Below are positions 1 through 64,000 of a DNA stretch of 64,000 nucleotides, one piece after another; position 1 is the first letter of the stretch; each line of letters opens with the position of its first letter. The notes below the pieces were generated by a model. The model had not been told where the DNA came from. It saw only the letters and a program-made list of their open reading frames with translations, and did not search any database. The DNA is from Roseivivax sp. GX 12232 (lineage in GTDB: Bacteria; Pseudomonadota; Alphaproteobacteria; Rhodobacterales; Rhodobacteraceae): contig NZ_JAJSEC010000002.1 of the NCBI RefSeq assembly GCF_021272185.1, positions 248,001 to 312,000 on the forward strand. The letters are read 5' to 3'. Made by a program: the position numbers and the translations under genes.

Positions 1-944
1 TCACCGCGAATTTGTAGTCGGTGGACAGAAGCTGCACGAGGCCCTCGGGCGCGAGGCTCTCGGGCAGGGAATATTCCAGCACCTTCTTCCAGGCATAGGT
101 GATCGCCACCTCCGAGAAGGCGATGACGAAGCCGCCCGCGATGGCGCCGAGCGGCGAGCCGAGCCCGCCAACAATGGCGGCGGCGAAGATCGGCAGCAGC
201 AGCTGGAAGTAGGTGAAGGGCTTGTAGCTCTTGTCGAGCCCGTAAAGCACCCCCGCGATGGTCGCCAGCGCGGCGACGATCAGCCAGGTCACCCGGACCA
301 CCCGCTCGGGGTCGATGCCCGACAGGAGCGCCAGGTCCTCGTTGTCGGAATAGGCCCGCATCGACTTGCCGGTGCGCGTGCGGTTCAGGAACCAGAACAG
401 AAGCGCCACGACGATCACCGCGGTCACCAGCGTGATGCCCTGGGTGGTGCGGATCGCCAGGCCCTCCTCGAGGCCGGTCATCTCCTTGAAGTCGCGCGCG
501 CTGATGATGAAGCGCTCGCCGTCGGCGAAGCGCTGGTCGTCTGGGCCGAGGATAATCCGCGTGATGCCGTTGTAGATGAACATCACCCCGATGGAGACGA
601 TCACCAGGATCACCGGCACCACCTTTTGGGCGCGGTAGAAGCGGAAGACCACCCGGTCGGTGGCGAGCACCAGCGCCGCGCAGGCCGCGATGCCCACCGG
701 GATCGCCAGGAGCGCCGTCGGCAGCGGCCCGAGCGAGACGCCCATGGACTGCAGCCCCCAGGTCGCGATGATCGTGGCCATGGTGCCGAAGGCCATGGTG
801 TCGCCATGGGCGAAGTTGGAAAACCGCAGGATGCCGTAGACCATGGTGACCCCCAGCGCCCCGATGGCCAGCTGGCTGCCGTAGGCGATGGCCGGGATCA
901 GCACGAAGTTCGAAAGCGCCACGAAGGCGTTCAGAAGATCCATC
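1..944 (-). CDS. livH: Branched-chain amino acid ABC transporter permease LivH (C-terminus cut by window edge)
   Basis: Inner-membrane permease subunit of the high-affinity branched-chain amino acid (LIV/HAAT) importer; it pairs with LivM and is driven by LivG and LivF. The frame read from an ATG at 944 begins MDLLNAFVALSNFVLIPAIA and continues open to the left edge (about 314 residues). It has repeated hydrophobic spans and the family signature YGILRFSNFAHGD near residue 35, plus a glycine-rich GGLGSPLGAIAGG segment near the end that is typical of the coupling region. It lies 96 bp downstream of livF on the same strand, in the usual livK-G-F-H order; livM would be expected just outside the window. 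The C-terminus is incomplete only because the window ends. Family assignment is firm; the exact substrate (Leu/Ile/Val or another amino acid or amide) is inferred from the family. Confidence 0.93.
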
Positions 945-1040
945 AGCAGAAGCCCCCCGTGCGGGCCGCTCCGGGCGCCATGCGCGCCGGGCCTCCCGTC
1001 GTTGTGTCGTGATATGTCATGCCGCGTGCCATGCCCTGCA

Positions 1041-1865
1041 TCATCCGCCCAGGAAGGAGGCGCGCACCTCCGGGTCTTCGAGAAGCTCGCGGCCGGTGCC
1101 GGTATGGGCGTTGCGGCCCTGGACCAGCACGTAGCCCTTGTCGGCGATGGCCAGCGCCTGGCGGGCGTTCTGTTCGACCATGAGGATCGGGATGCCGGTG
1201 CGGGCGACCTCGATGATCCGGTCGAAAAGCTCGTCCATGACGATCGGCGAGACGCCGGCGGTGGGCTCGTCGAGCATCAGCACCTTGGGCTTGGTCATCA
1301 GCGCCCGGCCCACGGCCACCTGCTGGCGCTGGCCGCCCGAGAGCTCGCCCGCCGCCTGGCGGCGCTTTTCCTTCAGGATCGGGAAGAGGTCGTAGACCTG
1401 CGCCATGGTGTCCGAGAAATCGTCGGTGCGGATGAAGGCGCCCATCTCGAGGTTCTCCTCCACCGTCATCGAGGTGAAGATGTTCGAGGTCTGGGGCACG
1501 AAGCCCATGCCCTTCAGCACCCGATCCTGGGGGCTGAGCTGGGTGATCTCCTCGCCGTCGAGCCGCACCGCGCCCTCGCGCAGGTTCAGCATGCCGAATA
1601 CGGCCTTCATCGCGGTCGACTTGCCGGCGCCGTTGGGACCGACGATCACCGCGATCTCGCCGCGCTCCACGGCGATGGTGCAGGAATGCAGGATGTCGGC
1701 GCCGCGGCCGTAACCGCCGGTCATCGCCTCGCCGATCAGGAAGGGGCCCTCGGGGGCGGGGCGGGCCTTGCCGCCGGCGGGCACCGGGTCGCCCGAGCGC
1801 GCCGCCGGTTCGCGCCCGATCGAGCGGTCCTTGTTGCCGCGGCCGGAATAGGCGCTGTCGCTCAT
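1041..1865 (-). CDS. livF: Branched-chain amino acid ABC transporter ATP-binding protein LivF
   Basis: Cytoplasmic ATPase of the branched-chain amino acid importer, 274 aa. Walker A is GPNGAGKST, the ABC signature is LSGGQRQQVAVGRAL, Walker B is VLMLDEPTAGVSP, and the C-terminus has the LivF-type segment MVEQNARQALAIADKGYVL. The ATG at 1865 overlaps the livG stop by 4 bp (ATGA), which supports this start and translational coupling. The first ~40 residues (rich in Gly, Arg, Pro) precede the recognisable domain, so the protein is longer than the usual ~235-250 aa; an internal Met near residue 48 is a less likely alternative start because it would remove the conserved strand leading into GGYGRGADILH. 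Confidence 0.94.
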   Translation of the reverse strand: MSDSAYSGRGNKDRSIGREPAARSGDPVPAGGKARPAPEGPFLIGEAMTGGYGRGADILHSCTIAVERGEIAVIVGPNGAGKSTAMKAVFGMLNLREGAVRLDGEEITQLSPQDRVLKGMGFVPQTSNIFTSMTVEENLEMGAFIRTDDFSDTMAQVYDLFPILKEKRRQAAGELSGGQRQQVAVGRALMTKPKVLMLDEPTAGVSPIVMDELFDRIIEVARTGIPILMVEQNARQALAIADKGYVLVQGRNAHTGTGRELLEDPEVRASFLGG

Positions 1866-2641
1866 CCCGCGGTCTCCTTGTTCTTGAGCCCGGTGCCGAG
1901 ATAGGCCTCGATCACCTCGTCGTTGGCCTTGATCTCCGCGATGGTGCCGCGGGCCAGGACCTTGCCCTCGGCCATGACGATCACCGGGTCGCAAAGACGG
2001 CCGATGAAATCCATGTCGTGTTCGATCATGCAGAAGGTGTAGCCGCGCTCTTCGTTCAGCCGCTTGATCGCGTCGCCGATGGTATTGAGCAGCGTGCGGT
2101 TCACCCCGGCGCCGACCTCGTCGAGAAAGACCACCTTGGCGTCGACCATCATGGTGCGGCCCAGCTCGAGCAGCTTCTTCTGACCGCCCGAGAGATTGCC
2201 GGCCTTCTCGTCCTTGAGATGGCTGATGGTCAGGAAGTCCAGGACCTCGTCGGCCTTCTTCAGAAGCGCGGCCTCTTCCTGGGCGATGCGCCCGCGCCCG
2301 AACCAGGCGTTCCAGAGCGTCTCGCCCGACTGGGCGCCCGGGACCATCATCAGGTTCTCGCGGCACGACATGGAGGAGAACTCATGCGCGATCTGGAAGG
2401 TGCGCAACAGGCCCTTGTGGAACAGTTCGTGCGGCGCCAGCCCGGTGATGTCTTCACCGTCCATGAAGACCGACCCGCTGGTCGGCGGCAGCGCGCCCGC
2501 AATGACGTTGAACAGCGTCGACTTGCCGGCCCCGTTCGGCCCGACGAGGCCGGTGATCGACCCCGTGGCGATCTCGAGAGAGGCGCCGTCGACGGCCCGG
2601 AATCCGCCGAAATGGCGGTGGAGGTTCTCGACCCGGATCAC
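1862..2641 (-). CDS. livG: Branched-chain amino acid ABC transporter ATP-binding protein LivG
   Basis: Second cytoplasmic ATPase of the LIV importer, 259 aa, the usual LivG length. Walker A GPNGAGKST, LivG-type GLLRTFQIAHEF after the first strand block, signature NLSGGQKKLLELGRTM, Walker B VVFLDEVGAGVN, and the C-terminal FCMIEHDMDFIGRLCD motif that distinguishes LivG from LivF. The start codon is GTG (2641-2639) with a modest purine-rich stretch (AAGGG) 8 nt upstream. One deviation is seen: Walker B is followed by EVGAG where EPxAG is typical. It lies 107 bp after livK, separated by a stem-loop that probably lowers its expression relative to the binding protein. Confidence 0.94.
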   Translation of the reverse strand: MIRVENLHRHFGGFRAVDGASLEIATGSITGLVGPNGAGKSTLFNVIAGALPPTSGSVFMDGEDITGLAPHELFHKGLLRTFQIAHEFSSMSCRENLMMVPGAQSGETLWNAWFGRGRIAQEEAALLKKADEVLDFLTISHLKDEKAGNLSGGQKKLLELGRTMMVDAKVVFLDEVGAGVNRTLLNTIGDAIKRLNEERGYTFCMIEHDMDFIGRLCDPVIVMAEGKVLARGTIAEIKANDEVIEAYLGTGLKNKETAG

Positions 2642-2701
2642 TGGAATATCCCTTCGATGCGCCGGCTTCTTTGGCCGGCTGATCCGGCCTTTTAACGAAA
2701 A

Positions 2702-2727
2702 CGGCCCGGGATGGAACCCCCGGGCCG
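2702..2727 (-). terminator. Stem-loop between livK and livG (attenuator or partial terminator)
   Basis: Perfect 9-bp stem CGGCCCGGG / CCCGGGCCG with an 8-nt loop, 21 bp after the livK stop. Reading the minus strand, the stem is followed by TTTTCGTTAAAA, a short interrupted U tract. This fits a leaky terminator or mRNA-stabilising 3' hairpin that lets livK be made in excess of the membrane and ATPase subunits. The function is inferred; the structure is seen directly. Confidence 0.6.
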
Positions 2728-2748
2728 CCTGTTAGCGCAACACCACGA

Positions 2749-3945
2749 TCAGCGGTAGCCGACCACCTTCAGCTCGCCGCCTTCGACGGTGTATTCGGCA
2801 TAGGAGCCGGCCGCTTCGCCCGAGCCCACCAGCTCGACGCCCGAGGCGCCCTGGTAGTCGATCTCGCCGCCGTCGGCGATGATCTGGAGGGCCTTCTGCA
2901 GCTCGCCCGGCAGGATCGGCTCGCCGGGGGCGTTGGCGATGTCCATGATCGCGCCCGAATATTCGGTCGAGTCGGTCGAGCCCGAGGCCGCCATGGCCAG
3001 CAGGATCAGCGCCGCCGCGTCATAGCTCTCGCCCGCGTAGACCGAGGTGCCGTCGATGCCGGCTTCGGCTGCCATCTCGGCGAAGAGGGCGCCGCCCTCG
3101 TTCTCGCTGCCCGGCGCGGTGCCGAAGGAGCCGTCGATGTCGCTGCCGAAGGCATCGGTCAGCGCGTCGCCGATCATCCCGTCGCCGAAGGCGAAGGTGT
3201 CGAAGGCGCCGGTGTCGAGCGCGCCCTGGATGACGCCCGCGCCACCCTGATCGACGTAGCCCAGCACGACCAGCGCATCGCCGCCCGCGGAGGCCAGCGC
3301 GCCGACCTCGGCCGAGTAGTCGGCCTTGCCGTCCTCATGCGCGGCGACCAGGGTCACCTCGCCGCCGGTCTCCTCGAAGGCGGCCGAGAAGGCATCGGCG
3401 AAGCCCTTGCCGTAGTCGTTGTTGGTATAGGTCACGGCGACCGAGGAGATGCCCTTTTCGTTCAGCACGTTGGCCAGCACCTGGCCCTGGCGCGCGTCGG
3501 AGGGCGCGGTGCGGAAGAACAACCCGTTGTCCTCGGCCGAGGACAGCGCCGGCGAGGTCGCGGCGGGCGAGATCATCACCACGCCGTTCGGCACGGCGAC
3601 GTTGGCCAGGACGGCGGTGGTCACGCCCGAGCAGTCGGCGCCCATGATGCCCATGACGCCTTCCGAGGTGATCATGCGCTCGGCCGCGGCGGTGGCCGCT
3701 GCCGCGTCGACGCAGGTCGCATCGCCGCGCACCGGGGTCACCGAGGCGCCGCCCAGGAAGTTCTCGTTGCCGGTCACTTCACCCACGGCCAGTTCCGCGC
3801 CGGAACCCATGGCGGGCGTCAGGCTTTCGATCGGGCCGGTGAAGCTGAGCAGGATGCCGAGGCGCACGTCGCTCGCGTGGCTTTCGGCGAAGGCGGCCCC
3901 CGCGGTCAGAGCGGAGGCGGCGGTCGCCATAAGCAGTTTTTTCAT
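2749..3945 (-). CDS. livK: Branched-chain amino acid ABC transporter substrate-binding protein
   Basis: Periplasmic ligand-binding protein (peripla_BP_6 / LivJ-LivK type), 398 aa. Met at 3945 starts a clean signal peptide, MKKLLMATAASALTAGAAFA, cleaved before ESHASD. The mature part shows the fold's opening VRLGILLSFTGPIESL, a Cys pair (DATCVDAA and GADCSG) as in family members, and GYVDQGGAGVIQGAL in the middle. The start at 3945 was preferred to an open-frame Met 48 residues upstream because that extension is Pro/Arg-rich with no signal. It is first in the liv operon. The ligand is inferred; this clade can also bind other neutral amino acids or amides. Confidence 0.93.
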   Translation of the reverse strand: MKKLLMATAASALTAGAAFAESHASDVRLGILLSFTGPIESLTPAMGSGAELAVGEVTGNENFLGGASVTPVRGDATCVDAAAATAAAERMITSEGVMGIMGADCSGVTTAVLANVAVPNGVVMISPAATSPALSSAEDNGLFFRTAPSDARQGQVLANVLNEKGISSVAVTYTNNDYGKGFADAFSAAFEETGGEVTLVAAHEDGKADYSAEVGALASAGGDALVVLGYVDQGGAGVIQGALDTGAFDTFAFGDGMIGDALTDAFGSDIDGSFGTAPGSENEGGALFAEMAAEAGIDGTSVYAGESYDAAALILLAMAASGSTDSTEYSGAIMDIANAPGEPILPGELQKALQIIADGGEIDYQGASGVELVGSGEAAGSYAEYTVEGGELKVVGYR

Positions 3946-4284
3946 AATGGTCTCCCTGTGTTCGGATCTCAGTCCTGGGGCGAGGTTAGGCGCGGGTTTT
4001 GGAAAAGGAAAGGGTGACATTGCGGTGACGCAAGCGGCGCTGCGGCGGGCCGGGCAGGGGGCTCGGGCAGGGCGAGGCAGCGACGTCACGCGGGCTCGCT
4101 TGCGCGTCGGGCGCGGGGCGGTTGGTGGTGCGATTGCGCTGGATCTCTGGCCTATGCGCGAGGGCGTTTGGCCCGTCTCAGGCGGGCTTTCAGGCTCAAA
4201 TCGCGCGGCGTGTAGAGACGCTCACGGCCTCCTCGGAGACACCGGGCGTTAAGCCGCTCTCACCCAATCCAAATAGAGCCCCCG
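3946..4284. other. Intergenic region upstream of livK
   Basis: 339 bp between the glxA-type gene stop and the livK start, both minus strand. No coding region is supported. It must hold the livK promoter, but no convincing -35/-10 pair was found. A short 5-bp stem (GCCCG / CGGGC, 4171-4187) is followed by TTTC on the plus strand; it is too weak to call a terminator. Confidence 0.5.
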
Positions 4285-5286
4285 CTACTTCGCCCGCGTC
4301 TCGGCGTGGCTGCCGCGCTCGCGGTAAGGCGTGGTGCGGTAATGCGAGCGGTAGCACTTGGAGAAATGCGACGGCGAGGTGAAGCCGCAGGCCAGGGCCA
4401 CGTTGATCACCGTCATGTCGGTCTGCATCAGGAGGTTCCGCGCCTTCTGCAGCCGCAGCTCCATGTAATACCGCTTCGGGCTGCGGTTGAGGTAGCGGCG
4501 GAACAGCCGTTCGAGCTGCCGGGTCGACATGCCCACGTCGCGCGCCAGCGCCGCCGGGCTGATCGGCTCCTCGATATTGGCCTCCATCATGCGGATGACC
4601 TCGGCGAGCTTGGGGTGGCGCACGCCGATCCGGGTCGGCACCGAGAGCCGCTGCACGTCCTGGTCGGTGCGGATCGCCGAGTAGATCAGCTGATCGGCGA
4701 CCGCATTGGCGAGCCCCTCGCCGTAGTCGTCGGCCAGGAGCTTCAGCATCAGGTCGAGCGAGGCGGTGCCCCCGGCGGTGGTGAAGCGGTTGCCGTCGAC
4801 CGCGAAGACCGCCTTGGTCAGCGTCACCTCGTCGAACTCCTCGGCGAAACTGTCCTGGTTCTCCCAGTGGATCGTCGCGCGCTTGCCGTCGAGCAGCCCC
4901 GCGCGCGCCAGCACATGCGCCGCGGTGCAGAGCCCGCCGATGCGGTGGCCGTTCCGGGCCTCGCGGCGCAGCCAGTTCAACAGCGGCTTGGTGGTGCCCG
5001 CCTGGATGTCGAGCCCGCCGCAGACCACCACGGTGTCGTCGCGGCCCAGCTGGCCCAGGTCGCCGTCGAGTTCGAAGGTGGTGCCGGCCGAACAGGTGAT
5101 CTTGCCGCCGCCCTCGCCGAGGATCGCCCAGCTGTACAGGGTCTCTCCGGCCATGCGGTTGGCCAGCCGCAGCGTCTCGAGCGCGGCGGCAAAGGAGATC
5201 AGCGTGAAATTGGGCAGAAGCACAAAGACGAAATGCTTGCGCCGCGCCTCTCCTGCGCCGGCGGTGACCGCTGCATCCTGCGTCAT
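4285..5286 (-). CDS. GlxA-family transcriptional regulator (DJ-1/PfpI domain plus AraC HTH)
   Basis: Cytoplasmic DNA-binding regulator, 333 aa. The N-terminal half is a DJ-1/PfpI-like (class I amidotransferase fold) sensor domain, [20 protein letters not shown] through [21 protein letters not shown] (about residues 17-180). The C-terminal ~100 residues are an AraC/XylS double helix-turn-helix, with [20 protein letters not shown] and [20 protein letters not shown]. The start at 5286 follows GGATCC-rich sequence; a 50-residue upstream extension of the open frame is low complexity and was excluded. GbdR, the glycine betaine/choline regulator of pseudomonads, belongs to this architecture. Because a sarcosine oxidase operon lies elsewhere in the window, a role in betaine catabolism is a plausible inference but not shown. 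It is divergent from the DAHP synthase gene. Confidence 0.88.
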
Positions 5287-5459
5287 CGGATCCTCCCTCG
5301 CGCGACTCAAATCCGCCCGATCCGCCCAGAGTCCCGAACCGAGCACCGGCGTCAAGCGACGGGGGAAAAATCGGGGAAATGGGTTATGGCGCCGGGCCCT
5401 GCGATGGGCTACACCCGGACCCCGACGCGCGGGCAAGCGCGGCAGACTGGAGAGATGCG

Positions 5460-6827
5460 ATGAGTGATTGGCAGAAAAACACGTGGCGGCAGAAGCCTCG
5501 GGTGCAAATGCCGGATTATACCGACGCGGCAGAACTGAGCGCCGTCGAGGCGCAGCTTTCGAAGTATCCGCCGCTGGTCTTTGCGGGCGAGAGCCGTGCG
5601 CTGAAGCGCCAGCTCGGTGCGGCCGGCCGGGGCGAGGCCTTCCTGTTGCAGGGCGGCGACTGCGCCGAGGCCTTCGACCAGTTCTCGGCCGATGCGATCC
5701 GCGACACCTTCAAGGTGATGCTGCAGATGGCCATGGTGCTGACCTATGGCGCCAAGGTGCCGGTGGTGAAGGTCGGCCGGATGGCGGGCCAGTTCGCCAA
5801 GCCCCGCTCGGCCCCGACCGAGACGGTGGACGGCCAGGAGCTGCCCTCCTACCGCGGCGACATCATCAACGACCTGGCCTTCACGCCTGAGGCGCGGACG
5901 CCCAACCCGCAGAAGATGCTGCAGGGCTACACCCAGGCGGCGGCGACGCTGAACCTCCTGCGCGCCTTCTCGACGGGCGGTTACGCGGACATCCACCAGG
6001 TGCACCAGTGGACGCTTGGCTTCATCGAGAGCGAGAAGGCCGCGCGCTACCGCGACATGGCCAACCGCATCTCGGACACGCTGGACTTCATGAAGGCGGC
6101 GGGCCTCGAGAGCGAGAGCAACCACAACCTCAAGACCGTGGACTTCTACACCAGCCACGAGTCGCTCCTGCTGGAATACGAAGAGGCGCTTTGCCGTCTT
6201 GATTCCACCTCGGGCAAATGGCTCGCGGGCTCGGGCCACATGATCTGGATCGGCGACCGCACGCGGCAGCCGGACGGCGCGCATGTGGAGTTCGCCCGTG
6301 GCGTGTTGAATCCGATCGGGCTGAAGTGCGGGCCGACCACCGACCCCGAGGACCTCAAGGTGCTGATGCGCAAGCTCAACCCCGAAAACGAGGAGGGCAA
6401 GCTGACCCTCATCGCGCGCTTCGGCGCGGGCAAGGTGGGCGAGAAGCTGCCGCCGCTCGTCCAGGCGGTGCGCGAGGAAGGCGCCAAGGTGACCTGGGTC
6501 TGCGACCCGATGCATGGCAACACCATCAAGTCGCCCTCGGGCTACAAGACCCGGCCCTTCGACGCGGTGCTGCGCGAGGTCCGCGACTTCTTCGCGGTGC
6601 ACAAGGCCGAGGGCTCGATCCCCGGCGGCGTGCACTTCGAGATGACCGGCCAGGACGTGACCGAATGCACCGGCGGGGTGCATGCGATCTCCGACGAGAA
6701 CCTCTCGGACCGCTACCACACCGCCTGCGACCCGCGCCTGAACGCGACGCAATCGCTGGAGCTGGCCTTCCTCGTCGCCGAGGAGCTGACCGCTCACCGC
6801 GAGACCCGCGCGGCCGAGGCGAGCTGA
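5460..6827 (+). CDS. Class II 3-deoxy-7-phosphoheptulonate synthase (DAHP synthase)
   Basis: Condenses phosphoenolpyruvate and erythrose 4-phosphate, the first step of the shikimate pathway; cytoplasmic, metal-dependent. At 455 aa it has plant/actinobacterial-type (AroA-II) length. Landmarks: [52 protein letters not shown] and [18 protein letters not shown], covering the PEP, E4P and metal sites (Cys, His, Glu, Asp). The ATG at 5460 has GGAGAG 6 nt upstream; a longer open frame to 5379 would extend into the promoter region and lacks conservation signs. It is divergent from the GlxA-type regulator and convergent with the MFS gene. Feedback control cannot be read from the sequence. Confidence 0.96.
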
Positions 6828-6840
6828 TCGAGACCACCGC

Positions 6841-6867
6841 CGGGCGGGGCCGTTTGCGCCTCGCCCG
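6841..6867 (+). terminator. Possible terminator after DAHP synthase
   Basis: A 10-bp stem (one G-T wobble) CGGGCGGGGC / GCCTCGCCCG with a 7-nt loop starts 13 bp after the stop codon. It is followed by a G run and only CTTTCC, so the U tract is poor. It may be a Rho-dependent pause or 3'-end stabiliser rather than a true intrinsic terminator. Confidence 0.4.
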
Positions 6868-7016
6868 GGGGGCTTTCCGGCGGGCTGGGGCCGTCGTGCC
6901 GCGCCCGGTTGGGCAGAACGCGCGGTGAGGCCGCGCCGCCGTTTCTCACCCCGAACAGCTTTGAGTGATCTGAACCGCGACGCGGGGCGCATGGCCGTGT
7001 GCGACCTCTGAGCGGC

Positions 7017-8222
7017 TCACCTCTGCTTCGGGGCCGCCCCGCGCATCACCCGGACCGTCACGCCCAGCGCCAGCAGGCAGGCCAGGCCCACGCCCGCGTA
7101 AACCCCCAGGATCGCGGAGATTTCCGGCTGGCTCATCCGGTCGACCCCGCCGGTCCCGAACGAGGCCACCCAGAGCGAGGCCGCGAAGATCAGCCGCCCG
7201 ACCAGCGCCTGGATCGACAGGTAGGTGGCCCGCGCCTCGCCCTTGAGCCGCGGCTGGATCGCCGCCAGGAGGAAGGGCCGCGAGAAGGCATCGGGCACCA
7301 TCCGCAGGGCCAGCGCCAGGATCGCCAGCGCCGAGGCGCTGAGCGCCAGTACCGCGACCAGCGCCACCTGCATGGCAAAAGCCAGGACCAGCATGGGTCC
7401 GAGCCCGATCCGCGCCCGCAGCCCCGGCGCCGCCAGCGAGGCCAGAAGCGAGACCGCCATCATCACCGCCGTGATCCCGCCCGAGACCAGCGGCGCATCG
7501 GCGGCTAGGCCCAAGGGCTCCAGCGCCTCGAGGATGAAGGGCTGGCCGAAGATGAAGGGCAGGTGGCTGAAGCCATACATCAGCACCGCCAGCGCGAAGA
7601 GCCAGAGCAGCACCCGGTCGCGCAGCGCCTGGCCCAGGGCGCCCAGCTGCGAGAGCTGCACCTCGCCCGAGCTGCGGATGCGCTGCGGCTCGGTGAAGGA
7701 CAGCGCCAGTCCCAGCGCCACCGCCGAGGAGAGCGCCGAGAGCCAGAACGGCAGGGGCAGGCTCCAGAGCGCCGCGGCCCCGCCCAGGGGCGCCGCCACC
7801 AGGAGGGCGGCGAAGGAGAAGCGCCAGGCGCGCAGCTCCTCGGCCTCGATGCGCTCGGTCTCGCCGGTCTCGGCGAGGCTCTCATAGAGAAACGCGCTGT
7901 CGGTGCCCGAGGTGAAGGCCATGCCCGCGCCCAGAAGCGCCTGGCCCAGCGCGAAGACCCAGAAGGCCCCGCCAAGCGCCAGGAGCACCGAGCCCGCCAC
8001 CAGCGCAAGCGCCGAAGCGATCAGCGTCACCCGCCGCCCGAGCCGGTCGGACATGGCGCCCGAGGGCACTTCGACCAGCGTGCTCGAGAGGTCATAGACC
8101 GCGTAAAGCAGGATCGCCTGCGCCGGGGTCAGCGCCTCCTGGAAATACAGAAACCAGGTCGCCTGCCAGAACAGCAGGTTCTGGGCGGCGCGAAACCAGG
8201 GATAGCGCGCGACATTGCCCAT
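7017..8222 (-). CDS. Major facilitator superfamily transporter, last gene of the ggp operon
   Basis: Inner-membrane secondary transporter, 401 aa with about 12 hydrophobic spans. The MFS motif A between TM2 and TM3 is seen as GAMSDRLGRRVTL, and the second half repeats the pattern with more degenerate loops. No substrate-specific motif was recognised. The start is only 16 bp after the ggpS stop on the same strand, so it is very likely co-transcribed with gpsA-phosphatase-ggpS. That placement suggests, as inference only, movement of the osmolyte or a related sugar or polyol. An unrelated drug/metabolite efflux role is equally possible on sequence alone. Confidence 0.85.
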   Translation of the reverse strand: MGNVARYPWFRAAQNLLFWQATWFLYFQEALTPAQAILLYAVYDLSSTLVEVPSGAMSDRLGRRVTLIASALALVAGSVLLALGGAFWVFALGQALLGAGMAFTSGTDSAFLYESLAETGETERIEAEELRAWRFSFAALLVAAPLGGAAALWSLPLPFWLSALSSAVALGLALSFTEPQRIRSSGEVQLSQLGALGQALRDRVLLWLFALAVLMYGFSHLPFIFGQPFILEALEPLGLAADAPLVSGGITAVMMAVSLLASLAAPGLRARIGLGPMLVLAFAMQVALVAVLALSASALAILALALRMVPDAFSRPFLLAAIQPRLKGEARATYLSIQALVGRLIFAASLWVASFGTGGVDRMSQPEISAILGVYAGVGLACLLALGVTVRVMRGAAPKQR

Positions 8223-8238
8223 GGCCCCTCGCGGCGGC

Positions 8239-9729
8239 TCAGCCCTCCGCCGCGAAATCCTCGGGCGAGAGCAGCGCGAGCTGATCCTGCGCCCAGCGGG
8301 CGGTGTTGTAGGTCCAGACCTTGCGGCGCGCTTCGGTCATGCGGCTCTTGCGGTTCTCGGCGCTCATGTTCAGCGCCGTCTCGATGGCGTGGTCCATGTT
8401 CTTGTTGCTGTAGGGATTGGTCAGGATCGCCGAGCCCAGCTCGATCGCGGCCCCGGCAAACTCCGACAGGACCAGCACCCCGTCCTCGTCGTCGCGGGCG
8501 GCGGCGAACTCCTTGCAGACCAGGTTCATCCCGTCGGCGAGCGGCGTGATCCAGGCCACGTCCGCGGCGCGGTAATAGGCGACCAGCTCCTCGAAGGGGA
8601 TGGCGCGCGAGATCAGCGCCACCGGCGTCGAGGTGAAGGTGCCGAAGCGCCCGTTGATGCGGCCCGCGATCTGTTCGATCTCCTGCTGGATATCGGCATA
8701 GACCTTCATGTTGCGGTTGGCCGAGACCGAGACATGCAGAAGCCGCGTGGTGCCGCGCAGGTGCTCGTGTTTCTCCAGGAGCCGCTCGTAGGTCAGAAGC
8801 TGCTCGGCCCCGCCCTTGGTGTAATCGGTGCGCCCGACCGACAGGATCAGCCGGTCGCCGCCCAGCTCCTCCTTGATGGCCTTGGCGCGGGCCTTGGTCT
8901 CGTCGGACTTGGTGACCCGGGCGATGTAATCGGTGTCGACGCCGACCGGCGTGACGCCCAGCTTGACCGCGCGGTCCTCGGTCTGGATCTGCACCGGCTG
9001 GGTGCGGTCCGAGAGCGCCGAGCCCTCGGAGATGAAATCCTCCGAGACCTTCACCCGCGGCACCTCGCCCACGTCGCGCAGCGAGCGCACCACCGAGACG
9101 AAGTTCGAGGCGTAACGCGGGATGTGGAAGCCCACCACGTCGCAGGCCAGGAGCGAGTCGATGATCTCGCCGCGCCAGGGCAGCACGTTGAAGATGTCCG
9201 CCGCCGGGAAGGGCGTGTGGTGGAAGAAGGAGATGCGCAGGTCGGGGCGCATCTTGCGCAGGTAGCCCGGCACCAGCCAGAGGTTGTAGTCATGCACCCA
9301 GATCGCGGCGTTCTTGGCGGCCTCGGCGGCGGCGGCCTCGGCAAAGGCCTGGTTCACCTTGCGGAAGGTGCCCCAGTCCACCGGGTCGTAGTTATACTTC
9401 TCCTTGAAGCCGTGCAGGATCGGCCAGAAGGCCTCCTTCGAGGTGACATGGTAGAAGCTCGAGACGTCCGAGGCGGTCAGCGGCAGCCGCGAGACGGTGT
9501 ATTTGCCGAAGCTGTCCTCGATCTGGACGACGCGCTCGAAGCCCGGGTCGGTGACGTCCTCGGCCTCTTTCCAGGCCACCCAGGCGGCGTTCTCGACGCG
9601 GCCGAAGAAGCTTTTCAGCGTCGGCACGATGCCGTTGGGGCTCTTGTTCTCCTTGAAGACGGTTTTGCCGTTCTCGACCACCTCCTCGTAGGGTTGGCGG
9701 TGATAGACGATGACCAGATCGCTTCCCAT
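8239..9729 (-). CDS. ggpS: Glucosylglycerol-phosphate synthase
   Basis: GT20-family glycosyltransferase, 496 aa, expected to join glucose from ADP-glucose (the donor of known GgpS enzymes) to glycerol 3-phosphate, giving glucosylglycerol phosphate. From memory of cyanobacterial GgpS, the N-terminus is strikingly close to it: [20 protein letters not shown] followed by [14 protein letters not shown]. Later landmarks are [64 protein letters not shown] and [20 protein letters not shown]. This N-terminus differs from trehalose-6-phosphate synthase (OtsA), the nearest relative. Its neighbours, a G3P-forming dehydrogenase and a HAD phosphatase in the same operon, supply the substrate and the next step. 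The start abuts the upstream stop (TGAATG). Confidence 0.9.
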
Positions 9730-10506
9730 TCAGACGCCCTCCGGGACAGGATGGAGTTCAAGTGCGGCGACGGCCTCGAGGATGCCGCCCGCGCCCACGG
9801 CTTCGGCCTTGTGCACATGCGGCAGATGCGCCACCCGTTCGAGCAGCGCCGCCTCGGACCCGCCGACGGCCACGGCGGGCAGGCCGCATTCCAGCATCGA
9901 GGCATCGTTGAGCGTGTCGCCCGCCGCCAAGACCCGGGCCGCGTCCAGCGCCATGGCGCTGGCGAAGCGTTGGAGCGAGGGGCCTTTCGAGACCCCGGCG
10001 GGCAGCACGTCGAAATAGCGGTTGTCCGAGATCAGCCAGTCGAGGCCCAGCGCCTCGACGCGCGCCTTGGCGCTGTCATCGAAGGTCTCGGGGTCGAGGT
10101 CGTAGCTCACCCGGTGGCGGAAGCCCGTGGGCTGCAGCCTCAGCCCCGGGTGACCGTCGAGCGTGGCGCGCACCCGCTCGCCGGCGTCGCCCCAAGCGGC
10201 GGTGATCTCGGTTTCGAGCTCGGGGATCGGGGTAATCTCGCGGCCCTCGACCTTCGCGATGGTCGTGCCGACGTCGCCGATCACATATTCCGGCCAGGGC
10301 ACGCCGCCGTCGCAAAGCTCGACGATGAACCCCGGGTCGCGGCCGGTGACGAAGACCAGGCCGATGGTCTCGCGGTGGGCCTCGATCCAGTCGTAGAGCC
10401 GGCGCCGGTCGGCCTGGCTGCCGCCCAGGAAGGTGCCGTCGAGATCGGTCGCCAGCACGAAGCGGCGCGCGTCGAGCGGGGTGGTGATCGCGGGCCTCTG
10501 GCTCAT
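9730..10506 (-). CDS. HAD-family phosphatase, probable glucosylglycerol-phosphate phosphatase
   Basis: 258-aa HAD hydrolase of the Cof/sucrose-phosphatase type. Motif I is VLATDLDGTFLGG (nucleophile Asp and acid/base Asp), motif II is FVTGRDPG, the C-terminal Lys is in AGVSKGPSLQRF, and motif III/IV is LAAGDTLNDASML. It resembles the phosphatase part of fused glucosylglycerol-phosphate phosphatase/synthase proteins known in some gammaproteobacteria; here it is a separate gene. Its start overlaps the gpsA stop by 4 bp and its stop directly precedes the ggpS start, so the three are translationally coupled. Removal of phosphate from glucosylglycerol phosphate is inferred from this context; the sequence alone shows only a sugar-phosphate-type HAD enzyme. 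Confidence 0.85.
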   Translation of the reverse strand: MSQRPAITTPLDARRFVLATDLDGTFLGGSQADRRRLYDWIEAHRETIGLVFVTGRDPGFIVELCDGGVPWPEYVIGDVGTTIAKVEGREITPIPELETEITAAWGDAGERVRATLDGHPGLRLQPTGFRHRVSYDLDPETFDDSAKARVEALGLDWLISDNRYFDVLPAGVSKGPSLQRFASAMALDAARVLAAGDTLNDASMLECGLPAVAVGGSEAALLERVAHLPHVHKAEAVGAGGILEAVAALELHPVPEGV

Positions 10507-11642
10507 TGGGCGGGATCCCTTCTTGCCTTGGGGTGGACCAGTTCGATCGAGAGCGCCCGCGGCTCGGATTCGAGCGGCCGGGCCCAGAGGTCGGTGAAGC
10601 TTTCGTCCAGCGCCGCGCCCTCGTGCAGGATCGCGTGCACCGTCTCGCAGATCGGCATATGCACCCCGATCCGCCGCGCCAGGTCCACGACCGAGATGGC
10701 GTTGACCTCGCCCTCGACCACGACCTTCTTGCCGTCGAAACACTCCGAGCGCGCCTTGCCCTGGCCGAGCTGCACGCCCAGCGACATGTTGCGCGAGGTG
10801 GTGGACGAGCAGGTCAGCGTCAGGTCGCCCGCGCCCGAAAGCCCGGTGATCGTCTCGCGGCGGCCGCCCAGCGCCTCGGCGAGGAACTTCATCTCGTCCA
10901 TGCCGCGGGCGATCAGCGCCGCGCGGGTGTTCTCGGCGAAACCCGCGCCGGTCATCATCCCGCAGGCGATGGCGATCACGTTCTTCACCGCGCCGCCGAT
11001 CTCCACGCCCACGAGGTCGTCCGAGATATAAGGCCGGAAGGCCGAGGAGGACATCGAGACCGAGAGCCGCGCGGCGGGGCTGTCCTCGGGGCGGAGTCGG
11101 TCGGTGTAGCGGAACTCGAAGGCGATGGTCGCGGCGGTCGGATGGCCCAGCACCGTCTCCTTGGCGAAGGTCGGGCCCGACAGCGCGCCGACCGGATGGC
11201 CCGGCAACTCTTCCTCGACCAGGTGGCTCAGGAGGTAGCCGGTGCCCTGTTCGATGCCCTTGCAACACAGCACCAGCGGCACGCCCTGGGGCAGATAGGG
11301 CCGCAGCTCGGCGCAGACCTTGCGCAACGTCCGCGAGGGGGTGACCAGCAGGACCGCCTCGCTGTGCTCGAGCGCGGCGGGCAGGTCGGTCAGGGCCAGG
11401 ATGCCCTCGGGCAGATGCGCGTCCGGCAGGTGGCGGGTGTTCACCCGGGTCTCGTTGATGTCGCGGGCAAGATCCGCGCGCCGGCCCCAGAGCCGCACCT
11501 CGCGGCCGGCGGAGGCGGCGACGGCGGCCAGGGCGGTGCCCCAGGCCCCCATGCCGATCACCGTGATCCGGTCGTAGGGGCGGGCCGATCTGCGGATGCG
11601 TCCGTCTGTGTCGCTGCGAAGGGTCAGGGTCTGTCCGTCCAT
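10503..11642 (-). CDS. gpsA: NAD(P)-dependent glycerol-3-phosphate dehydrogenase
   Basis: Reduces dihydroxyacetone phosphate to sn-glycerol 3-phosphate, here probably as the acceptor for GgpS as well as a possible lipid precursor. 379 aa. The Rossmann start is ITVIGMGAWGTALAAVAASA near residue 26; other motifs are VLCCKGIEQGTG, GALSGPTFAKE (family motif), the catalytic Lys region GGAVKNVIAIACGM, and GLSGAGDLTLTCSS. The ~24 residues before the Rossmann strand and ~40 extra C-terminal residues make it longer than the typical ~330 aa. It is first in the gpsA-phosphatase-ggpS-MFS operon and divergent from galU. A second, housekeeping gpsA may exist elsewhere; this copy may be dedicated to osmolyte synthesis (inference). 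Confidence 0.92.
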   Translation of the reverse strand: MDGQTLTLRSDTDGRIRRSARPYDRITVIGMGAWGTALAAVAASAGREVRLWGRRADLARDINETRVNTRHLPDAHLPEGILALTDLPAALEHSEAVLLVTPSRTLRKVCAELRPYLPQGVPLVLCCKGIEQGTGYLLSHLVEEELPGHPVGALSGPTFAKETVLGHPTAATIAFEFRYTDRLRPEDSPAARLSVSMSSSAFRPYISDDLVGVEIGGAVKNVIAIACGMMTGAGFAENTRAALIARGMDEMKFLAEALGGRRETITGLSGAGDLTLTCSSTTSRNMSLGVQLGQGKARSECFDGKKVVVEGEVNAISVVDLARRIGVHMPICETVHAILHEGAALDESFTDLWARPLESEPRALSIELVHPKARRDPAQ

Positions 11643-11861
11643 GCTCGGGGCCTGGGGCCTCTGGTTGTTTGCGTTGATCCTGCGGGCCGCGAAGGGCCGC
11701 GCCTAGGAAAAAGGCTAGGGGGTGCGGCGGAATCGTCCAGACCGCGGGCCCCGATCCGGGCCGGGCAGGGGCCCGGGCGCCGCTCTGCCCCTTCTTTAGG
11801 CAATTTTTCGCGGCCACGCACAGGAATTCAGCGGCGGGCTGCCGATTTCGAAGGGTGAGCC

Positions 11862-11894
11862 GCCGCATTGCAGCGAAACGGCGCGAAATGCGGC
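11862..11894. repeat. Inverted repeat, candidate operator
   Basis: Perfect 8-bp arms GCCGCATT (11862-11869) and AATGCGGC (11887-11894) separated by 17 bp. It lies about 220 bp from the gpsA start and about 190 bp from galU. Symmetry and position fit a regulator binding site; no known regulator motif was recognised. Confidence 0.4.
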
Positions 11895-11998
11895 AGGTCT
11901 CGGCCCGAATGGACCTGGGGCCGATGACGCGAAATCAAGGGGTTAGCCGACGTCACCCCGGGCCCGCCGGGCACTCGAGGGAACGGGGCGCGGCGCTT

Positions 11999-12026
11999 TT
12001 GACTTAAGCTGAGGCATCCATACCCT
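11999..12026 (+). promoter_or_regulatory. Candidate galU promoter
   Basis: TTGACT (11999-12004), a 16-bp spacer, then TACCCT (12021-12026), 54 bp ahead of the galU ATG. The -35 box matches five of six consensus bases; the -10 box is weak, as is common in high-GC alphaproteobacteria. Confidence 0.45.
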
Positions 12027-12080
12027 TTTTCTCAGAAGGCCGGGCGCCGCCCGACCGCAGACCCGCAAGGAGCATTGAAC

Positions 12081-12992
12081 ATGGACCGCACGCCAACCGC
12101 CAGAGACCGCCGGGTCAGAACCGCGATCTTCCCCGTGGCGGGGCTCGGAACCCGCTTTCTTCCCGCCACCAAGGCGACGCCGAAGGAGCTCTTGCCGGTT
12201 CTCGACACGCCGCTGATCCAGTTCGCCATCGACGAGGCCCGCGAGGCCGGGATCGAGCGGATGATCTTCGTCAGCCACCCCTCGAAGGAGGCGATCGAGC
12301 GCTACGTGCGCGCCGATGCCGAGCTCGAGGCCACCCTGCGCGAGCGCGGCAAGGCGCGGCTGGCGGAGATGCTGCACGACAATGCCGTCGACGAGGACGC
12401 CATGCAGGTGCGCTTCGTCATGCAGCCCGAGCCGCTGGGCCTGGGCCACGCGGTGCTTTGCGCCCGCGACGAGGTGCTGCCGGGGCCGGTGGCGGTGGTG
12501 CTGCCCGACGACCTGATCCTAGGCGGCGAGGGCTGCCTGAAGGAGATGATCGACGCCTATGACCCCGCGCGGGCCGGCCATATGGTCGCCACCATGCAGG
12601 TCGGCGCCGAGGAGGTCTCTTCCTACGGCGTGCTCGATGCGACCGGCCGCGAAGGCGGGCTGATCCTCGCGCGCGGCATGGTCGAGAAACCGGCGCCCGA
12701 GGCGGCGCCCTCGCGCCAGGCGGTGGTCGGGCGCTACCTGCTCGACGCGAGCATCTTCGAGGCGCTGGACGGGCTGCCGCCGGGCGCGGGTGGAGAGATC
12801 CAGCTCACCGATGCCATCGCCGCGGGCGTCGAGACCGTGGGCCTCTGCGGCTTCCGCTTCTCGGGTGTGCGCTACGACTGCGGCTCGAAGGCGGGCATGC
12901 TGGCGGCGACCATGGCCTATGCGGGCGGGCAGGCGGCCTATGCCTCGGTCCTCGCCGCACCGCCGGGCGGTCTGACGACTGCGGCGGAGTGA
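12081..12992 (+). CDS. galU: UTP--glucose-1-phosphate uridylyltransferase
   Basis: Makes UDP-glucose from glucose 1-phosphate and UTP for envelope polysaccharide and glycolipid synthesis; cytoplasmic. 303 aa. Nucleotide-binding signature AIFPVAGLGTRFLPATKATPKELLP at the N-terminus (shown here in part as GLGTRFLPATKATPKE), VMQPEPLGLGHAV, LPDDLI, VEKP and GGEIQLTDAI all match GalU. The start at 12081 has AAGGAG with 8-nt spacing; a TTG two codons upstream sits too close to that site. The gene is single and followed by a strong terminator 135 bp later. UDP-glucose is not the known donor for GgpS, so the link to the divergent osmolyte operon is positional only. Confidence 0.96.
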   Translation: MDRTPTARDRRVRTAIFPVAGLGTRFLPATKATPKELLPVLDTPLIQFAIDEAREAGIERMIFVSHPSKEAIERYVRADAELEATLRERGKARLAEMLHDNAVDEDAMQVRFVMQPEPLGLGHAVLCARDEVLPGPVAVVLPDDLILGGEGCLKEMIDAYDPARAGHMVATMQVGAEEVSSYGVLDATGREGGLILARGMVEKPAPEAAPSRQAVVGRYLLDASIFEALDGLPPGAGGEIQLTDAIAAGVETVGLCGFRFSGVRYDCGSKAGMLAATMAYAGGQAAYASVLAAPPGGLTTAAE

Positions 12993-13126
12993 GGGCGATA
13001 ATCCTTGGGGCGGGCCGGGGCGACCCTTGGACGGACCGCCGGAGCGCCGGATTGTGACTGTCTCTAAAGCAAGAGGCAGGCCGTGAGCGTTCCGAGCCAC
13101 AGCTGACCGCATTTTCTGAGAAAAAA

Positions 13127-13158
13127 CGCGCCCCGAGATCAAACCGGGGCGCGTTTTT
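13127..13158 (+). terminator. Intrinsic terminator after galU, probably bidirectional
   Basis: A perfect 9-bp stem CGCGCCCCG / CGGGGCGCG with a 9-nt loop is followed by TTTTT. It is preceded by AAAAAA, so it can also end minus-strand transcripts from the PAS-family gene on the right. It sits 135 bp past the galU stop. Confidence 0.85.
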
Positions 13159-13221
13159 CGTTGCGTTCTCAGTAGTCTAAGTCTGCGCCCGCCCCCTCAG
13201 GACGCCAGGCAGCTCAGCCCC

Positions 13222-13839
13222 TCAGTCGTTGGAAATCACCAACCGCAGATGCTGGCCCGAGAGCGGCGCGGGCTCCCAGGTCGCGGCGGGTTCGGCGAAA
13301 CCCTGGCGGGGCGCGGGCAGGGGGGCGAGCCCCTCGATGGGGGTGATCTCCAACTCCTCGATCGCGAAGCGGCGCGGCGTCTGGCCGATCGGCCCCGAGG
13401 TCACCACCCCGCCGATGGCCCGATCGGCCTGTCCGCGCTCGCCGCGGAGCGGCAGCACCGTCATCTCGCCCAGGAGCGCGTCCTGGCCGAAGCCCTCGGG
13501 CGCGCTCAGCCGGAGGCTTAGCGCGGCGGGCCCGGAAAAGACCGCCGCGAGCCCGCGCGCCAGTTCCTCGCGCGCCTCGGGGTGGAAGAGATCCCCCAGG
13601 GGCCGGCCCGCGACCTCTTTGCCGGCAAGATCGTTCAGATGCAGCCCCGCCACCCGCACCCGGGTCACGCCCTCGGGCAGGTGGTGCAGCAGGAAGGCGT
13701 TGTCGAGCGCATCCTCGATCGCCCTGGGGTCGATCTGCGCTCGCGCCGGCACCTCGCCCGAGACCTCGGCCAAGCCGTGCCAATAGGCGTCGATGATCGC
13801 CAGCGGCGCGCGTTGCAGCGCCTGGCTGTGGGTCAGCAT
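13222..13839 (-). CDS. PAS-family (PAS_5-like) domain protein
   Basis: 205-aa soluble protein resembling the single-domain PAS_5 family that is abundant in Rhodobacterales. The N-terminal block IIDAYWHGLAEVSGEVPARA, ALDNAFLLHHLPEGV and RVAGLHLNDLAGKEVAGRPL show the family pattern (Arg-rich strand followed by GxxxxDLxGxExxG). No output domain (kinase, GGDEF, HTH) is present, and no transmembrane span. The start at 13839 has GGAG 8 nt upstream; an ATG 13 codons earlier (13878) also has a weaker ribosome site and cannot be excluded. Function in these organisms is not established; a sensory or adaptor role is possible. Confidence 0.75.
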   Translation of the reverse strand: MLTHSQALQRAPLAIIDAYWHGLAEVSGEVPARAQIDPRAIEDALDNAFLLHHLPEGVTRVRVAGLHLNDLAGKEVAGRPLGDLFHPEAREELARGLAAVFSGPAALSLRLSAPEGFGQDALLGEMTVLPLRGERGQADRAIGGVVTSGPIGQTPRRFAIEELEITPIEGLAPLPAPRQGFAEPAATWEPAPLSGQHLRLVISND

Positions 13840-14078
13840 GGAAATCACTCCAGTCTCGGTCCGGGTCGGGCGGGTCATGCGCGGGTCCTCACTTGCAACG
13901 GCACCGCCAGCCCCTTGGCGGATCCTGTGTCAACGTCGTTACCAAAGCCTTAACTAGGCGGATTTTCCTGAAATTGCCGCAAGTTTCGTTACCGCTGGTT
14001 AACAGCGGCCCGCGCTTGCCTTGCCCCCCGGGCTCACGTAACCCGGGAGCGAGACGACGTGCGGGAGGGTCGCGCCAC

Positions 14079-14969
14079 ATGCGGCATTCGATGACCGGAT
14101 TTGCCTCGGCGGAGGGGGCGACCGAGGGGCTGTCCTGGGCCTGGGACATCCGCGGCGTGAACGGCAAGGGGCTGGACCTGCGCCTGCGCGTGCCCGACTG
14201 GATCGAGGGGCTCGAGCCCGCGCTGCGCGCCCGGGCCCAGGCGCGGCTGGCCCGCGGTTCGGTCTCGGTCTCGCTGAAGCTCGCCCCGGGCACCGCCACG
14301 GCGCGGCAGTCGGTCAACGACGCGGCGCTCTCGGACGTGCTGGCGGCGCTGACCCGCGTCGAGGCCGCCGCCCGGACCGAGGGGTTGAGCCTCACGCCCG
14401 CCAGCGCCGCCGAGGTGCTGGGCCTGCGGGGTGTCATGGAAGAGGTCCAGACCCGCCACGACCCCGAGGTGCTGCGCGGCCAGCTGGTCTACGAGTTCGA
14501 CGCCCTGCTCGAGGCCTTCATCGCCGCCCGCGCCGAAGAGGGCGCGGCGCTGAGCGAGATCCTGAAAGGCCAGCTCGACCGGATGGCCACGCTGATCGAC
14601 ACCGCCGAGGCCCGCGCCGAGGCGCGCCGGCCCGAACAGGCCGAGCGGCTGAAGGCGCAGCTCGCGCGCGTCATGGACAACACCGAGGGGCTCGACGCGG
14701 CCCGCATCGCCCAGGAGCTGGCGCTGATCGCGGTGAAATCCGACGTCACCGAAGAGATCGACCGGCTGCGCGCCCATATCGCCGCGGCGCGGGGCATGCT
14801 CGCGGCGGAAGGCGCGGTGGGGCGCAAGCTCGACTTCCTGATGCAGGAGTTCAACCGCGAGGCGAACACGCTTTGCTCGAAGGCCGGCTCGGCGCCGCTG
14901 ACCGAGGTGGGGCTCGAGCTGAAGACGCTCATCGAGCAGATGCGCGAACAGGTACAGAACGTGGAGTGA
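14079..14969 (+). CDS. yicC: YicC-family endoribonuclease
   Basis: 296 aa. The N-terminal YicC-like domain starts [13 protein letters not shown] (the family's MTGF motif) with [17 protein letters not shown]; the C-terminal DUF1732 ends in [20 protein letters not shown]. YicC proteins have been described as endoribonucleases acting in RNA turnover. The chosen ATG at 14079 gives the conserved N-terminus; the open frame extends 62 codons further but into intergenic sequence. It lies 5 bp ahead of gmk, the conserved yicC-gmk arrangement. Confidence 0.93.
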
Positions 14970-14974
14970 GCGGC

Positions 14975-15618
14975 ATGGAGGCATCCCGGCGCGGGCTTCT
15001 GATCATCCTTTCCTCGCCTTCGGGCGCGGGCAAATCCACCCTGGCGCGGCGGCTCCGGGCCTGGGACGAGAGCATCGTCTTCTCGGTCTCGGCCACCACG
15101 CGCGCCCCGCGTCCCGGCGAGGTCGACGGCACGGATTACCGCTTCACCTCGGAGACCGAGTTCAAGCGGCTCGTGGCCGAGGGCGAGATGCTGGAACACG
15201 CCCATGTCTTCGGCAATTTCTACGGCTCGCCGCGCGGGCCCGTGGCCGAGGCCATCGAGGCCGGGCACGACGTGCTTTTCGACATCGACTGGCAGGGCGC
15301 GCAGCAGATCCGCAACTCCTCGCTCGGCATGCACACGCTGTCGATCTTCCTGCTGCCGCCCTCCATCGCCGAGCTGAAGCGCCGGCTCGAGGGGCGCGGC
15401 CAGGACGGCCCCGAGGTGATCGCCAAGCGGATGCAGAAAAGCTGGGACGAGATCAGCCACTGGGACGGCTACGACTTCGTGCTGGTCAACCAGGACCTCG
15501 ACGAGACCGAGGCGCGGCTCAAGTCCATCGTCACCGCCACGCGGCTGCGGCGCAGCCAGCAGCCCGGGCTGACCGATCACGTCCGTCACCTGCAATCGGA
15601 GTTCGAGGAGGGACAGCC

Positions 15619-15622
<4 letters not shown>
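14975..15622 (+). CDS. gmk: Guanylate kinase
   Basis: Phosphorylates GMP to GDP with ATP; essential purine nucleotide enzyme. 215 aa. P-loop [10 protein letters not shown] at residues 13-22, GMP-binding segment [44 protein letters not shown] and the lid region [22 protein letters not shown]. The ATG at 14975 lies 5 bp after yicC. The stop overlaps the next gene by 4 bp, indicating coupled translation with the gamma-carbonic-anhydrase-like gene. Confidence 0.97.
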
Positions 15623-16140
<518 letters not shown>

Positions 16141-16222
16141 GCGCGGCGCCCCCGACGGCCGCCCGACGGTTTTTGACGATGATCCGCGGCGCGCATGGCG
16201 CCCGCCCTGAGGAGAGATGTGC

Positions 16223-17410
16223 ATGAGCACCAAACGCACCCTGCAACGCCCCGACGGTTTCGAGGAAGGCGCCTCGCGCCCGGTGGTCCCGCCGATCCAG
16301 CCTTCGGTGGTCTATGCCTCCGAGACGCCGGATTCGCTCGACGATCAATACGAGGGCCGGGTCCAGGGCTATACCTACGCCCGCGAGGGCCATCCCAACG
16401 CCGTCTCCCTGGCCCGCGCCGTGGCCCGGCGCGAGGGCATGGAGCAGGGGCTGACGCTGGGCTCGGGCATGGCGGCGGTGACCGCGGCGCTCCTGGGCCT
16501 GACGCGGGCGGGCGACCACGTGGTCGGCGGCGACCAGCTTTACGGCCGCTCGCTGCGGCTCCTGGCCGAGGATCTGCCGCGCCTCGGCATCGCCACCTCG
16601 CGCGCCGATCCGACCGACGCCGAGGCCTTCGCCGCCGCCTTCCGCCCGGAGACCAAGCTGGCGCTGATCGAGGTGGTCTCGAACCCGACGCTGCGGGTCG
16701 CGGACCTTGACGGCATCGCCGAGCTCTGCCGCGCGCGCGGCGTCACGCTGGTCGTCGACAACACCTTCACCACCCCCTCCGCGATCCGGCCCGCCGAGCA
16801 CGGCGCCGACGTGGTGATCCACTCGGTGACCAAGCTTCTCGCCGGGCATTCCGACGTGACGCTGGGCTGGGTCGCCGCCAAGGATCCCGCCCAGCAGAAG
16901 GCGATGAGCGATTTCGCCGTGACGACGGGCATGACGCCCTCGCCCTTCGACTGCTGGCTGGCCGAGCGCGGCATGATGACCTTCGACCTGCGCTTCGCCC
17001 GCACCCAGGACAGCGCCGAGCGGCTGGCCGCGCATCTCGCGGGCCAGGAGGGCGTCACCAAGGTGCTCTACCCGACCCGCGCCGATCACCCCGACCGCAA
17101 CCGCGCGCAGGGGCTCCTGGCCGGGCAGGGCTGCAACATGGTCAGCTTCGAGATCGAGGGCGGCCGCGCCGCGGCCAATGCCTTCACCAAGGGCGCGGAG
17201 TCGCTGGCCTTCGCGCCGACGCTGGGCGACGTGGGCACCACGCTGTCGCATCCCGCCTCCTCCTCGCATCGCGCGCTGACGCCCGAGGGCCGCGCGGCGC
17301 TCGGGATCTCCGAGGGCATGTTCCGCGTCTCCGTCGGCCTCGAGGAGCCCGAGGCGCTGCTTGGCGCCTTCGACGCGGGGCTCGCCGCGGCCCGGGCGGC
17401 GCGGGGATGA
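16223..17410 (+). CDS. PLP-dependent trans-sulfuration enzyme (cystathionine gamma-lyase / gamma-synthase family)
   Basis: Cys/Met metabolism PLP enzyme, 395 aa. Landmarks: SVVYASETPDSLDDQYEG, TYAREGHPN, GLTLGSGMAAVTAALLGLTRAGDHV, VVDNTFTTPS, the Schiff-base lysine in HSVTKLLAGHSDVTLG, and the C-terminal RVSVGLEEPEALLGAF. Sequence alone does not decide between cystathionine gamma-lyase, beta-lyase, gamma-synthase and methionine gamma-lyase. The second ATG (16223) was chosen because GGAGAG lies 6 nt upstream; the ATG at 16217 directly abuts it. The stop overlaps phoR by 4 bp, so the two are coupled, which may reflect operon structure rather than shared function. Confidence 0.88.
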   Translation: MSTKRTLQRPDGFEEGASRPVVPPIQPSVVYASETPDSLDDQYEGRVQGYTYAREGHPNAVSLARAVARREGMEQGLTLGSGMAAVTAALLGLTRAGDHVVGGDQLYGRSLRLLAEDLPRLGIATSRADPTDAEAFAAAFRPETKLALIEVVSNPTLRVADLDGIAELCRARGVTLVVDNTFTTPSAIRPAEHGADVVIHSVTKLLAGHSDVTLGWVAAKDPAQQKAMSDFAVTTGMTPSPFDCWLAERGMMTFDLRFARTQDSAERLAAHLAGQEGVTKVLYPTRADHPDRNRAQGLLAGQGCNMVSFEIEGGRAAANAFTKGAESLAFAPTLGDVGTTLSHPASSSHRALTPEGRAALGISEGMFRVSVGLEEPEALLGAFDAGLAAARAARG

Positions 17411-18423
17411 CCTCCGAGGCCTTCCTCGAGGCGATGCCGCTGGCCGCGCTCCTGATCCGGCGCGACGAGCGCATCGAGGCGGCCAACGACAAGGCCCGGC
17501 AGATGCTGGGCCGGGGCCTCGTGGGGCGGCATTTCATCACCGCGCTGCGCCAGCCGGTGGTGCTGGACGCCGTCGAGGCGGTGATGCGCGACGCCCAGCC
17601 GCGCGAGGCGCGCTACCTGACCAACGACGGCCAGCAGGACACCACCTTCCGGGTCAGCGTGAAGGCGGTGCCCGGCACCGGCGTGCTGGTCAGCTTCGAG
17701 GACGAGACCTCGCTCGAACGCGCCATGCAGATGCGCCGCGACTTCGTGGCCAATGTCAGCCACGAGCTGAAGACGCCGCTCACCGCGCTGATTTCCTTCA
17801 TCGAGACGCTGAAGGGCCCCGCCAAGGAGGATCCCGCCGCGCGCGAGCGCTTCCTGGGCGTCATGGAGGCTGAGGCCGAGCGCATGAACCGGCTGATCGC
17901 GGACCTTCTGTCGCTGAGCCGCGTCGAGGCCGAGGAACGGGTGCGCCCGACCGCGCGGCTCGACCTGGCGAAACTGGTGAAATCCGTGGCGCTCGGGCTC
18001 TCGCGCATCGCCGAGGACGCGGGCATCGAGATCGTCACCGAACTGCCCGAGAGCGTCGAGGTCCGGGGCGATTCCGACCAGCTGCGGCAGGTGCTGGTGA
18101 ACCTCACCGAGAACGCGCTGAAATACGCCGGGAAAGGCGCGCGGGTGACCATCGCGGTGACCCGGCCGGGCTACGAGGCGCCGGTCCGCGACGAGGGCGT
18201 GCGCATCATCGTGCGCGACACCGGCGCGGGCATGGACCCGGTGCACCTGCCGCGGCTGACCGAACGCTTCTACCGCGTCGATTCCCACCGCTCGCGCGAG
18301 AAGGGCGGCACCGGGTTGGGGCTCGCCATCGTCAAGCACATCGTGAACCGCCACCGCGGCCGCGTGCGGATCGATTCCACCCCCGGCCAGGGCACCGAGG
18401 TGCAGGTCATCCTGCCGCGCTAG
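17407..18423 (+). CDS. phoR: Sensor histidine kinase, PhoR-like, without membrane segments
   Basis: 338 aa. An N-terminal PAS-like domain (EAMPLAALLIRRDERIEAAN to about residue 100) leads into HisKA with the phosphoacceptor in FVANVSHELKTPLTALISFI. The HATPase follows, with N box NLTENALKYAG, G1 DTGAGM, F box RFYRVDSHRSREKGGTGLGL and G2 GLGLAIVKHIVN. The MRRDFVANVSHELKTPLT block is typical of PhoR. No transmembrane helix is visible, unlike E. coli PhoR. It is coupled to the upstream PLP gene and sits 1.6 kb before pstSCAB-phoU-phoB, separated from it by two genes. The assignment as the phosphate sensor is by similarity and proximity to phoB. Confidence 0.85.
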   Translation: MTSEAFLEAMPLAALLIRRDERIEAANDKARQMLGRGLVGRHFITALRQPVVLDAVEAVMRDAQPREARYLTNDGQQDTTFRVSVKAVPGTGVLVSFEDETSLERAMQMRRDFVANVSHELKTPLTALISFIETLKGPAKEDPAARERFLGVMEAEAERMNRLIADLLSLSRVEAEERVRPTARLDLAKLVKSVALGLSRIAEDAGIEIVTELPESVEVRGDSDQLRQVLVNLTENALKYAGKGARVTIAVTRPGYEAPVRDEGVRIIVRDTGAGMDPVHLPRLTERFYRVDSHRSREKGGTGLGLAIVKHIVNRHRGRVRIDSTPGQGTEVQVILPR

Positions 18424-18490
18424 GCGATTGCCAAGGGCGTCCCGCGCGGGGCAGTCTTTCCGCCGGGACAGGACGGGGGAGGATGACCAG

Positions 18491-18979
18491 ATGGACCGAC
18501 GGATATTCCTGGCGGGCGCGGGCGCGCTTGTGCTTGCGGGCTGCGCGGGGCCGGGGCCCCAGGCGCGGCTGGCGCCGGGCACCACGCTTTACGTCGTGCG
18601 CCACGGCGAGAAGGACGGCGACGCGCTGACCAAGGCTGGCGTCGCCCGCGCCGAGGCGCTGGCGCTGGCCCTGGCCGAGGCGCCGATCGACCGGATCTAT
18701 TCCACGAGCTACGCCCGGAACCGCGCCACCGCCGCGCCGGTCGCCGCGGTGCAGGACCTCGAGATCGAGACGGTGCCCGACTCGCGCATCGCCGCGCGCA
18801 TCCTGCCGGGGAACGAGGCGCGGGCGCTGCTCTGGGTCGGCAACAAGGGCAATATCGCGCCGCTCTGGGAGGCGCTGTCGCTGCCCGGGCCCGCGCCTCT
18901 GAACTACGGCGACCTGGCGGTCGTGCGCGCTGATGCCTCGGGCGTGGTGACGGTGGAGATGCGGCGCTTCGGCAAGTGA
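18491..18979 (+). CDS. Histidine phosphatase family lipoprotein
   Basis: 162-aa protein with a lipoprotein signal: MDRRIFLAGAGALVLAGC, lipobox LAGC at about residues 15-18, so it is probably membrane-anchored and periplasm-facing. The catalytic RHG motif is in LYVVRHGEKDGD; downstream YSTSYARNRATAAP matches the family's phosphate-pocket arginine region. The branch 2-like short form lacks clear substrate markers. A GGAGG site precedes the ATG at 18491. It sits between phoR and the pst operon, so a role in phosphate scavenging is possible but is inference from location. Confidence 0.8.
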   Translation: MDRRIFLAGAGALVLAGCAGPGPQARLAPGTTLYVVRHGEKDGDALTKAGVARAEALALALAEAPIDRIYSTSYARNRATAAPVAAVQDLEIETVPDSRIAARILPGNEARALLWVGNKGNIAPLWEALSLPGPAPLNYGDLAVVRADASGVVTVEMRRFGK

Positions 18980-19065
18980 GATTTGGCCGGGGCGGCGGGT
19001 CTCTCCACTGACTTAAGTGGGGCGGTGAGGGACAAGCCGGCGGGCGCAGGCCCCGCCCTCTCCGC

Positions 19066-19749
19066 TCAGAACAGCCGGCCCGGCGCGCCGAGGATCACCG
19101 CGGCGTAGAACGCGCTCGCGGCGGCCAGCACGCAGATGTGCCAGAGCGCCCGCGCATAGGGCCAGTCGTGGCGCATGTAGAAATAGACCCCGCCGGTGTA
19201 GATCAGCCCGCCCGCGAGCATCAGCCACATGGTCGCCTGCGGCACCAGCCCCGGCAGCGCCACCATGGGCAGCGCCGAGAACCAGGCCAGGCCCAGGTAG
19301 ACGAAGGGGTCGAAACGCCCGGGCTTCCACCAGAAGAACAGCTTCCGCGAGGCGCCGTAGAGCGCCAGCACCCAGACCAGCGACATCATCGACAGCGCGA
19401 AGGGCGAGGCCACGATCACCGCGAAGGGCGTCGCGGTGCCCGCGATCTTGATGTAGATCGCCGCGTGGTCGAGCCGCCGCAGGAGCGGCCGCTGCGCGTG
19501 CCAGGGCCCGGAGTTGTAGACCAGCGAGGCCAGGAAGCTCGCCACCAGCGCCGCGGCATAAAGCGACAGCGCCATGAGCACCGGCCCCGAGGCGCCCGAA
19601 ACCGTGGCCCAGCCCATCAGGAAGGCGGCCCCCCCGAGGGCCAGAATCAGCCCGGCGAGATTGACGATCGCATCGGTCAGCCAGGCCCGGAAACTCAGCG
19701 GTGGGCCATTGTGCAGGGCTGCGCCCCAATATGTCAGATCTCGGACCAT
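19066..19749 (-). CDS. trhA: Hemolysin III / PAQR-family membrane protein TrhA
   Basis: 227-aa integral membrane protein with about seven hydrophobic spans. Family markers: the conserved His in RRLDHAAIYIKIAGTATPFA, the serine-containing FLASLVYNSGP segment and a C-terminal histidine in RALWHICVLAAASAFYAAVI; these residues form the metal site in PAQR proteins. TrhA homologues influence membrane energetics and fluidity; direct hemolytic activity is doubtful. It is encoded opposite to the pst genes and divergent from pstS, so the pst control region is also its 5' flank. Confidence 0.9.
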   Translation of the reverse strand: MVRDLTYWGAALHNGPPLSFRAWLTDAIVNLAGLILALGGAAFLMGWATVSGASGPVLMALSLYAAALVASFLASLVYNSGPWHAQRPLLRRLDHAAIYIKIAGTATPFAVIVASPFALSMMSLVWVLALYGASRKLFFWWKPGRFDPFVYLGLAWFSALPMVALPGLVPQATMWLMLAGGLIYTGGVYFYMRHDWPYARALWHICVLAAASAFYAAVILGAPGRLF

Positions 19750-19910
19750 TATTTTATCTTACCCCGCGAAGGCGGCGGAATTCCGGGCGATTGCGGACGA
19801 GATTGCGGCCCAATCCCGCCGACAAAAAGGTATTCCGGGGTAGGGGCCCGGCTAGGGCGCTGGCTTTATCGTGATGCCTCGGGGCGAATTCGGGAAGATT
19901 CCCCGGGGCG

Positions 19911-19939
19911 CTGTCATGAAACTGTTACATCCCCGTCAC
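19911..19939 (+). promoter_or_regulatory. Tandem Pho boxes upstream of pstS
   Basis: Three 7-nt half-sites spaced exactly 11 bp apart: CTGTCAT (19911), CTGTTAC (19922) and CCGTCAC (19933). The first two match the PhoB consensus CTGTCAT-N4-CTGT; the third is a near match and gives overlapping direct repeats. The array ends 95 bp before the pstS ATG, as expected for PhoB activation under phosphate starvation. Confidence 0.85.
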
Positions 19940-20034
19940 AAAAGCTTCAGCGGTGATCTTTAGGCGTCGCGCCGAGTTCGCTTCCTCGGGAGCGCTCGTC
20001 CGATAGGAAAACACACACTCGAATGGAGTGATTC

Positions 20035-21072
20035 ATGACCAAGACCCTCACCGTCTCCGCACTGGCGCTGGCCGTCGCGGCTCCGGCCTTCGCGCAGTCG
20101 CGCGACAACGTCCAGGTGGCCGGTTCCTCGACCGTTCTGCCCTATGCCTCGATCGTCGCCGAAGCCTTCGGCGAGAACTTCGACTTCCCGACCCCGGTCG
20201 TGGAATCGGGCGGGTCCTCGGCGGGCCTGAAGCGCTTCTGCGAAGGCGTGGGCGAGAACACCATCGACATCGCCAATGCATCGCGCGCCATCCGCAGCGG
20301 CGAGGTCGAGACCTGCGCCGCCAACGGCGTCGAGGAGATCATCGAGGTCCGCATCGGCTATGACGGCATCGTCTTCGCCAGCCAGATCGACGGCCCGGCC
20401 TTCACCGCCTTCGAGCCCTCCGACTGGTTCAACGCGCTCGGCGAACAGATCCTCGTCGACGGCGAGCTGGTCGAGAACCCGAACACCACCTGGGCCGATG
20501 CCAACGCCGATCTGCCGGCGGTCGACATCGCGGCCTTCATCCCGGGCACCAAGCACGGCACCCGCGAGGTCTTCGAAGAGAAGGTCCTGCTGCAGGGCTG
20601 CGAAGACACCGGCGCGATGCAGGCTATGCTCGACGGCGGCATGTCCGAGGACGACGCCGAGGACGCCTGCATGGCGGTCCGCACCGATGGCGCCTCGGTC
20701 GACATCGACGGCGACTATACCGAGACCCTGGCCCGCATCGACAGCAACCCCGAGGGTGTCGGCGTCTTCGGCCTGGCCTTCTACGAGAACAACACCGACA
20801 AGCTGAAGGTCGCCACCATGGGCGGCGTCGAGCCGACCACCGAGTCGATCGCAGCCGGTGAATACCCGGTCTCGCGCCCGCTGTTCTTCTACATCAAGAA
20901 GGCCCACATCGGCGTCATCCCCGGCCTGAAGGAATTCGCCTCCTTCTTCGTCGCCGACGAGATCGCCGGCCCCGGCGGACCGCTGGCCAACTACGGCCTG
21001 GTGCCCGACCCGGAACTGGCCGAGACCCAGGCCAAGATCGAGAACGAAACCGTCATGGGCACCGGCTCCTAA
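20035..21072 (+). CDS. pstS: Phosphate ABC transporter substrate-binding protein PstS
   Basis: Periplasmic phosphate-binding protein, 345 aa. The signal peptide MTKTLTVSALALAVAAPAFA is cleaved before QSRDNVQ. Phosphate-loop motifs are VAGSSTVLPYA near residue 29 and ESGGSSAGLKRFC near residue 58, followed by IDIANASRAI and PGTKHGTREVFEE. It is first gene of the pst operon, preceded by Pho boxes and a GGAG ribosome site, and followed by a strong hairpin that separates it from pstC. This clade carries acidic inserts (MSEDDAEDAC) that are common in marine alphaproteobacteria. Confidence 0.96.
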   Translation: MTKTLTVSALALAVAAPAFAQSRDNVQVAGSSTVLPYASIVAEAFGENFDFPTPVVESGGSSAGLKRFCEGVGENTIDIANASRAIRSGEVETCAANGVEEIIEVRIGYDGIVFASQIDGPAFTAFEPSDWFNALGEQILVDGELVENPNTTWADANADLPAVDIAAFIPGTKHGTREVFEEKVLLQGCEDTGAMQAMLDGGMSEDDAEDACMAVRTDGASVDIDGDYTETLARIDSNPEGVGVFGLAFYENNTDKLKVATMGGVEPTTESIAAGEYPVSRPLFFYIKKAHIGVIPGLKEFASFFVADEIAGPGGPLANYGLVPDPELAETQAKIENETVMGTGS

Positions 21073-21091
21073 CCGGCCCGCAATGATTGAC

Positions 21092-21131
21092 GGGAAGGGG
21101 CGGCCGCTATATCGCCGCCCCTTCCCTTTTT
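21092..21131 (+). terminator. Strong stem-loop between pstS and pstC
   Basis: A perfect 13-bp stem GGGAAGGGGCGGC / GCCGCCCCTTCCC with a 9-nt loop is immediately followed by TTTTT. It has full intrinsic-terminator form inside the operon, 19 bp after the pstS stop, so it should give abundant monocistronic pstS and reduced read-through to pstC. Confidence 0.88.
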
Positions 21132-21160
21132 GACTGCCCAAGACAGCGGAGCCACAGACC

Positions 21161-22624
21161 ATGCCGTCATCCTGGCTGATCCTCATCGTTCTGGCGCTGG
21201 CCGTGATCGGCTATGTCGGCGGACGCCAGCGGGCGCTTGCCGGGGCCGGCGGAGACGCCCGCCGCCTGCATTCGCTGCCCTCCTATTACGGGACCAACGT
21301 GGCGATGAAGGTCGCCGTGCCGGCGCTTCTGATGATGGCGCTCTGGCTGGTGCTGCAGCCCTTCGCGGTCGAGCAGATGATCCGCAGCGACATCGCCGAG
21401 GAAGCCTCGCGCTCGGACCGGGCGACGAGCCTGGTGATGGCCGATGTGCGCCGGGTGGCCAACGGGCTCGACGTGGCCGTGGCGCGCGGCAGCATGACCT
21501 TCGACGAGGCCGAGACCATGCGGGTCGAGACCTCGGACGTGCGCGCGCGGCTCGCCGACGCGGGCGTGGCGCTTGGCTCCGACGTGACCGCTCAGGTGCT
21601 GATCTCGGCGCAGGACTACCGCGCGCTCAGCGCCACCGCGGGCACGCTGCGCACCGTGGTCGTGCTGGCCCTGGCGCTCGCCGGCCTGATCTACGGTATC
21701 GCCGAGTCCCGCAAGGACTTCCGCGCCCGCAACACCGTGGAGCAGGGCATCCGCGCGCTCCTGATCCTGGCCGCCTCGATCGCGATCCTGACCACCATCG
21801 GCATCGTCCTGAGCCTGGTCTTCAACACCATCGAGTTCTTCCGCCTCTATCCCGCCAGCGACTTCTTCTTCTCGACCACCTGGTCGCCCTCCTTCGGCGG
21901 CGGCTCGGAGCTGGGCATTCTGCCGCTCCTCTGGGGCACGCTCTACATCTCTTTCATCGCGCTGCTGGTGGCGGTGCCGATCGGGCTCTTCGCGGCGGTC
22001 TACCTGTCGGAATACGCCACCAGGCAGGTGCGCGCCGTGGCCAAGCCCGCGATCGAGATCCTCGCCGGCATCCCGACCATCGTCTACGGCCTCTTCGCGC
22101 TGCTGACCGTCGGGCCGCTTCTGATGAAGGTCTTCGGCGACGGCGGCATCGGCATCATGCCCGCGGGCACCGCGGTGATGACCGCCGGTCTGGTCATGGG
22201 CATCATGCTCATCCCCTTTGTCTCCTCGCTCTCCGATGACATCATCAACGCCGTGCCGCAGTCGCTGCGCGACGGCTCCTACGGGCTGGGCGCCACCCAG
22301 TCCGAGACCATCAAGCAGGTGATCCTGCCCGCCGCGCTTCCGGGCATCGTCGGCGCGGTGCTGCTGGCCGCCTCGCGCGCCATCGGCGAGACCATGATCG
22401 TGGTGCTGGGCGCCGGTGCCGCCGCGCGGATCTCGGGCAATCCCTTCGAGGCGATGACCACGGTGACCGCCAAGATCGTCAGCCAGCTGACCGGCGACGC
22501 CGATTTCGCCTCGCCCGAGGCGCTGGTGGCCTTCGCGCTCGGCATGACGCTCTTCGTGCTGACGCTCGCGCTCAACGTCTTCGCCCTCTACATCGTCCGC
22601 AAGTACCGGGAGCAGTACGAATGA
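21161..22624 (+). CDS. pstC: Phosphate ABC transporter permease PstC (long form)
   Basis: Inner-membrane permease, 487 aa against ~320 in E. coli. The extra ~190 N-terminal residues contain two or three hydrophobic spans and a soluble, mostly helical stretch (residues ~75-150). The conserved MetI-like part begins near LGILPLLWGTLYISFIALLV and contains IEILAGIPTIVYGLFAL, the permease EAA-type loop SLRDGSYGLGATQSETIKQVILPAALPGI and RAIGETMIVVLGAG. It is coupled to pstA by a 4-bp overlap. The long form is familiar in Rhodobacterales; the role of the N-terminal domain is not established. Confidence 0.94.
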   Translation: MPSSWLILIVLALAVIGYVGGRQRALAGAGGDARRLHSLPSYYGTNVAMKVAVPALLMMALWLVLQPFAVEQMIRSDIAEEASRSDRATSLVMADVRRVANGLDVAVARGSMTFDEAETMRVETSDVRARLADAGVALGSDVTAQVLISAQDYRALSATAGTLRTVVVLALALAGLIYGIAESRKDFRARNTVEQGIRALLILAASIAILTTIGIVLSLVFNTIEFFRLYPASDFFFSTTWSPSFGGGSELGILPLLWGTLYISFIALLVAVPIGLFAAVYLSEYATRQVRAVAKPAIEILAGIPTIVYGLFALLTVGPLLMKVFGDGGIGIMPAGTAVMTAGLVMGIMLIPFVSSLSDDIINAVPQSLRDGSYGLGATQSETIKQVILPAALPGIVGAVLLAASRAIGETMIVVLGAGAAARISGNPFEAMTTVTAKIVSQLTGDADFASPEALVAFALGMTLFVLTLALNVFALYIVRKYREQYE

Positions 22625-23964
22625 CCGACGCCAACGCCTCTGCCAGCCCGGCCGCCGCCTCCGGTCAGGGCCGGTCGATCATCTCGGCCGATGCCAACAC
22701 CCGCAAGCGCAACGCCGCCGAGGGCCGCTTCCGCGCCTATGGCATCGCCGCCATCGCGACCGGGGTCTTCTTCCTGGTGGTGCTCCTGAGCTCGATCCTC
22801 TGGAACGGCGTCTCGGCCTTCCAGCAGACCTTCATCGAGGTGCCGGTCTATCTCGATCCCGAGAAGCTCGACCGCGAGGAACCCTCCAAGGCGACGACCT
22901 TCACCTACAAGCCCCTGATCCAGGAGGCGGTCTGGGAACAGGCGCGCGAGCTGGGCTTCGAGGAGAGCTTCGGCGGCGCCGGCGACATGGGGCCGCTGAT
23001 CTCGGCCTCGGCGGCCGCACAGGTGCGCGACCGGGTGATCGAAAACCCCGAACTGATCGGAGAGCGGCTCGAGGTGCGCATCCTCGCGGGCTCGCGCACC
23101 GATGGCTACCTCAAGGGCCGGGTCGACCGCGCCAGCGCCGAGCGCGACCGCAACATCGACCCCGAGCACCTCGACCTGATCGACGCCATGCGCGCCGAGC
23201 GTCTGGTCCAGAAATCCTTCAACTGGGACTTCATCACCGGCACCGACGCCTCGGAAAGCCGCGCCGAACAGGCCGGCATCGGGGTCGCCATGCTGGGCTC
23301 CTTCTTCATGATGCTGGTGGTGCTGGGGCTGTCGCTGCCGATCGGCGTCGCCGCCTCGATCTACCTCGAGGAATTCGCGCCGAAGAACCGTTTCACCGAC
23401 CTGATCGAGGTGAACATCTCGAACCTCGCGGCGGTGCCCTCGATCGTCTTCGGCATCCTCGGGCTCGCGGTCTTCATCCAGGTCGTGGAGCTGCCGCAGT
23501 CGGCGCCCATCGTGGGCGGGCTGACGCTGACGCTGATGACCCTGCCGACCATCGTGATCTCGACCCGCGCGGCGCTGAAGGCGGTGCCGCCCTCGATCCG
23601 CGCCGCGGCGCTGGGGGTGGGCGCCTCGCAGACCCAGGCGGTCTTCCACCACGTGCTGCCGCTGGCTCTGCCCGGCATCCTGACCGGCACGATCATCGGC
23701 CTCGCGCAGGCCCTGGGCGAGACCGCGCCGCTGCTGCTGATCGGCATGGTGGGCTATATCGCGACCAACTATCCCGACGGCCTCGCCTCGGGGTTCCTCG
23801 ACCCCAACTCGGCCATGCCCGCGCAGATCTACGAATGGGCCAAACGCGCCGATCCGGCCTATTACGAGCGCGCCTGGGGCGGGATCATCATCCTGCTGGT
23901 CTTCCTCTTCGCGATGAATGCCATCGCGATCATCCTGCGCCGCAAGTTTGAGCGCCGCTGGTAA
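22621..23964 (+). CDS. pstA: Phosphate ABC transporter permease PstA (long form)
   Basis: Second permease subunit, 447 aa against ~296 in E. coli. After one TM helix (about residues 42-66) there is a ~150-residue soluble, charged domain (EVPVYLDPEKLDREEPSKAT to NWDFITGTDASESR). The MetI-like core follows, with LSLPIGVAASIYLEEFAP, LAAVPSIVFGILGLAVF, the EAA-type loop SIRAAALGVGASQTQAVFHHVLPLALPGI and ALGETAPLLLIGMVGY. The ATG overlaps pstC by 4 bp. The extra domain parallels the enlarged PstC N-terminus. Confidence 0.94.
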   Translation: MTDANASASPAAASGQGRSIISADANTRKRNAAEGRFRAYGIAAIATGVFFLVVLLSSILWNGVSAFQQTFIEVPVYLDPEKLDREEPSKATTFTYKPLIQEAVWEQARELGFEESFGGAGDMGPLISASAAAQVRDRVIENPELIGERLEVRILAGSRTDGYLKGRVDRASAERDRNIDPEHLDLIDAMRAERLVQKSFNWDFITGTDASESRAEQAGIGVAMLGSFFMMLVVLGLSLPIGVAASIYLEEFAPKNRFTDLIEVNISNLAAVPSIVFGILGLAVFIQVVELPQSAPIVGGLTLTLMTLPTIVISTRAALKAVPPSIRAAALGVGASQTQAVFHHVLPLALPGILTGTIIGLAQALGETAPLLLIGMVGYIATNYPDGLASGFLDPNSAMPAQIYEWAKRADPAYYERAWGGIIILLVFLFAMNAIAIILRRKFERRW

Positions 23965-23976
23965 GGAGTTATCATC

Positions 23977-24777
23977 ATGTACGACAATCCAACCCGAGCG
24001 GAGAGAGAAGTGAGCGCCAAAGACGTCAAGATCGCCGCGAAGGACGTGCAGGTCTATTACGCCGACACCCACGCCATCAAGGACGTCTCGGTCGACATCC
24101 TCGACAAGACGGTGACGGCCTTCATCGGCCCGTCGGGCTGCGGCAAGTCGACCTTCCTGCGCTGCCTGAACCGCATGAACGACACCATCGACATCGCCCG
24201 CATCGAAGGCTCGATCCGCATCGACGGAGAGGACATCTACGACAAGCGCGTCGACCCGGTGCAGCTGCGCGCCAAGGTCGGCATGGTGTTCCAGAAGCCG
24301 AACCCCTTCCCGAAGTCGATCTACGACAATGTGGCCTACGGGCCGAAGATCCACGGGCTGGCCAAGAACAAGGCCGAGCTCGACGAGATCGTCGAGCGGG
24401 CGCTGCGCCGCGGGGCGCTCTGGGACGAGGTGAAGGACCGGCTCGACGCGCCGGGCACCGGGCTCTCGGGCGGCCAGCAGCAGCGGCTCTGCATCGCCCG
24501 CGCGGTGGCCACCGAGCCCGAGATCCTGCTCATGGACGAGCCCTGTTCGGCGCTCGACCCGATCGCCACCGGCCAGGTCGAGGAGCTGATCGACGAGCTG
24601 CGCCAGGATTACTCCGTGGTGATCGTCACCCACTCCATGCAGCAGGCCGCGCGGGTCAGCCAGAAGACCGCCTTCTTCCACCTCGGCAATCTCGTGGAAT
24701 ACGGGGAGACCGACAAGATCTTCACCAACCCCCAGGACAGCCGGACCGAAAGCTACATCACCGGACGGATCGGATAA
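23977..24777 (+). CDS. pstB: Phosphate ABC transporter ATP-binding protein PstB
   Basis: ATPase of the phosphate importer, 266 aa, standard length. Walker [10 protein letters not shown], the PstB hallmark [11 protein letters not shown] loop [21 protein letters not shown], signature [14 protein letters not shown], Walker [14 protein letters not shown] and switch His [14 protein letters not shown]. An AAGGAG ribosome site precedes the ATG. It also takes part in phosphate signalling with PhoU and PhoR in characterised systems. Confidence 0.97.
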
Positions 24778-24780
24778 GAC

Positions 24781-25515
24781 ATGAGTGACATGACGCCCCA
24801 CATCAGCTCGGCCTTCGACCGCGACCTCGAAGGCATCCAGGCCCAGATCATGAAGATGGGCGGCCTGGTGGAGACCCAGATCCGGGATGCCGCCCAGAGC
24901 CTGGCGACCCGCGACGAGGAGCTGGCCGAACAGGTGCGCGCCAGCGACCGGGCGGTCGACGCGCTGGAAGACAGCCTCAACGACGAGGCGGCGCGGGTGC
25001 TGGCCCTGCGCGCGCCCACCGCGTCGGACCTGCGGCTGGTGCTTTCGGTGATGCGGATGTCGGCCAACCTCGAGCGCATCGGCGATCTGTCGAAGAACAT
25101 GGCCAAGCGCACCGGGGTCCTGGCGCAGCTCCAGCCCGTCGCCGGGGTCGGCGCCTCGCTGAAGCGCATGGCGCGCGAGGTCGAGCTGATGCTGAAGGAC
25201 GCGCTCGACGCCTATATCCAGCGCGACGCCGAGCTCGCCCGCGACGTGATCGCGCGCGACGAAGAGCTCGACCGGATGTACAACACCATCTTCCGCGAGA
25301 TCCTGACCTTCATGCTCGAGGACCCGCGCAACATCACCGCCTGCATGCACCTGCATTTCATCGCCAAGAACGTGGAGCGCATGGGCGACCACGTGACCTC
25401 GATCTGCGAACAGGTGGTCTTCGTGGTCTCCGGCGAACGCGGCGACCTGCCGCGCGAGAAAGCCGACAAGACCTCGTCGGACGCGACCTATTCGCTGGAT
25501 CCCAAGGAAGGGTAA
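24781..25515 (+). CDS. phoU: Phosphate signalling complex protein PhoU
   Basis: Cytoplasmic regulator, 244 aa, two repeated three-helix PhoU units. Repeat markers with acidic metal-binding residues: GGLVETQIRDAAQSLATRDEELAEQ, MRMSANLERIGDLSKNMAKR and HFIAKNVERMGDHVTSICEQ (each shown in the family as the ERIGD/ERMGD motif). It starts 3 bp after pstB. Known role: tunes Pst transport and keeps PhoR in its phosphatase state when phosphate is plentiful. Confidence 0.95.
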   Translation: MSDMTPHISSAFDRDLEGIQAQIMKMGGLVETQIRDAAQSLATRDEELAEQVRASDRAVDALEDSLNDEAARVLALRAPTASDLRLVLSVMRMSANLERIGDLSKNMAKRTGVLAQLQPVAGVGASLKRMAREVELMLKDALDAYIQRDAELARDVIARDEELDRMYNTIFREILTFMLEDPRNITACMHLHFIAKNVERMGDHVTSICEQVVFVVSGERGDLPREKADKTSSDATYSLDPKEG

Positions 25516-25521
25516 CGAGGC

Positions 25522-26211
25522 ATGTCCGGGGCGAAACCGATCGTGCTGGTGGTCGAGGACGAGGCCGCGCAGCGCGAGGTTCTGAGCTACAACCTGGAGG
25601 CCGAGGGCTTCCGCGTGGCCCGGGCCGAGGACGGCGAGGAGGCGATGCTGCTCTTCGACGAGGAGCAGCCCGACATCGTGATCCTCGACTGGATGCTGCC
25701 CAAGCTCTCGGGCATCGAGGTCTGCCGCCAGATCAAGATCCGCCCCGAGACGCGGGGCGTGCCGGTGATCATGCTCTCGGCCCGCTCCGAAGAGGTCGAC
25801 CGCGTGCGCGGCCTCGAGACCGGCGCCGACGACTACGTGGTGAAACCCTATTCGGTGATCGAGCTCATGGCCCGGGTGCGCGCGCAGCTGCGCCGGACCC
25901 GGCCCGCGGCGGCGGGCCAGCAGCTCGAATACCAGGACATCCTGCTCGACGCCGAGACCCACCGCGTGACCCGCGACGGCCAGCCCCTGAAGCTCGGGCC
26001 GACCGAGTTCCGGCTGCTTTCGACCTTCATGGAGAAGCCGGGGCGGGTCTGGAGCCGCGAGCAGCTGCTCGACCGGGTCTGGGGGCGCGACGTCTATGTC
26101 GACACCCGCACCGTCGACGTGCATGTCGGACGGCTGCGCAAGGCGCTGTCCCAGCACGGCGGCGAAGACGTGCTGCGCACCGTGCGCGGGGCGGGCTACG
26201 CCCTCGGCTGA
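25522..26211 (+). CDS. phoB: Phosphate regulon response regulator PhoB
   Basis: OmpR/PhoB-family regulator, 229 aa. The receiver has acidic pocket VVEDEAAQRE, phospho-acceptor Asp in IVILDWMLPKLSG, Thr/Ser in VIMLSARSEE and Lys in YVVKPYS. The winged-helix domain (residues ~130-229) includes LKLGPTEFRLLSTFMEKPGR and the recognition helix region VDTRTVDVHVGRLRKAL. It lies 6 bp after phoU, last in the pst operon, so it is likely autoregulated through the Pho boxes ahead of pstS. Confidence 0.96.
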   Translation: MSGAKPIVLVVEDEAAQREVLSYNLEAEGFRVARAEDGEEAMLLFDEEQPDIVILDWMLPKLSGIEVCRQIKIRPETRGVPVIMLSARSEEVDRVRGLETGADDYVVKPYSVIELMARVRAQLRRTRPAAAGQQLEYQDILLDAETHRVTRDGQPLKLGPTEFRLLSTFMEKPGRVWSREQLLDRVWGRDVYVDTRTVDVHVGRLRKALSQHGGEDVLRTVRGAGYALG

Positions 26212-26218
26212 ACCTTGC

Positions 26219-26237
26219 AATGCCGCGCTGCGGCATT
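26219..26237. repeat. Short palindrome between phoB and the patatin gene
   Basis: AATGCCGC-GCT-GCGGCATT, a perfect 8-bp stem with a 3-nt loop, 7 bp after the phoB stop and 35 bp before the patatin ATG. No U tract follows, so an operator or mRNA-end stem is more likely than a terminator. Confidence 0.45.
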
Positions 26238-26272
26238 AGCTCCCGTTCCAGCAGGCAGGAAGGGGCGACGCC

Positions 26273-27307
26273 ATGACCAAACGCATCAACCTGGCCCTGC
26301 AGGGCGGCGGCGCGCATGGCGCCTACACCTGGGGCGTGCTCGACCGGATCCTCGAGGACGAGGAGGTCGAGATCGCCGCGATCTCGGGCACCTCGGCGGG
26401 GGCGCTGAACGGCGCGGCGCTGAAATGCGGCTGGCAGGCCGGCGGCCGCGAAGGCGCCCGCGAGAGGCTCGCCTGGCTTTGGAACGAGGTCACCCAGGTC
26501 AAGACGCTGGGCCTGCCGGACTGGATGAACGCCTGGCTGCCGCATCCCGGCATCACCTCGCTGGCGCTGGAATATTCGCCGGGCTACGCGATCGGCGACA
26601 CCGCGAACCGCGTGATCTCGCCCTATGCCTGGGGGCCGTATTACCGCAATCCGCTGGCGCCGGTGGTCGATCAGCTCGACTTCGGCGGGGTCTGCGGGGC
26701 AGGGGGGCCGCGCCTCTTTGTCGGGGCCACCAGCGTGCGCGACGGAAAGATCCGGGTCTTCACCGGCGAGGCGATCACCCGCGAGGCGATCCTGGCCTCG
26801 GCCTGCCTGCCGACGCTCTTCCAGGCGGTCGAGGTGACCTGCCCGATCTCGGGCAAGCCGGAATACTGCTGGGACGGCGGCTATTCCGGCAATCCCGCGC
26901 TCTTCCCGCTTTACGCCAAGGATCTGCCCGACGACGTGGTGATCGTGAACATCAACCCGCTGATCCGCGAGACGCTGCCCACCACCGCGCCCGAGATCCA
27001 CAACCGGATCAACGAGATCAGCTTCAACTCCGCGCTCCTGAAGGAGCTGCGCGCGGTGGAATTCGTGCAGCGACTCCTGGCCGACGGCTCGGTGCTGCCG
27101 GGGCGGATGAAGAACGTGCTGGTGCATATGATCGCCGACGACGACCTGATGACGGATCTCTCGGTCGCGACGAAGATGGTGCCGGTGCCGACGCTGATCG
27201 GCCAGCTGCGCGACGCCGGCCGCGCGGCGGCGGACCGGTTCCTGAGTGAGCACCGCGACGACCTGGGCCATCGGCAGACCGCGGACCTGGTGGCCATGTT
27301 CAACTGA
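26273..27307 (+). CDS. Patatin-like phospholipase family protein
   Basis: 344-aa predicted acyl hydrolase. The oxyanion-hole start is NLALQGGGAHGAYTWGVLDR, the nucleophile elbow is ISGTSAGALNGAAL (Ser in GTSAG) and the catalytic Asp is in CWDGGYSGNPALFPL (DGG). Together these give the Ser-Asp dyad of the family. No signal peptide is seen, so it is probably cytoplasmic. It has the bacterial RssA-like layout without the DUF3734 domain found in some PHB-associated patatins. A GGAAGG-like ribosome site precedes the ATG. The substrate (phospholipid, lysophospholipid or other acyl ester) is not evident. Confidence 0.9.
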   Translation: MTKRINLALQGGGAHGAYTWGVLDRILEDEEVEIAAISGTSAGALNGAALKCGWQAGGREGARERLAWLWNEVTQVKTLGLPDWMNAWLPHPGITSLALEYSPGYAIGDTANRVISPYAWGPYYRNPLAPVVDQLDFGGVCGAGGPRLFVGATSVRDGKIRVFTGEAITREAILASACLPTLFQAVEVTCPISGKPEYCWDGGYSGNPALFPLYAKDLPDDVVIVNINPLIRETLPTTAPEIHNRINEISFNSALLKELRAVEFVQRLLADGSVLPGRMKNVLVHMIADDDLMTDLSVATKMVPVPTLIGQLRDAGRAAADRFLSEHRDDLGHRQTADLVAMFN

Positions 27308-27470
27308 AGGACAGGGCGCGGGGCCGGGTGATCCGGTGTGTCTGAGACAAGAGGTGCGCCTCGGCAGTCGGCGCGGCGTTTGTGAGGGCAAATCTCGGCC
27401 TTCGAGGAAACGGTCTCAGCAGGCCCCAGAAGCCTCCAAGCGTCGCCTCAAAAGCCCCAGCCTCCGCCCG

Positions 27471-28178
27471 TCACTCCGCCGCGCGGGCGGGCGGCTCGAC
27501 CTGCTGGGCGGGCGGCTGCGTCGGATCCTTGGAGTTCGGATAGACCAGCCCCGCCGAGATCACCAGCTTGGCCGCCTCCTCGAGCGTCATGTCGAGCTCG
27601 ATCACGTCCTCCTTGGGGAAGAACAGCAGGAATCCCGAGGTCGGGTTCGGCGTCGTCGGCACGAAGACCGACACCAGCCCGCCGCTTGTCACCGCTTTGT
27701 CGGCCACCTCGCCGCGGGTGTCGGTCGAGATGAAACCGATCGCCCAGATGCCCTTGCGCGGATATTCGATCAGGCAGGCCTTCTCGAAGCTGCGTTCGGA
27801 CTGCACGAAGACCGTCTCGGCGATCTGCTTCACGCCGGAATAGACCGAGCGCACGATCGGCATGCGCAGGACCAGGCTTTCGCCCCAGCGGATCAGCGAG
27901 CGGCCGATCAGCCCCTTGGCGACCCAGCCCACGAGGATCGTGAACAGCAACAGGAAGATGACCCCGATGCCGCGCAGGTTGATGCCGATGTATTCCTCGG
28001 GATTGAAGCGGGCCGGCACCAGCGGCAGCACGAAGGCGTCGATCCAGCCGATCACCGTCCAGATCAGCCAGATGGTCAGCCCGACCGGCGCGATGACCAC
28101 GATCCCGGTCAGGAAGGACGCGCGCAGCCGCGACAGAAGTCCCGGCTTCGGCGGTTTGGTGTCAAAAGGCTCGGTCAT
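27471..28178 (-). CDS. DUF502 family membrane protein
   Basis: 235 aa. Two transmembrane spans near the N-terminus (ASFLTGIVVIAPVGLTIWLI and GIGVIFLLLFTILVGWVAKG), then a soluble domain with the DUF502 pattern RMPIVRSVYSGVKQIAETV and FVPTTPNPTSGFLLFFPKEDV. The C-terminal ~20 residues are Pro/Gln/Glu-rich. Function is unknown. It follows psuG by 82 bp on the same strand and is convergent with the patatin gene, with 163 bp of sequence between them that shows no further gene. Confidence 0.9.
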   Translation of the reverse strand: MTEPFDTKPPKPGLLSRLRASFLTGIVVIAPVGLTIWLIWTVIGWIDAFVLPLVPARFNPEEYIGINLRGIGVIFLLLFTILVGWVAKGLIGRSLIRWGESLVLRMPIVRSVYSGVKQIAETVFVQSERSFEKACLIEYPRKGIWAIGFISTDTRGEVADKAVTSGGLVSVFVPTTPNPTSGFLLFFPKEDVIELDMTLEEAAKLVISAGLVYPNSKDPTQPPAQQVEPPARAAE

Positions 28179-28260
28179 GTTCCCAAATTACCCCTGTCCC
28201 CGGGACAGAGCTAAGACGCCGCCGCGCGAACTACAACGGCTTTCCGGCGCGGAAGGCCCC

Positions 28261-29175
28261 TCAGGGACGCTCTGCGACCAATTCCGCGGCAATCCGGGCC
28301 CCGAGGGCGGCGTTGTTGAGGACCAGCGCCACGTTCGCCTCGAGCGAGCGGCCCTCGGACAGCTCATAGATGCGCTGGAGGAGGTAGGGCGTGACCTCCT
28401 TGCCGGTGATGCCGTGATCGGCGGCGTCCTGCATGGCGCGACTGATCATCGGCGTCATCTCGGCGCGCGGGATCTCGGCCGTCTCGGGGATCGGGTTGGC
28501 CACGAGCTGCCCGCCATCAAGCGCCATCTCGCGGCGCATCCTATGGGCCCGGGCGATTACCCCGGGGCTGTCCATGCGCAAGGGCGCCCGCAGGCCCGCC
28601 GAGCGCGACCAGAAGGCCGGCAGCATGTCCTGCCCATAGGCCATGACCGGCACGCCGAGGGTTTCCAGCACCTCGAGCGTCTTCGGCAGGTCGAGGATCG
28701 CCTTGGCCCCGGCGGCCACCACGGTCACCGGCGAGCGCGCCAGCTCCTGCAGGTCGGCAGAGACGTCGAAGCTTTGCTCGGCGCCGCGGTGCACGCCGCC
28801 GATCCCGCCGGTGGCGAAGACCTCGATGCCCGCCATGCGCGCGGCGATCATGGTCGCGGCCACGGTGGTCGCCCCGGTGCGCCCCTCGGCCATGCAGACC
28901 GCCATGTCGGCGCGGCTGAGCTTGGCCACCCGTTCGGCATCGGCGAGCCACTCAAGCTGCGCGTCCTCGAGCCCGACGCAGAGCTTCCCTTCGAGGACCG
29001 CGATGGTCGCGGGCTCGGCGCCGTTCTCGCGCACGGTGGTCTCGATCCGGCGCGCCACCTCGAGGTTCTGCGGGCGCGGCAGCCCATGGGTGATGATCGT
29101 CGATTCCAGCGCCACCACCGGCTTTCCGGCCTCTAGCGCGGCGGCGACGGGGGCGGACAGATGCACAAGGCTCAT
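28261..29175 (-). CDS. psuG: Pseudouridine-5'-phosphate glycosidase
   Basis: Cleaves the C-glycosidic bond of pseudouridine 5'-phosphate to uracil and ribose 5-phosphate; Mn-dependent. 304 aa, the usual length. Motifs: VALESTIITHGLPRPQNLEVA, VGLEDAQLEWLA, GRTGATTVAATMIAA (with the conserved Thr/Ser and Ala run), FATGGIGGVHRGAEQSFDVS, VSAGAK-equivalent VAAGAKAILDLPKTLE, and ANPIPETAEIPRAEM. It overlaps the upstream kinase gene by 4 bp, giving the two-step psuK-psuG catabolic pair. Confidence 0.95.
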   Translation of the reverse strand: MSLVHLSAPVAAALEAGKPVVALESTIITHGLPRPQNLEVARRIETTVRENGAEPATIAVLEGKLCVGLEDAQLEWLADAERVAKLSRADMAVCMAEGRTGATTVAATMIAARMAGIEVFATGGIGGVHRGAEQSFDVSADLQELARSPVTVVAAGAKAILDLPKTLEVLETLGVPVMAYGQDMLPAFWSRSAGLRAPLRMDSPGVIARAHRMRREMALDGGQLVANPIPETAEIPRAEMTPMISRAMQDAADHGITGKEVTPYLLQRIYELSEGRSLEANVALVLNNAALGARIAAELVAERP

Positions 29176-30065
29176 GAGGGGGTGTCTCCGGATACATATT
29201 GCGCGGCGGCGTTCAGCGCCCGGCTCAGCGCGGCCTCGCGGTCCGCGCCGCCCGCTTCGGTCGCGATATGCGCCGCCATGAAGGTGTCGCCCGCGCCGGT
29301 CACCCGTGTGACCAGCACGCGCGGTGGCTCGCGGGTCAGGACCTGGTGGGCATCGGCATCGGCGGCCAGCGCCGAACCGTCGGTGACGAGCGCGCGTTCC
29401 GCGCCGCGCGCGATCAGCGCCCGCGCGGCCTCGGAGGCCTCGGCAAAGCGGGTCTGGCAGAGGATGCCCGCCTCTTCGAGGTTGACGTAAAGCGTGCCCC
29501 GGCCCGCGCGCAGGAAGGGCAGGAGCCGCTCGGCCTTGCCCGGCGAGGCCGGCGCGATGCGCAGGTCGGCCGCCGCCATCAGCGGGTCATGCGCGATCTC
29601 CTCGAGCAGCGTGCTGGTCAGGTTGCCGTCCAGCGCCACGGGCCCGGAGTAGGGCGCATTCCCATCCCCGAGCGGCCCCTCGCGCAGCGGGCGCAGGATC
29701 TTCGCCCCGGCTGCTTCCAGCGAATGGGCGTCGGCGATGGCGGCGATCAGCCCGTTGGCCCCCTCGACCGCCATGTAGCGGTCGGTCGGCAGGTCGTCGG
29801 AGCGGTAGAGATGCGCCGTCTCGAGGCCCAGCCCCGCGCATTGGCGCACCAGGTCCTCGCCCTCGGCGTCGCGGCCCACCGCGCTCAGAAGCGCGGGCCG
29901 CATGCCGAAGCGTACCAGCGTCATGGCGATGTTCAGCGCCACGCCGCCCGGCAGCCGGATGATCCGGCCCGGCACGTCCGAGCCCTTCTCCATATGCGAG
30001 GGCGACCGTCCGATCACGTCCCAGAGGACCGATCCGATGCACAGAATGTCGGGTGTCTGGCTCAT
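29172..30065 (-). CDS. psuK: PfkB-family carbohydrate kinase, probable pseudouridine kinase
   Basis: 297 aa. PfkB signature 1 region LPGGVALNIAMTLVRFGM near residue 40 and signature 2 VLVTRVTGAGDTFMAAHIA near residue 262 (GAGD anion hole and catalytic Asp). CIGSVLWDVIG opens the ribokinase fold. Context, coupled by a 4-bp overlap to psuG, supports phosphorylation of pseudouridine to its 5'-phosphate; from sequence alone it is a sugar or nucleoside kinase. It is divergent from the HupE-like gene. The long open frame that continues upstream to 31772 is a shadow of hupE and was excluded. Confidence 0.88.
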   Translation of the reverse strand: MSQTPDILCIGSVLWDVIGRSPSHMEKGSDVPGRIIRLPGGVALNIAMTLVRFGMRPALLSAVGRDAEGEDLVRQCAGLGLETAHLYRSDDLPTDRYMAVEGANGLIAAIADAHSLEAAGAKILRPLREGPLGDGNAPYSGPVALDGNLTSTLLEEIAHDPLMAAADLRIAPASPGKAERLLPFLRAGRGTLYVNLEEAGILCQTRFAEASEAARALIARGAERALVTDGSALAADADAHQVLTREPPRVLVTRVTGAGDTFMAAHIATEAGGADREAALSRALNAAAQYVSGDTPS

Positions 30066-30144
30066 ACCCGGGTTTTGGCCAAAGCCGCGCCGCGCCGCAA
30101 GCGCGATTCCGGGCAATTCCGGCGGGCCCCTGCCGCCTGCGCTA

Positions 30145-30173
30145 TTGACAATGCAGCCCCAGCCCCAAGTCTT
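30145..30173 (+). promoter_or_regulatory. Candidate promoter of the HupE/UreJ-like gene
   Basis: A perfect -35 box TTGACA (30145-30150) with a weak AGTCTT (30168-30173) after a 17-bp spacer. It is 37 bp ahead of the ATG at 30210. The -10 box is poor, so this is tentative. Confidence 0.4.
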
Positions 30174-30209
30174 GGCGCAGGCAATTTTTTTTGAACAGGT
30201 TCTTGCGTC

Positions 30210-31511
30210 ATGCTTCGGTGTCTCAGCCTTCTCTTCTTCCTTCTGACAGCGGGGCTCGCCGGAGCCCATGAGGTGCGCCCGGCGGTGGGCGATCTGACCA
30301 CCACCCCCGAGGGCCTGAGCCTCGAGGTGACGCTGAACGCCGAGGCCATCCTGGCGGGCGCCGACCTCGAAGGGGTGGCCGATACCGACACCCTGGACGA
30401 GACCGACCGGATCGACGCGCTGCGGGCGCTGGAGCCACAGGCGCTGACCGAGGAGATCGAGGCCCGCGCGGCTGAGATCGCGGATCGGATCGAGATCACC
30501 GCCGGCGGCGAGGCGGTGGCGCTGGAGCTCACGGAAATCGCCCCGGGCCCGGTCGGCAACACCGAGCTGCCGCGCGACACGGCGCTGAGCTTCTCCGCGC
30601 CGCTGCCGGAGGGTGCCCAGAGCCTGACCGTCACCTGGCCCGCCGACTGGGGCATGCTGGTCCTGCGCCAGCAGGGCGTCGAGGCGCCTTTCACTGGCTA
30701 CCTCGAAGGCGGCACACCCTCCGAGCCCATCGCGCTCGCGGGCGGCGGCGCACAAAGCGGGCTCGGCGCCTTCCTGAGCTACATTCCCGTGGGCTTCGAA
30801 CACATCCTGCCCATGGGCCTCGACCATATCCTCTTTGTCCTGGGCCTCTTCTTCCTGACGCCGAAATTCGGCCCGCTGCTCTGGCAGGTCTCGGCCTTCA
30901 CCCTGGCCCATACGGTGACGCTGGCGCTTGGCGCGCTCGGCATCGTCAATGTGCCCGGCAGCATCGTCGAGCCGATCATCGCGGCCTCGATCGTCTTCGT
31001 CGCCTTCGAGAACATCTTCTCGCGCGGGTTCTCGCGCTGGCGACCGCTGGTGGTCTTCATCTTCGGGCTGTTGCACGGGCTGGGCTTCGCCAGCGTCCTG
31101 GGCGAGTTCGGCCTGCCGCCAGGCCAGTTCATCCCGGCGCTCCTGGGCTTCAACATCGGCGTGGAGCTGGGCCAGCTCACGGTGATCGCCGTGGCCTTCC
31201 TGGTGGTCTGGGTGGCGCTGCGCGTCGATGCGCTGGATTTCAACGACCGCACCGGGCAGGTCTTCTACGGGGTGCTGGCGCTGGTCTTCGTGGCGCTGAG
31301 CGTGCTTCTGAACAACACCGAGGTGCTGGCCGCCTTCGAGGTCTCCGCGCCGCTCTTCCTGGTGCCGCTGGCGGCGCTGTCGCTCCTGTGCCTCCTGGCG
31401 GCGACCAATGTCGACAAGCTGAACGCCTACCAGACCTTCGTGGCGGTGCCGGCCTCCGCCGCCATCGGCCTCGTCGGGGCCTATTGGTTCGTCGAGCGGG
31501 TGTTCCTGTAA
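30210..31511 (+). CDS. HupE/UreJ-family membrane protein
   Basis: 433-aa envelope protein. Signal peptide MLRCLSLLFFLLTAGLAGA precedes HEVRP, an N-terminal His of the mature protein as in this family. A ~170-residue periplasmic beta-rich domain follows, then a C-terminal membrane domain with about seven helices containing GFEHILPMGLDHILFVLGLF, TLAHTVTLAL and FGLLHGLGFASVL. These conserved His residues resemble the metal-site pattern of HupE/UreJ transporters. No hydrogenase or urease genes are near, so nickel specificity is not supported. Function is unknown; it could be a metal permease or assembly factor. Confidence 0.82.
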   Translation: MLRCLSLLFFLLTAGLAGAHEVRPAVGDLTTTPEGLSLEVTLNAEAILAGADLEGVADTDTLDETDRIDALRALEPQALTEEIEARAAEIADRIEITAGGEAVALELTEIAPGPVGNTELPRDTALSFSAPLPEGAQSLTVTWPADWGMLVLRQQGVEAPFTGYLEGGTPSEPIALAGGGAQSGLGAFLSYIPVGFEHILPMGLDHILFVLGLFFLTPKFGPLLWQVSAFTLAHTVTLALGALGIVNVPGSIVEPIIAASIVFVAFENIFSRGFSRWRPLVVFIFGLLHGLGFASVLGEFGLPPGQFIPALLGFNIGVELGQLTVIAVAFLVVWVALRVDALDFNDRTGQVFYGVLALVFVALSVLLNNTEVLAAFEVSAPLFLVPLAALSLLCLLAATNVDKLNAYQTFVAVPASAAIGLVGAYWFVERVFL

Positions 31512-31598
31512 GAGGCTTGAGGGCAGGGGGCCCGGGTGGCCCCTTGCGCCCCTTCCGGCAGCCTGCCGCCTTGAGCGGCGAAAACCACCCCCGGCCCC

Positions 31599-31627
31599 TT
31601 GCCAAGCCGTGCCGGGCGGTGTAAGCG
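31599..31627 (+). promoter_or_regulatory. Candidate rpsB promoter
   Basis: TTGCCA (31599-31604), a 17-bp spacer, then TAAGCG (31622-31627), about 120 bp ahead of the rpsB ATG. The 5' leader left by this start would be long enough for S2 autoregulation as known in other proteobacteria, although no leader structure was resolved. Confidence 0.4.
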
Positions 31628-31749
31628 CGCATCCATTCAATCCCGCAGGCGGGGTCGGGCCTTTGGGGGAGACATCCCCAGGTGTCCACCGGTTGGCGCA
31701 CTCCGCGCCCTCTTGCCCCGCCAAGGCGTAAACCGGAAAGGAAAACGGC

Positions 31750-32520
<771 letters not shown>

Positions 32521-32628
32521 TCCCTGCACGGCGCCGTCACGGCGCTGTCACGGACCGATTGCATTGACCGGGCGGCACACCCCAGGGGGAGCCGCCCGGA
32601 AACTGATCCGAGATTGAGGAGAGCCGAC

Positions 32629-33507
32629 ATGGCGATCACTGCTGCACAGGTGAAAGAACTGCGCGAAATGACCGGCGCAGGCATGATGGATGCCAAGAAG
32701 GCGCTGACCGAGGCCGATGGCGACATGGACACCGCCGTTGACTGGCTGCGCACCAAGGGCCTGGCCAAGGCCGCGAAGAAGTCGGGCCGCACCGCGGCCG
32801 AGGGCCTCGTCGCCGTGGCCGTCGAGGGTGGCACCGGCGTCGCCGTCGAGATCAACGCCGAAACCGACTTCGTCGCCAAGAACGGCGAGTTCCAGTCGAT
32901 GGTGGCCGACATCTCCAAGGCCGCCCTGAACCAGGACAGCGTCGAGGCGCTGGCCGAGGCCGAGGTCGGCGGCAAGAAGGTCTCCGAGGTCATCACCGAC
33001 AAGATCGCCAAGATCGGCGAGAACATGACCCTGCGCCGGATGCAGAAGATCGAGGGCGGCGCCGTCGCCTCCTACATCCACAACGCCGCGACCGAGGGCA
33101 TGGGCAACATCGGCGTGCTGGTCGCCACGACCGGCGGTGACGAGGCCTTCGGCCGCCAGGTGGCGATGCATATCGCCGCGGCGAACCCCGCCTCGCTCTC
33201 CGAGGCCGATCTGGACCCCGCCATCGTCGAGAAGGAGCGCCAGATCCAGATCGACATCGCGCGCGAATCCGGCAAGCCCGAGCAGGTCATCGAGAAGATG
33301 ATCGAGGGCCGCATGAAGAAGTTCCTCGCCGAGGTCACGCTGCTCGGCCAGGCCTTTGTCATCGACCCCGACAAGACCGTCGGCGAAGCGGCCAAGGACG
33401 CCGGCGCCGAGATCACCGGCTTCATCCGGATGCAGGTCGGCGAAGGCATCGAGAAGAAGGAAGAGGACTTCGCAGCCGAGGTCGCGAAAGCGGCCCAGGG
33501 CGGCTAA
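32629..33507 (+). CDS. tsf: Translation elongation factor Ts
   Basis: Guanine nucleotide exchange factor for EF-Tu, 292 aa. N-terminal UBA-like domain [19 protein letters not shown] and [20 protein letters not shown], then [13 protein letters not shown] (EF-Tu-contacting motif) and [16 protein letters not shown]. The ATG at 32629 has AGGAGAG with suitable spacing; a TTG five codons earlier is excluded because it overlaps that site. It ends just ahead of a strong terminator. Confidence 0.99.
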
Positions 33508-33543
33508 GTCCGCGCCACCCGCGAGGGTTGTGAGATGAAGAAA

Positions 33544-33571
33544 GGCCGCCGGGGATGCCCGGCGGCCTTTT
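33544..33571 (+). terminator. Intrinsic terminator of rpsB-tsf
   Basis: A perfect 10-bp stem GGCCGCCGGG / CCCGGCGGCC with a GATG tetraloop is followed by TTTT, 36 bp past the tsf stop. It is preceded by AAA, so weak activity in the other direction is possible. Confidence 0.92.
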
Positions 33572-33854
33572 CGCGTGTCGTGGTCAACGATCGCGCCCAA
33601 CCCTTTGGTTGAACAAGTGGTTTCCCCGACCGGCCCAAGACATTGGGGATGAGAGTAAGGCCGGTCGGGCCCCGCGCATGCCCGGAAATTCGAGCCTGCG
33701 ACGGGAAAGCTTTCGCCTCTAGAAGCATCGTAGAGCCCTGAAATTACAGGGGTATTTACGCACCTCCTGTCCCTGGCCAAAGGGCCATCACTCACGGGAC
33801 ACGTATAAGTTGCCAGATTAACCGCGATTCCCGATAGTCTGGAATTCCTGACCT
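33572..33854. other. Structured intergenic region between tsf and the LuxR-type gene
   Basis: 283 bp between the tsf terminator and the minus-strand luxR-type stop. There is no supported coding gene. It holds an 11-bp inverted repeat CCCGACCGGCC (33625-33635) / GGCCGGTCGGG (33659-33669) with a 23-nt loop, a CCCTG-AAATTA-CAGGG stem (33736-33751) and CCAGA/TCTGG arms near the right end. None has a U tract in a position that makes a standard terminator. A small RNA is possible but not demonstrated. Confidence 0.4.
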
Positions 33855-34658
33855 TTAGGTCTGGTGCGCGTCCAGATCGACGACAAACATCTGATTCTGA
33901 AAGGCGGCCTTGAGAACCGCCTGGGCCGTGGTCTCCACGTTCAGCGCCGCGCGGGCGAGCCGCAGGTGCTTTTCCACCGTCGCCGAGGTCAGCCCCATGA
34001 TGGTCGCGATATCGGCCGTGGTCTTGCCGTCGCCGACCCATTCCAGCGCCTCGCGCTGGCGCGGCGTCAGCATCTGGTTGGGCGGCGTGTAGGGCAGGGT
34101 GAGCACCTTGAGATGCAGGATGTTGTTGAACAGCTGGATCTCGTCGCCATGGGCCTCCCAGACCGCGTCGACCTCGGCCTGGCTCATGCCGTCGCGCGCC
34201 ATGAGCGCGATCGCGCCCTTGGAGCGGCGCGAGACCGAGCGGAAGGAAATCGAATAGCCCGCGGTCAGACCATGCGTGCGGTTGAACTCGATGATCTTGC
34301 GCTCGGTGTCGCTGAGCACGCCGGCATCGCTCATCTGTTGCAGCACGCTCCAGGAACAGGCGCCTTCGTTGTGCAGCGCCCAGCGGGCCATGGGCGCTTC
34401 GCGATACATGCCTTCGCCGATGAAGCGCTCGGTATAGGCCGGGTCGAGATTGGTCAGCACCAGGAAGTCGTCGGGATCGCCGAAGCTGTAGCCGGACCAG
34501 AAGCGCGTGAAGCCGTAGAGCAGCCGGTCGAAGCCATAAAGCGCCATGGCCTCGAGATGCGCGGTCCAGACTTCCTCGATCCGGTCGCAATGGGTCAGGC
34601 GCAGAAGGCGCGTCTCCAGCGAGTCCGCTGGCTGCTCCACGGTCGGTTTCGAAGTCAT
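33855..34658 (-). CDS. LuxR-family regulator with autoinducer-binding-like domain
   Basis: 267 aa. The N-terminal ~170 residues match the autoinducer-binding fold (RIEEVWTAHLEAMALYGFDR, DPAYTERFIGEGMYREAPMARWAL); the C-terminal GerE helix-turn-helix is LTPRQREALEWVGDGKTTAD followed by MGLTSATVEKHLRLARAALN. No luxI synthase is in the window, so it may be a LuxR solo. In the usual D-P ligand motif of AHL receptors the corresponding stretch reads EAP, so the conserved Asp appears absent, which casts doubt on canonical AHL binding. A GGGGAGACAGG site precedes the ATG. Confidence 0.88.
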   Translation of the reverse strand: MTSKPTVEQPADSLETRLLRLTHCDRIEEVWTAHLEAMALYGFDRLLYGFTRFWSGYSFGDPDDFLVLTNLDPAYTERFIGEGMYREAPMARWALHNEGACSWSVLQQMSDAGVLSDTERKIIEFNRTHGLTAGYSISFRSVSRRSKGAIALMARDGMSQAEVDAVWEAHGDEIQLFNNILHLKVLTLPYTPPNQMLTPRQREALEWVGDGKTTADIATIMGLTSATVEKHLRLARAALNVETTAQAVLKAAFQNQMFVVDLDAHQT

Positions 34659-34814
34659 CCTGTCTCCCCAAGGCTCGGCCCCAGAGTTGTAGCGAAGGGC
34701 GGAAAAAGGAGTCCAGTTATTCCGCCATATGCGGGCCGCTCAGGGTGACGCCGGGGGAGTTCCGTTGCACAGTCGCAAGAAATTCAGGCCATTATCGGAG
34801 GTTCTGGATTCTGT

Positions 34815-34844
34815 ATTTAACATAATACTGATTATACGAATCAA
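34815..34844 (-). promoter_or_regulatory. AT-rich promoter region of the LuxR-type gene
   Basis: On the minus strand TTGATT (34844-34839), an 18-bp spacer and TTAAAT (34820-34815) can be read. A perfect TATAAT also lies inside the spacer (34836-34831) without a good -35. The ~50 bp around it is markedly AT-rich against its surroundings. It lies ~160 bp upstream of the ATG. Confidence 0.4.
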
Positions 34845-34945
34845 GCCAGGGTGGAAACGGACCCCCGTGTCGCGCCGCCGCGAAGGCCCCCTGTCGGGTC
34901 GCGGCGGCGGATTTCGTGCGCGTGGACCTGCGCGTCTGCCGAAGG

Positions 34946-37102
34946 TCAGCCCAGAAGCGCCCGCGCGGCTTCGACGATGCCCTCGCGCGACGGCAGCGTC
35001 GCGGCATAGGCCGGCCCGGTGGCGATGAAGCAATCCTCGGCCGTCACCCGCGCCCGCGGCAGCGCGCTCTGTTCAGAGAGCAAGGTCATCAGCGCCTCGG
35101 ACTGAGAGCCCGTCCGGCGGCATTCGTCGACCACCAGCACCGCGCCGCAGCCCTCGATCTCGCGCAGGATCGCTTCCTCGTTCAGCGGCGCCAGCCAGCG
35201 CAGGTCCACCACGCGCGCCGAGACGCCGGAAGCCTCCAGATCGTGGCGCGCCTGTTCGGACAGATACGTGCCGTTGCCATAGGTCACGATGGCAAGGTCC
35301 GTGCCGTCCCCCAGCCGCCGCGGCTCGGACAGCGGCGCGGTCTCGCCGGCCTCCGGGTAGTCCCGCATCCAGAGGCCGTCGCCATCCTCCAGAAGATCGC
35401 GCATGGGATAAAGCGCGATGGGCTCGACCATGACCACCACGCGGGCCTCCTCGCGCGCCAGGCGCACTGCCTCGCGATACATGCGCACCGCGTCGGCGCC
35501 GTCCGAGGGACAGCCGATCACGATGCCCGGCACGTCGCGCAGCACCGCCAGCGAGTTGTCGTTGTGGAAATGCCCGCCGAAGCCCTTCTGGTAGCCCAGC
35601 CCCGCGATGCGCAGCACCATGGGGTTGGCGTATTGGCCCTTGGAGAAGAACGGCAGCGTCGCCGCCTCGCCGCGGATCTGGTCCTCGGCGTTGTGCAGGT
35701 AAGCCAGGAACTGGATCTCCGGGATCGGCAGATAGCCCTGCTGGCCGAGCCCGATGGCCAGCCCCAGGATCGACTGTTCGTCGAGAAGCGTGTCCATGAC
35801 CCGCATCGCGCCGAAGCGCGCCTGAAGGCCCCGGGTGATGCCGTAGACGCCGCCCTTCTTGCCGACATCCTCGCCGGCCATGACGATCTCGGGGTGCTCC
35901 AGCATCAGGTCCGAAAGACCGAGGTTGATGAGCTTGTTCATCGGCTGCCGCTCGCCGAGCGCGCGCATGTCGGCGGGCCCGAAAGCGGCCTTGCGGTCCT
36001 CGGGCGTCGGCGTGTTGGACTTCGGCAGTGTGCGCTTCGGCGGCAGCAAGGCGGCTTTCACATCGGCCGCCGAGGTGAGCCGCGGCCGCGTCGCGGCGCT
36101 TTCAGCGGCGCTGAAGCATTGGCCTTCAACGTCCTCGTAAGACTGAACAATATCTCTTTCTTCAAGTCCTGCGTGAAGCAGCCGCCGCGCGGTGAAGAGC
36201 AAGGGATCGCGGGCCTCTTCGGCGAGGATCTCGGCCTCGGGGCGATAGGCTTTCTCGACATCCGCCCCGGCGTGCCCATAGAGCCGCACGCAGGTCAGAT
36301 GCAGGAGCCCCGGCCGCCGGCCGCGCCGGATCTCGCCCGCCATGCGCTGCGCCGCTTCATAGGCCGCGACCACGTCGCAGCCGTCGGCCTGGGCGTAGCT
36401 CAGCCCCGGACGGCCGCGCAGCACCGCCTCGACCCAGCCTTCGGGCGATTTCACCGAGATGCCGATGCCATTGTCCTCGCAGACGAACATCAGCGGCAGC
36501 GGCGCGCCCTGCCAGGCGGTCCATCCGGCGGTGTTGAGCGCGCCGAGCGCGGTCGAATGGTTCATCGAGGCATCGCCGAAAGAGCAGAAGGCCAGCCGGT
36601 TCTCCGCGCGTCCCTGCCGCTTGTTCAGCCCCAGCGCGAAGGCACTGCCCACCGCCTTCGGCAGGTGGCTCGCGATGGTCGAGGTCTGTGGCGGGATGTT
36701 CAGCGCGCGCGAGCCCAGCACCTTGTGCCGCCCGCCGGAGATCGGATCCTCGGAGGAGGCCGCGAAGGAGAGCGCGAAATCCATGATCGGATCATGACCC
36801 GCCTGCAGCGCCCGGGCCGCCTGGAAGGCGCCGTCGCGGTAATGCAGGAAGGCCGGGTCCTCGACCGACAGCGCCAGGGCCACGCCGGCCATGCCCTCGT
36901 GCCCCGAGGAGCCGATGGTGTAGAACCCCTGCCCCCGCGATTGCAGCCAGCGCCCGGCGCGGTCCATGTGACGCGAGATGAGCTGGGCGCGCCAGAGCGT
37001 CAGCAGCGTGTCGCGGTCGATCTGCGCCTCGGGCAGATCCGGCAGCCCGCCCGATCGCACCCGCTCCAGAAATCCCTCGTGCACCCGCGTCGCTGCATCC
37101 AT
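34946..37102 (-). CDS. 2-oxoacid dehydrogenase E1 component, alpha and beta subunits fused
   Basis: 718-aa thiamine-diphosphate enzyme. The alpha part (about 1-330) has LISRHMDRAGRWLQSRGQGF, the ThDP/Mg motif GDASMNHSTALGALNTAGW and CEDNGIGISV. The beta part (about 375-718) has LSDLMLEHPEIVMAGEDVGKKGGVYG, DTLLDEQSILGLAIGLG and EIQFLAYLHNAEDQ. Separate subunits are the rule in pyruvate and branched-chain dehydrogenases, so this is a fusion. Met at 37102 was chosen because AAGGAG lies 9 nt upstream; the ATG six codons earlier has none. No E2 or E3 gene is nearby. Oxidative decarboxylation of a branched-chain or similar 2-oxoacid is expected; position next to glutaryl-CoA dehydrogenase makes 2-oxoadipate a speculative alternative. 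Confidence 0.88.
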   Translation of the reverse strand: MDAATRVHEGFLERVRSGGLPDLPEAQIDRDTLLTLWRAQLISRHMDRAGRWLQSRGQGFYTIGSSGHEGMAGVALALSVEDPAFLHYRDGAFQAARALQAGHDPIMDFALSFAASSEDPISGGRHKVLGSRALNIPPQTSTIASHLPKAVGSAFALGLNKRQGRAENRLAFCSFGDASMNHSTALGALNTAGWTAWQGAPLPLMFVCEDNGIGISVKSPEGWVEAVLRGRPGLSYAQADGCDVVAAYEAAQRMAGEIRRGRRPGLLHLTCVRLYGHAGADVEKAYRPEAEILAEEARDPLLFTARRLLHAGLEERDIVQSYEDVEGQCFSAAESAATRPRLTSAADVKAALLPPKRTLPKSNTPTPEDRKAAFGPADMRALGERQPMNKLINLGLSDLMLEHPEIVMAGEDVGKKGGVYGITRGLQARFGAMRVMDTLLDEQSILGLAIGLGQQGYLPIPEIQFLAYLHNAEDQIRGEAATLPFFSKGQYANPMVLRIAGLGYQKGFGGHFHNDNSLAVLRDVPGIVIGCPSDGADAVRMYREAVRLAREEARVVVMVEPIALYPMRDLLEDGDGLWMRDYPEAGETAPLSEPRRLGDGTDLAIVTYGNGTYLSEQARHDLEASGVSARVVDLRWLAPLNEEAILREIEGCGAVLVVDECRRTGSQSEALMTLLSEQSALPRARVTAEDCFIATGPAYAATLPSREGIVEAARALLG

Positions 37103-37121
37103 GCCTTTGATCTCCTTCATG

Positions 37122-37150
37122 AAAACGGCGCGAGGTTTTCACCCCGCGCC
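37122..37150 (-). terminator. Terminator between glutaryl-CoA dehydrogenase and the E1 fusion gene
   Basis: On the minus strand: stem GGCGCGGGGT / ACCTCGCGCC (10 bp, one G-T wobble) closed by a GAAA tetraloop and followed by GTTTTC. It sits in the 89-bp gap between the two genes, right at the E1 ribosome site, so it may both end gcdH transcripts and limit E1 expression. Confidence 0.75.
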
Positions 37151-37191
37151 GCCAAGATGTCGCCGCGGCCCGCGGACCGCAACCCAGGGCC

Positions 37192-38421
37192 TCAGAAGAA
37201 GGCCTGCAGTCCGGTCTGCGCCCGGCCCAGGATCAGCGCGTGCACGTCATGGGTGCCCTCGTAGGTGTTCACCGTCTCGAGGTTGACCATGTGGCGGATC
37301 ACCTGGAATTCGGCCGAGATGCCGTTGCCGCCGTGCATGTCGCGGGCCATGCGCGCGATGTCGAGCGCCTTGCCGCAGTTGTTGCGCTTGATGATCGAGA
37401 TCATCTCGGGCGCGGCTTTGGCCTCGTCCATGAGCCTGCCGACGCGCAGGCTGGCCTGCAGCCCCAGCGCGATCTCGGTCTGCATGTCGGCGAGCTTCTT
37501 CTGGAACAGCTGCGTCTGGGCGATCGGCTTGCCGAACTGCTTGCGGTCGAGCCCGTAGCCGCGCGCCGCCTGCCAGCAGAACTCCGAGGCGCCCATGACG
37601 CCCCAGGCGATGCCGTAGCGCGCCCGGTTGAGGCAGCCGAAGGGGCCCTTGAGGCCTTCGACATTGGGCAGGAGCGCATCTTCGCCGACCTCGACGCCCT
37701 CCATGACGATCTCGCCGGTGACCGAGGCGCGCAGCGAGATCTTGTTGCCGACCTTCGGGGCCGACAGGCCCTTCATGCCCTTTTCCAGCACGAAGCCGCG
37801 GATCTTGCCGCCGTGTTCCTCGGATTTCGCCCAGACCACGAAGACATCCGCGATCGGCGAGTTGGAGATCCACATCTTCGAGCCGGTCAGCTTGTAGCCA
37901 TTGGCGGTCTTCTCGGCGCGGGTCTTCATGCCCGCGGGGTCCGAGCCCGCGTCCGGTTCGGTCAGGCCGAAACAGCCGATCCATTCGCCCGAGGCGAGCT
38001 TCGGCAGGTATTTCTTGCGCTGCGCCTCGGTGCCATAGGCGTAGATCGGATACATCACCAGCGAGCTCTGCACCGACATCATCGAGCGGTAGCCCGAGTC
38101 CACGCGCTCGATCTCGCGGGCGACAAGCCCGTAAGAGACATAGCCCGCACCCAGCCCGCCGTATTCCTCGGGGACGGTGGTGCCCAGAAGGCCCATCTCG
38201 CCCATCTCACGGAAGATTCCGGGCTCGACGGTCTCCTTCTCGAAGGCCTCCAGCACGCGCGGCTGCAGCTTCTCCTGGGCGAAGGTGCGCGCGCTTTCGG
38301 CGATCATGCGCTCGTCTTCTTCGAGCTGGTCCACCAGGCGGAACGGATCTTCCCAATCGAACGAGCCCAGGTTCGGCGCGTCCTTGGCCTTGAGCTCGGG
38401 GGTTTGTTCGAGGTCTTTCAT
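37192..38421 (-). CDS. gcdH: Glutaryl-CoA dehydrogenase (acyl-CoA dehydrogenase family)
   Basis: Flavoenzyme that oxidises and decarboxylates glutaryl-CoA to crotonyl-CoA in lysine, tryptophan and related catabolism. 409 aa. Family landmarks: [20 protein letters not shown] at the start (GcdH-type), [57 protein letters not shown] and [20 protein letters not shown], which carries the catalytic Glu and is characteristic of GcdH. The start at 38421 is preferred to a longer open frame that runs into the divergent lysR gene. It is divergent from a LysR regulator, a common control layout. Confidence 0.95.
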
Positions 38422-38455
38422 ATCGACTCCTCCGACAATTTGCGCGAAGGCTATC

Positions 38456-38470
38456 TTGCGTGCACGGCAA
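38456..38470. promoter_or_regulatory. LysR-type T-N11-A box
   Basis: TTGCGTGCACGGCAA: a 15-bp element with perfect TTGC/GCAA arms and the T-N11-A form typical of LysR operators. It sits in the 76-bp space between gcdH and the lysR-type gene, positioned to control both. Confidence 0.65.
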
Positions 38471-38497
38471 TAAAAAGCGACTATCCCGCAAGTAAAG

Positions 38498-39424
38498 ATG
38501 CAGGAAACGCAAGCATCCCCCCTCTCGCGGCGGCTTCTGCCGCCCCTGCCCGCGCTGCGCGCGCTCGAGGCGCTGGACCGGCTCGGCACCGCGGCGGCGG
38601 TCGCGCGCGAGCTCGACCTGAGCCAGAGCGCGATCTCGCGGCAGATCCGCACCCTCGAGGACCAGCTGGGCGTCAGCCTGGTCAGCCGCGAAGGCCGGGC
38701 GCTGGCGCTCACCCCCGAGGCGCGCGGCTATGCGACCGAGGTGCGCGCCGCGCTGAACCGCATCGCGCAAGCCTCGCTCAGCCTGCGGATGCCCTCGCGG
38801 GCGGGCTCGCTGTCGCTGGCGATCCTGCCGTCCTTCGGGATGCGCTGGCTGGTGCCCCGGCTGCCGGATTTCACCCGCCGCCACCCGGAAGTGACGATCA
38901 ATTTCACCACCCGGCTGCGGCCGCCCGATTTCGACGCCGAGGGCTTCGACGCGGCGATCGAATACGGCACCGATGCGCGCCCCGGCACCCAGCGGCTGAT
39001 GCTGCGCCCCGAGCGGGTGATGCCCGTGGCCGCGCCCGGCGTGCTGCCGCAGGGGCCGGTGAGCCTGCGGGTGCTGGCGACCCTGCCGCTTCTGCATATC
39101 GACACGCGCCCCAAGGCCTGGGAGAGCTGGTTCGCGGCGCAGGGCATGCAGACCGGCGCTCTGCCCGGCACCTCCTTCGACCAGTTCACCACGATCCTCG
39201 AGGCGGCGCTGCACGGGCTCGGTGTGGCACTTCTGCCGGACTACCTGAGCGAGGAGGACCGCGCGCGCGGCCGGCTGGTGCTGGCCGCCGAGGCCGAGCC
39301 CGCGAGCCTCGGGGCCTATCACCTGGCCTGGCCCGACAGCCGGCCCGTGACCCCTGCCCTCGCCGCCTTCCGCGACTGGCTGGCCAATGCCGGTCAGCCC
39401 GAGGACGACCCGCTGCCGAGGTAG
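38498..39424 (+). CDS. LysR-family transcriptional regulator, probable regulator of gcdH
   Basis: 308 aa. Winged HTH at residues ~18-77: [20 protein letters not shown] and [20 protein letters not shown], followed by the usual linker helix. The effector domain contains [22 protein letters not shown], the GcvA-like pattern of LysR members. The LysR box between it and gcdH and the divergent arrangement suggest control of gcdH by an intermediate such as glutarate or glutaryl-CoA (inference). The ATG lies 27 bp past the operator, which would allow autorepression. Confidence 0.9.
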
Positions 39425-39564
39425 GGTGTTTGTGGTGTGGTGATCTGAAGGCGTGCCGCAGCGCCCTCGACCCGCTTGCTGACGTCCCGTGTGTGTAGAG
39501 CTCCAACGCCTAAGCTGGCCGCGGGCTTACCGCCAGCGCGCAGCCTCCCCCCATCCCGCGCCGC

Positions 39565-41619
39565 CTACTCCGGCAGCGCGAAGACCTGCCCGGGGTAGAT
39601 CAGGTCCGGGTCGCGGATCTGCCCGCGGTTGGCCTCGAAGACCTTCACGTAGAGGATGCCCTCGCCGTAGCGCTCCCGCGAGATACCCCAGAGGGTGTTG
39701 CCGGGCTGCACGGTCACCGCGTAGACCGGCGCGTCCTCGCCCGGCGATGCCGCCTCGAGCGCCGCGCGGCTCTCGCGTTGGAAGGGGCTTTCGATGCGCG
39801 CCAGCACCCGGCCCTCTCCGTCGACCCGGTCGAGCCGCAGCGTATAGGTGCCCGCGCCGGTCTCGGGCAGTTTGCTGCGCCAGCGGCCCGCCTCGCCCAC
39901 ATCGGTCAGCGCGATCTCGCGGTTGTCGAGGTAGATGCGCACGCTGCCCCCCGGCGTCGCGCGCCCCGCAAGCGAGACGGCGCCGCTGTCGTCGTAGGAA
40001 ATCGCGTCGAGCGCCACGAACTCGCCCTCGGGCGGCAGGGCGGGTTCGGTGGCGGGCTGGACCACCTCGACGCCCTCGGGGCCCGAGAGGAGAACGGCGG
40101 TCGGCGCCGCCCCCGGTGCCGGGGCGTCATCCGCGACAGGCGCGCTGCCGGCGGAGGCCTGCGGGGCCTCCGGGGCGGATAGCGCGACCTGGGGCTGGGC
40201 CTCGGTTGGCTGGGGCTGGCCGGGGGTGGTGTCGGTTGTGGTGTTGGTATTGGCGGCGGTGTCGGTGGTGGTGTCTGTCTCGGCGGTGGTGCCCGGCGAG
40301 ACCGTGGCGGCGTCGTCGCCCGTGCTTGCAGCGGTGGCTTCTGCGGTCTCGCCCGTCCCGCTCTGGGCGCTGTCATCCCCCGCCTCGGCGTTCTGCGCCG
40401 GGCCGTCGCCGGTCGTTTGGGGTGCTTCGGCCGTGACTTGGGCGTCCTCGCCTGTCGCGCGGTCTTCGCTGCCAGTGGGCGCTTTAGCGGTTTGGGTCGC
40501 GTCGCTCGCGTCAGGCGTTTGAGTTGTCTGAGAACCGGTGGTGTCCCCGTCGCTCGCAGCACTCTGCTCCGACGCCGTGCTACCGTTGATGTCCGCTTCC
40601 GATCCTGCAGCGGCCGTTTCGGTTTCGGAAGTGGTCTCGTCAGTCTCAGCTTTCGAGGTCGCGTCCTGAACGTCCGCCGCAGCCATAGCGTCGGCCTGCT
40701 CCGTCTCGCCATCCCCCGTCGTCGAAACGCCCGGCGTCGTGGCCGCTGCACCGGTCTGCGCGTTCTGCGTCGAGATCGCTCCGGCGGCCTGAGCATCATC
40801 CGCCGCGGCCACCTGCTCGGAGGTCTCGGGGCTCTCGGCCTCAGGTGTCGCCTCCTCCGTCATCTCGGTCGTGCCGCCGTCCGCAGCCGCACCGTCGGTA
40901 GGTATCTCATCGCCCGCCTCGGCACTTTCCAGCGCCGCGACCTCTTCCGCCTCCTCCGGGGTCTCCGGGGCCTCGGCCACTTGGGCGGCGGGGGCAAGGA
41001 TGACCTCGGCCTCGGCGAAGCGTTCCTCCTCGGCGCCCTCGGGGCGCTCGGAGAGGGTCAGCACGCGCGGCGCCGCGCTGGTGCCGAGGTCGGTCAGGAA
41101 GACGAAGCTGCCCGAGGCATCCGCCTCGGCCTCGCCCACGTGCGCGCCGCCGAGGTAGAGCGTGACCAGCGCCCCCGGCGTCGCGCGCCCGGCGATCACC
41201 GCGTTGCCGTCGGGCGAGACGCGGACGAGATCGAAGCTGGGCGGGGTCTCGGTGCTGGCGCTGTCGTCGGCGGCGGGGTCTTCGTCGGTCGCGGCCTCTT
41301 CGGTGGTGTCCGGGGTCGCGTCTTCGGTGGGTGTGTCTTGTGCGTCCGTGTCCGCGTCAGCTTCGGCGCTCTCCGCCCCCTCTGCTGCGGGGGCCTCCGC
41401 CGGGCTCTCAGGCGTGGCTGCGGTCTCCGTCTCAGGCGCGGGCGCGTCCTCTGCACCCGTCGCAGACCCGTCCGCCGCGCCAACTTCGGCCCCGGCCTCG
41501 CGCTCCAGAAGCGGGTCCAGCTGCCCTGTCGCGTAAAGCCCGCCAAGCGCCAGCGCCAGCACGCCGGCCACCAGGAAGACGGCACCACCCGGTCCGGAAA
41601 GGCCCGCTTTTGTTGTCAT
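39565..41619 (-). CDS. Envelope protein with N-terminal anchor, two Ig-like units, acidic linker and LysM
   Basis: 684 aa. One TM helix near the N-terminus ([20 protein letters not shown]) anchors a long periplasmic part. A first acidic low-complexity stretch (about 40-125) is followed by an Ig-like unit with [19 protein letters not shown] ~270-residue Glu/Asp/Ala/Thr-rich region comes next, then a second similar unit with [19 protein letters not shown], and a C-terminal LysM ([20 protein letters not shown] to [12 protein letters not shown]) that binds peptidoglycan. The same A-G-R-A-T-P-G core in both Ig-like units indicates internal duplication. Similar LysM proteins occur widely in Rhodobacterales; the function is not established. 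It is divergent from the LOG-family gene. Confidence 0.85.
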
Positions 41620-41746
41620 TTTCGTCCCATCCCCAAGACATGTCGGCGCATGCCGAAAGACCCTGAAAGACAGCCAAGGTCAGTTGAGCGTGTATAGCAA
41701 CGCCGTTATAGCCGGTCAAAAGCCTCGCAATCCCGGAGTCACTGCA

Positions 41747-42319
41747 ATGCAACAAGCCTCGATCTGCGTCTATTGCGGGGCCCGCGACGGCGCCCGCCCG
41801 GCCTATGCGGAAGCCGCCGAGGCGCTGGGACGCGCCATCGGCCAGACCGGCTGGCGGCTGGTCTACGGCGCCGGCGACGTGGGGCTCATGGGCCGCGTGG
41901 CGCGCGCCGCGCAATCGGCTGGCGCCGAAACCTTCGGGGTGATCCCCGAGCACCTCGTGCGCTGGGAAGTCGGCAAGCGGGACCTGACCCATTTCGTCGT
42001 CACCGAGACCATGCACGAGCGCAAGAAGGTCATGGTGATGAACGCCGATGCCATCGTGGTGCTGCCCGGCGGCGCGGGCTCGCTCGACGAGTTCTTCGAG
42101 GTGCTGACCTGGCGCCAGCTCGGGCTGCACGACAAGCCGATCGTGCTGATGAACGTCGCGGGATACTGGGATCCGCTGGTGGCGCTGCTCGACCACGTGG
42201 TGGCCGAGGGCTTCGCGGGCGCCGAGACCCGCGCCTCGGTTCAGGTCTCGGACGATGTGGAGAGCACCGTCGCGGCCCTGCGCCGCGCCCTCTCGGAGCG
42301 CCAGCTCGCGGTCGAATAG
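41747..42319 (+). CDS. LOG-family protein (TIGR00730, cytokinin riboside monophosphate phosphoribohydrolase-like)
   Basis: 190 aa. SICVYCGARDG opening, LVYGAGDVGLMGRVARAA and the catalytic-type motif PGGAGSLDEFFEVLTWRQLG, a variant of the family's PGGxGTxxE with Ser in place of Thr. LOG enzymes release adenine-type bases from nucleoside monophosphates; the bacterial role is often unclear. The ATG at 41747 has GGAG 9 nt upstream and gives the conserved N-terminus; 21 extra upstream codons were excluded. Its last 79 bp overlap the convergent rarD-type gene. Confidence 0.9.
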   Translation: MQQASICVYCGARDGARPAYAEAAEALGRAIGQTGWRLVYGAGDVGLMGRVARAAQSAGAETFGVIPEHLVRWEVGKRDLTHFVVTETMHERKKVMVMNADAIVVLPGGAGSLDEFFEVLTWRQLGLHDKPIVLMNVAGYWDPLVALLDHVVAEGFAGAETRASVQVSDDVESTVAALRRALSERQLAVE

Positions 42320-43158
42320 ATCGCCAGCGCGGTCCAGATCAGCGCGAAGGCCAGGGCCTGCGACAGGCCGAAGGGTTCGCGGAAAATCAGCGTGGCCACA
42401 AGGAATTGCAGCGTGGGGTTCAGGTATTGGATGAGCCCCACGGTCGAGAGCGCCACGCGCCGCGAGGCGACGCTGAAGAGGATCAGCGGCAGCGCCGTCA
42501 GCGGCCCGGAAAAGATCAGCAGGATCGAGGTCTTGAGGTCCGCGCCGAAGGTGCCGCCTTCAGGGCCCGCGTGCAGGACCCAGAGCCAGGCCAGCGCCAG
42601 CGGGGTCAGAAGCAGCACCTCGGCGGTGACCGAGACCACCGGCCCCACGTCCAGCCGTTTCTTCGCAACGGTATAGAGCCCGAAGCTGAAGGACAGGATG
42701 AGCGACAGCCAGGGCGGCGCGCCAAGCCGGACCGACAGGAAGATCACCGCCAGCGCCGCGAGACCCACCGCCAGGATCTGCGCCGGGCCCAGCCTCTCGC
42801 GGAAGAAGACCACGCCCATCAGCACGGCCACCAGCGGGAAGATGTAATAGCCCAGGCTCGCCTCGGTCGCCCGGCCGATCTGGATCGCGTAGATGAAAAG
42901 GAACCAGTTGTTCGAGATGACCACCGCGGCGAAGGCGATGGTCAGGAAGCGCGTCCGGTCCGAAAGCGCCGCGCGGATCGCGCCGAGCCGCCCCTGCACC
43001 GCCAGCACCGCGGCGAAGAAGACGAAGGACCAGAGCGTGCGATGGGCCAGCACCTCGTCGGGCGGCACATCGGCCAGGAGCTTGTAGTAGATCGGCGACA
43101 GGCCCCAGATCACGCAGGCGGCCACAACGGCCGCGATCCCGGTTTGCCTGTCCTGCAT
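42241..43158 (-). CDS. rarD: RarD-family EamA permease
   Basis: 305-aa drug/metabolite transporter superfamily member with about ten hydrophobic spans. RarD markers: ACVIWGLSPIYYKLLADVPP, EVLAHRTLWSFVFF, NNWFLFIYAIQIGRATEASLGYYI (in part) and LSTVGLIQYLNPTLQFLVA. The substrate is unknown. The C-terminal ~26 residues (Arg/Ser-rich) are encoded opposite the 3' end of the LOG-family gene. No alternative earlier stop is available in this frame, so the overlap is real if the frame is intact. Confidence 0.88.
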   Translation of the reverse strand: MQDRQTGIAAVVAACVIWGLSPIYYKLLADVPPDEVLAHRTLWSFVFFAAVLAVQGRLGAIRAALSDRTRFLTIAFAAVVISNNWFLFIYAIQIGRATEASLGYYIFPLVAVLMGVVFFRERLGPAQILAVGLAALAVIFLSVRLGAPPWLSLILSFSFGLYTVAKKRLDVGPVVSVTAEVLLLTPLALAWLWVLHAGPEGGTFGADLKTSILLIFSGPLTALPLILFSVASRRVALSTVGLIQYLNPTLQFLVATLIFREPFGLSQALAFALIWTALAIYSTASWRSERARRRAATVLSTSSET

Positions 43159-43253
43159 GTCGTCTCCTCGCCCGGCCCTGCCCGAGCGGTGTGGCAGAGC
43201 CAGGCGGCGAAGGCAATCGGCGCCCGGCTGTCACACCGGGCGCCGCGCAGGCC

Positions 43254-43709
43254 TCAGGCCGCTTCCAGCTCGTCGTGCAGGAGCTGCTCGATCTTGTCGA
43301 GCGGGTGGTTGGTCAGGGTCTTGTCGACCTCGGCCACCACCTTCTCGCGGACCTCCTGGTGCAGCTTGTCGCGCATCTCGCCCAGCACCACCGGCGGGGC
43401 CACCAGCACGATGCGCTCGAAGCGCTTGGCATGGGCCTGCTTGTAGAGGATCTCGGAAAGCTCGTCGGCGAACCGCTCCTTCGCCAGCTCGTGCCAGTCG
43501 GTGTCATCCAAGGCCGAGCGCTGGCCGACGCCGGTGTCGCCCATGCGGCCCGGGCGGTTGGCCGACTGGTCGTAGTCCGAGGGGTTGTCCTGCTCTTCGA
43601 GCCGGACGACGTTCAGATCGGGGTTCATCGCGTCCACGTCGTTGCGCAGGAACATCGCCTTCTCGCCGTCTGCGATCAGAACCCAGGTGCCATTCGTCAG
43701 CGTTGCCAT
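43254..43709 (-). CDS. Host attachment (Host_attach) family protein
   Basis: 151-aa soluble protein. MATLTNGTWVLIADGEKAMF is the family's opening; the middle contains DDTDWHELAKERFADELSEI and the end ERIVLVAPPVVLGEMRDKLH. The family name comes from an early Rhizobium observation and is not proof of a role in attachment; the fold resembles archaeal release-factor-1-like domains. The start overlaps the stop of the small upstream gene by 1 bp (TGATG), so they are a coupled pair. Confidence 0.85.
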   Translation of the reverse strand: MATLTNGTWVLIADGEKAMFLRNDVDAMNPDLNVVRLEEQDNPSDYDQSANRPGRMGDTGVGQRSALDDTDWHELAKERFADELSEILYKQAHAKRFERIVLVAPPVVLGEMRDKLHQEVREKVVAEVDKTLTNHPLDKIEQLLHDELEAA

Positions 43710-43939
43710 CACACGTTCTCCTTGTCGCCGCTTCCGTCCTGATCCTGTGCCTTGGGCCGCGTCGGGCCGTTCGATGTGGCATCGCGGCGCTTTTCCTCGT
43801 CGCGGGTGCCGACCTTGCGGCTGATCTCGCCGCCGGCGCGTCCGGCCTGGTCGGGCGCCTCGGGCAGGTCCTCGGGTTTCTCGCCGAGCACCTTCTCCGT
43901 TTCGCGGTCGCCGTCCTTGGATCTGATGCGTTCTGCCAT
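43709..43939 (-). CDS. Small hydrophilic, probably disordered protein
   Basis: 76 aa, very rich in Asp, Glu, Lys, Arg and Gly with almost no hydrophobic residues (for example RSKDGDRETEKVLGEKPEDL). A GGAGAC site precedes the ATG. The 1-bp overlap with the host-attachment-family gene and its consistent ribosome site support a real gene. No domain is recognised. The composition resembles stress-related small hydrophilins, which is only an impression. Confidence 0.65.
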   Translation of the reverse strand: MAERIRSKDGDRETEKVLGEKPEDLPEAPDQAGRAGGEISRKVGTRDEEKRRDATSNGPTRPKAQDQDGSGDKENV

Positions 43940-44008
43940 GACCTGTCTCCTTTGACCGTTGCTGGAATAAAAACGCGTAACCAGAAGTCACGTTCCGAAC
44001 CCGGCCAT

Positions 44009-44037
44009 AAAAAACGCCCCGGCCGAGGGGCCGAGGC
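44009..44037 (-). terminator. Terminator of the superoxide dismutase gene
   Basis: Minus strand: stem GCCTCGGCC / GGCCGGGGC (9 bp, one wobble) with a CCTC loop, followed by GTTTTTT. It starts 32 bp past the sod stop. Confidence 0.88.
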
Positions 44038-44068
44038 GCTTGCAAGTCAATGACTTACGCGGCGTCGC

Positions 44069-44677
44069 TTAGGCTTTGGACAAACGCTCCGCGACGTTCT
44101 CCCAGTTGACCAGGTTCTCGAGGAAGTTCGAGAGATAGGCCGGGCGCTTGTTGCGGAAGTCGATGTAGTAGGAGTGCTCCCAGACGTCGACGCCGAGCAG
44201 CGCGGTCTGGTCGAAGCACAGCGGGTTCACGCCGTTCTCGGTCTTGGTGACCTTCAGCCCGCCGTCGGTGTCCTTCACCAGCCAGGCCCAGCCCGAGCCG
44301 AACTGGCCCGCGCCCGCGGCGGCGAAGTCTTCCTTGAACTTGTCGACCGAGCCGAAGCTCTCGACCAGGGCCTTTTCCAGCTCGCCGGGCATGCCGACGT
44401 TGTCGGGGGTCATCATTTCCCAGAACTGGTTGTGGTTCCAGTACTGCGAGGCGTTGTTGAAGATGCCCGACTGCGCGACGGCCTTCGGGTCATAGGTGCC
44501 CTTGATGATCTCTTCGACGGATTTGTTTTCCCACTCGGTGCCGGCGATCGCCTTGTTGCCGTTGTCGACATAGGCCTTGTGGTGAATGTCGTGGTGAAAC
44601 TCGAGCGTCTCCTGCGACATGCCCTTCGAGGCGAGCGCGTCGTGGGGATAGGGAAGATCGGGAAGTTCAAATGCCAT
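44069..44677 (-). CDS. sodB: Iron/manganese superoxide dismutase
   Basis: 202 aa, the standard FeSOD length. Metal ligands: His in LEFHHDIHHKAYVDN, His in NNASQYWNHNQFWEMM, and Asp and His in GVDVWEHSYYIDFRNKRP. Metal preference is not decided from these; the overall sequence is SodB-like. No signal peptide, so cytoplasmic. It has a GAGGAC ribosome site and its own terminator, so it is monocistronic. Confidence 0.96.
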   Translation of the reverse strand: MAFELPDLPYPHDALASKGMSQETLEFHHDIHHKAYVDNGNKAIAGTEWENKSVEEIIKGTYDPKAVAQSGIFNNASQYWNHNQFWEMMTPDNVGMPGELEKALVESFGSVDKFKEDFAAAGAGQFGSGWAWLVKDTDGGLKVTKTENGVNPLCFDQTALLGVDVWEHSYYIDFRNKRPAYLSNFLENLVNWENVAERLSKA

Positions 44678-44840
44678 GACAGTCCTCGTTCGATGAAACG
44701 TTAATCTGCGACGTAGTGCCGTTCGTGCGCCGACAAGAGGACGGGGTCAATAGCCGGCGCCTGCGGTCACGGGATCAACGCCAGGCGCGCGCCGTGGTTC
44801 CGGCGGGTGGAAGCCTGGTTCGGGGCCCCGGGGTGTCGCC

Positions 44841-45401
44841 TCAGAGGTGGCCCACCCGCGCGCCGCTGCGGCCCGCGTAGGCCAGCGCGCCGAAGACGTA
44901 ATCGGCGCCCGAGCGGAAGGCCAGAACATGGGCGGCGCCCGCCTCGAACCAGATCGCGGCGGCGACCTGGGCCAGCCTTGTGCGCCGCACGCAGCCCTCG
45001 GGCATGGCCTCGGGGCGCATGTCGGCGGGCGTCAGCTTGGCCAGGGTCTCGCGCAAAAGCGCCTCTTCGCCGGTGAGCCTGAAGGCCGCGCGGGCGTCGG
45101 AGACCACGGCCACCAGCGCATGGGTGCCGGAGAGCGCCTCGGAGAGCCGGGCGCAAAGCGCGGGCGCTTCGTCGTAGGGGCAGAGCAGCATCAACTCGTC
45201 CGGCGACATCCAGAGGACGGCCCGCGCGCCTTCGCGGGTGAGCGACAGGGGCGCGGGCAGCGCCAGCCCCTCACCCGCGAGCGCGGTCTTCAGTGCCGCC
45301 GCCCCGAGGTCGCAGCGCAAGGAGATCATGCCCTGCGGACCCTGCCCTTCGACCAGCACCTCGCCCTCGGCCCGGGCGCCGTCGCGCGCGATGTTAGACA
45401 T
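44841..45401 (-). CDS. soxG: Sarcosine oxidase gamma subunit
   Basis: 186 aa, the small GcvT-like gamma subunit of heterotetrameric sarcosine oxidase. LSLTREGARAVLWMSPDELM is the family's core (WLGPDEWLL-type), with a C-terminal AQVAAAIWFEAGAAHVLAF. The ATG at 45401 starts 8 bp before the soxA stop, so it is coupled. It is the last gene of soxB-D-A-G. Confidence 0.92.
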   Translation of the reverse strand: MSNIARDGARAEGEVLVEGQGPQGMISLRCDLGAAALKTALAGEGLALPAPLSLTREGARAVLWMSPDELMLLCPYDEAPALCARLSEALSGTHALVAVVSDARAAFRLTGEEALLRETLAKLTPADMRPEAMPEGCVRRTRLAQVAAAIWFEAGAAHVLAFRSGADYVFGALAYAGRSGARVGHL

Positions 45402-48396
45402 TCTGCTTCTCCCCCTCGGGATCAAAGAAAACCGTGCCGGTGATCTTCGCCGGCACCCGCCGGCCGTCGGTCATGGCGAACTCCAGCACCTCGCCCATGC
45501 GCTCGGGGCCATTGTGCACCAGCGCCATGGCGATGCCGCGCCCCAGCGTCGGCGAATGGTAGCTCGAGGTGACCCGGCCTTGGGTGTTCACCTGGCCGTT
45601 GTCGTTCTTGCCGGGCGCCACCGCATAGGCGCCGTCCGGCAGGACGCCGCCGTCCAGCGTCTCGAGGCCGACGAGCTGCCAGCGGTCGGGATTGTCCATG
45701 AAGCTGCGGGCCTGGGCGCGCTTGCCGATGTAATCGGTCTTCTTCTTGGAGATCGCCCAGTTGAGGCCCAGGTCCTGCGGGATCACCGTGCCGTCGGTTT
45801 CCTCGCCAATCATGATGAAGCCCTTCTCGGCGCGCAGCACGTGCATTGCCTCGGTGCCATAAGGGGTTACGCCGAACTCCTCACCCGCCGCGACAAGTTT
45901 GTCCCAAAGCTCGCGGCCGTGATGCGCGGGCGTCGCCAGCTCGAAGGACAGCTCGCCCGAGAAGGAGATGCGGAAGATCCGCACCGGCAGCCCTCCGATC
46001 TCTCCGTCGCACCAGCGCATGAAGGGCAGCGCCTCCGCCGAGACATCCGTGCCGCCGAGCTTTTCCAGCACCGCGCGCGACTTCGGGCCGACCACGCCGA
46101 TCTGGGTGTATTGCTCGGTCAGGTTCAGCACCCAGACCTGCCAGTCCCACCATTCGGTCTGCAGCCATTCCTCCATATGGGCATGGATGCGCTCGGCCCC
46201 GCCGGTGGTGGTGTGGCAAAGGAAGGTCTCCTCGTCGAGCCGCGCCACCACGCCGTCGTCGGAGAGAAAGCCGTTCTCACTGCACATCAGCCCGTAGCGG
46301 CAGGCGCCGGGTTTCAGGCTCGACATCATGTTGGTGTAGAGCATGTCCATGAAGCGTCCCGCGTCGGGGCCCTTCACCAGGATCTTGCCCAGGGTCGAGG
46401 CGTCGAGCAGGCCGAGGCCCTCGCGCACCGCCGTGACCTCGCGGTTGACCGCATCCTCGACGCTTTCGCCGGGGCGCGGGTAGGCATAGGGGCGGCGCCA
46501 GTGGCCCACCGGTTCCCAGGTGGCGCCATGGGCCTCGTGCCAGCCGTGCAGCGCGGTCTTGCGGACCGGCTGGAACAGCGCACCCTTGGCCTCGCCGGCG
46601 ATGGAGGCCAGCGAGATCGGGGTGTAGGGCGGCCGGAAGGTGGTCGTGCCAACCTGCGGAATGCCTTCACCCAGCGCCTGAGAAAGCACGGCGAGACCGT
46701 TGATATTGCTCAGTTTGCCCTGATCCGTGGCCATGCCGAGCGTGGTGTAGCGCTTGGTGTGTTCGACCGAGGTGAAGCCCTCCTGCGCGGCGAGCTGCAC
46801 GTCGGTCACCTTCACGTCGTTCTGGAAGTCGAGCCAGGCCTTGGCGCGCAGCGCCTGTTTCGCGCCCTGCGGCATCAGCCAGACCGGCGCCATGGGCGCC
46901 TCGTCGCGGGGGCTGGCCTCGGGGGCCTCGGGCACCGCGCTGCCGAAAAGCCGCGCCGCTGCGCTGCCCGCATCCTCGAGGATCTCCGACAGGCCCAGGT
47001 GGCCGTTGGCCGCGCCCGCCACGGCGACATGCGCGTTGCCGTCGTGGTTGACCGGCCCGCGCTGCGGGTCGGGGCGGAAGAAGTTCTCGCTCTCGTCCCA
47101 ATTGAGCTTGCCGCCGACATGGGACCAGAGGTGCACCACCGGCGACCAGCCGCCCGACATCGCCAGGGCGTCGCAGGTGATCGTCTCTTCGCAGGCGCCC
47201 TCGCCCGCCTGGGCGCAGACCTCGACCGCGGTGATCCGCGCGCCGCCCGTCGCCTTGGCGATGCCCTTGCCCTTAAGCACCCGGATGCCGCGCGCCTCGG
47301 CCTCGGCCATGAGCGCGCCGCCGCCCGCGGGCCGGGCGTCGATGATGGCGGGCAAGCTGAGGCCCGCGTCCAGAAGCGCCAGCGCCGTGCGATAAGCGTC
47401 GTCGTTGTTGGTGACCACGACCGTCCGGTCGCCCGGCGAGACGGCGTAGTTCACCAGGTAGTCGCGCACCGCCGAGGCCAGCATGACCCCGGGCAGATCG
47501 TTGCCCGCGAAGGACAGCGGCCGCTCGATCGCGCCGGTCGCGGTGACGATGCGCTCGGCGCGGATGCGCCAGAGCCGGTGTCGCGGCCCCTGCGCGCCCG
47601 GCGCGTGGTCCGAGACCCGCTCCTGCGCGATGGCATAGCCGTGGTCGTAAAGCCCCGCGCCCAGCGTCCGCGCGCGCAGCCGCACGTTGGGCATGGCGGT
47701 GAGTTCCTCGAGCGTGCGGTCGACCCATTCCTCGGCCGGAAGCCCCTCGATCTCGCCGCCGTCGACGGGCGCGCGGCCGCCCCAGACGGGCCCCTGTTCG
47801 ATCAGCAGAACCGAGCGGCCCGCCTGCCCCGCGATGCGCGCGGCCTGCAGTCCCGCGACGCCGCCGCCGATCACCAGGAGGTCCACATGGGCGTAGTAAT
47901 GCTCGTAATCATCGGGGTCGCGCGCCTCGGCGGCGGGCGCCTTGCCGAGCCCCGCCGAGCGGCGGATGAAAGGCTCGTAGACATGCTTCCAAAAGGCCCG
48001 AGGCTGCATGAAGGTCTTGTAGTAGAAGCCCGCCGGCAGGAAGCGCGCCAGCTTGGTGTTGATCGCGCCGATGTCGTATTCGAGGCTCGGCCAATGGTTC
48101 TGCGACCCCGCCGAGAGCCCCTCGAAAAGCTCGGTCACCGTGGCGCGCTGGTTCGGCTCGAAGCGGTCGCCGGTGCCGAGGCCCACGAGCGCGTTGGGCT
48201 CCTCGGCGCCCGAGGCCAGGATGCCGCGCGGGCGGTGATACTTGAAGCTGCGCCCCACCAGCATCTGGTCGCCCGCCAGGAGGGCGGCGGCCAGCGTGTC
48301 GCCGGCATAGCCCTTCATCTGGCGGCCGTTGAAGGTGAAACGCAGGGTCTTGGCGCGGTCGATCAGGCGGCCGCCCTGGGCCAGACGGGTGCTCAT
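45394..48396 (-). CDS. soxA: Sarcosine oxidase alpha subunit
   Basis: 1000 aa, full family length. N-terminal 2Fe-2S-like/ubiquitin-type segment FTFNGRQMKGYAGDTLAAAL and SFKYHRPRGI, then a dinucleotide-binding domain LLVIGGGVAGLQAARIAGQA near residue 145, AVPEAPEASP linker and the C-terminal GcvT-type folate domain (LLDASTLGKILVKGPDAGRF to the end). The enzyme demethylates sarcosine to glycine, making H2O2 and 5,10-methylene-tetrahydrofolate. Overlaps: 4 bp with soxD, 8 bp with soxG. The Met at 48396 was chosen because it coincides with the soxD overlap. Confidence 0.96.
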   Translation of the reverse strand: MSTRLAQGGRLIDRAKTLRFTFNGRQMKGYAGDTLAAALLAGDQMLVGRSFKYHRPRGILASGAEEPNALVGLGTGDRFEPNQRATVTELFEGLSAGSQNHWPSLEYDIGAINTKLARFLPAGFYYKTFMQPRAFWKHVYEPFIRRSAGLGKAPAAEARDPDDYEHYYAHVDLLVIGGGVAGLQAARIAGQAGRSVLLIEQGPVWGGRAPVDGGEIEGLPAEEWVDRTLEELTAMPNVRLRARTLGAGLYDHGYAIAQERVSDHAPGAQGPRHRLWRIRAERIVTATGAIERPLSFAGNDLPGVMLASAVRDYLVNYAVSPGDRTVVVTNNDDAYRTALALLDAGLSLPAIIDARPAGGGALMAEAEARGIRVLKGKGIAKATGGARITAVEVCAQAGEGACEETITCDALAMSGGWSPVVHLWSHVGGKLNWDESENFFRPDPQRGPVNHDGNAHVAVAGAANGHLGLSEILEDAGSAAARLFGSAVPEAPEASPRDEAPMAPVWLMPQGAKQALRAKAWLDFQNDVKVTDVQLAAQEGFTSVEHTKRYTTLGMATDQGKLSNINGLAVLSQALGEGIPQVGTTTFRPPYTPISLASIAGEAKGALFQPVRKTALHGWHEAHGATWEPVGHWRRPYAYPRPGESVEDAVNREVTAVREGLGLLDASTLGKILVKGPDAGRFMDMLYTNMMSSLKPGACRYGLMCSENGFLSDDGVVARLDEETFLCHTTTGGAERIHAHMEEWLQTEWWDWQVWVLNLTEQYTQIGVVGPKSRAVLEKLGGTDVSAEALPFMRWCDGEIGGLPVRIFRISFSGELSFELATPAHHGRELWDKLVAAGEEFGVTPYGTEAMHVLRAEKGFIMIGEETDGTVIPQDLGLNWAISKKKTDYIGKRAQARSFMDNPDRWQLVGLETLDGGVLPDGAYAVAPGKNDNGQVNTQGRVTSSYHSPTLGRGIAMALVHNGPERMGEVLEFAMTDGRRVPAKITGTVFFDPEGEKQNV

Positions 48397-48722
48397 GCCT
48401 TTGCCTCCTGGTCCCAGCCGGGACGGCGCGCGGTGAGGATCTCGCGGATCTCCTGCGGGGGTTCCGTGGTCTGGGCGGCATAGGAGCCGAAGACCTCGAG
48501 CGTGACGGTGCAGCGCGCGGCGTGGAACCACTTGCCGCAGCCATGGGAATGGCGCCAGCGCTCGAAATGCACGCCCTTGGGGTTCTTGCGGTGGAAAAGG
48601 TAGCCCTCGAAGGCGGCGTCATCGCTTTCGGGGCCCTCGCGCGTCAGATGCGCCTCGCCGCCGGGATGCAGCTCGGTCTCGTCGGCGGCGACGCCGCAAT
48701 AGGGACAGGTCAGGATCAGCAC
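48393..48722 (-). CDS. soxD: Sarcosine oxidase delta subunit
   Basis: 109 aa. Zinc-binding pattern CPYCGV near the start plus HSHGCGKWFHAARCT near residue 60 (three Cys and one or more His), and YLFHRKNPKGVHFERWRH, all characteristic of the delta subunit. GTG start at 48722 with GGAGG 6 nt upstream. It overlaps soxA by 4 bp. Confidence 0.95.
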   Translation of the reverse strand: MLILTCPYCGVAADETELHPGGEAHLTREGPESDDAAFEGYLFHRKNPKGVHFERWRHSHGCGKWFHAARCTVTLEVFGSYAAQTTEPPQEIREILTARRPGWDQEAKA

Positions 48723-48744
48723 GGGGACCTCCGGGCACGCAAAG

Positions 48745-48773
48745 CGCCCCGGCCGCGCGGAGCGGTCGGGGCG
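48745..48773 (-). terminator. Stem-loop inside the sox operon, ahead of soxD
   Basis: Arms CGCCCCG-CCGC and GCGG-CGGGGCG with one internal mismatch pair and a 5-nt loop, followed on the minus strand by CTTTGCG. It lies between the small membrane gene and soxD. The short U tract suggests attenuation or mRNA processing rather than full termination. Confidence 0.5.
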
Positions 48774-48812
48774 TGGTCAGGGGTGCGCGGCGGGACAACC
48801 CCGCACGCGGTC

Positions 48813-49175
48813 TTAGTTCTGCTGGGCGTCCGCGCCTGCGGCCGCGCCACCGTCGCCGGCTGTCGCGTCGGCTTCGGCCTCGGCAGCGCCCGAACTTTCG
48901 GCAGCAGTGCCACCCGAGGCCGCGGCCCCGGCTTCGGCGCCTTCACCGGCGCCGGCGCTGCCTTCGGCGGCGGCATCCCCGCCGTCGACCGAGATCGAGA
49001 CGTCGCCATTGCCGTTCGCGGCGCTGCCGCCCTCGGGCGCGTTGCCGGTGAGGGCCCAGGCCAGGACGCCGACGGCGACGACGAGGCCGCCGACGATGAA
49101 GACGATCGGCCCGCTCGCGCCGGACTTCTCGACGTGGGTTTCGCGGGTGTGATGGCTGTGGTTCGTGTCGGACAT
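48813..49175 (-). CDS. Small single-span membrane protein within the sox operon
   Basis: 120 aa. The N-terminus is cytosolic and His/Thr-rich, one hydrophobic helix follows (GPIVFIVGGLVVAVGVLAWA, about residues 23-42), and the last ~75 residues are Gly/Ala/Glu/Asp low complexity. No known domain. It lies between soxB and soxD on the same strand: 142 bp after soxB and 90 bp before soxD. The start has a GGAGGC-like ribosome site. Whether it contributes to sarcosine oxidation is unknown; similar short anchored acidic proteins are often lineage-specific. Confidence 0.7.
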   Translation of the reverse strand: MSDTNHSHHTRETHVEKSGASGPIVFIVGGLVVAVGVLAWALTGNAPEGGSAANGNGDVSISVDGGDAAAEGSAGAGEGAEAGAAASGGTAAESSGAAEAEADATAGDGGAAAGADAQQN

Positions 49176-49317
49176 CTGGATGCCTCCGTGACTGCGATAT
49201 TTGCGCAGACAACGAGAGCCACCCCCCGCGCCGTTCCCGCCGCGCCGGCCTGGCGCGCGGATCGGCGAAGGCTTGCCAAAGACGGCAGGTGCGCCTCGGC
49301 GGGTTCCCGCCCGAGGC

Positions 49318-50562
49318 TCAATGCGCCACCCCTGCCGCGACCGACTCGTCGACGAAGCGGCCTTCGCGGAAGCGGTCGAGCCCGAAGGCCTCGGTCAGCG
49401 GCGAATGGCCCTTGGCCATCAGCTCGGCGAAGCCCCAGCCCGAGCCCGGGATCGCCTTGAACCCGCCGGTGCCCCAGCCGCAGTTGATGAAGCAGTTCTC
49501 CACCGGGGTCTTCGACAGGATCGGCGAGCGGTCGCCGGTCATGTCCACGATGCCGCCCCATTGCCGCAGCATCTTCAGCCGCGAGATCATCGGGAAGGTC
49601 TCGCAAAGCGCGCGCACCGTCTCCTCGATGTGGTGGAAGGAGCCGCGCTGGGTGTAGTTGTTGTAGCCGTCCGCGCCGCCGCCGATCACCATCTCGCCCT
49701 TGTCGGACTGGCTCATGTAGCCGTGCACGGTATTGGCCATGACCACCACGTCCATGCAGGGTTTGATCGGCTCGGACACCAGCGCCTGCAGCGCCACGCT
49801 TTCCACCGGCAGCCGGAAGCCCGCCATGTCGGCCAGGTGCCCCGAATGGCCCGCGACCACGAGGCCGAGCTTGTCGCAGCCGATCTCGCCGCGGGTGGTG
49901 GAGACGCCGGTGACGCGGCCGCCCTCGGTGCGCACGCCGGTGACCTCGCATTTCTGGACGATGTCCATGCCCATGTCGGAACAGGCGCGCGCATAGCCCC
50001 AGGCCACCGCGTCGTGCCGCGCGGTGCCCGCCCGCGGCTGCCAGAGCGCGCCGAGGACCGGGTAGCGCGGGCCCTTCAGCTCGATGATCGGCACCAGGCG
50101 CTTGACCTCCTCGGGGCCGATGAAGCGGGTCTCGACGTCCTGCAGCGCATTGGCATGGGCGGTGCGCCGGTAGCCCCGCACCTCGTGTTCGGTCTGCGCC
50201 AGCATCATCACGCCGCGCGGGCTGTACATGATGTTGTAGTTCAGGTCCTGGCTCAGCGTCTCGTAGAGGCTGCGCGACTTCTCGTAGATCGCCGCCGAGG
50301 GGTCCTGCAGGTAGTTCGACCGGATGATCGTGGTGTTGCGCCCGGTGTTGCCGCCGCCGAGCCAGCCCTTCTCGAGGATCGCGACATTGCGGATGCCGTG
50401 GTTCTTGCCGAGGTAATAGGCCGTCGCCAGCCCGTGGCCGCCGGCCCCGACGATCACCGCGTCGTAATGCCCCTTGGGCGTGGCATCGCGCCAGGCGCGG
50501 CCCCAGCCCTGGTGGTTGCGGAAGGCCTCGCGGGCCAGCGCGAAGGCGGAGTAGCGTGTCAT
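49318..50562 (-). CDS. soxB: Sarcosine oxidase beta subunit
   Basis: 414 aa, the catalytic DadA/DAO-type flavoprotein subunit. The FAD-binding motif is VIVGAGGHGLATAYYLGKNH near residue 35, then EKGWLGGGNTGRNTTIIRSN (family hallmark around the covalent flavin region), QPRAGTARHDAVAWGYARA and the C-terminal NCGWGTGGFKAIPGSGWGFA. The start at 50562 was chosen for the typical MTRYSAFALAREAFRNHQGW N-terminus; the longer open frame overlaps ccmI. It is the first gene of the operon and divergent from ccmI. Confidence 0.96.
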   Translation of the reverse strand: MTRYSAFALAREAFRNHQGWGRAWRDATPKGHYDAVIVGAGGHGLATAYYLGKNHGIRNVAILEKGWLGGGNTGRNTTIIRSNYLQDPSAAIYEKSRSLYETLSQDLNYNIMYSPRGVMMLAQTEHEVRGYRRTAHANALQDVETRFIGPEEVKRLVPIIELKGPRYPVLGALWQPRAGTARHDAVAWGYARACSDMGMDIVQKCEVTGVRTEGGRVTGVSTTRGEIGCDKLGLVVAGHSGHLADMAGFRLPVESVALQALVSEPIKPCMDVVVMANTVHGYMSQSDKGEMVIGGGADGYNNYTQRGSFHHIEETVRALCETFPMISRLKMLRQWGGIVDMTGDRSPILSKTPVENCFINCGWGTGGFKAIPGSGWGFAELMAKGHSPLTEAFGLDRFREGRFVDESVAAGVAH

Positions 50563-50650
50563 GGAGTGGCGATTCCCGGCTCGATGTCCCCTTGCCTGCC
50601 CTCCTCGCATGGGTGCGGGCGCCGCGCCATGCCGGGACCCGTCATATTTC

Positions 50651-50688
50651 GGCGCAGTTGCGACATCGCCCGCGGCGCTTTGCGACAT
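50651..50688. promoter_or_regulatory. Direct repeat in the soxB/ccmI divergent region, candidate activator site
   Basis: TTGCGACAT occurs twice (50658-50666 and 50680-50688), exactly 22 bp apart, each preceded by GGCGC. Two helical turns between direct half-sites is the spacing used by AraC-family regulators. It lies about 90-150 bp upstream of the soxB start. Confidence 0.55.
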
Positions 50689-50766
50689 GGGCGCGCCCCG
50701 GGGGTTTTTTGCCTTTTGGTCGGAAGGGCGCGCGGATATGTCAGGCCAAACGTCTGAGGAGACCCC

Positions 50767-52002
50767 ATGATCGCCTTCTGGATCGTAGCCGGTGCCATGG
50801 CGCTGCTGGTCGCGGCGCTGATCGGGCTTGCGCTTCTGCGCGGCCACGGGCGCACGCGCGACGCCGCGCAGTCGGACATCGAGGTCTATCGCCAGCAGCT
50901 CACCGAGGTCGATCGCGACGCCGAACGCGGCATCATCGCGCCCGAGGAGGCCGAGCGGCTGCGCACCGAGGTCTCGCGCCGGCTTCTGGCCGCCGACGCG
51001 CGGTCCGGTTCCGCGCCCGGTCCGGGAGGCGAGGCGCGCGGGCTCTCGCGGCTGACCCTGGCGGCGCTGGCGCTGTTCCTGCTGGTGGGTTCCATCGGGA
51101 TCTACCTCAGCCTCGGCGCGCCGGGCTACGGCGACCTCGGCCTCGAGGCGCGCATCGCCCAGGCCGAGGAGGCCCGCCGCAACCGCCCCGACCAGGCCGC
51201 CGCCGAGGCCGAGGTGCCCGCCGCGTCCCCCGAGGAGGCCCCGACCGAGGAGTATCTCGCGCTGGTCAACCGGCTCCGCCAGGCGGTCGCCGAGCGGCAG
51301 GACGACCTGCGCGGCTTCCAGCTTCTGGCGCGCTCCGAGGCCGCGCTTGGCAATTACCGCGCGGCCTATGCGGCGCAGGAGCGGATCATCGCGCTCAAGG
51401 GCGAGGAGGCCACCGCCAAGGATTACGCCGATCTCGCCGACATGATGGTGCTGGCCGCGGGTGGCTATGTCTCGCCCGAGGCCGAGATCGCGGTCCAGGA
51501 GGCGCTGCGCCGCGACCCCGAAAGCGGCGTCGGCAATTATTACGCCGGGCTGACCATGGCCCAGACCGGCCGCCCCGACCGCGCCTTCCGCATCTGGGAC
51601 GCGCTTTTGCGCCGCTCGTCCGAGACCGACCCCTGGGTGCCGCCGGTCATGGCGCAGATCCCCGAGATCGCCTGGCGCGCGGGCGTCAACGACTACCAGC
51701 CGCCGGTGCCCGCCTCGGCCCTCTCCGGCCCCAGCGCCGAGGACATCGAGGCCGCGGGCGAGATGAGCGCCGAGGACCGCCAGGGCATGATCGCCGGCAT
51801 GGTCGCGCGGCTCTCGGACCGGCTCGCCAACCAGGGCGGCTCGCCCGAGGAATGGGCCCGGTTGATCGCCGCCTATGGCGTCCTCGGCGAGACTGACCAG
51901 GCCCGCGAGATCTGGCGCAACGCGCAGGAGGTCTTCCTGGGCAACGAGGAGGCGCTCGAGACTGTGCGCGCCGGGGCCCGCGAGGCGGGGGTGGTCCAAT
52001 GA
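50767..52002 (+). CDS. ccmI: Cytochrome c biogenesis protein CcmI
   Basis: 411-aa heme-ligation chaperone of system I, thought to present apocytochrome c to CcmF/H. An N-terminal helix (MIAFWIVAGAMALLVAALIG) and a second at ~98-118 (LTLAALALFLLVGSIGIYLS) flank a cytoplasmic leucine-zipper-like loop containing YRQQLTEVDRDAERGIIAPE. The periplasmic C-terminal part has TPR units (LRGFQLLARSEAALGNYRAA, GLTMAQTGRPDRAF). Other ccm genes are not in the window. The stop overlaps ruvX by 4 bp. Confidence 0.92.
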   Translation: MIAFWIVAGAMALLVAALIGLALLRGHGRTRDAAQSDIEVYRQQLTEVDRDAERGIIAPEEAERLRTEVSRRLLAADARSGSAPGPGGEARGLSRLTLAALALFLLVGSIGIYLSLGAPGYGDLGLEARIAQAEEARRNRPDQAAAEAEVPAASPEEAPTEEYLALVNRLRQAVAERQDDLRGFQLLARSEAALGNYRAAYAAQERIIALKGEEATAKDYADLADMMVLAAGGYVSPEAEIAVQEALRRDPESGVGNYYAGLTMAQTGRPDRAFRIWDALLRRSSETDPWVPPVMAQIPEIAWRAGVNDYQPPVPASALSGPSAEDIEAAGEMSAEDRQGMIAGMVARLSDRLANQGGSPEEWARLIAAYGVLGETDQAREIWRNAQEVFLGNEEALETVRAGAREAGVVQ

Positions 52003-52472
52003 TCCACGAAAGCATCGAAGAGGCCGTCGCGGAACTGCCGCCCATGGCGGCGCTGGCCGGGCTCGACCTCGGCGACAAGACCATCGGCGTGGCGGTCTCG
52101 GACCGGCTCCTGTCGGTCGCCACCCCGCTCGAGACGATCCGCCGGAAGAAGTTCACCCAGGACGCCGAGCGGCTCATGGCGATCCTCGCGGAGCGCGAGA
52201 TCGGCGGCGTGGTCCTCGGCCTGCCGCGCAACATGGACGGCACCGAGGGGCCCCGCTGCCAATCGACCCGCGCCTTCGCGCGCAACCTGACCCGGCTCTG
52301 GCCGGGGGTGATCACCTACTGGGACGAGCGCCTCTCGACCGTGGCCGCGGAGCGCGCGCTGCTCGAGGCGGACACCTCGCGCGCCAAGCGCGCCGAGCGC
52401 ATCGATCACGTCGCGGCGAGCTACATCTTGCAGGGCGCGCTCGACCGGATTAGGCATCTCCGCCAGGGCTGA
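51999..52472 (+). CDS. ruvX: Holliday junction resolvase-like protein RuvX (YqgF)
   Basis: 157 aa, RNase H-like fold. AGLDLGDKTIGVAVSDRLLS near residue 20 holds the first catalytic Asp; VVLGLPRNMDGTEGPRCQST and YWDERLSTVAAERALLEA hold further acidic residues; RIDHVAASYIL is the C-terminal motif. Proposed roles are 16S rRNA 5'-end maturation and DNA processing. It is coupled to ccmI. Confidence 0.94.
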   Translation: MIHESIEEAVAELPPMAALAGLDLGDKTIGVAVSDRLLSVATPLETIRRKKFTQDAERLMAILAEREIGGVVLGLPRNMDGTEGPRCQSTRAFARNLTRLWPGVITYWDERLSTVAAERALLEADTSRAKRAERIDHVAASYILQGALDRIRHLRQG

Positions 52473-52484
52473 GACGAGGCTTTC

Positions 52485-52730
52485 ATGGGCAAGAGCAGGA
52501 CAGGCGGCGCGACCGGCGGGGCGATCGAGAGCCCCTGCGTGCAGACCTGCGTCGTGCACCCCGAGGAACGCATCTGCGTGGGCTGTTTCCGCAGCATCGA
52601 GGAGATCACCTCCTGGGCGCGGATGAGCCCCGAGGAGCGGCGCGAGGTCATGGAGGCCCTGCCCGCCCGCGCTCCCCGCCTGCAGAAGCGCCGCGGTGGC
52701 CGTCGCGCCCGGATGGCCCGGCAGGGCTGA
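52485..52730 (+). CDS. DUF1289 domain protein
   Basis: 81 aa. ESPCVQTCVVHPEERICVGC with FRSIEEITSWARMSPEERRE is the DUF1289 Cys pattern (CxxxC...CxGC), probably metal binding. The C-terminus is basic (RLQKRRGGRRARMARQG). It lies 12 bp after ruvX, in the same operon. Function unknown. Confidence 0.9.
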   Translation: MGKSRTGGATGGAIESPCVQTCVVHPEERICVGCFRSIEEITSWARMSPEERREVMEALPARAPRLQKRRGGRRARMARQG

Positions 52731-52899
52731 GGGGGTGCGGGGCGGTTTTGTGCCAGGTTTTCAGAGAGTTGAGGTCAACGCGGCTGCTGTTCGGCAGAGC
52801 GAATCGAAGGCCGCGCGCGTCTTTGCAGGCAAGCCAATGAAGGCTCCACAGGCCGCTTAGACCGGAGACACCGCCTAAACCGGCCCTCCCGCCTCCCGC

Positions 52900-53904
52900 T
52901 CAGGCCGCCGCCCGCGCCGCCGTCATTTCGTCCAGCGCCCGCAGCACCAGCCCCGAGTCCATGCCCGGCTTGGTGGCGTTCTCGGACAGCACCCGCCGCC
53001 AGATCCGCGCGCCGGGCCGGCCCGCGAAGAGCCCCAGCATGTGCCGCGTGACCTGGTGCACCTTGCCGCCCGAGGCCACATGGGCGTCGATGTAGTCGAG
53101 CATCCCCCGCGCCGCCTCTTCCGGCGCCACCGGCGCGCGGTCGGCGCCGTAGATCTCCGCATCCGCCCCAGCCAGCACGTCCCAGGGCTGGTGATAGGCC
53201 GCGCGGCCCACCATGACCCCGTCGAGCCCCGCCTCCAGGAAGCCCCGCGCCTGTTCGAGCGAGGTGATGCCCCCGTTGATCGAGAGGTGCAGCTCGGGAA
53301 ACCGCCGCTTCATCTCCATCACGAGCTCGTAGTCGAGCGGCGGGATGTCGCGGTTCTCCTTGGGCGACAGCCCCTGCAGCCAGGCCTTGCGCGCATGCAC
53401 GATGAGCCGCGTGGCGCCCGCCTCGGCCACGGCCTCGAGGAAGGCCGGCAGCACCTCCGCGGGCTCCTGGTCGTCGACCCCGATCCGGCATTTCACCGTG
53501 ACCGGCACCGAGACCGCCCGGCGCATCGCCGCGACGCCGCGCGCCACCAACGCCGGGTCGCGCATCAGGACCGCCCCGAAGGTGCCCGATTGCACCCGGT
53601 CTGAGGGGCAGCCGCAGTTGAGGTTGATCTCATCGTAGCCCGCCTCTTCCCCGAGCCGCGCCGCTTCGGCCAGCTCCTCGGGATCGCTGCCGCCAAGCTG
53701 CAGCGCCAGCGGATGCTCCGCGGCGTCGTGGTCGAGGAGATGCAGCGCCCCGCCCCGGACCAGCGCCGGCGCGGTGACCATCTCGGTATAAAGCAGCGCC
53801 TCGCGGCTGAGCTGGCGATGGAAGACCCGGCAATGCCGGTCGGTCCATTCCATCATCGGCGCCACGCTCAGGCGGGCGGCACTGCGAAGGGCGTCAGAGG
53901 GCAT
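52900..53904 (-). CDS. dusA: tRNA dihydrouridine(20/20a) synthase DusA
   Basis: 334-aa FMN-dependent enzyme that reduces U20/U20a in the tRNA D-loop. LSVAPMMEWTDRHCRVFHRQ at the start, LQLGGSDPEELAEAARLGEE, the catalytic Cys in INLNCGCPSDRVQSGTFGAVL (in part), VTVKCRIGVDD and INGGITSLEQARGFLEAGLDGV (in part) identify DusA. The start at 53904 is the only suitable ATG. It is convergent with the DUF1289 gene; the 169 bp between them shows nothing else. Confidence 0.96.
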   Translation of the reverse strand: MPSDALRSAARLSVAPMMEWTDRHCRVFHRQLSREALLYTEMVTAPALVRGGALHLLDHDAAEHPLALQLGGSDPEELAEAARLGEEAGYDEINLNCGCPSDRVQSGTFGAVLMRDPALVARGVAAMRRAVSVPVTVKCRIGVDDQEPAEVLPAFLEAVAEAGATRLIVHARKAWLQGLSPKENRDIPPLDYELVMEMKRRFPELHLSINGGITSLEQARGFLEAGLDGVMVGRAAYHQPWDVLAGADAEIYGADRAPVAPEEAARGMLDYIDAHVASGGKVHQVTRHMLGLFAGRPGARIWRRVLSENATKPGMDSGLVLRALDEMTAARAAA

Positions 53905-54134
53905 GGCAAAGCTCCCTAGGGCGCGTTTGGGTCGGAGTGGCGGCTCTCATACGCGCAATCTAGGCGCGGGGCCAGCCCGGAACCAGGTGGGGGCGGTGGC
54001 TAGGCGTGGCCTGGGACGCGTTTTGATGCGCTTGAGAGCGCCTAGAGAGGCGGCTGCATTGACGACCGAAAAGCTACCGCGTCCAGGCTTTCTTAGCCGC
54101 TATGGGATCGTCGGCCGCCGGATGCCCTCTGAAA

Positions 54135-55139
54135 TCAGGACAGCTTCTCATCCAGCGACTTCTCCAACTCCGCAACATACGCCGCGTTCCTGCGCATCAC
54201 GTCGGTATCGAGACGCTCCAGAACACTCTGGGGCAGCTTGTACTTCTTGTAGGGGTAGATCCTGTCGAAGACATTCTGCATCCACCAGCGCCAGGGCTTG
54301 AGCAGACCCTTGTTGCTGCGTCCAGACCGGGGGTCTCTGCGTGTCTTCTTCCGGGCGTTCGGATCTTTCGGGACACCCGTCGTGCTTTCGAGAAACGCGT
54401 TTGTCTCCGGGTAGTCCTCCGACCCCAAGGACTTCAATCCTAGCCTATTCAAACCCCTTTCCCGAATGAAGGTGAGATTCAATGCGGCTTGGGAATACGA
54501 CCTGTTTTCTCTTGGCGCGGTGCTCAACAGGGTGCGCAGAGCTTCAACTTGGCGATCGCTCAGATCAATCAATTGGGTGAAGGGATAAAGCGTTTTCATC
54601 CTGCTCAAGGGAACAGGGAAGACATTGGAGAACCGGTCCTTGTACGTCTTTTCGAGGAATTGGTAATCCAGCCTGTCATGGTCGTATCTTAACATGCTTT
54701 TTTCCGGCAGGAATTCATCCAGGTTCTCGTAATCCTCTGACGAGACGAAGAAGTCTTCCGCCGCGATCACATTGCCTTCGTGCACTTTCTGAACATAGAG
54801 CGAGGTCAGGTAGTCGATCGGATCCCGATAGGTGATGATGATGCGGGCCTCGGGGCCGAACAAGTCCAGAACCTTGTCTGCCGCGCTCTCGCAGTTGCGT
54901 GGGTTCCAGTCGACAAGACCCTCCTGGCTGACAAGGACGCTGCGGGTGTTGAGAACCTCGTGCAGACGCGCTTTGTCATCCGCGCTGTAGGTAAATCTCT
55001 GCTTCTTGATCTTCCTGAATTCCGCCGGGTTATACAGGAAGTCCTTCTCCTCGCAGATTTTCGGAAGGAGGTGCTTTTGCAGAGACGTCGTGCCGGTCTT
55101 GGGCAAGCCGATATGCACGATGGGGGCTTGGCGGCTCAT
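54135..55139 (-). CDS. Sulfotransferase-like protein of atypical composition
   Basis: 334 aa. The N-terminal VHIGLPKTGTTSLQKHLL matches the 5'-phosphosulfate loop of PAPS-dependent sulfotransferases, and ARIIITYRDPIDYLTSLYVQ matches the 3'-phosphate-binding strand (R-x-P-x-x-x-x-S). The C-terminal third is Lys/Arg-rich (KDPNARKKTRRDPRSGRSNK) and lacks recognisable domain features. Base composition is clearly lower in GC than its neighbours, and Lys codons are frequent, signs of recent acquisition. The acceptor substrate (polysaccharide, lipid or small molecule) is unknown. No glycan genes are adjacent. Confidence 0.82.
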   Translation of the reverse strand: MSRQAPIVHIGLPKTGTTSLQKHLLPKICEEKDFLYNPAEFRKIKKQRFTYSADDKARLHEVLNTRSVLVSQEGLVDWNPRNCESAADKVLDLFGPEARIIITYRDPIDYLTSLYVQKVHEGNVIAAEDFFVSSEDYENLDEFLPEKSMLRYDHDRLDYQFLEKTYKDRFSNVFPVPLSRMKTLYPFTQLIDLSDRQVEALRTLLSTAPRENRSYSQAALNLTFIRERGLNRLGLKSLGSEDYPETNAFLESTTGVPKDPNARKKTRRDPRSGRSNKGLLKPWRWWMQNVFDRIYPYKKYKLPQSVLERLDTDVMRRNAAYVAELEKSLDEKLS

Positions 55140-55557
55140 GGGCTAGGCTCCGATCGCGCCTGGAAAGCCGGCGCCTTTCTCCGGATTGTGACCGCTCTCG
55201 GTAGCGACAGTCTTGAACGCGTGGGACGCCACACATCCGATGGCAGGGGAATGAAAAATGGTTCCGAGGGCTCGGGCGCGAGCACCGCCGACGGCGGCTA
55301 GGCGCTCCGGAACCACGGTTTTCCTGCTCCCTAAGTTCACCGCACGGTCTCCTCGGCTTCCGCTGGTCTCACGCAATGCCGATACAACCTTTGCGCCGGG
55401 GAAGACAATCCGGGCCCGCAGGACGCAAAGAGTGCCCGTGTCCGGGAGAGGTCTCGACCACACGGCGTGCCAGTCGAGAAGCCTGCAACGGCTCGAGCCG
55501 AGAAAACCTTGTTGGTCGAGCTTCCAGCAAGACCACCGCCAGCCGAGGCAAGCCCCC
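55140..55557. other. Gene-free flank of the sulfotransferase
   Basis: 418 bp between the sulfotransferase start and the cueR stop. Short open frames exist on both strands but none has a ribosome site or recognisable protein pattern. It should contain the sulfotransferase promoter and the cueR 3' end. It may be decayed sequence left by the event that brought in the sulfotransferase. Confidence 0.5.
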
Positions 55558-55947
55558 TCACCCGCCCTGCGCCAGGTCATCCAGGATCGGGCAATCCGGC
55601 CGGTCGTCGCCGTGGCAGGAGCGCACCAGCCGGGCCAGGGTCTCGCGCATGGCTTGCAGGCCGGCGATCCGGGCGTCGACCTCGGCGAGGTGCTCCTCGG
55701 CCAGGGCCTTGACCTGGGCGCTCTCGCGGTTGTCGTCCTCGTAGAGCGCCAGGAGCCGCCGGCATTCCTCGATCGAGAAGCCCAGCGTCCGGGCGCGGCC
55801 CAGGAAGGCCAGCTTGTGCAGCTCGGTCTCGGCGAAGGCGCGGTAGCCGTTGGCGCTGCGGGCCGGGCGCACCAGGCCGATCTCCTCGTAGTAGCGGATG
55901 GTCTTGGCGGGCACGCCCGAGCGGTCGGCCACTTCTCCGATATTCAT
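55558..55947 (-). CDS. cueR: Copper-responsive MerR-family regulator CueR
   Basis: 129 aa. Mer[24 protein letters not shown] and RSANGYRAF; dimerisation helix [19 protein letters not shown]; the Cu(I)-binding pair near the C-terminus is CHGDDRPDC (C-x7-C), as in CueR. It senses monovalent coinage metals with very high affinity in studied members. It overlaps copA by 4 bp, so it is made from the promoter it controls. Confidence 0.94.
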
Positions 55948-58424
55948 GCAGGGGTTCCTTTCGCTTCACTGGAGGGCGCGCCGGCGGGGGTGAGCCGGCG
56001 CAGGCGCAGGGCGTTCGTCAGGACCGAGACCGAGGAGAGCGCCATGGCCCCGGCGGCGAAGACCGGCGAGAGCAGGAGCCCGAAGGCCGGATAGAGCACC
56101 CCCGCCGCAACCGGGATCAGCGCGGCGTTGTAGCCGAAGGCCCAGCCGAGGTTCTGGCGGATGTTGGCCATGGTCCGGCGCGAGACCTCGACGGCGGTCA
56201 GGACGCCGCGCGGATCGCCGGACATCAGCACCACGTCGGCGCTTTCGATGGCAACGTCCGTGCCGGTGCCGATGGCCAGCCCGATGTCGGCGCGGGCGAG
56301 CGCCGGGGCGTCGTTGATGCCGTCGCCGACAAAGCCGGTGCGGCGGCCTTGGGCCAGCTCTTCCAGGGCGGCGACCTTGCCTTCGGGGCGGACCTCGGCG
56401 ACCAGCCGGTCGATGCCGAGGCTCTGCGCGATGGCGGCGCCGGTCTCCTCGCGGTCGCCGGTGATCAGCGCGACCTCGATGCCGCGGGCCTTGAGCCCGG
56501 CGATGACCTCGGCGCTGCCGGGCTTCAGCGGGTCTGACACCGCGATCAGCGCGGCGATCCTGCCGTCGACGGCGGCGTAAAGCACCGTCCGGCCCTCGCG
56601 GGCCAGCGCGCTGGCGCGGGCCTCGAAGGGGGCGGTCTCGGCGCGCTCCTCGGCCATCAGCGCGGCATTGCCGAGAGCTAGGGCAAAGCCGTCCACCTCG
56701 GCGCGGACGCCCTGCCCCGGCACAGCGGTGAACCCTTGGGCCGGCGCGGGCGTCAGGCCCTCGGCCTCCGCCGCCTCGGTCAGGGCGCGGGCCACGGGGT
56801 GTTCCGAGCCCGCCTCGGCGCCCGCGACAAGCTGCAGGAGCGCCGTGCGGTCCCAGCCCTCGGCGAGCTCGAAGGCCGTCAGCTTCGGGCGCCCCTCGGT
56901 CAGCGTGCCGGTCTTGTCGAAGGCCAGAAGCTCCACGCCCGCCAGCGACTGCAGAGCCTCGCCCCGGCGGAAGAGCACGCCCAGTTCCGCCGCGCGCCCG
57001 GTGCCCACCATGATCGAGGTCGGCGTCGCCAGCCCCATGGCGCAGGGGCAGGCGATGATCAGCACCGAGACCCCGGCCACCAGCGCATGGGTCAGCGTCG
57101 GATCGGGGCCGAGCACCAGCCAGACCAGCACCGTCAGCGCCGCCAGCGCCATGACCGCGGGCACGAACCAGAGCGTGACCCGGTCGACCAGCCCCTGGAT
57201 CGGCAGCTTGGCGCCCTGGGCCTCTTCGACCATGCGGACGATCTGTGCCAGCGCGGTGTCCGCGCCAACCCGTTCGGCGCGCAACATCAGCCCGCCCGCG
57301 CCGTTGACCGTGCCGCCGGTGACGCTGTCGCCGGGGCCCTTGGCGACCGGCGCGGGCTCGCCGGTCAGCATGCTTTCGTCGAGCCGGCTTTGGCCTTCGG
57401 TCACGACGCCGTCGACGGGGATGCGCTCACCCGGGCGGATCTGCAGGAGATCGCCCACCGCCAGCGCCTCGACCGGGACCTCGCGCGGGGTGCCGTCTTC
57501 GATCCGGCGCGCCATGGCCGGGCGCAGGTCCAGAAGCGCGCGGATCGCGGCGCCGGTGCGGCCCTTGGCGCGGGCCTCGAGCCAGCGGCCAATGAGGATC
57601 AGGAGGACGATCACCGCGGCGGCCTCGAAGTAGACCGCGCGCATGGCATCGGGCAGGAGCCCGGGCAGGAAGGTCGCGACCGTGGAATAGCCCCAGGCCG
57701 CCGCGGTGCCGAGCGCCACGAGGCTGTTCATGTCCGGCGCGCCCTTGGCGAGCGCCGGCAGGCCGCGCCGGAAGAAGATCCGCCCCGGACCGAAGAGGAC
57801 AAGGCTCGTCAGCGCGAACTGGATCAGCCAGGAGGCCTGCGTGCCGATCGACGCCTCGATGAGCGCGCCCGCGCCGGGCACCATATGCGGCCCCATGGCC
57901 AGGAGGACCACCGGCAGCGCCAGCACCGCCGCGCCGATCGCCCGCCGCTTCAGAGAGCGGGCTTCGAGCGCGCGGCGGGTCTCGGCGTCCTCGGCCACGG
58001 CGCCCTGCGGGCGGGCCGGATAGCCCGCCTCTCCGGCGGCGCGGGCCAGCGCCTCGGGGCTGGTCACCCCGTCAAGGTAGCGGATCTGCGCGGTCTCGCT
58101 CGCGAGGTTCACCGCGGCGCTTTCGACCCCGGGCACGGCACTCAGCGCCGCCTCGACCCGCGCCGTGCAGGAGGCGCAGGTCATGCCCTCGACCGCCAGC
58201 GTGAGCTGCGCGCGGCGGGCGGGATAGCCCGCGGCATCAAGCGCCCGGGCGGCCACCAGCGCGCCTTCGGGACCCGGGGCCTCGAAGCGGGCCTCCTCGC
58301 GGGCGAGGTTGACCGAGACGCCGCTCAGCCCATCGGCGCCCTGCAGCGCACGCTCCACCCGTCCGGCGCATCCGGCGCAGGTCATGTTCTCGACCGAGAG
58401 CGTATGTGCGGCGGTCTGGGTCAT
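55944..58424 (-). CDS. copA: Copper-exporting P1B-type ATPase CopA
   Basis: 826 aa. Two N-terminal heavy-metal domains ([17 protein letters not shown] and [17 protein letters not shown]), eight expected TM helices with the CPC metal motif in [13 protein letters not shown], actuator TGEP, phosphorylation site [14 protein letters not shown] and hinge [14 protein letters not shown]. It pumps Cu(I) from the cytoplasm to the periplasm. The start at 58424 has GGAGG 5 nt upstream, and the CueR promoter (-10 at 58458-58463) would start transcripts after the upstream Met at 58460, which excludes that longer form. Confidence 0.97.
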
Positions 58425-58457
58425 CGGGCCTCCGGTGGGAATCCAAGCGTCAGAGCT

Positions 58458-58488
58458 CACATAAGGGTTCCAGCAACGGGAAGCTCAA
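58458..58488 (-). promoter_or_regulatory. CueR-controlled copA promoter
   Basis: Minus strand: -35 TTGAGC (58488-58483), a 19-bp spacer and -10 TATGTG (58463-58458). The overlong 19-bp spacer carries the dyad TTCC-N7-GGAA, which is the MerR/CueR operator form. The -10 box lies 34 bp before the copA ATG. Confidence 0.9.
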
Positions 58489-58589
58489 GCCCAGCCTGCG
58501 GCTTTTTCACCCTCTTGCGCTCGGGGCGCTGAAACGCGACTGTCTGCGCTCCCGAAACACCCCCCCTCCGAAGCAAGGGAACGTCCCCC

Positions 58590-60242
58590 GTGAGCCAGAG
58601 CTGGTCCCTGCCCCGTCCCCGCAAGGACACCGCCGCGGCGCCCTTCACGCTGGTCAGTCTCGGGGTGGCCGCGCTGGTTCTGCTGCCGATGCTGGCGGTG
58701 GCGCTGGCGGCGGCGGGCGGCAGTTTCGACACGCTGGCGCATCTCTGGGCCACGGTCCTGCCGCGCTATGTCTCGACGACGCTGGTGCTTCTGGTCGTGG
58801 TGGCCAGCGGCACCTGCGTGATCGGCGCGGGCACCGCCTGGCTGGTGACGGCCTGCGCCTTTCCCGGGCGGCGGCTTCTCGAGGTGGCGCTGGTCCTGCC
58901 GCTGGCCTTCCCGGCCTATGTGCTGGCCTATGCCTATACCGACCTTCTGGACCATCCCGGCGCGGTGCAGACAGCGCTGCGGGCGGTGACCGGCTGGGGG
59001 CCGCGCGACTACTGGTTCCCCGAGATCCGCTCGACCGGGGGCGCGGCGGCCATGCTGACGCTGGTGCTTTATCCTTACGTCTACCTGCTGGCGCGGGCGG
59101 CCTTCCTGGCGCAGGGCGCGCGGCCCTTCAACATCGCCCGCACGCTGGGTCTCGGCCCCGGGCGGGCTTTCCTGCGCGCCGCCCTGCCGCTGGCGCGGCC
59201 CTCGATCGCGGCGGGGGTGCTCTTGGCCTGCATGGAGACGCTGGCCGACTACGGCACCGCCGCCTATTTCGGCGTGCAGACCTTCGCCACGGGCATCTAC
59301 CAGAGCTGGTTCAGCATGGCCGACCGCGCGGCGGCGGCGCAGCTGGCGCTGGGGCTTCTGAGCGCCGCGCTGCTGCTCGCACTGCTCGAGCGCAAGACGC
59401 GGGGTGCCGCGCGCTTTCATTCCAACGCCGGGCCGGGCGCCCTGCCCCGGATCACCCTGACCGGCTGGCGGGGCCTGGCCGCGATGCTGGCCTGCGCCCT
59501 GCCCATGGCGCTTGGCGCGCTGGTGCCGGCGGTGACGCTTGCGACCATGGCTGTGGGCTCGGGGCAGTCGCTTTTGTCCGAGCGCTACCTCGATTTCGCG
59601 CAGAACTCGGTGACGCTGGCCGCCGTGGCCGCGGGGCTCACGGTGCTCGCGGCCATCGCACTTGGGTATTACGACCGGCTGCGGCCGGGGCGGCTCTCGC
59701 ACGGGGTGCTGCAGGTCGGGCGGATCGGCTACGCGGTGCCCGGCGGGGTGATCGCCGTGGGCCTCCTGGTGCCCTTCGCGGCCTTCGACAACGCGCTCGA
59801 CGCCTTCATGGAGGCGCGCTTCGGCATTTCCACCGGCCTTCTGGTCACCGGCTCGATCTGGCTCATGGTGGCGGCATACATGATCCGCTTCCTCGCCGCG
59901 GCGATCGGCGCCTACGAGGGCGGCCAGGCGGCGATGAACCCCAATTACGACGCCGCCGCCCGGGCGCTTGGTAAAGGCCCTTACAAGACGCTGATGCGGG
60001 TGCACCTGCCGATCCTCTCGCCGAGCCTTCTGACCGCGCTGCTGATCGTTTTCGTCGACGTGATGAAGGAGCTGCCCGCGACGCTGATCCTGCGGCCCTT
60101 CAACTACGACACGCTGGCGGTGCAGGCGCATCGGCTGGCCGCCGACGAGCGGCTCGACGGGGCGGCGGTGCCAAGCCTGGTGATCGCGGCGATCGGGCTT
60201 CTGCCGGTGATCCTGCTGATCCGCCGGATCGGGCGGCAATAG
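58590..60242 (+). CDS. Iron(III) ABC transporter permease (FbpB type)
   Basis: 550-aa fused permease with two MetI-like halves and about 12 TM helices. The two EAA-type loops are ARTLGLGPGRAFLRAALPLA and ARALGKGPYKTLMRVHLPIL; MKELPATLILRPFNYDTLAV is typical of ferric-iron permeases. It is followed 4 bp later by bluB, so the two are likely co-transcribed. A ferric-iron-binding protein lies 1.4 kb away on the other strand; the ATPase is not in the window. Start at 58590 has a weak ribosome site. Confidence 0.9.
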   Translation: MSQSWSLPRPRKDTAAAPFTLVSLGVAALVLLPMLAVALAAAGGSFDTLAHLWATVLPRYVSTTLVLLVVVASGTCVIGAGTAWLVTACAFPGRRLLEVALVLPLAFPAYVLAYAYTDLLDHPGAVQTALRAVTGWGPRDYWFPEIRSTGGAAAMLTLVLYPYVYLLARAAFLAQGARPFNIARTLGLGPGRAFLRAALPLARPSIAAGVLLACMETLADYGTAAYFGVQTFATGIYQSWFSMADRAAAAQLALGLLSAALLLALLERKTRGAARFHSNAGPGALPRITLTGWRGLAAMLACALPMALGALVPAVTLATMAVGSGQSLLSERYLDFAQNSVTLAAVAAGLTVLAAIALGYYDRLRPGRLSHGVLQVGRIGYAVPGGVIAVGLLVPFAAFDNALDAFMEARFGISTGLLVTGSIWLMVAAYMIRFLAAAIGAYEGGQAAMNPNYDAAARALGKGPYKTLMRVHLPILSPSLLTALLIVFVDVMKELPATLILRPFNYDTLAVQAHRLAADERLDGAAVPSLVIAAIGLLPVILLIRRIGRQ

Positions 60243-60246
60243 CGCC

Positions 60247-60870
60247 ATGCGGCTCACCCGCGCCCACCGCGAGGCCCTGGCCGAGGTGCTGCACTGGCGC
60301 CGCGACGTGCGCCATTTCCGCCCCGACCCGGTGGCGCCCGAGGTACTTTCGCGGCTGCGGACCGCCATGGACCGGGCGCCCTCGGTGGGCAATTCGCGGC
60401 CCTGGCGGGTGCTGCAGGTCGAGAGCCCCGAGGCGCGTTCCCGGGTGATCGAGAGCTTCGAGCGCTGCAACGCTGTGGCCGCCTCGGGCTACGGCGCCGA
60501 GGCCCGGGCCGACTACCTGGCGCTGAAGCTCGCCGGGCTGCGCGAGGCGCCGGTGCATCTGGCGGTCTTCACCGAGACCGACCCCGCCGAGGGCCGCGGG
60601 CTTGGCCGGCAGACCATGCCCGAGACGCTGGCCTATTCGACGGTCATGGCGATCCACACGCTCTGGCTCGCAGCGCGGGCCGAGAACCTGGGGCTCGGCT
60701 GGGTGTCGATCCTCGACCCCGAGGAGGTGACGGCGATCTTCGAGGTGCCGGGAAGCTGGGTGCTGACGGGGTATCTCTGCCTCGGGGTGGCCGAAGAGGA
60801 CCGCGACGCGCCGCTTCTGCACGAGAGCGGGTGGCAGGAGAACAGTCCGACGCGCTGGCAGGTGGTGTGA
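60247..60870 (+). CDS. bluB: 5,6-Dimethylbenzimidazole synthase BluB
   Basis: 207-aa flavin-destructase of the nitroreductase fold, which converts FMNH2 and O2 to 5,6-dimethylbenzimidazole, the lower ligand of cobalamin. WRRDVRHFRPDPVAPEVLSR, RAPSVGNSRPWRVLQV, YSTVMAIHTLWLAARAENLG and GLGWVSILDPEEV are BluB features. It lies 4 bp after the iron permease. cobS and cobT, the next steps of lower-ligand attachment, lie 1.8 kb away on the opposite strand. Confidence 0.95.
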   Translation: MRLTRAHREALAEVLHWRRDVRHFRPDPVAPEVLSRLRTAMDRAPSVGNSRPWRVLQVESPEARSRVIESFERCNAVAASGYGAEARADYLALKLAGLREAPVHLAVFTETDPAEGRGLGRQTMPETLAYSTVMAIHTLWLAARAENLGLGWVSILDPEEVTAIFEVPGSWVLTGYLCLGVAEEDRDAPLLHESGWQENSPTRWQVV

Positions 60871-61219
60871 CCGGGGTGAGGCTGACGGGGCGCCTGAGGG
60901 GTTTGGCGGGTGGTGTTGCTTGCGGCTTATGTGGGTGAGCGTTGTGCGGCTGAGGGTGGATGGGCTCGGGATCGCCGAAGGGAAATCGAGGTTCGGACTA
61001 GCTGGGTTGGCTCAAGTGTTCTGCGCCACTGACGTTCGGTTTCTTTGAGCCGTCCTGCACGCTTCCGAGAAAGACTGTCCTGGCCCACCTGTGCTGGCCC
61101 ATCTTTTTCTATGAAGCGAAGCGAGGGGCACCAGCTCTTCTGAAGCTTTCAACCCGACAGCCCGGCGTCTCCGAGACCCGACATCCCCACAAGCCGCCTC
61201 ACAACCCGCCCCACCAGAG

Positions 61220-61354
61220 GGCGCGCGCCGGACCGGGGGCCGGCGCTGCCGACAGTCGAACGGCGCGCTTTATCCATGCAAGGTCAGGATGATCTGCGAT
61301 CTAAGCGCGCCAACCAAACGAGCGCCGGCCCATCGGGCCGGTCCGGCGCGCGCC
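61220..61354. repeat. Large nested inverted repeat element
   Basis: Outer arms: 61220-61236 pairs perfectly (17 bp) with 61338-61354, and 61237-61247 pairs perfectly (11 bp) with 61321-61331; only ATCGGG (61332-61337) is unpaired. Inside the 73-bp loop a second perfect pair, GGCGCGCTT (61262-61270) and AAGCGCGCC (61303-61311), encloses 32 nt. The whole 135 bp could form one long RNA hairpin or a DNA cruciform, on either strand. Confidence 0.85.
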
Positions 61355-61542
61355 CGGCATCTTCGATGCTATTCGGGCGCAAGGGGGTGCGCGTTGGGGT
61401 ATTGCGGTGCTGAATTTGGAGCGGTGTAATCGCCATGCTCTGAGCGGCGTTCTTTGTCGGGCCTAATCCAACAGAGCCACCTGCCAGCGGCCACTTCCTC
61501 CAGCCCAGCCAAAAACCACGCAAACACCCCGCCCCCACACAC

Positions 61543-61570
61543 AAAAAAGACCCGGACGTCTCCGCCCGGG
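61543..61570 (-). terminator. Terminator of the iron-binding protein gene
   Basis: Minus strand: CCCGG / CCGGG stem with a 10-nt loop followed by GTCTTTTTT, 41 bp past the stop codon. The stem is short, but the U run of six is good. Confidence 0.65.
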
Positions 61571-61611
61571 CCTCCTTCACATCTCAGGTCATCTCCAACC
61601 CGGCTTCGGGA

Positions 61612-62640
61612 TCACTCCCAGCCGACCTCGTTGAAGATCTCCTGGGCGGTCGGCAGCTGCTTGGCCACCGCCGAGAGGTCCACCGTGTCGGCCTGGAACT
61701 CGCCCAGCTCGTCGACGGCCTCGGTGGTCTCGACGCCCTCGACCACCGGGTACTCGTTGTTGCCCGCGGCGAAATACTGCTGCGCGCTGTCCGAGGCGAG
61801 ATACTCCAGGAAGGCCACCGCGTTCTCGCGGTTCGGCGCATTGGCCGCGATGCCGCCGCCCGAGAGGTTCACGTGCGCGCCGTAGCTGTCCTGGTTCGGG
61901 AAGACCCAGCCGATCTGGTCGAGCGAGCCGGACACGCCGTCCACGTCGCTCGCGATGGCGCGGGCGAAGTAATAGGTGTTGGAGACCGCGAGGTCACATT
62001 CACCCGAGACGATGCCGCGCAGCTGGTCGGTGTCGCCGCCCTGGGGCGCGCGGGCCATGTTGTCGACCACGCCCTGCGCCCAGGTGCGCGCCGCCTCTGC
62101 ACCCTCGTTCTCGATGATCGAGGCCAGCAGCGTCTGGTTGTAGGTGTTGGTCGAGGAGCGGATGCAGACCTGGCCTTCGTAATCGTCGCTGGCGAGATCC
62201 ATGTAGGTCGCCGGCGGGTTCTCCACGTCGGTCTTGTCGTAGAAGATGATGCGGCCGCGCAGCGAGAAGCCGAACCACTGGTTGTCGCTGTCCTGGTACT
62301 GGCCGGGCACGCGCTCTTCGAGCAGGTCGCTCTCGACCGCCTGCAGGATGCCGGCGTCCTTGGCCCGCTCGAGCCGCGAGGTGTCGACGGTCAGGAAGAC
62401 GTCGGCGGGCGAGTTCTCGCCCTCGGCCTGGAGCCGCGCGATCAGCTCGTCGGCATTGCCTTCGATGCGGTTGATGGTGATGCCGGTCTGGTCCTCGAAG
62501 TCGGAATAGAGCCGTTCGTCGGTGTCATAGTGCCGCGAGGAATAAAGGTTCAGTTCGCCATTGTCCTGCGCCAGTGCCGGCGCTGCGACGGCCAGCGCGG
62601 CCACCGAGGCGAGCGTTGCGCGGATGCTCAATGCGTTCAT
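61612..62640 (-). CDS. Iron(III) ABC transporter substrate-binding protein (FbpA/FutA type)
   Basis: 342 aa. The signal peptide (ASVAALAVAAPALA, cleaved before QDNGELN) is followed by LNLYSSRHYDTDERLYSDFE, the FutA/FbpA opening with an iron-ligand Tyr/His. LAVSNTYYFARAI near residue 220 supplies the paired tyrosines that bind Fe(III). It is periplasmic. It is encoded apart from the permease, on the opposite strand, and preceded by a perfect palindromic operator candidate. Citrate- or carbonate-assisted ferric binding is expected from the family. Confidence 0.93.
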   Translation of the reverse strand: MNALSIRATLASVAALAVAAPALAQDNGELNLYSSRHYDTDERLYSDFEDQTGITINRIEGNADELIARLQAEGENSPADVFLTVDTSRLERAKDAGILQAVESDLLEERVPGQYQDSDNQWFGFSLRGRIIFYDKTDVENPPATYMDLASDDYEGQVCIRSSTNTYNQTLLASIIENEGAEAARTWAQGVVDNMARAPQGGDTDQLRGIVSGECDLAVSNTYYFARAIASDVDGVSGSLDQIGWVFPNQDSYGAHVNLSGGGIAANAPNRENAVAFLEYLASDSAQQYFAAGNNEYPVVEGVETTEAVDELGEFQADTVDLSAVAKQLPTAQEIFNEVGWE

Positions 62641-62657
62641 TGTATCGCTCCCATCTC

Positions 62658-62679
62658 TGATACTTTTGCTCGGGTATCA
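62658..62679. promoter_or_regulatory. Palindromic operator candidate upstream of the iron-binding protein gene
   Basis: TGATAC-N10-GTATCA, a perfect 6-bp inverted repeat over 22 bp, 18 bp ahead of the ATG. Position would allow repression of transcription or translation start. Iron-responsive regulators (Irr, RirA, IscR or Fur/Mur type) are the likely candidates; the motif was not matched with certainty to any one of them. Confidence 0.5.
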
Positions 62680-62713
62680 CGCGGTCGCGGGAAAGCAAAG
62701 TGAAATTGTCGGA

Positions 62714-63463
62714 TTAATGCGCGGCGGCCAGCGCGAGCCATCCGGCAAGCCCCGTCAGCACCTGCACGGCGCCCAGGATGTCGCCGGTCTGCCCGCCGAT
62801 CTTGGCCCGGGCGAGCCGCGCCACCCCGAGGGTCAGCGCCGCCATGACACCCAGCGCCCAGAGCGCGCCCGGGCCTGTCGCCAGTGCAGCGACCAGTAGG
62901 GCCAGCGCCCCCGGCCACCAGACCTCAAGCCCTCCGGCCCCGCGCGCCGAGGCACCGAGCCCGTCACCCCGCGCCAGCGGCACCAGGTCCGAGACCAGCA
63001 GCATCGCCAGCCGGCTCGCCACGCCGACAAGCAGGAAGCCCGGAAACCCCACCACCGCGCCCGCCGCGCCGAGCGCCTGCCATTCGAGCCCCAGCGTCAG
63101 GATCAACGCCAGCACGCCGTAACTGCCGATCCGGCTGTCGCGCATGATCTCGAGCCGGCGCTCGGGGCTCTGCCCGCCCCAGAGCCCATCGGCGCTGTCG
63201 GCCAGCCCGTCGTGGTGCAGCCCGCCGGTCAGCAGAACGCCCGCGCCGATCACCAGAAGCGCCGCGATGCCGGGCGCCAGCCCCAGCGCACCCGCGAGGG
63301 CGAAGACACCCCAGCTCGACGCGCCTGTGACCAGCCCGACCAGCGGCCAGGCCCAGCGGCTCTCGGGGAGCGCGGGCGGATCCTCGGGGAAACTCCCGGC
63401 CGGCAGCCGGGTCAGCAGCATCAGCGCCAGCCGCGCCTCGCGGATGCGCCGGACGGCCCTCAT
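62714..63463 (-). CDS. cobS: Adenosylcobinamide-GDP ribazoletransferase CobS
   Basis: 249-aa integral membrane enzyme that joins adenosylcobinamide-GDP to alpha-ribazole (phosphate), the last assembly step of cobalamin. The acidic GGLHHDGLADSADGLWGGQS motif and RMRDSRIGSYG-type segment EIMRDSRIGSYGVLALIL are family hallmarks, with several hydrophobic helices. It overlaps cobT by 4 bp. The frame extends further upstream, but that part overlaps cobT and was excluded. Confidence 0.95.
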   Translation of the reverse strand: MRAVRRIREARLALMLLTRLPAGSFPEDPPALPESRWAWPLVGLVTGASSWGVFALAGALGLAPGIAALLVIGAGVLLTGGLHHDGLADSADGLWGGQSPERRLEIMRDSRIGSYGVLALILTLGLEWQALGAAGAVVGFPGFLLVGVASRLAMLLVSDLVPLARGDGLGASARGAGGLEVWWPGALALLVAALATGPGALWALGVMAALTLGVARLARAKIGGQTGDILGAVQVLTGLAGWLALAAAH

Positions 63464-64000
63464 GCCCCGGCGACGCCCGCCTCGGCGAAGGTCGCCATGC
63501 CGCTGTGGCAGGCCACCGCGCCTTTGACCACCGAAAGCGCCAGCGCCGCGCCCGAACCCTCGCCAAGCGCCATGCCCAGGTCGAGGATCGGCTGTTTCTC
63601 CAAAGCCGCGCAGAGCCGGGCGTGGCCGGGCTCGGCGCTCGCGTGGCCGATCATGCAATGATCCAGAAGCGCGGGGTCCGCCGCGGCCAGCGGCGCCACC
63701 GCGGCGCTGCAGATATAGCCGTCGAGCAGCACCGGGATCCGCGCCGCTCGCGCCGCCAGGACCGCGCCGCACAGGGCCGCCTGTTCGCGCCCGCCGAGCG
63801 CCGCCAGCCGCTGCATCGGTGAGAGCCCCCTGTGCCGCGCCAGCCCTGCCTCGATCACCCGCGCCTTGAGCGAGATGCCGGCGCTGTCCGAGCCGGTGCC
63901 GCGCCCGACCCAGGTCTCGGCCGCGCCGCCGAGGGAGACCGCCGCCAGGGCCGCCGCGATGGTGGAATTGCCGATGCCCATCTCGCCCAGCACCAGGATC
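63460..64000 (-). CDS. cobT: Nicotinate-nucleotide--dimethylbenzimidazole phosphoribosyltransferase CobT (N-terminus cut by window edge)
   Basis: C-terminal ~180 residues. Forms alpha-ribazole 5'-phosphate from DMB and nicotinate mononucleotide. LGEMGIGNSTIAAALAAVSL, GRGTGSDSAGISLKARVIE and VLLDGYICSAAVAPLAA are CobT signatures; the catalytic Glu is in the GGRE-to-LCGAVLAA region or near the end and is not assigned here. It is coupled with cobS and, with BluB upstream on the other strand, completes lower-ligand synthesis and attachment. Confidence 0.95.
   Translation of the reverse strand, partial: ILVLGEMGIGNSTIAAALAAVSLGGAAETWVGRGTGSDSAGISLKARVIEAGLARHRGLSPMQRLAALGGREQAALCGAVLAARAARIPVLLDGYICSAAVAPLAAADPALLDHCMIGHASAEPGHARLCAALEKQPILDLGMALGEGSGAALALSVVKGAVACHSGMATFAEAGVAGA

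Follow-up and report, generated by a model that had tools for sequence, protein, structure and literature searches.

The window analysed here, a stretch of 64,000 nucleotides from the genome of Roseivivax sp. GX 12232, carries a cassette for the osmolyte glucosylglycerol. It is likely that its gpsA was left as the sole copy after loss of the housekeeping gene and that the encoded enzyme probably has a dual supply function. Read directly from the sequences are the protein families, the order and number of the genes, the division of GpsA into two clades and the gap at the tsaD locus; the enzyme activities are predicted, the dual role in osmolyte and lipid synthesis is probable, and regulation by salt is putative.

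The glucosylglycerol pathway in the window is not new. Since the cassette is widespread and contains annotated ggpS genes, and since glucosylglycerol is cited as a solute of Dinoroseobacter shibae (Kleist 2017, as cited in PMC9062515), this part of the reading is both right and ordinary. The new point is evolutionary and concerns the apparent replacement of the housekeeping gpsA by the ggpS-linked copy; no report of it was found in the accessible part of the open-licence literature, which does not establish its absence from print.

Gene cassette and enzyme families

The window cassette consists of gpsA (10503..11642, 379 aa), an unfused HAD phosphatase gene (9730..10506, 258 aa) and ggpS (8239..9729, 496 aa), followed by an MFS gene (7017..8222, 401 aa, PF07690), all on the minus strand. 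The gpsA and HAD genes share an ATGA (4-bp overlap), the TGA of the HAD gene is followed immediately by the ATG of ggpS (TGAATG), and 16 bp separate the ggpS stop from the MFS start; the four-gene layout and junctions given in the original prediction are thus borne out by the sequence. ATGA occurs at the gpsA end in 89 of the 130 loci in which both gpsA and the HAD gene were found. A galU-like UTP-glucose-1-phosphate uridylyltransferase gene (12075..12992, plus strand) diverges from gpsA across an intergenic region (11643..12074), which was aligned with that of 10 relatives. Upstream of gpsA only short blocks, one TGG-like and the other CTA, with a spacing of about 16 bp, are loosely conserved between the window and these relatives; the window pair is TGGACG, 16 bp, TAGCCT at about 11712-11739. 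A plain sigma-70 consensus scan of the gpsA upstream region returned no promoter-like site; the blocks would be loosely compatible with one promoter directed towards gpsA.

The ggpS product, a member of glycosyltransferase family GT20, passes the equivalog cut-off of TIGR02398 (GgpS; 665 bits, cut-off 569), misses that of TIGR02400 (OtsA; 420 bits, cut-off 565) and is the one match to PF00982 in the window genome. GgpS, including fused GgpPS, and OtsA stand apart in the GT20 tree with support of 100/100, and the window protein groups with GgpS. The tree comprises 31 rows, 25 of them non-cyanobacterial GgpS out of 75 aligned sequences (window included in the 75) and six OtsA from E. coli and plasmid records; two long rows, one OtsA and that of genome G396, were flagged. 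The column of E. coli OtsA Arg301 (Met1 counted), which we take to be a glucose-6-phosphate-binding residue of the acceptor site, holds Arg in 6/6 OtsA and in 0/75 GgpS, where Asn (65), Asp (3), Ala (6) or Ser (1) is found (Asn338 in the window). The closest named GgpS relatives among the best matches belong to Roseivivax spp. (91% to R. halotolerans).

Trehalose-6-phosphate synthesis, with the GT20 enzyme as OtsA and the HAD enzyme as an OtsB-like phosphatase, would agree with a Pfam family that is common to GgpS and OtsA, with about 26-35% identity to trehalose-synthase-type matches on plasmids and with OtsA structures as the best solved-structure relatives of the GT20 protein. This alternative is nevertheless extremely improbable in view of the model scores on opposite sides of the two cut-offs, the separate clade, the lost acceptor-site Arg and the linkage of gpsA to the GT20 gene. 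An OtsA identity was rejected on cut-offs, clade and acceptor-site residue, and the same three lines, the tree among them as a check proposed beforehand, uphold the predicted assignment of the window GT20 enzyme, which by its sequence is classified as a glucosylglycerol-phosphate synthase (GgpS) and not as OtsA.

The HAD protein matches sucrose-phosphatase-type models (HAD-IIB, PF05116) and is the predicted glucosylglycerol-phosphate phosphatase. Family models for cyanobacterial GgpP presumably exist; the window HAD protein matched none of them and hit only S6PP and other HAD models at E<=0.001. It shares 38-44% identity with the N-terminal part of five GgpPS-like open frames of 761-828 aa (L259, L260, L261, L263, L264; one with an internal stop) from outside the window's class, and on this similarity it is assigned as the counterpart of the phosphatase domain of fused GgpPS. 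Such phosphatase-synthase fusions are published for Pseudomonas, Marinobacter and Stenotrophomonas (PMC10873239). They contain a homologous phosphatase and synthase in the order found in the window, where however two separate genes are present and preceded by gpsA; none of the five fused-gene loci showed an adjoining gpsA match, one of them (L261) beginning at the fused gene. The unfused phosphatase of the original prediction is thus confirmed as a separate HAD gene beside ggpS.

Among the 394 family genomes, 67 have GgpS above cut-off, as do 12 of a set of 398 genomes drawn across the phylum. The order gpsA-HAD-ggpS on one strand is kept in 58 of the 66 other family loci and in 72 of 80 named loci (best matches only, overlapping with the sampled family genomes), and is thus conserved beyond chance. 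Hoeflea is among the named loci with the cassette; outside the family it also occurs in G409 and G425, genomes that represent two further families of the class. Plasmid pDSHI02 of D. shibae carries the same cassette with an annotated ggpS, a 4-bp gpsA-HAD overlap and 65% GgpS identity; it differs in the plasmid location and in the absence of the MFS gene, and D. shibae (G035) keeps a second, tsaD-linked gpsA. An annotated glucosylglycerol-phosphate synthase is also listed for the alphaproteobacterium Paraoceanicella profunda (PMC7002103). With GgpS and GgpP of Synechocystis the window shares the GgpS family, G3P as acceptor and two separate enzymes, whereas its phosphatase fits SPP-like HAD-IIB models instead of GgpP and its genes form a compact coupled operon. 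A review figure (PMC6753628) depicts the neighbourhood of ggpS in several cyanobacteria, and its legend names glpD, glpK and gpsA among the genes shown there. The gpsA-HAD-ggpS cassette is a widely shared alphaproteobacterial module with its own GpsA class, and the proposal that acceptor supply, synthesis and dephosphorylation are united in one alphaproteobacterial unit finds its support in this conserved three-gene order.

The glucosyl donor may be considered together with galU. As glgC was found above cut-off in the window genome, ADP-glucose should be available there; glgC was likewise found above cut-off in 50 other GgpS genomes, whereas 15 of the 67 GgpS genomes, D. shibae (G035) included, had no glgC match at E<=1e-50. 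The galU-like product reaches 276 bits with TIGR01099, under the cut-off of 326.8. galU lies near ggpS in 21 of the 66 other family loci, divergently in 20, and in G256 on the same strand downstream of the cassette; its repeated retention there may bear on the sugar donor. The proximity of galU and the genomes without a glgC match are what favours UDP-glucose, supplied via the divergent galU, over ADP-glucose, an alternative that we consider possible but doubtful. galU is a common housekeeping gene, and glgC is present in the window genome and 50 others. Because galU adjoins the cassette in only 3 of the 15 glgC-less genomes, the linkage was rejected as strong evidence for UDP-glucose. The Synechocystis pathway is moreover described as strictly ADP-glucose dependent (PMC8168540).

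The MFS gene adjoins ggpS in 2 of the 67 family GgpS genomes, those of the window (G000) and of G357. Within the genus, a search at the DNA level, in which a diverged MFS gene could be missed, adds G777, so that 3 of the 9 genomes have this arrangement. Homologues at E<=1e-40 were present in 10 of the 67 GgpS genomes; in 8 of the 65 genomes lacking a ggpS-adjacent MFS gene, a 52-57% homologue is encoded at another position. No MFS gene adjoins ggpS in any of the 80 named loci (best matches), four Roseivivax species included. A four-gene unit, composed of a dedicated gpsA, the two central genes and an MFS protein that exports or imports glucosylglycerol, could be suspected from the short ggpS-MFS gap and from the same position of the gene in G357 and G777. 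It is improbable given the 65 family genomes and the 6/9 genus genomes without an MFS match beside ggpS, and given that the operon gpsA is the sole copy found. The survey of the four-gene order, suggested with the original prediction, thus holds for gpsA-HAD-ggpS and fails for the MFS gene. Conserved MFS-ggpS linkage, as expected of a glucosylglycerol transporter, was not found, and membership of the MFS protein in the pathway was rejected; the gene is a local, lineage-specific neighbour and no conserved part of the cassette.

Copy number and classes of GpsA

Window GpsA, a predicted NAD(P)H-dependent glycerol-3-phosphate dehydrogenase, contains the N- and C-terminal NAD_Gly3P_dh domains (PF01210/PF07479), scores 370 bits with NF000942 (cut-off 257) and belongs to the ggpS-linked class. 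The operon gpsA is the single PF07479 match in the window genome, in which no separate housekeeping gpsA was found and the tsaD locus is without gpsA. All 9 genomes of the genus have one gpsA each, adjoining ggpS by coordinates. As no other gpsA was found in the genome, the window gene is no dedicated extra copy, and the description of its product as a 'dedicated' G3P dehydrogenase is not supported for this genome.

Two gpsA genes are present in 39 of the 67 GgpS genomes, in which the operon gene is the second copy, and at least two in 2 of the 327 family genomes without GgpS (Fisher 3e-33); the latter were assessed by PF07479 count only, with the GpsA clade checked in four. The 28 single-copy GgpS genomes comprise 20 with the linked gene only, seven with an unlinked gene only and the undecided G233, which was left out of the 20 because of a contig edge, a linked-type gpsA on another contig and a missing tsaD match. 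The 20 linked-only genomes are 98-100% complete and represent 19 genera. In 26 of the 394 family genomes (14 of 347 of good quality), all lacking GgpS, no match to gpsA was obtained; some of these are 97-99% complete. G047 and G049, both without GgpS, have four and two gpsA matches.

HAD-ggpS pairs without linked gpsA were observed at L043, L057, L065, L066, L068 and L171 (genomes G002, G251, G037, G303, G179 and G272), where the tsaD-linked gpsA is kept, the opposite state; in G303 the unlinked gpsA lies about 8 kb from ggpS. The ggpS of G196 (L063; genome 64% complete) contains one internal TAG, has no adjoining HAD or gpsA match and is perhaps a decayed copy.

In a quick tree 50 tsaD-type or unlinked GpsA rows are separated from 75 linked rows (including three shorter duplicates L182, L186 and L187, nine named loci and G692) by one branch with SH-aLRT 100. 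Median identity is 39% between the classes and 64% and 56% within them. K220, D273, R284 and N285, which we assume to be catalytic, are nearly invariant in both.

The tsaD locus

A TsaD-GpsA-YciI-EVE operon is published for Alphaproteobacteria (PMC7641849), and a functional tie of GpsA to TsaD in it is a published idea. This operon is the site of the housekeeping gpsA in the window's relatives, whereas in the window genome it lacks gpsA, and tsaD is separated from the yciI match by 33 bp. With either window GpsA or tsaD-linked GpsA as query, no gpsA match was obtained at the tsaD locus in any of the 20 linked-only genomes. The tsaD-yciI gap is 12-86 bp in 15 of these 20 and not measurable in five because no yciI match is present; such a match is also absent from 16 of 50 gpsA-bearing loci. 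In 30 of the 32 measurable gpsA-bearing loci the distance is 945-1033 bp, the outliers being G226 (1672 bp) and G360 (618 bp, with a short tsaD match).

Because the tsaD locus is without gpsA, the gap is short and GpsA forms two clades, the tsaD-linked housekeeping gene has apparently been deleted, and repeatedly so. Loss and retention require 11 changes on the TsaD tree (11-12 in the bootstrap, at least six forced by starred branches) and 11 on the GgpS tree of linked genomes, counts which cannot alone distinguish loss from regain and, for TsaD, come with an unsettled bootstrap; the direction of loss is taken from the conserved tsaD-gpsA-yciI order. The TsaD tree has 68 rows, from 64 of the 67 GgpS genomes (all except G067, G222 and G233) and four genomes without GgpS. 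That the housekeeping gpsA is missing merely through assembly gaps might be suggested by the draft state of the genomes and by the 26 family genomes without any gpsA, but is very improbable, as all 20 tsaD loci are assembled and gpsA-less, 15 of them with the short tsaD-yciI gap, and all nine genomes of the genus agree in having one copy. Assembly gaps were rejected as the cause on account of these intact loci.

Glycerol 3-phosphate supply and implications

According to the proposed mechanism GpsA would reduce DHAP to G3P, GgpS would join G3P with glucose from a nucleotide sugar to glucosylglycerol phosphate, and the HAD enzyme would remove the phosphate to yield glucosylglycerol, a salt protectant. 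Most sampled hosts with a linked gpsA keep the tsaD-linked housekeeping gene alongside, while deletion in Roseivivax and other lineages has apparently left the operon copy. No other NAD(P)-G3P dehydrogenase was found in the window genome, where the operon GpsA probably feeds both osmolyte and phospholipid synthesis, and by the gene list it would be the sole de novo supply of G3P.

Glycerol is a possible other source of G3P, because glycerol kinase (glpK) is present in 19 of the 20 linked-only genomes, that of the window included. As 26 of the 394 family genomes are without gpsA, the gene is not indispensable everywhere; together with the glycerol kinase found in 6 of 9 checked gpsA-less genomes, this indicates that some species can obtain G3P elsewhere. 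The linked-only state is limited to 20 of the 67 GgpS genomes.

We consider it somewhat more probable than its opposite that a gene of an osmolyte operon has repeatedly displaced a housekeeping gene for a lipid precursor, in the genus and in up to about ten other lineages by parsimony, with G3P for membrane lipids then coming from a salt-stress operon through one shared enzyme and promoter. What was annotated as an osmolyte operon would thereby exemplify how a stress-operon paralogue repeatedly takes the place of a housekeeping gene, with a locus that can be compared before and after the event. The linked-only genomes, lacking a tsaD-linked GpsA, offer a natural test of the tie between GpsA and TsaD. 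If the interpretation is true, glucosylglycerol and phospholipid synthesis would compete for, and be regulated via, one enzyme in these marine bacteria.
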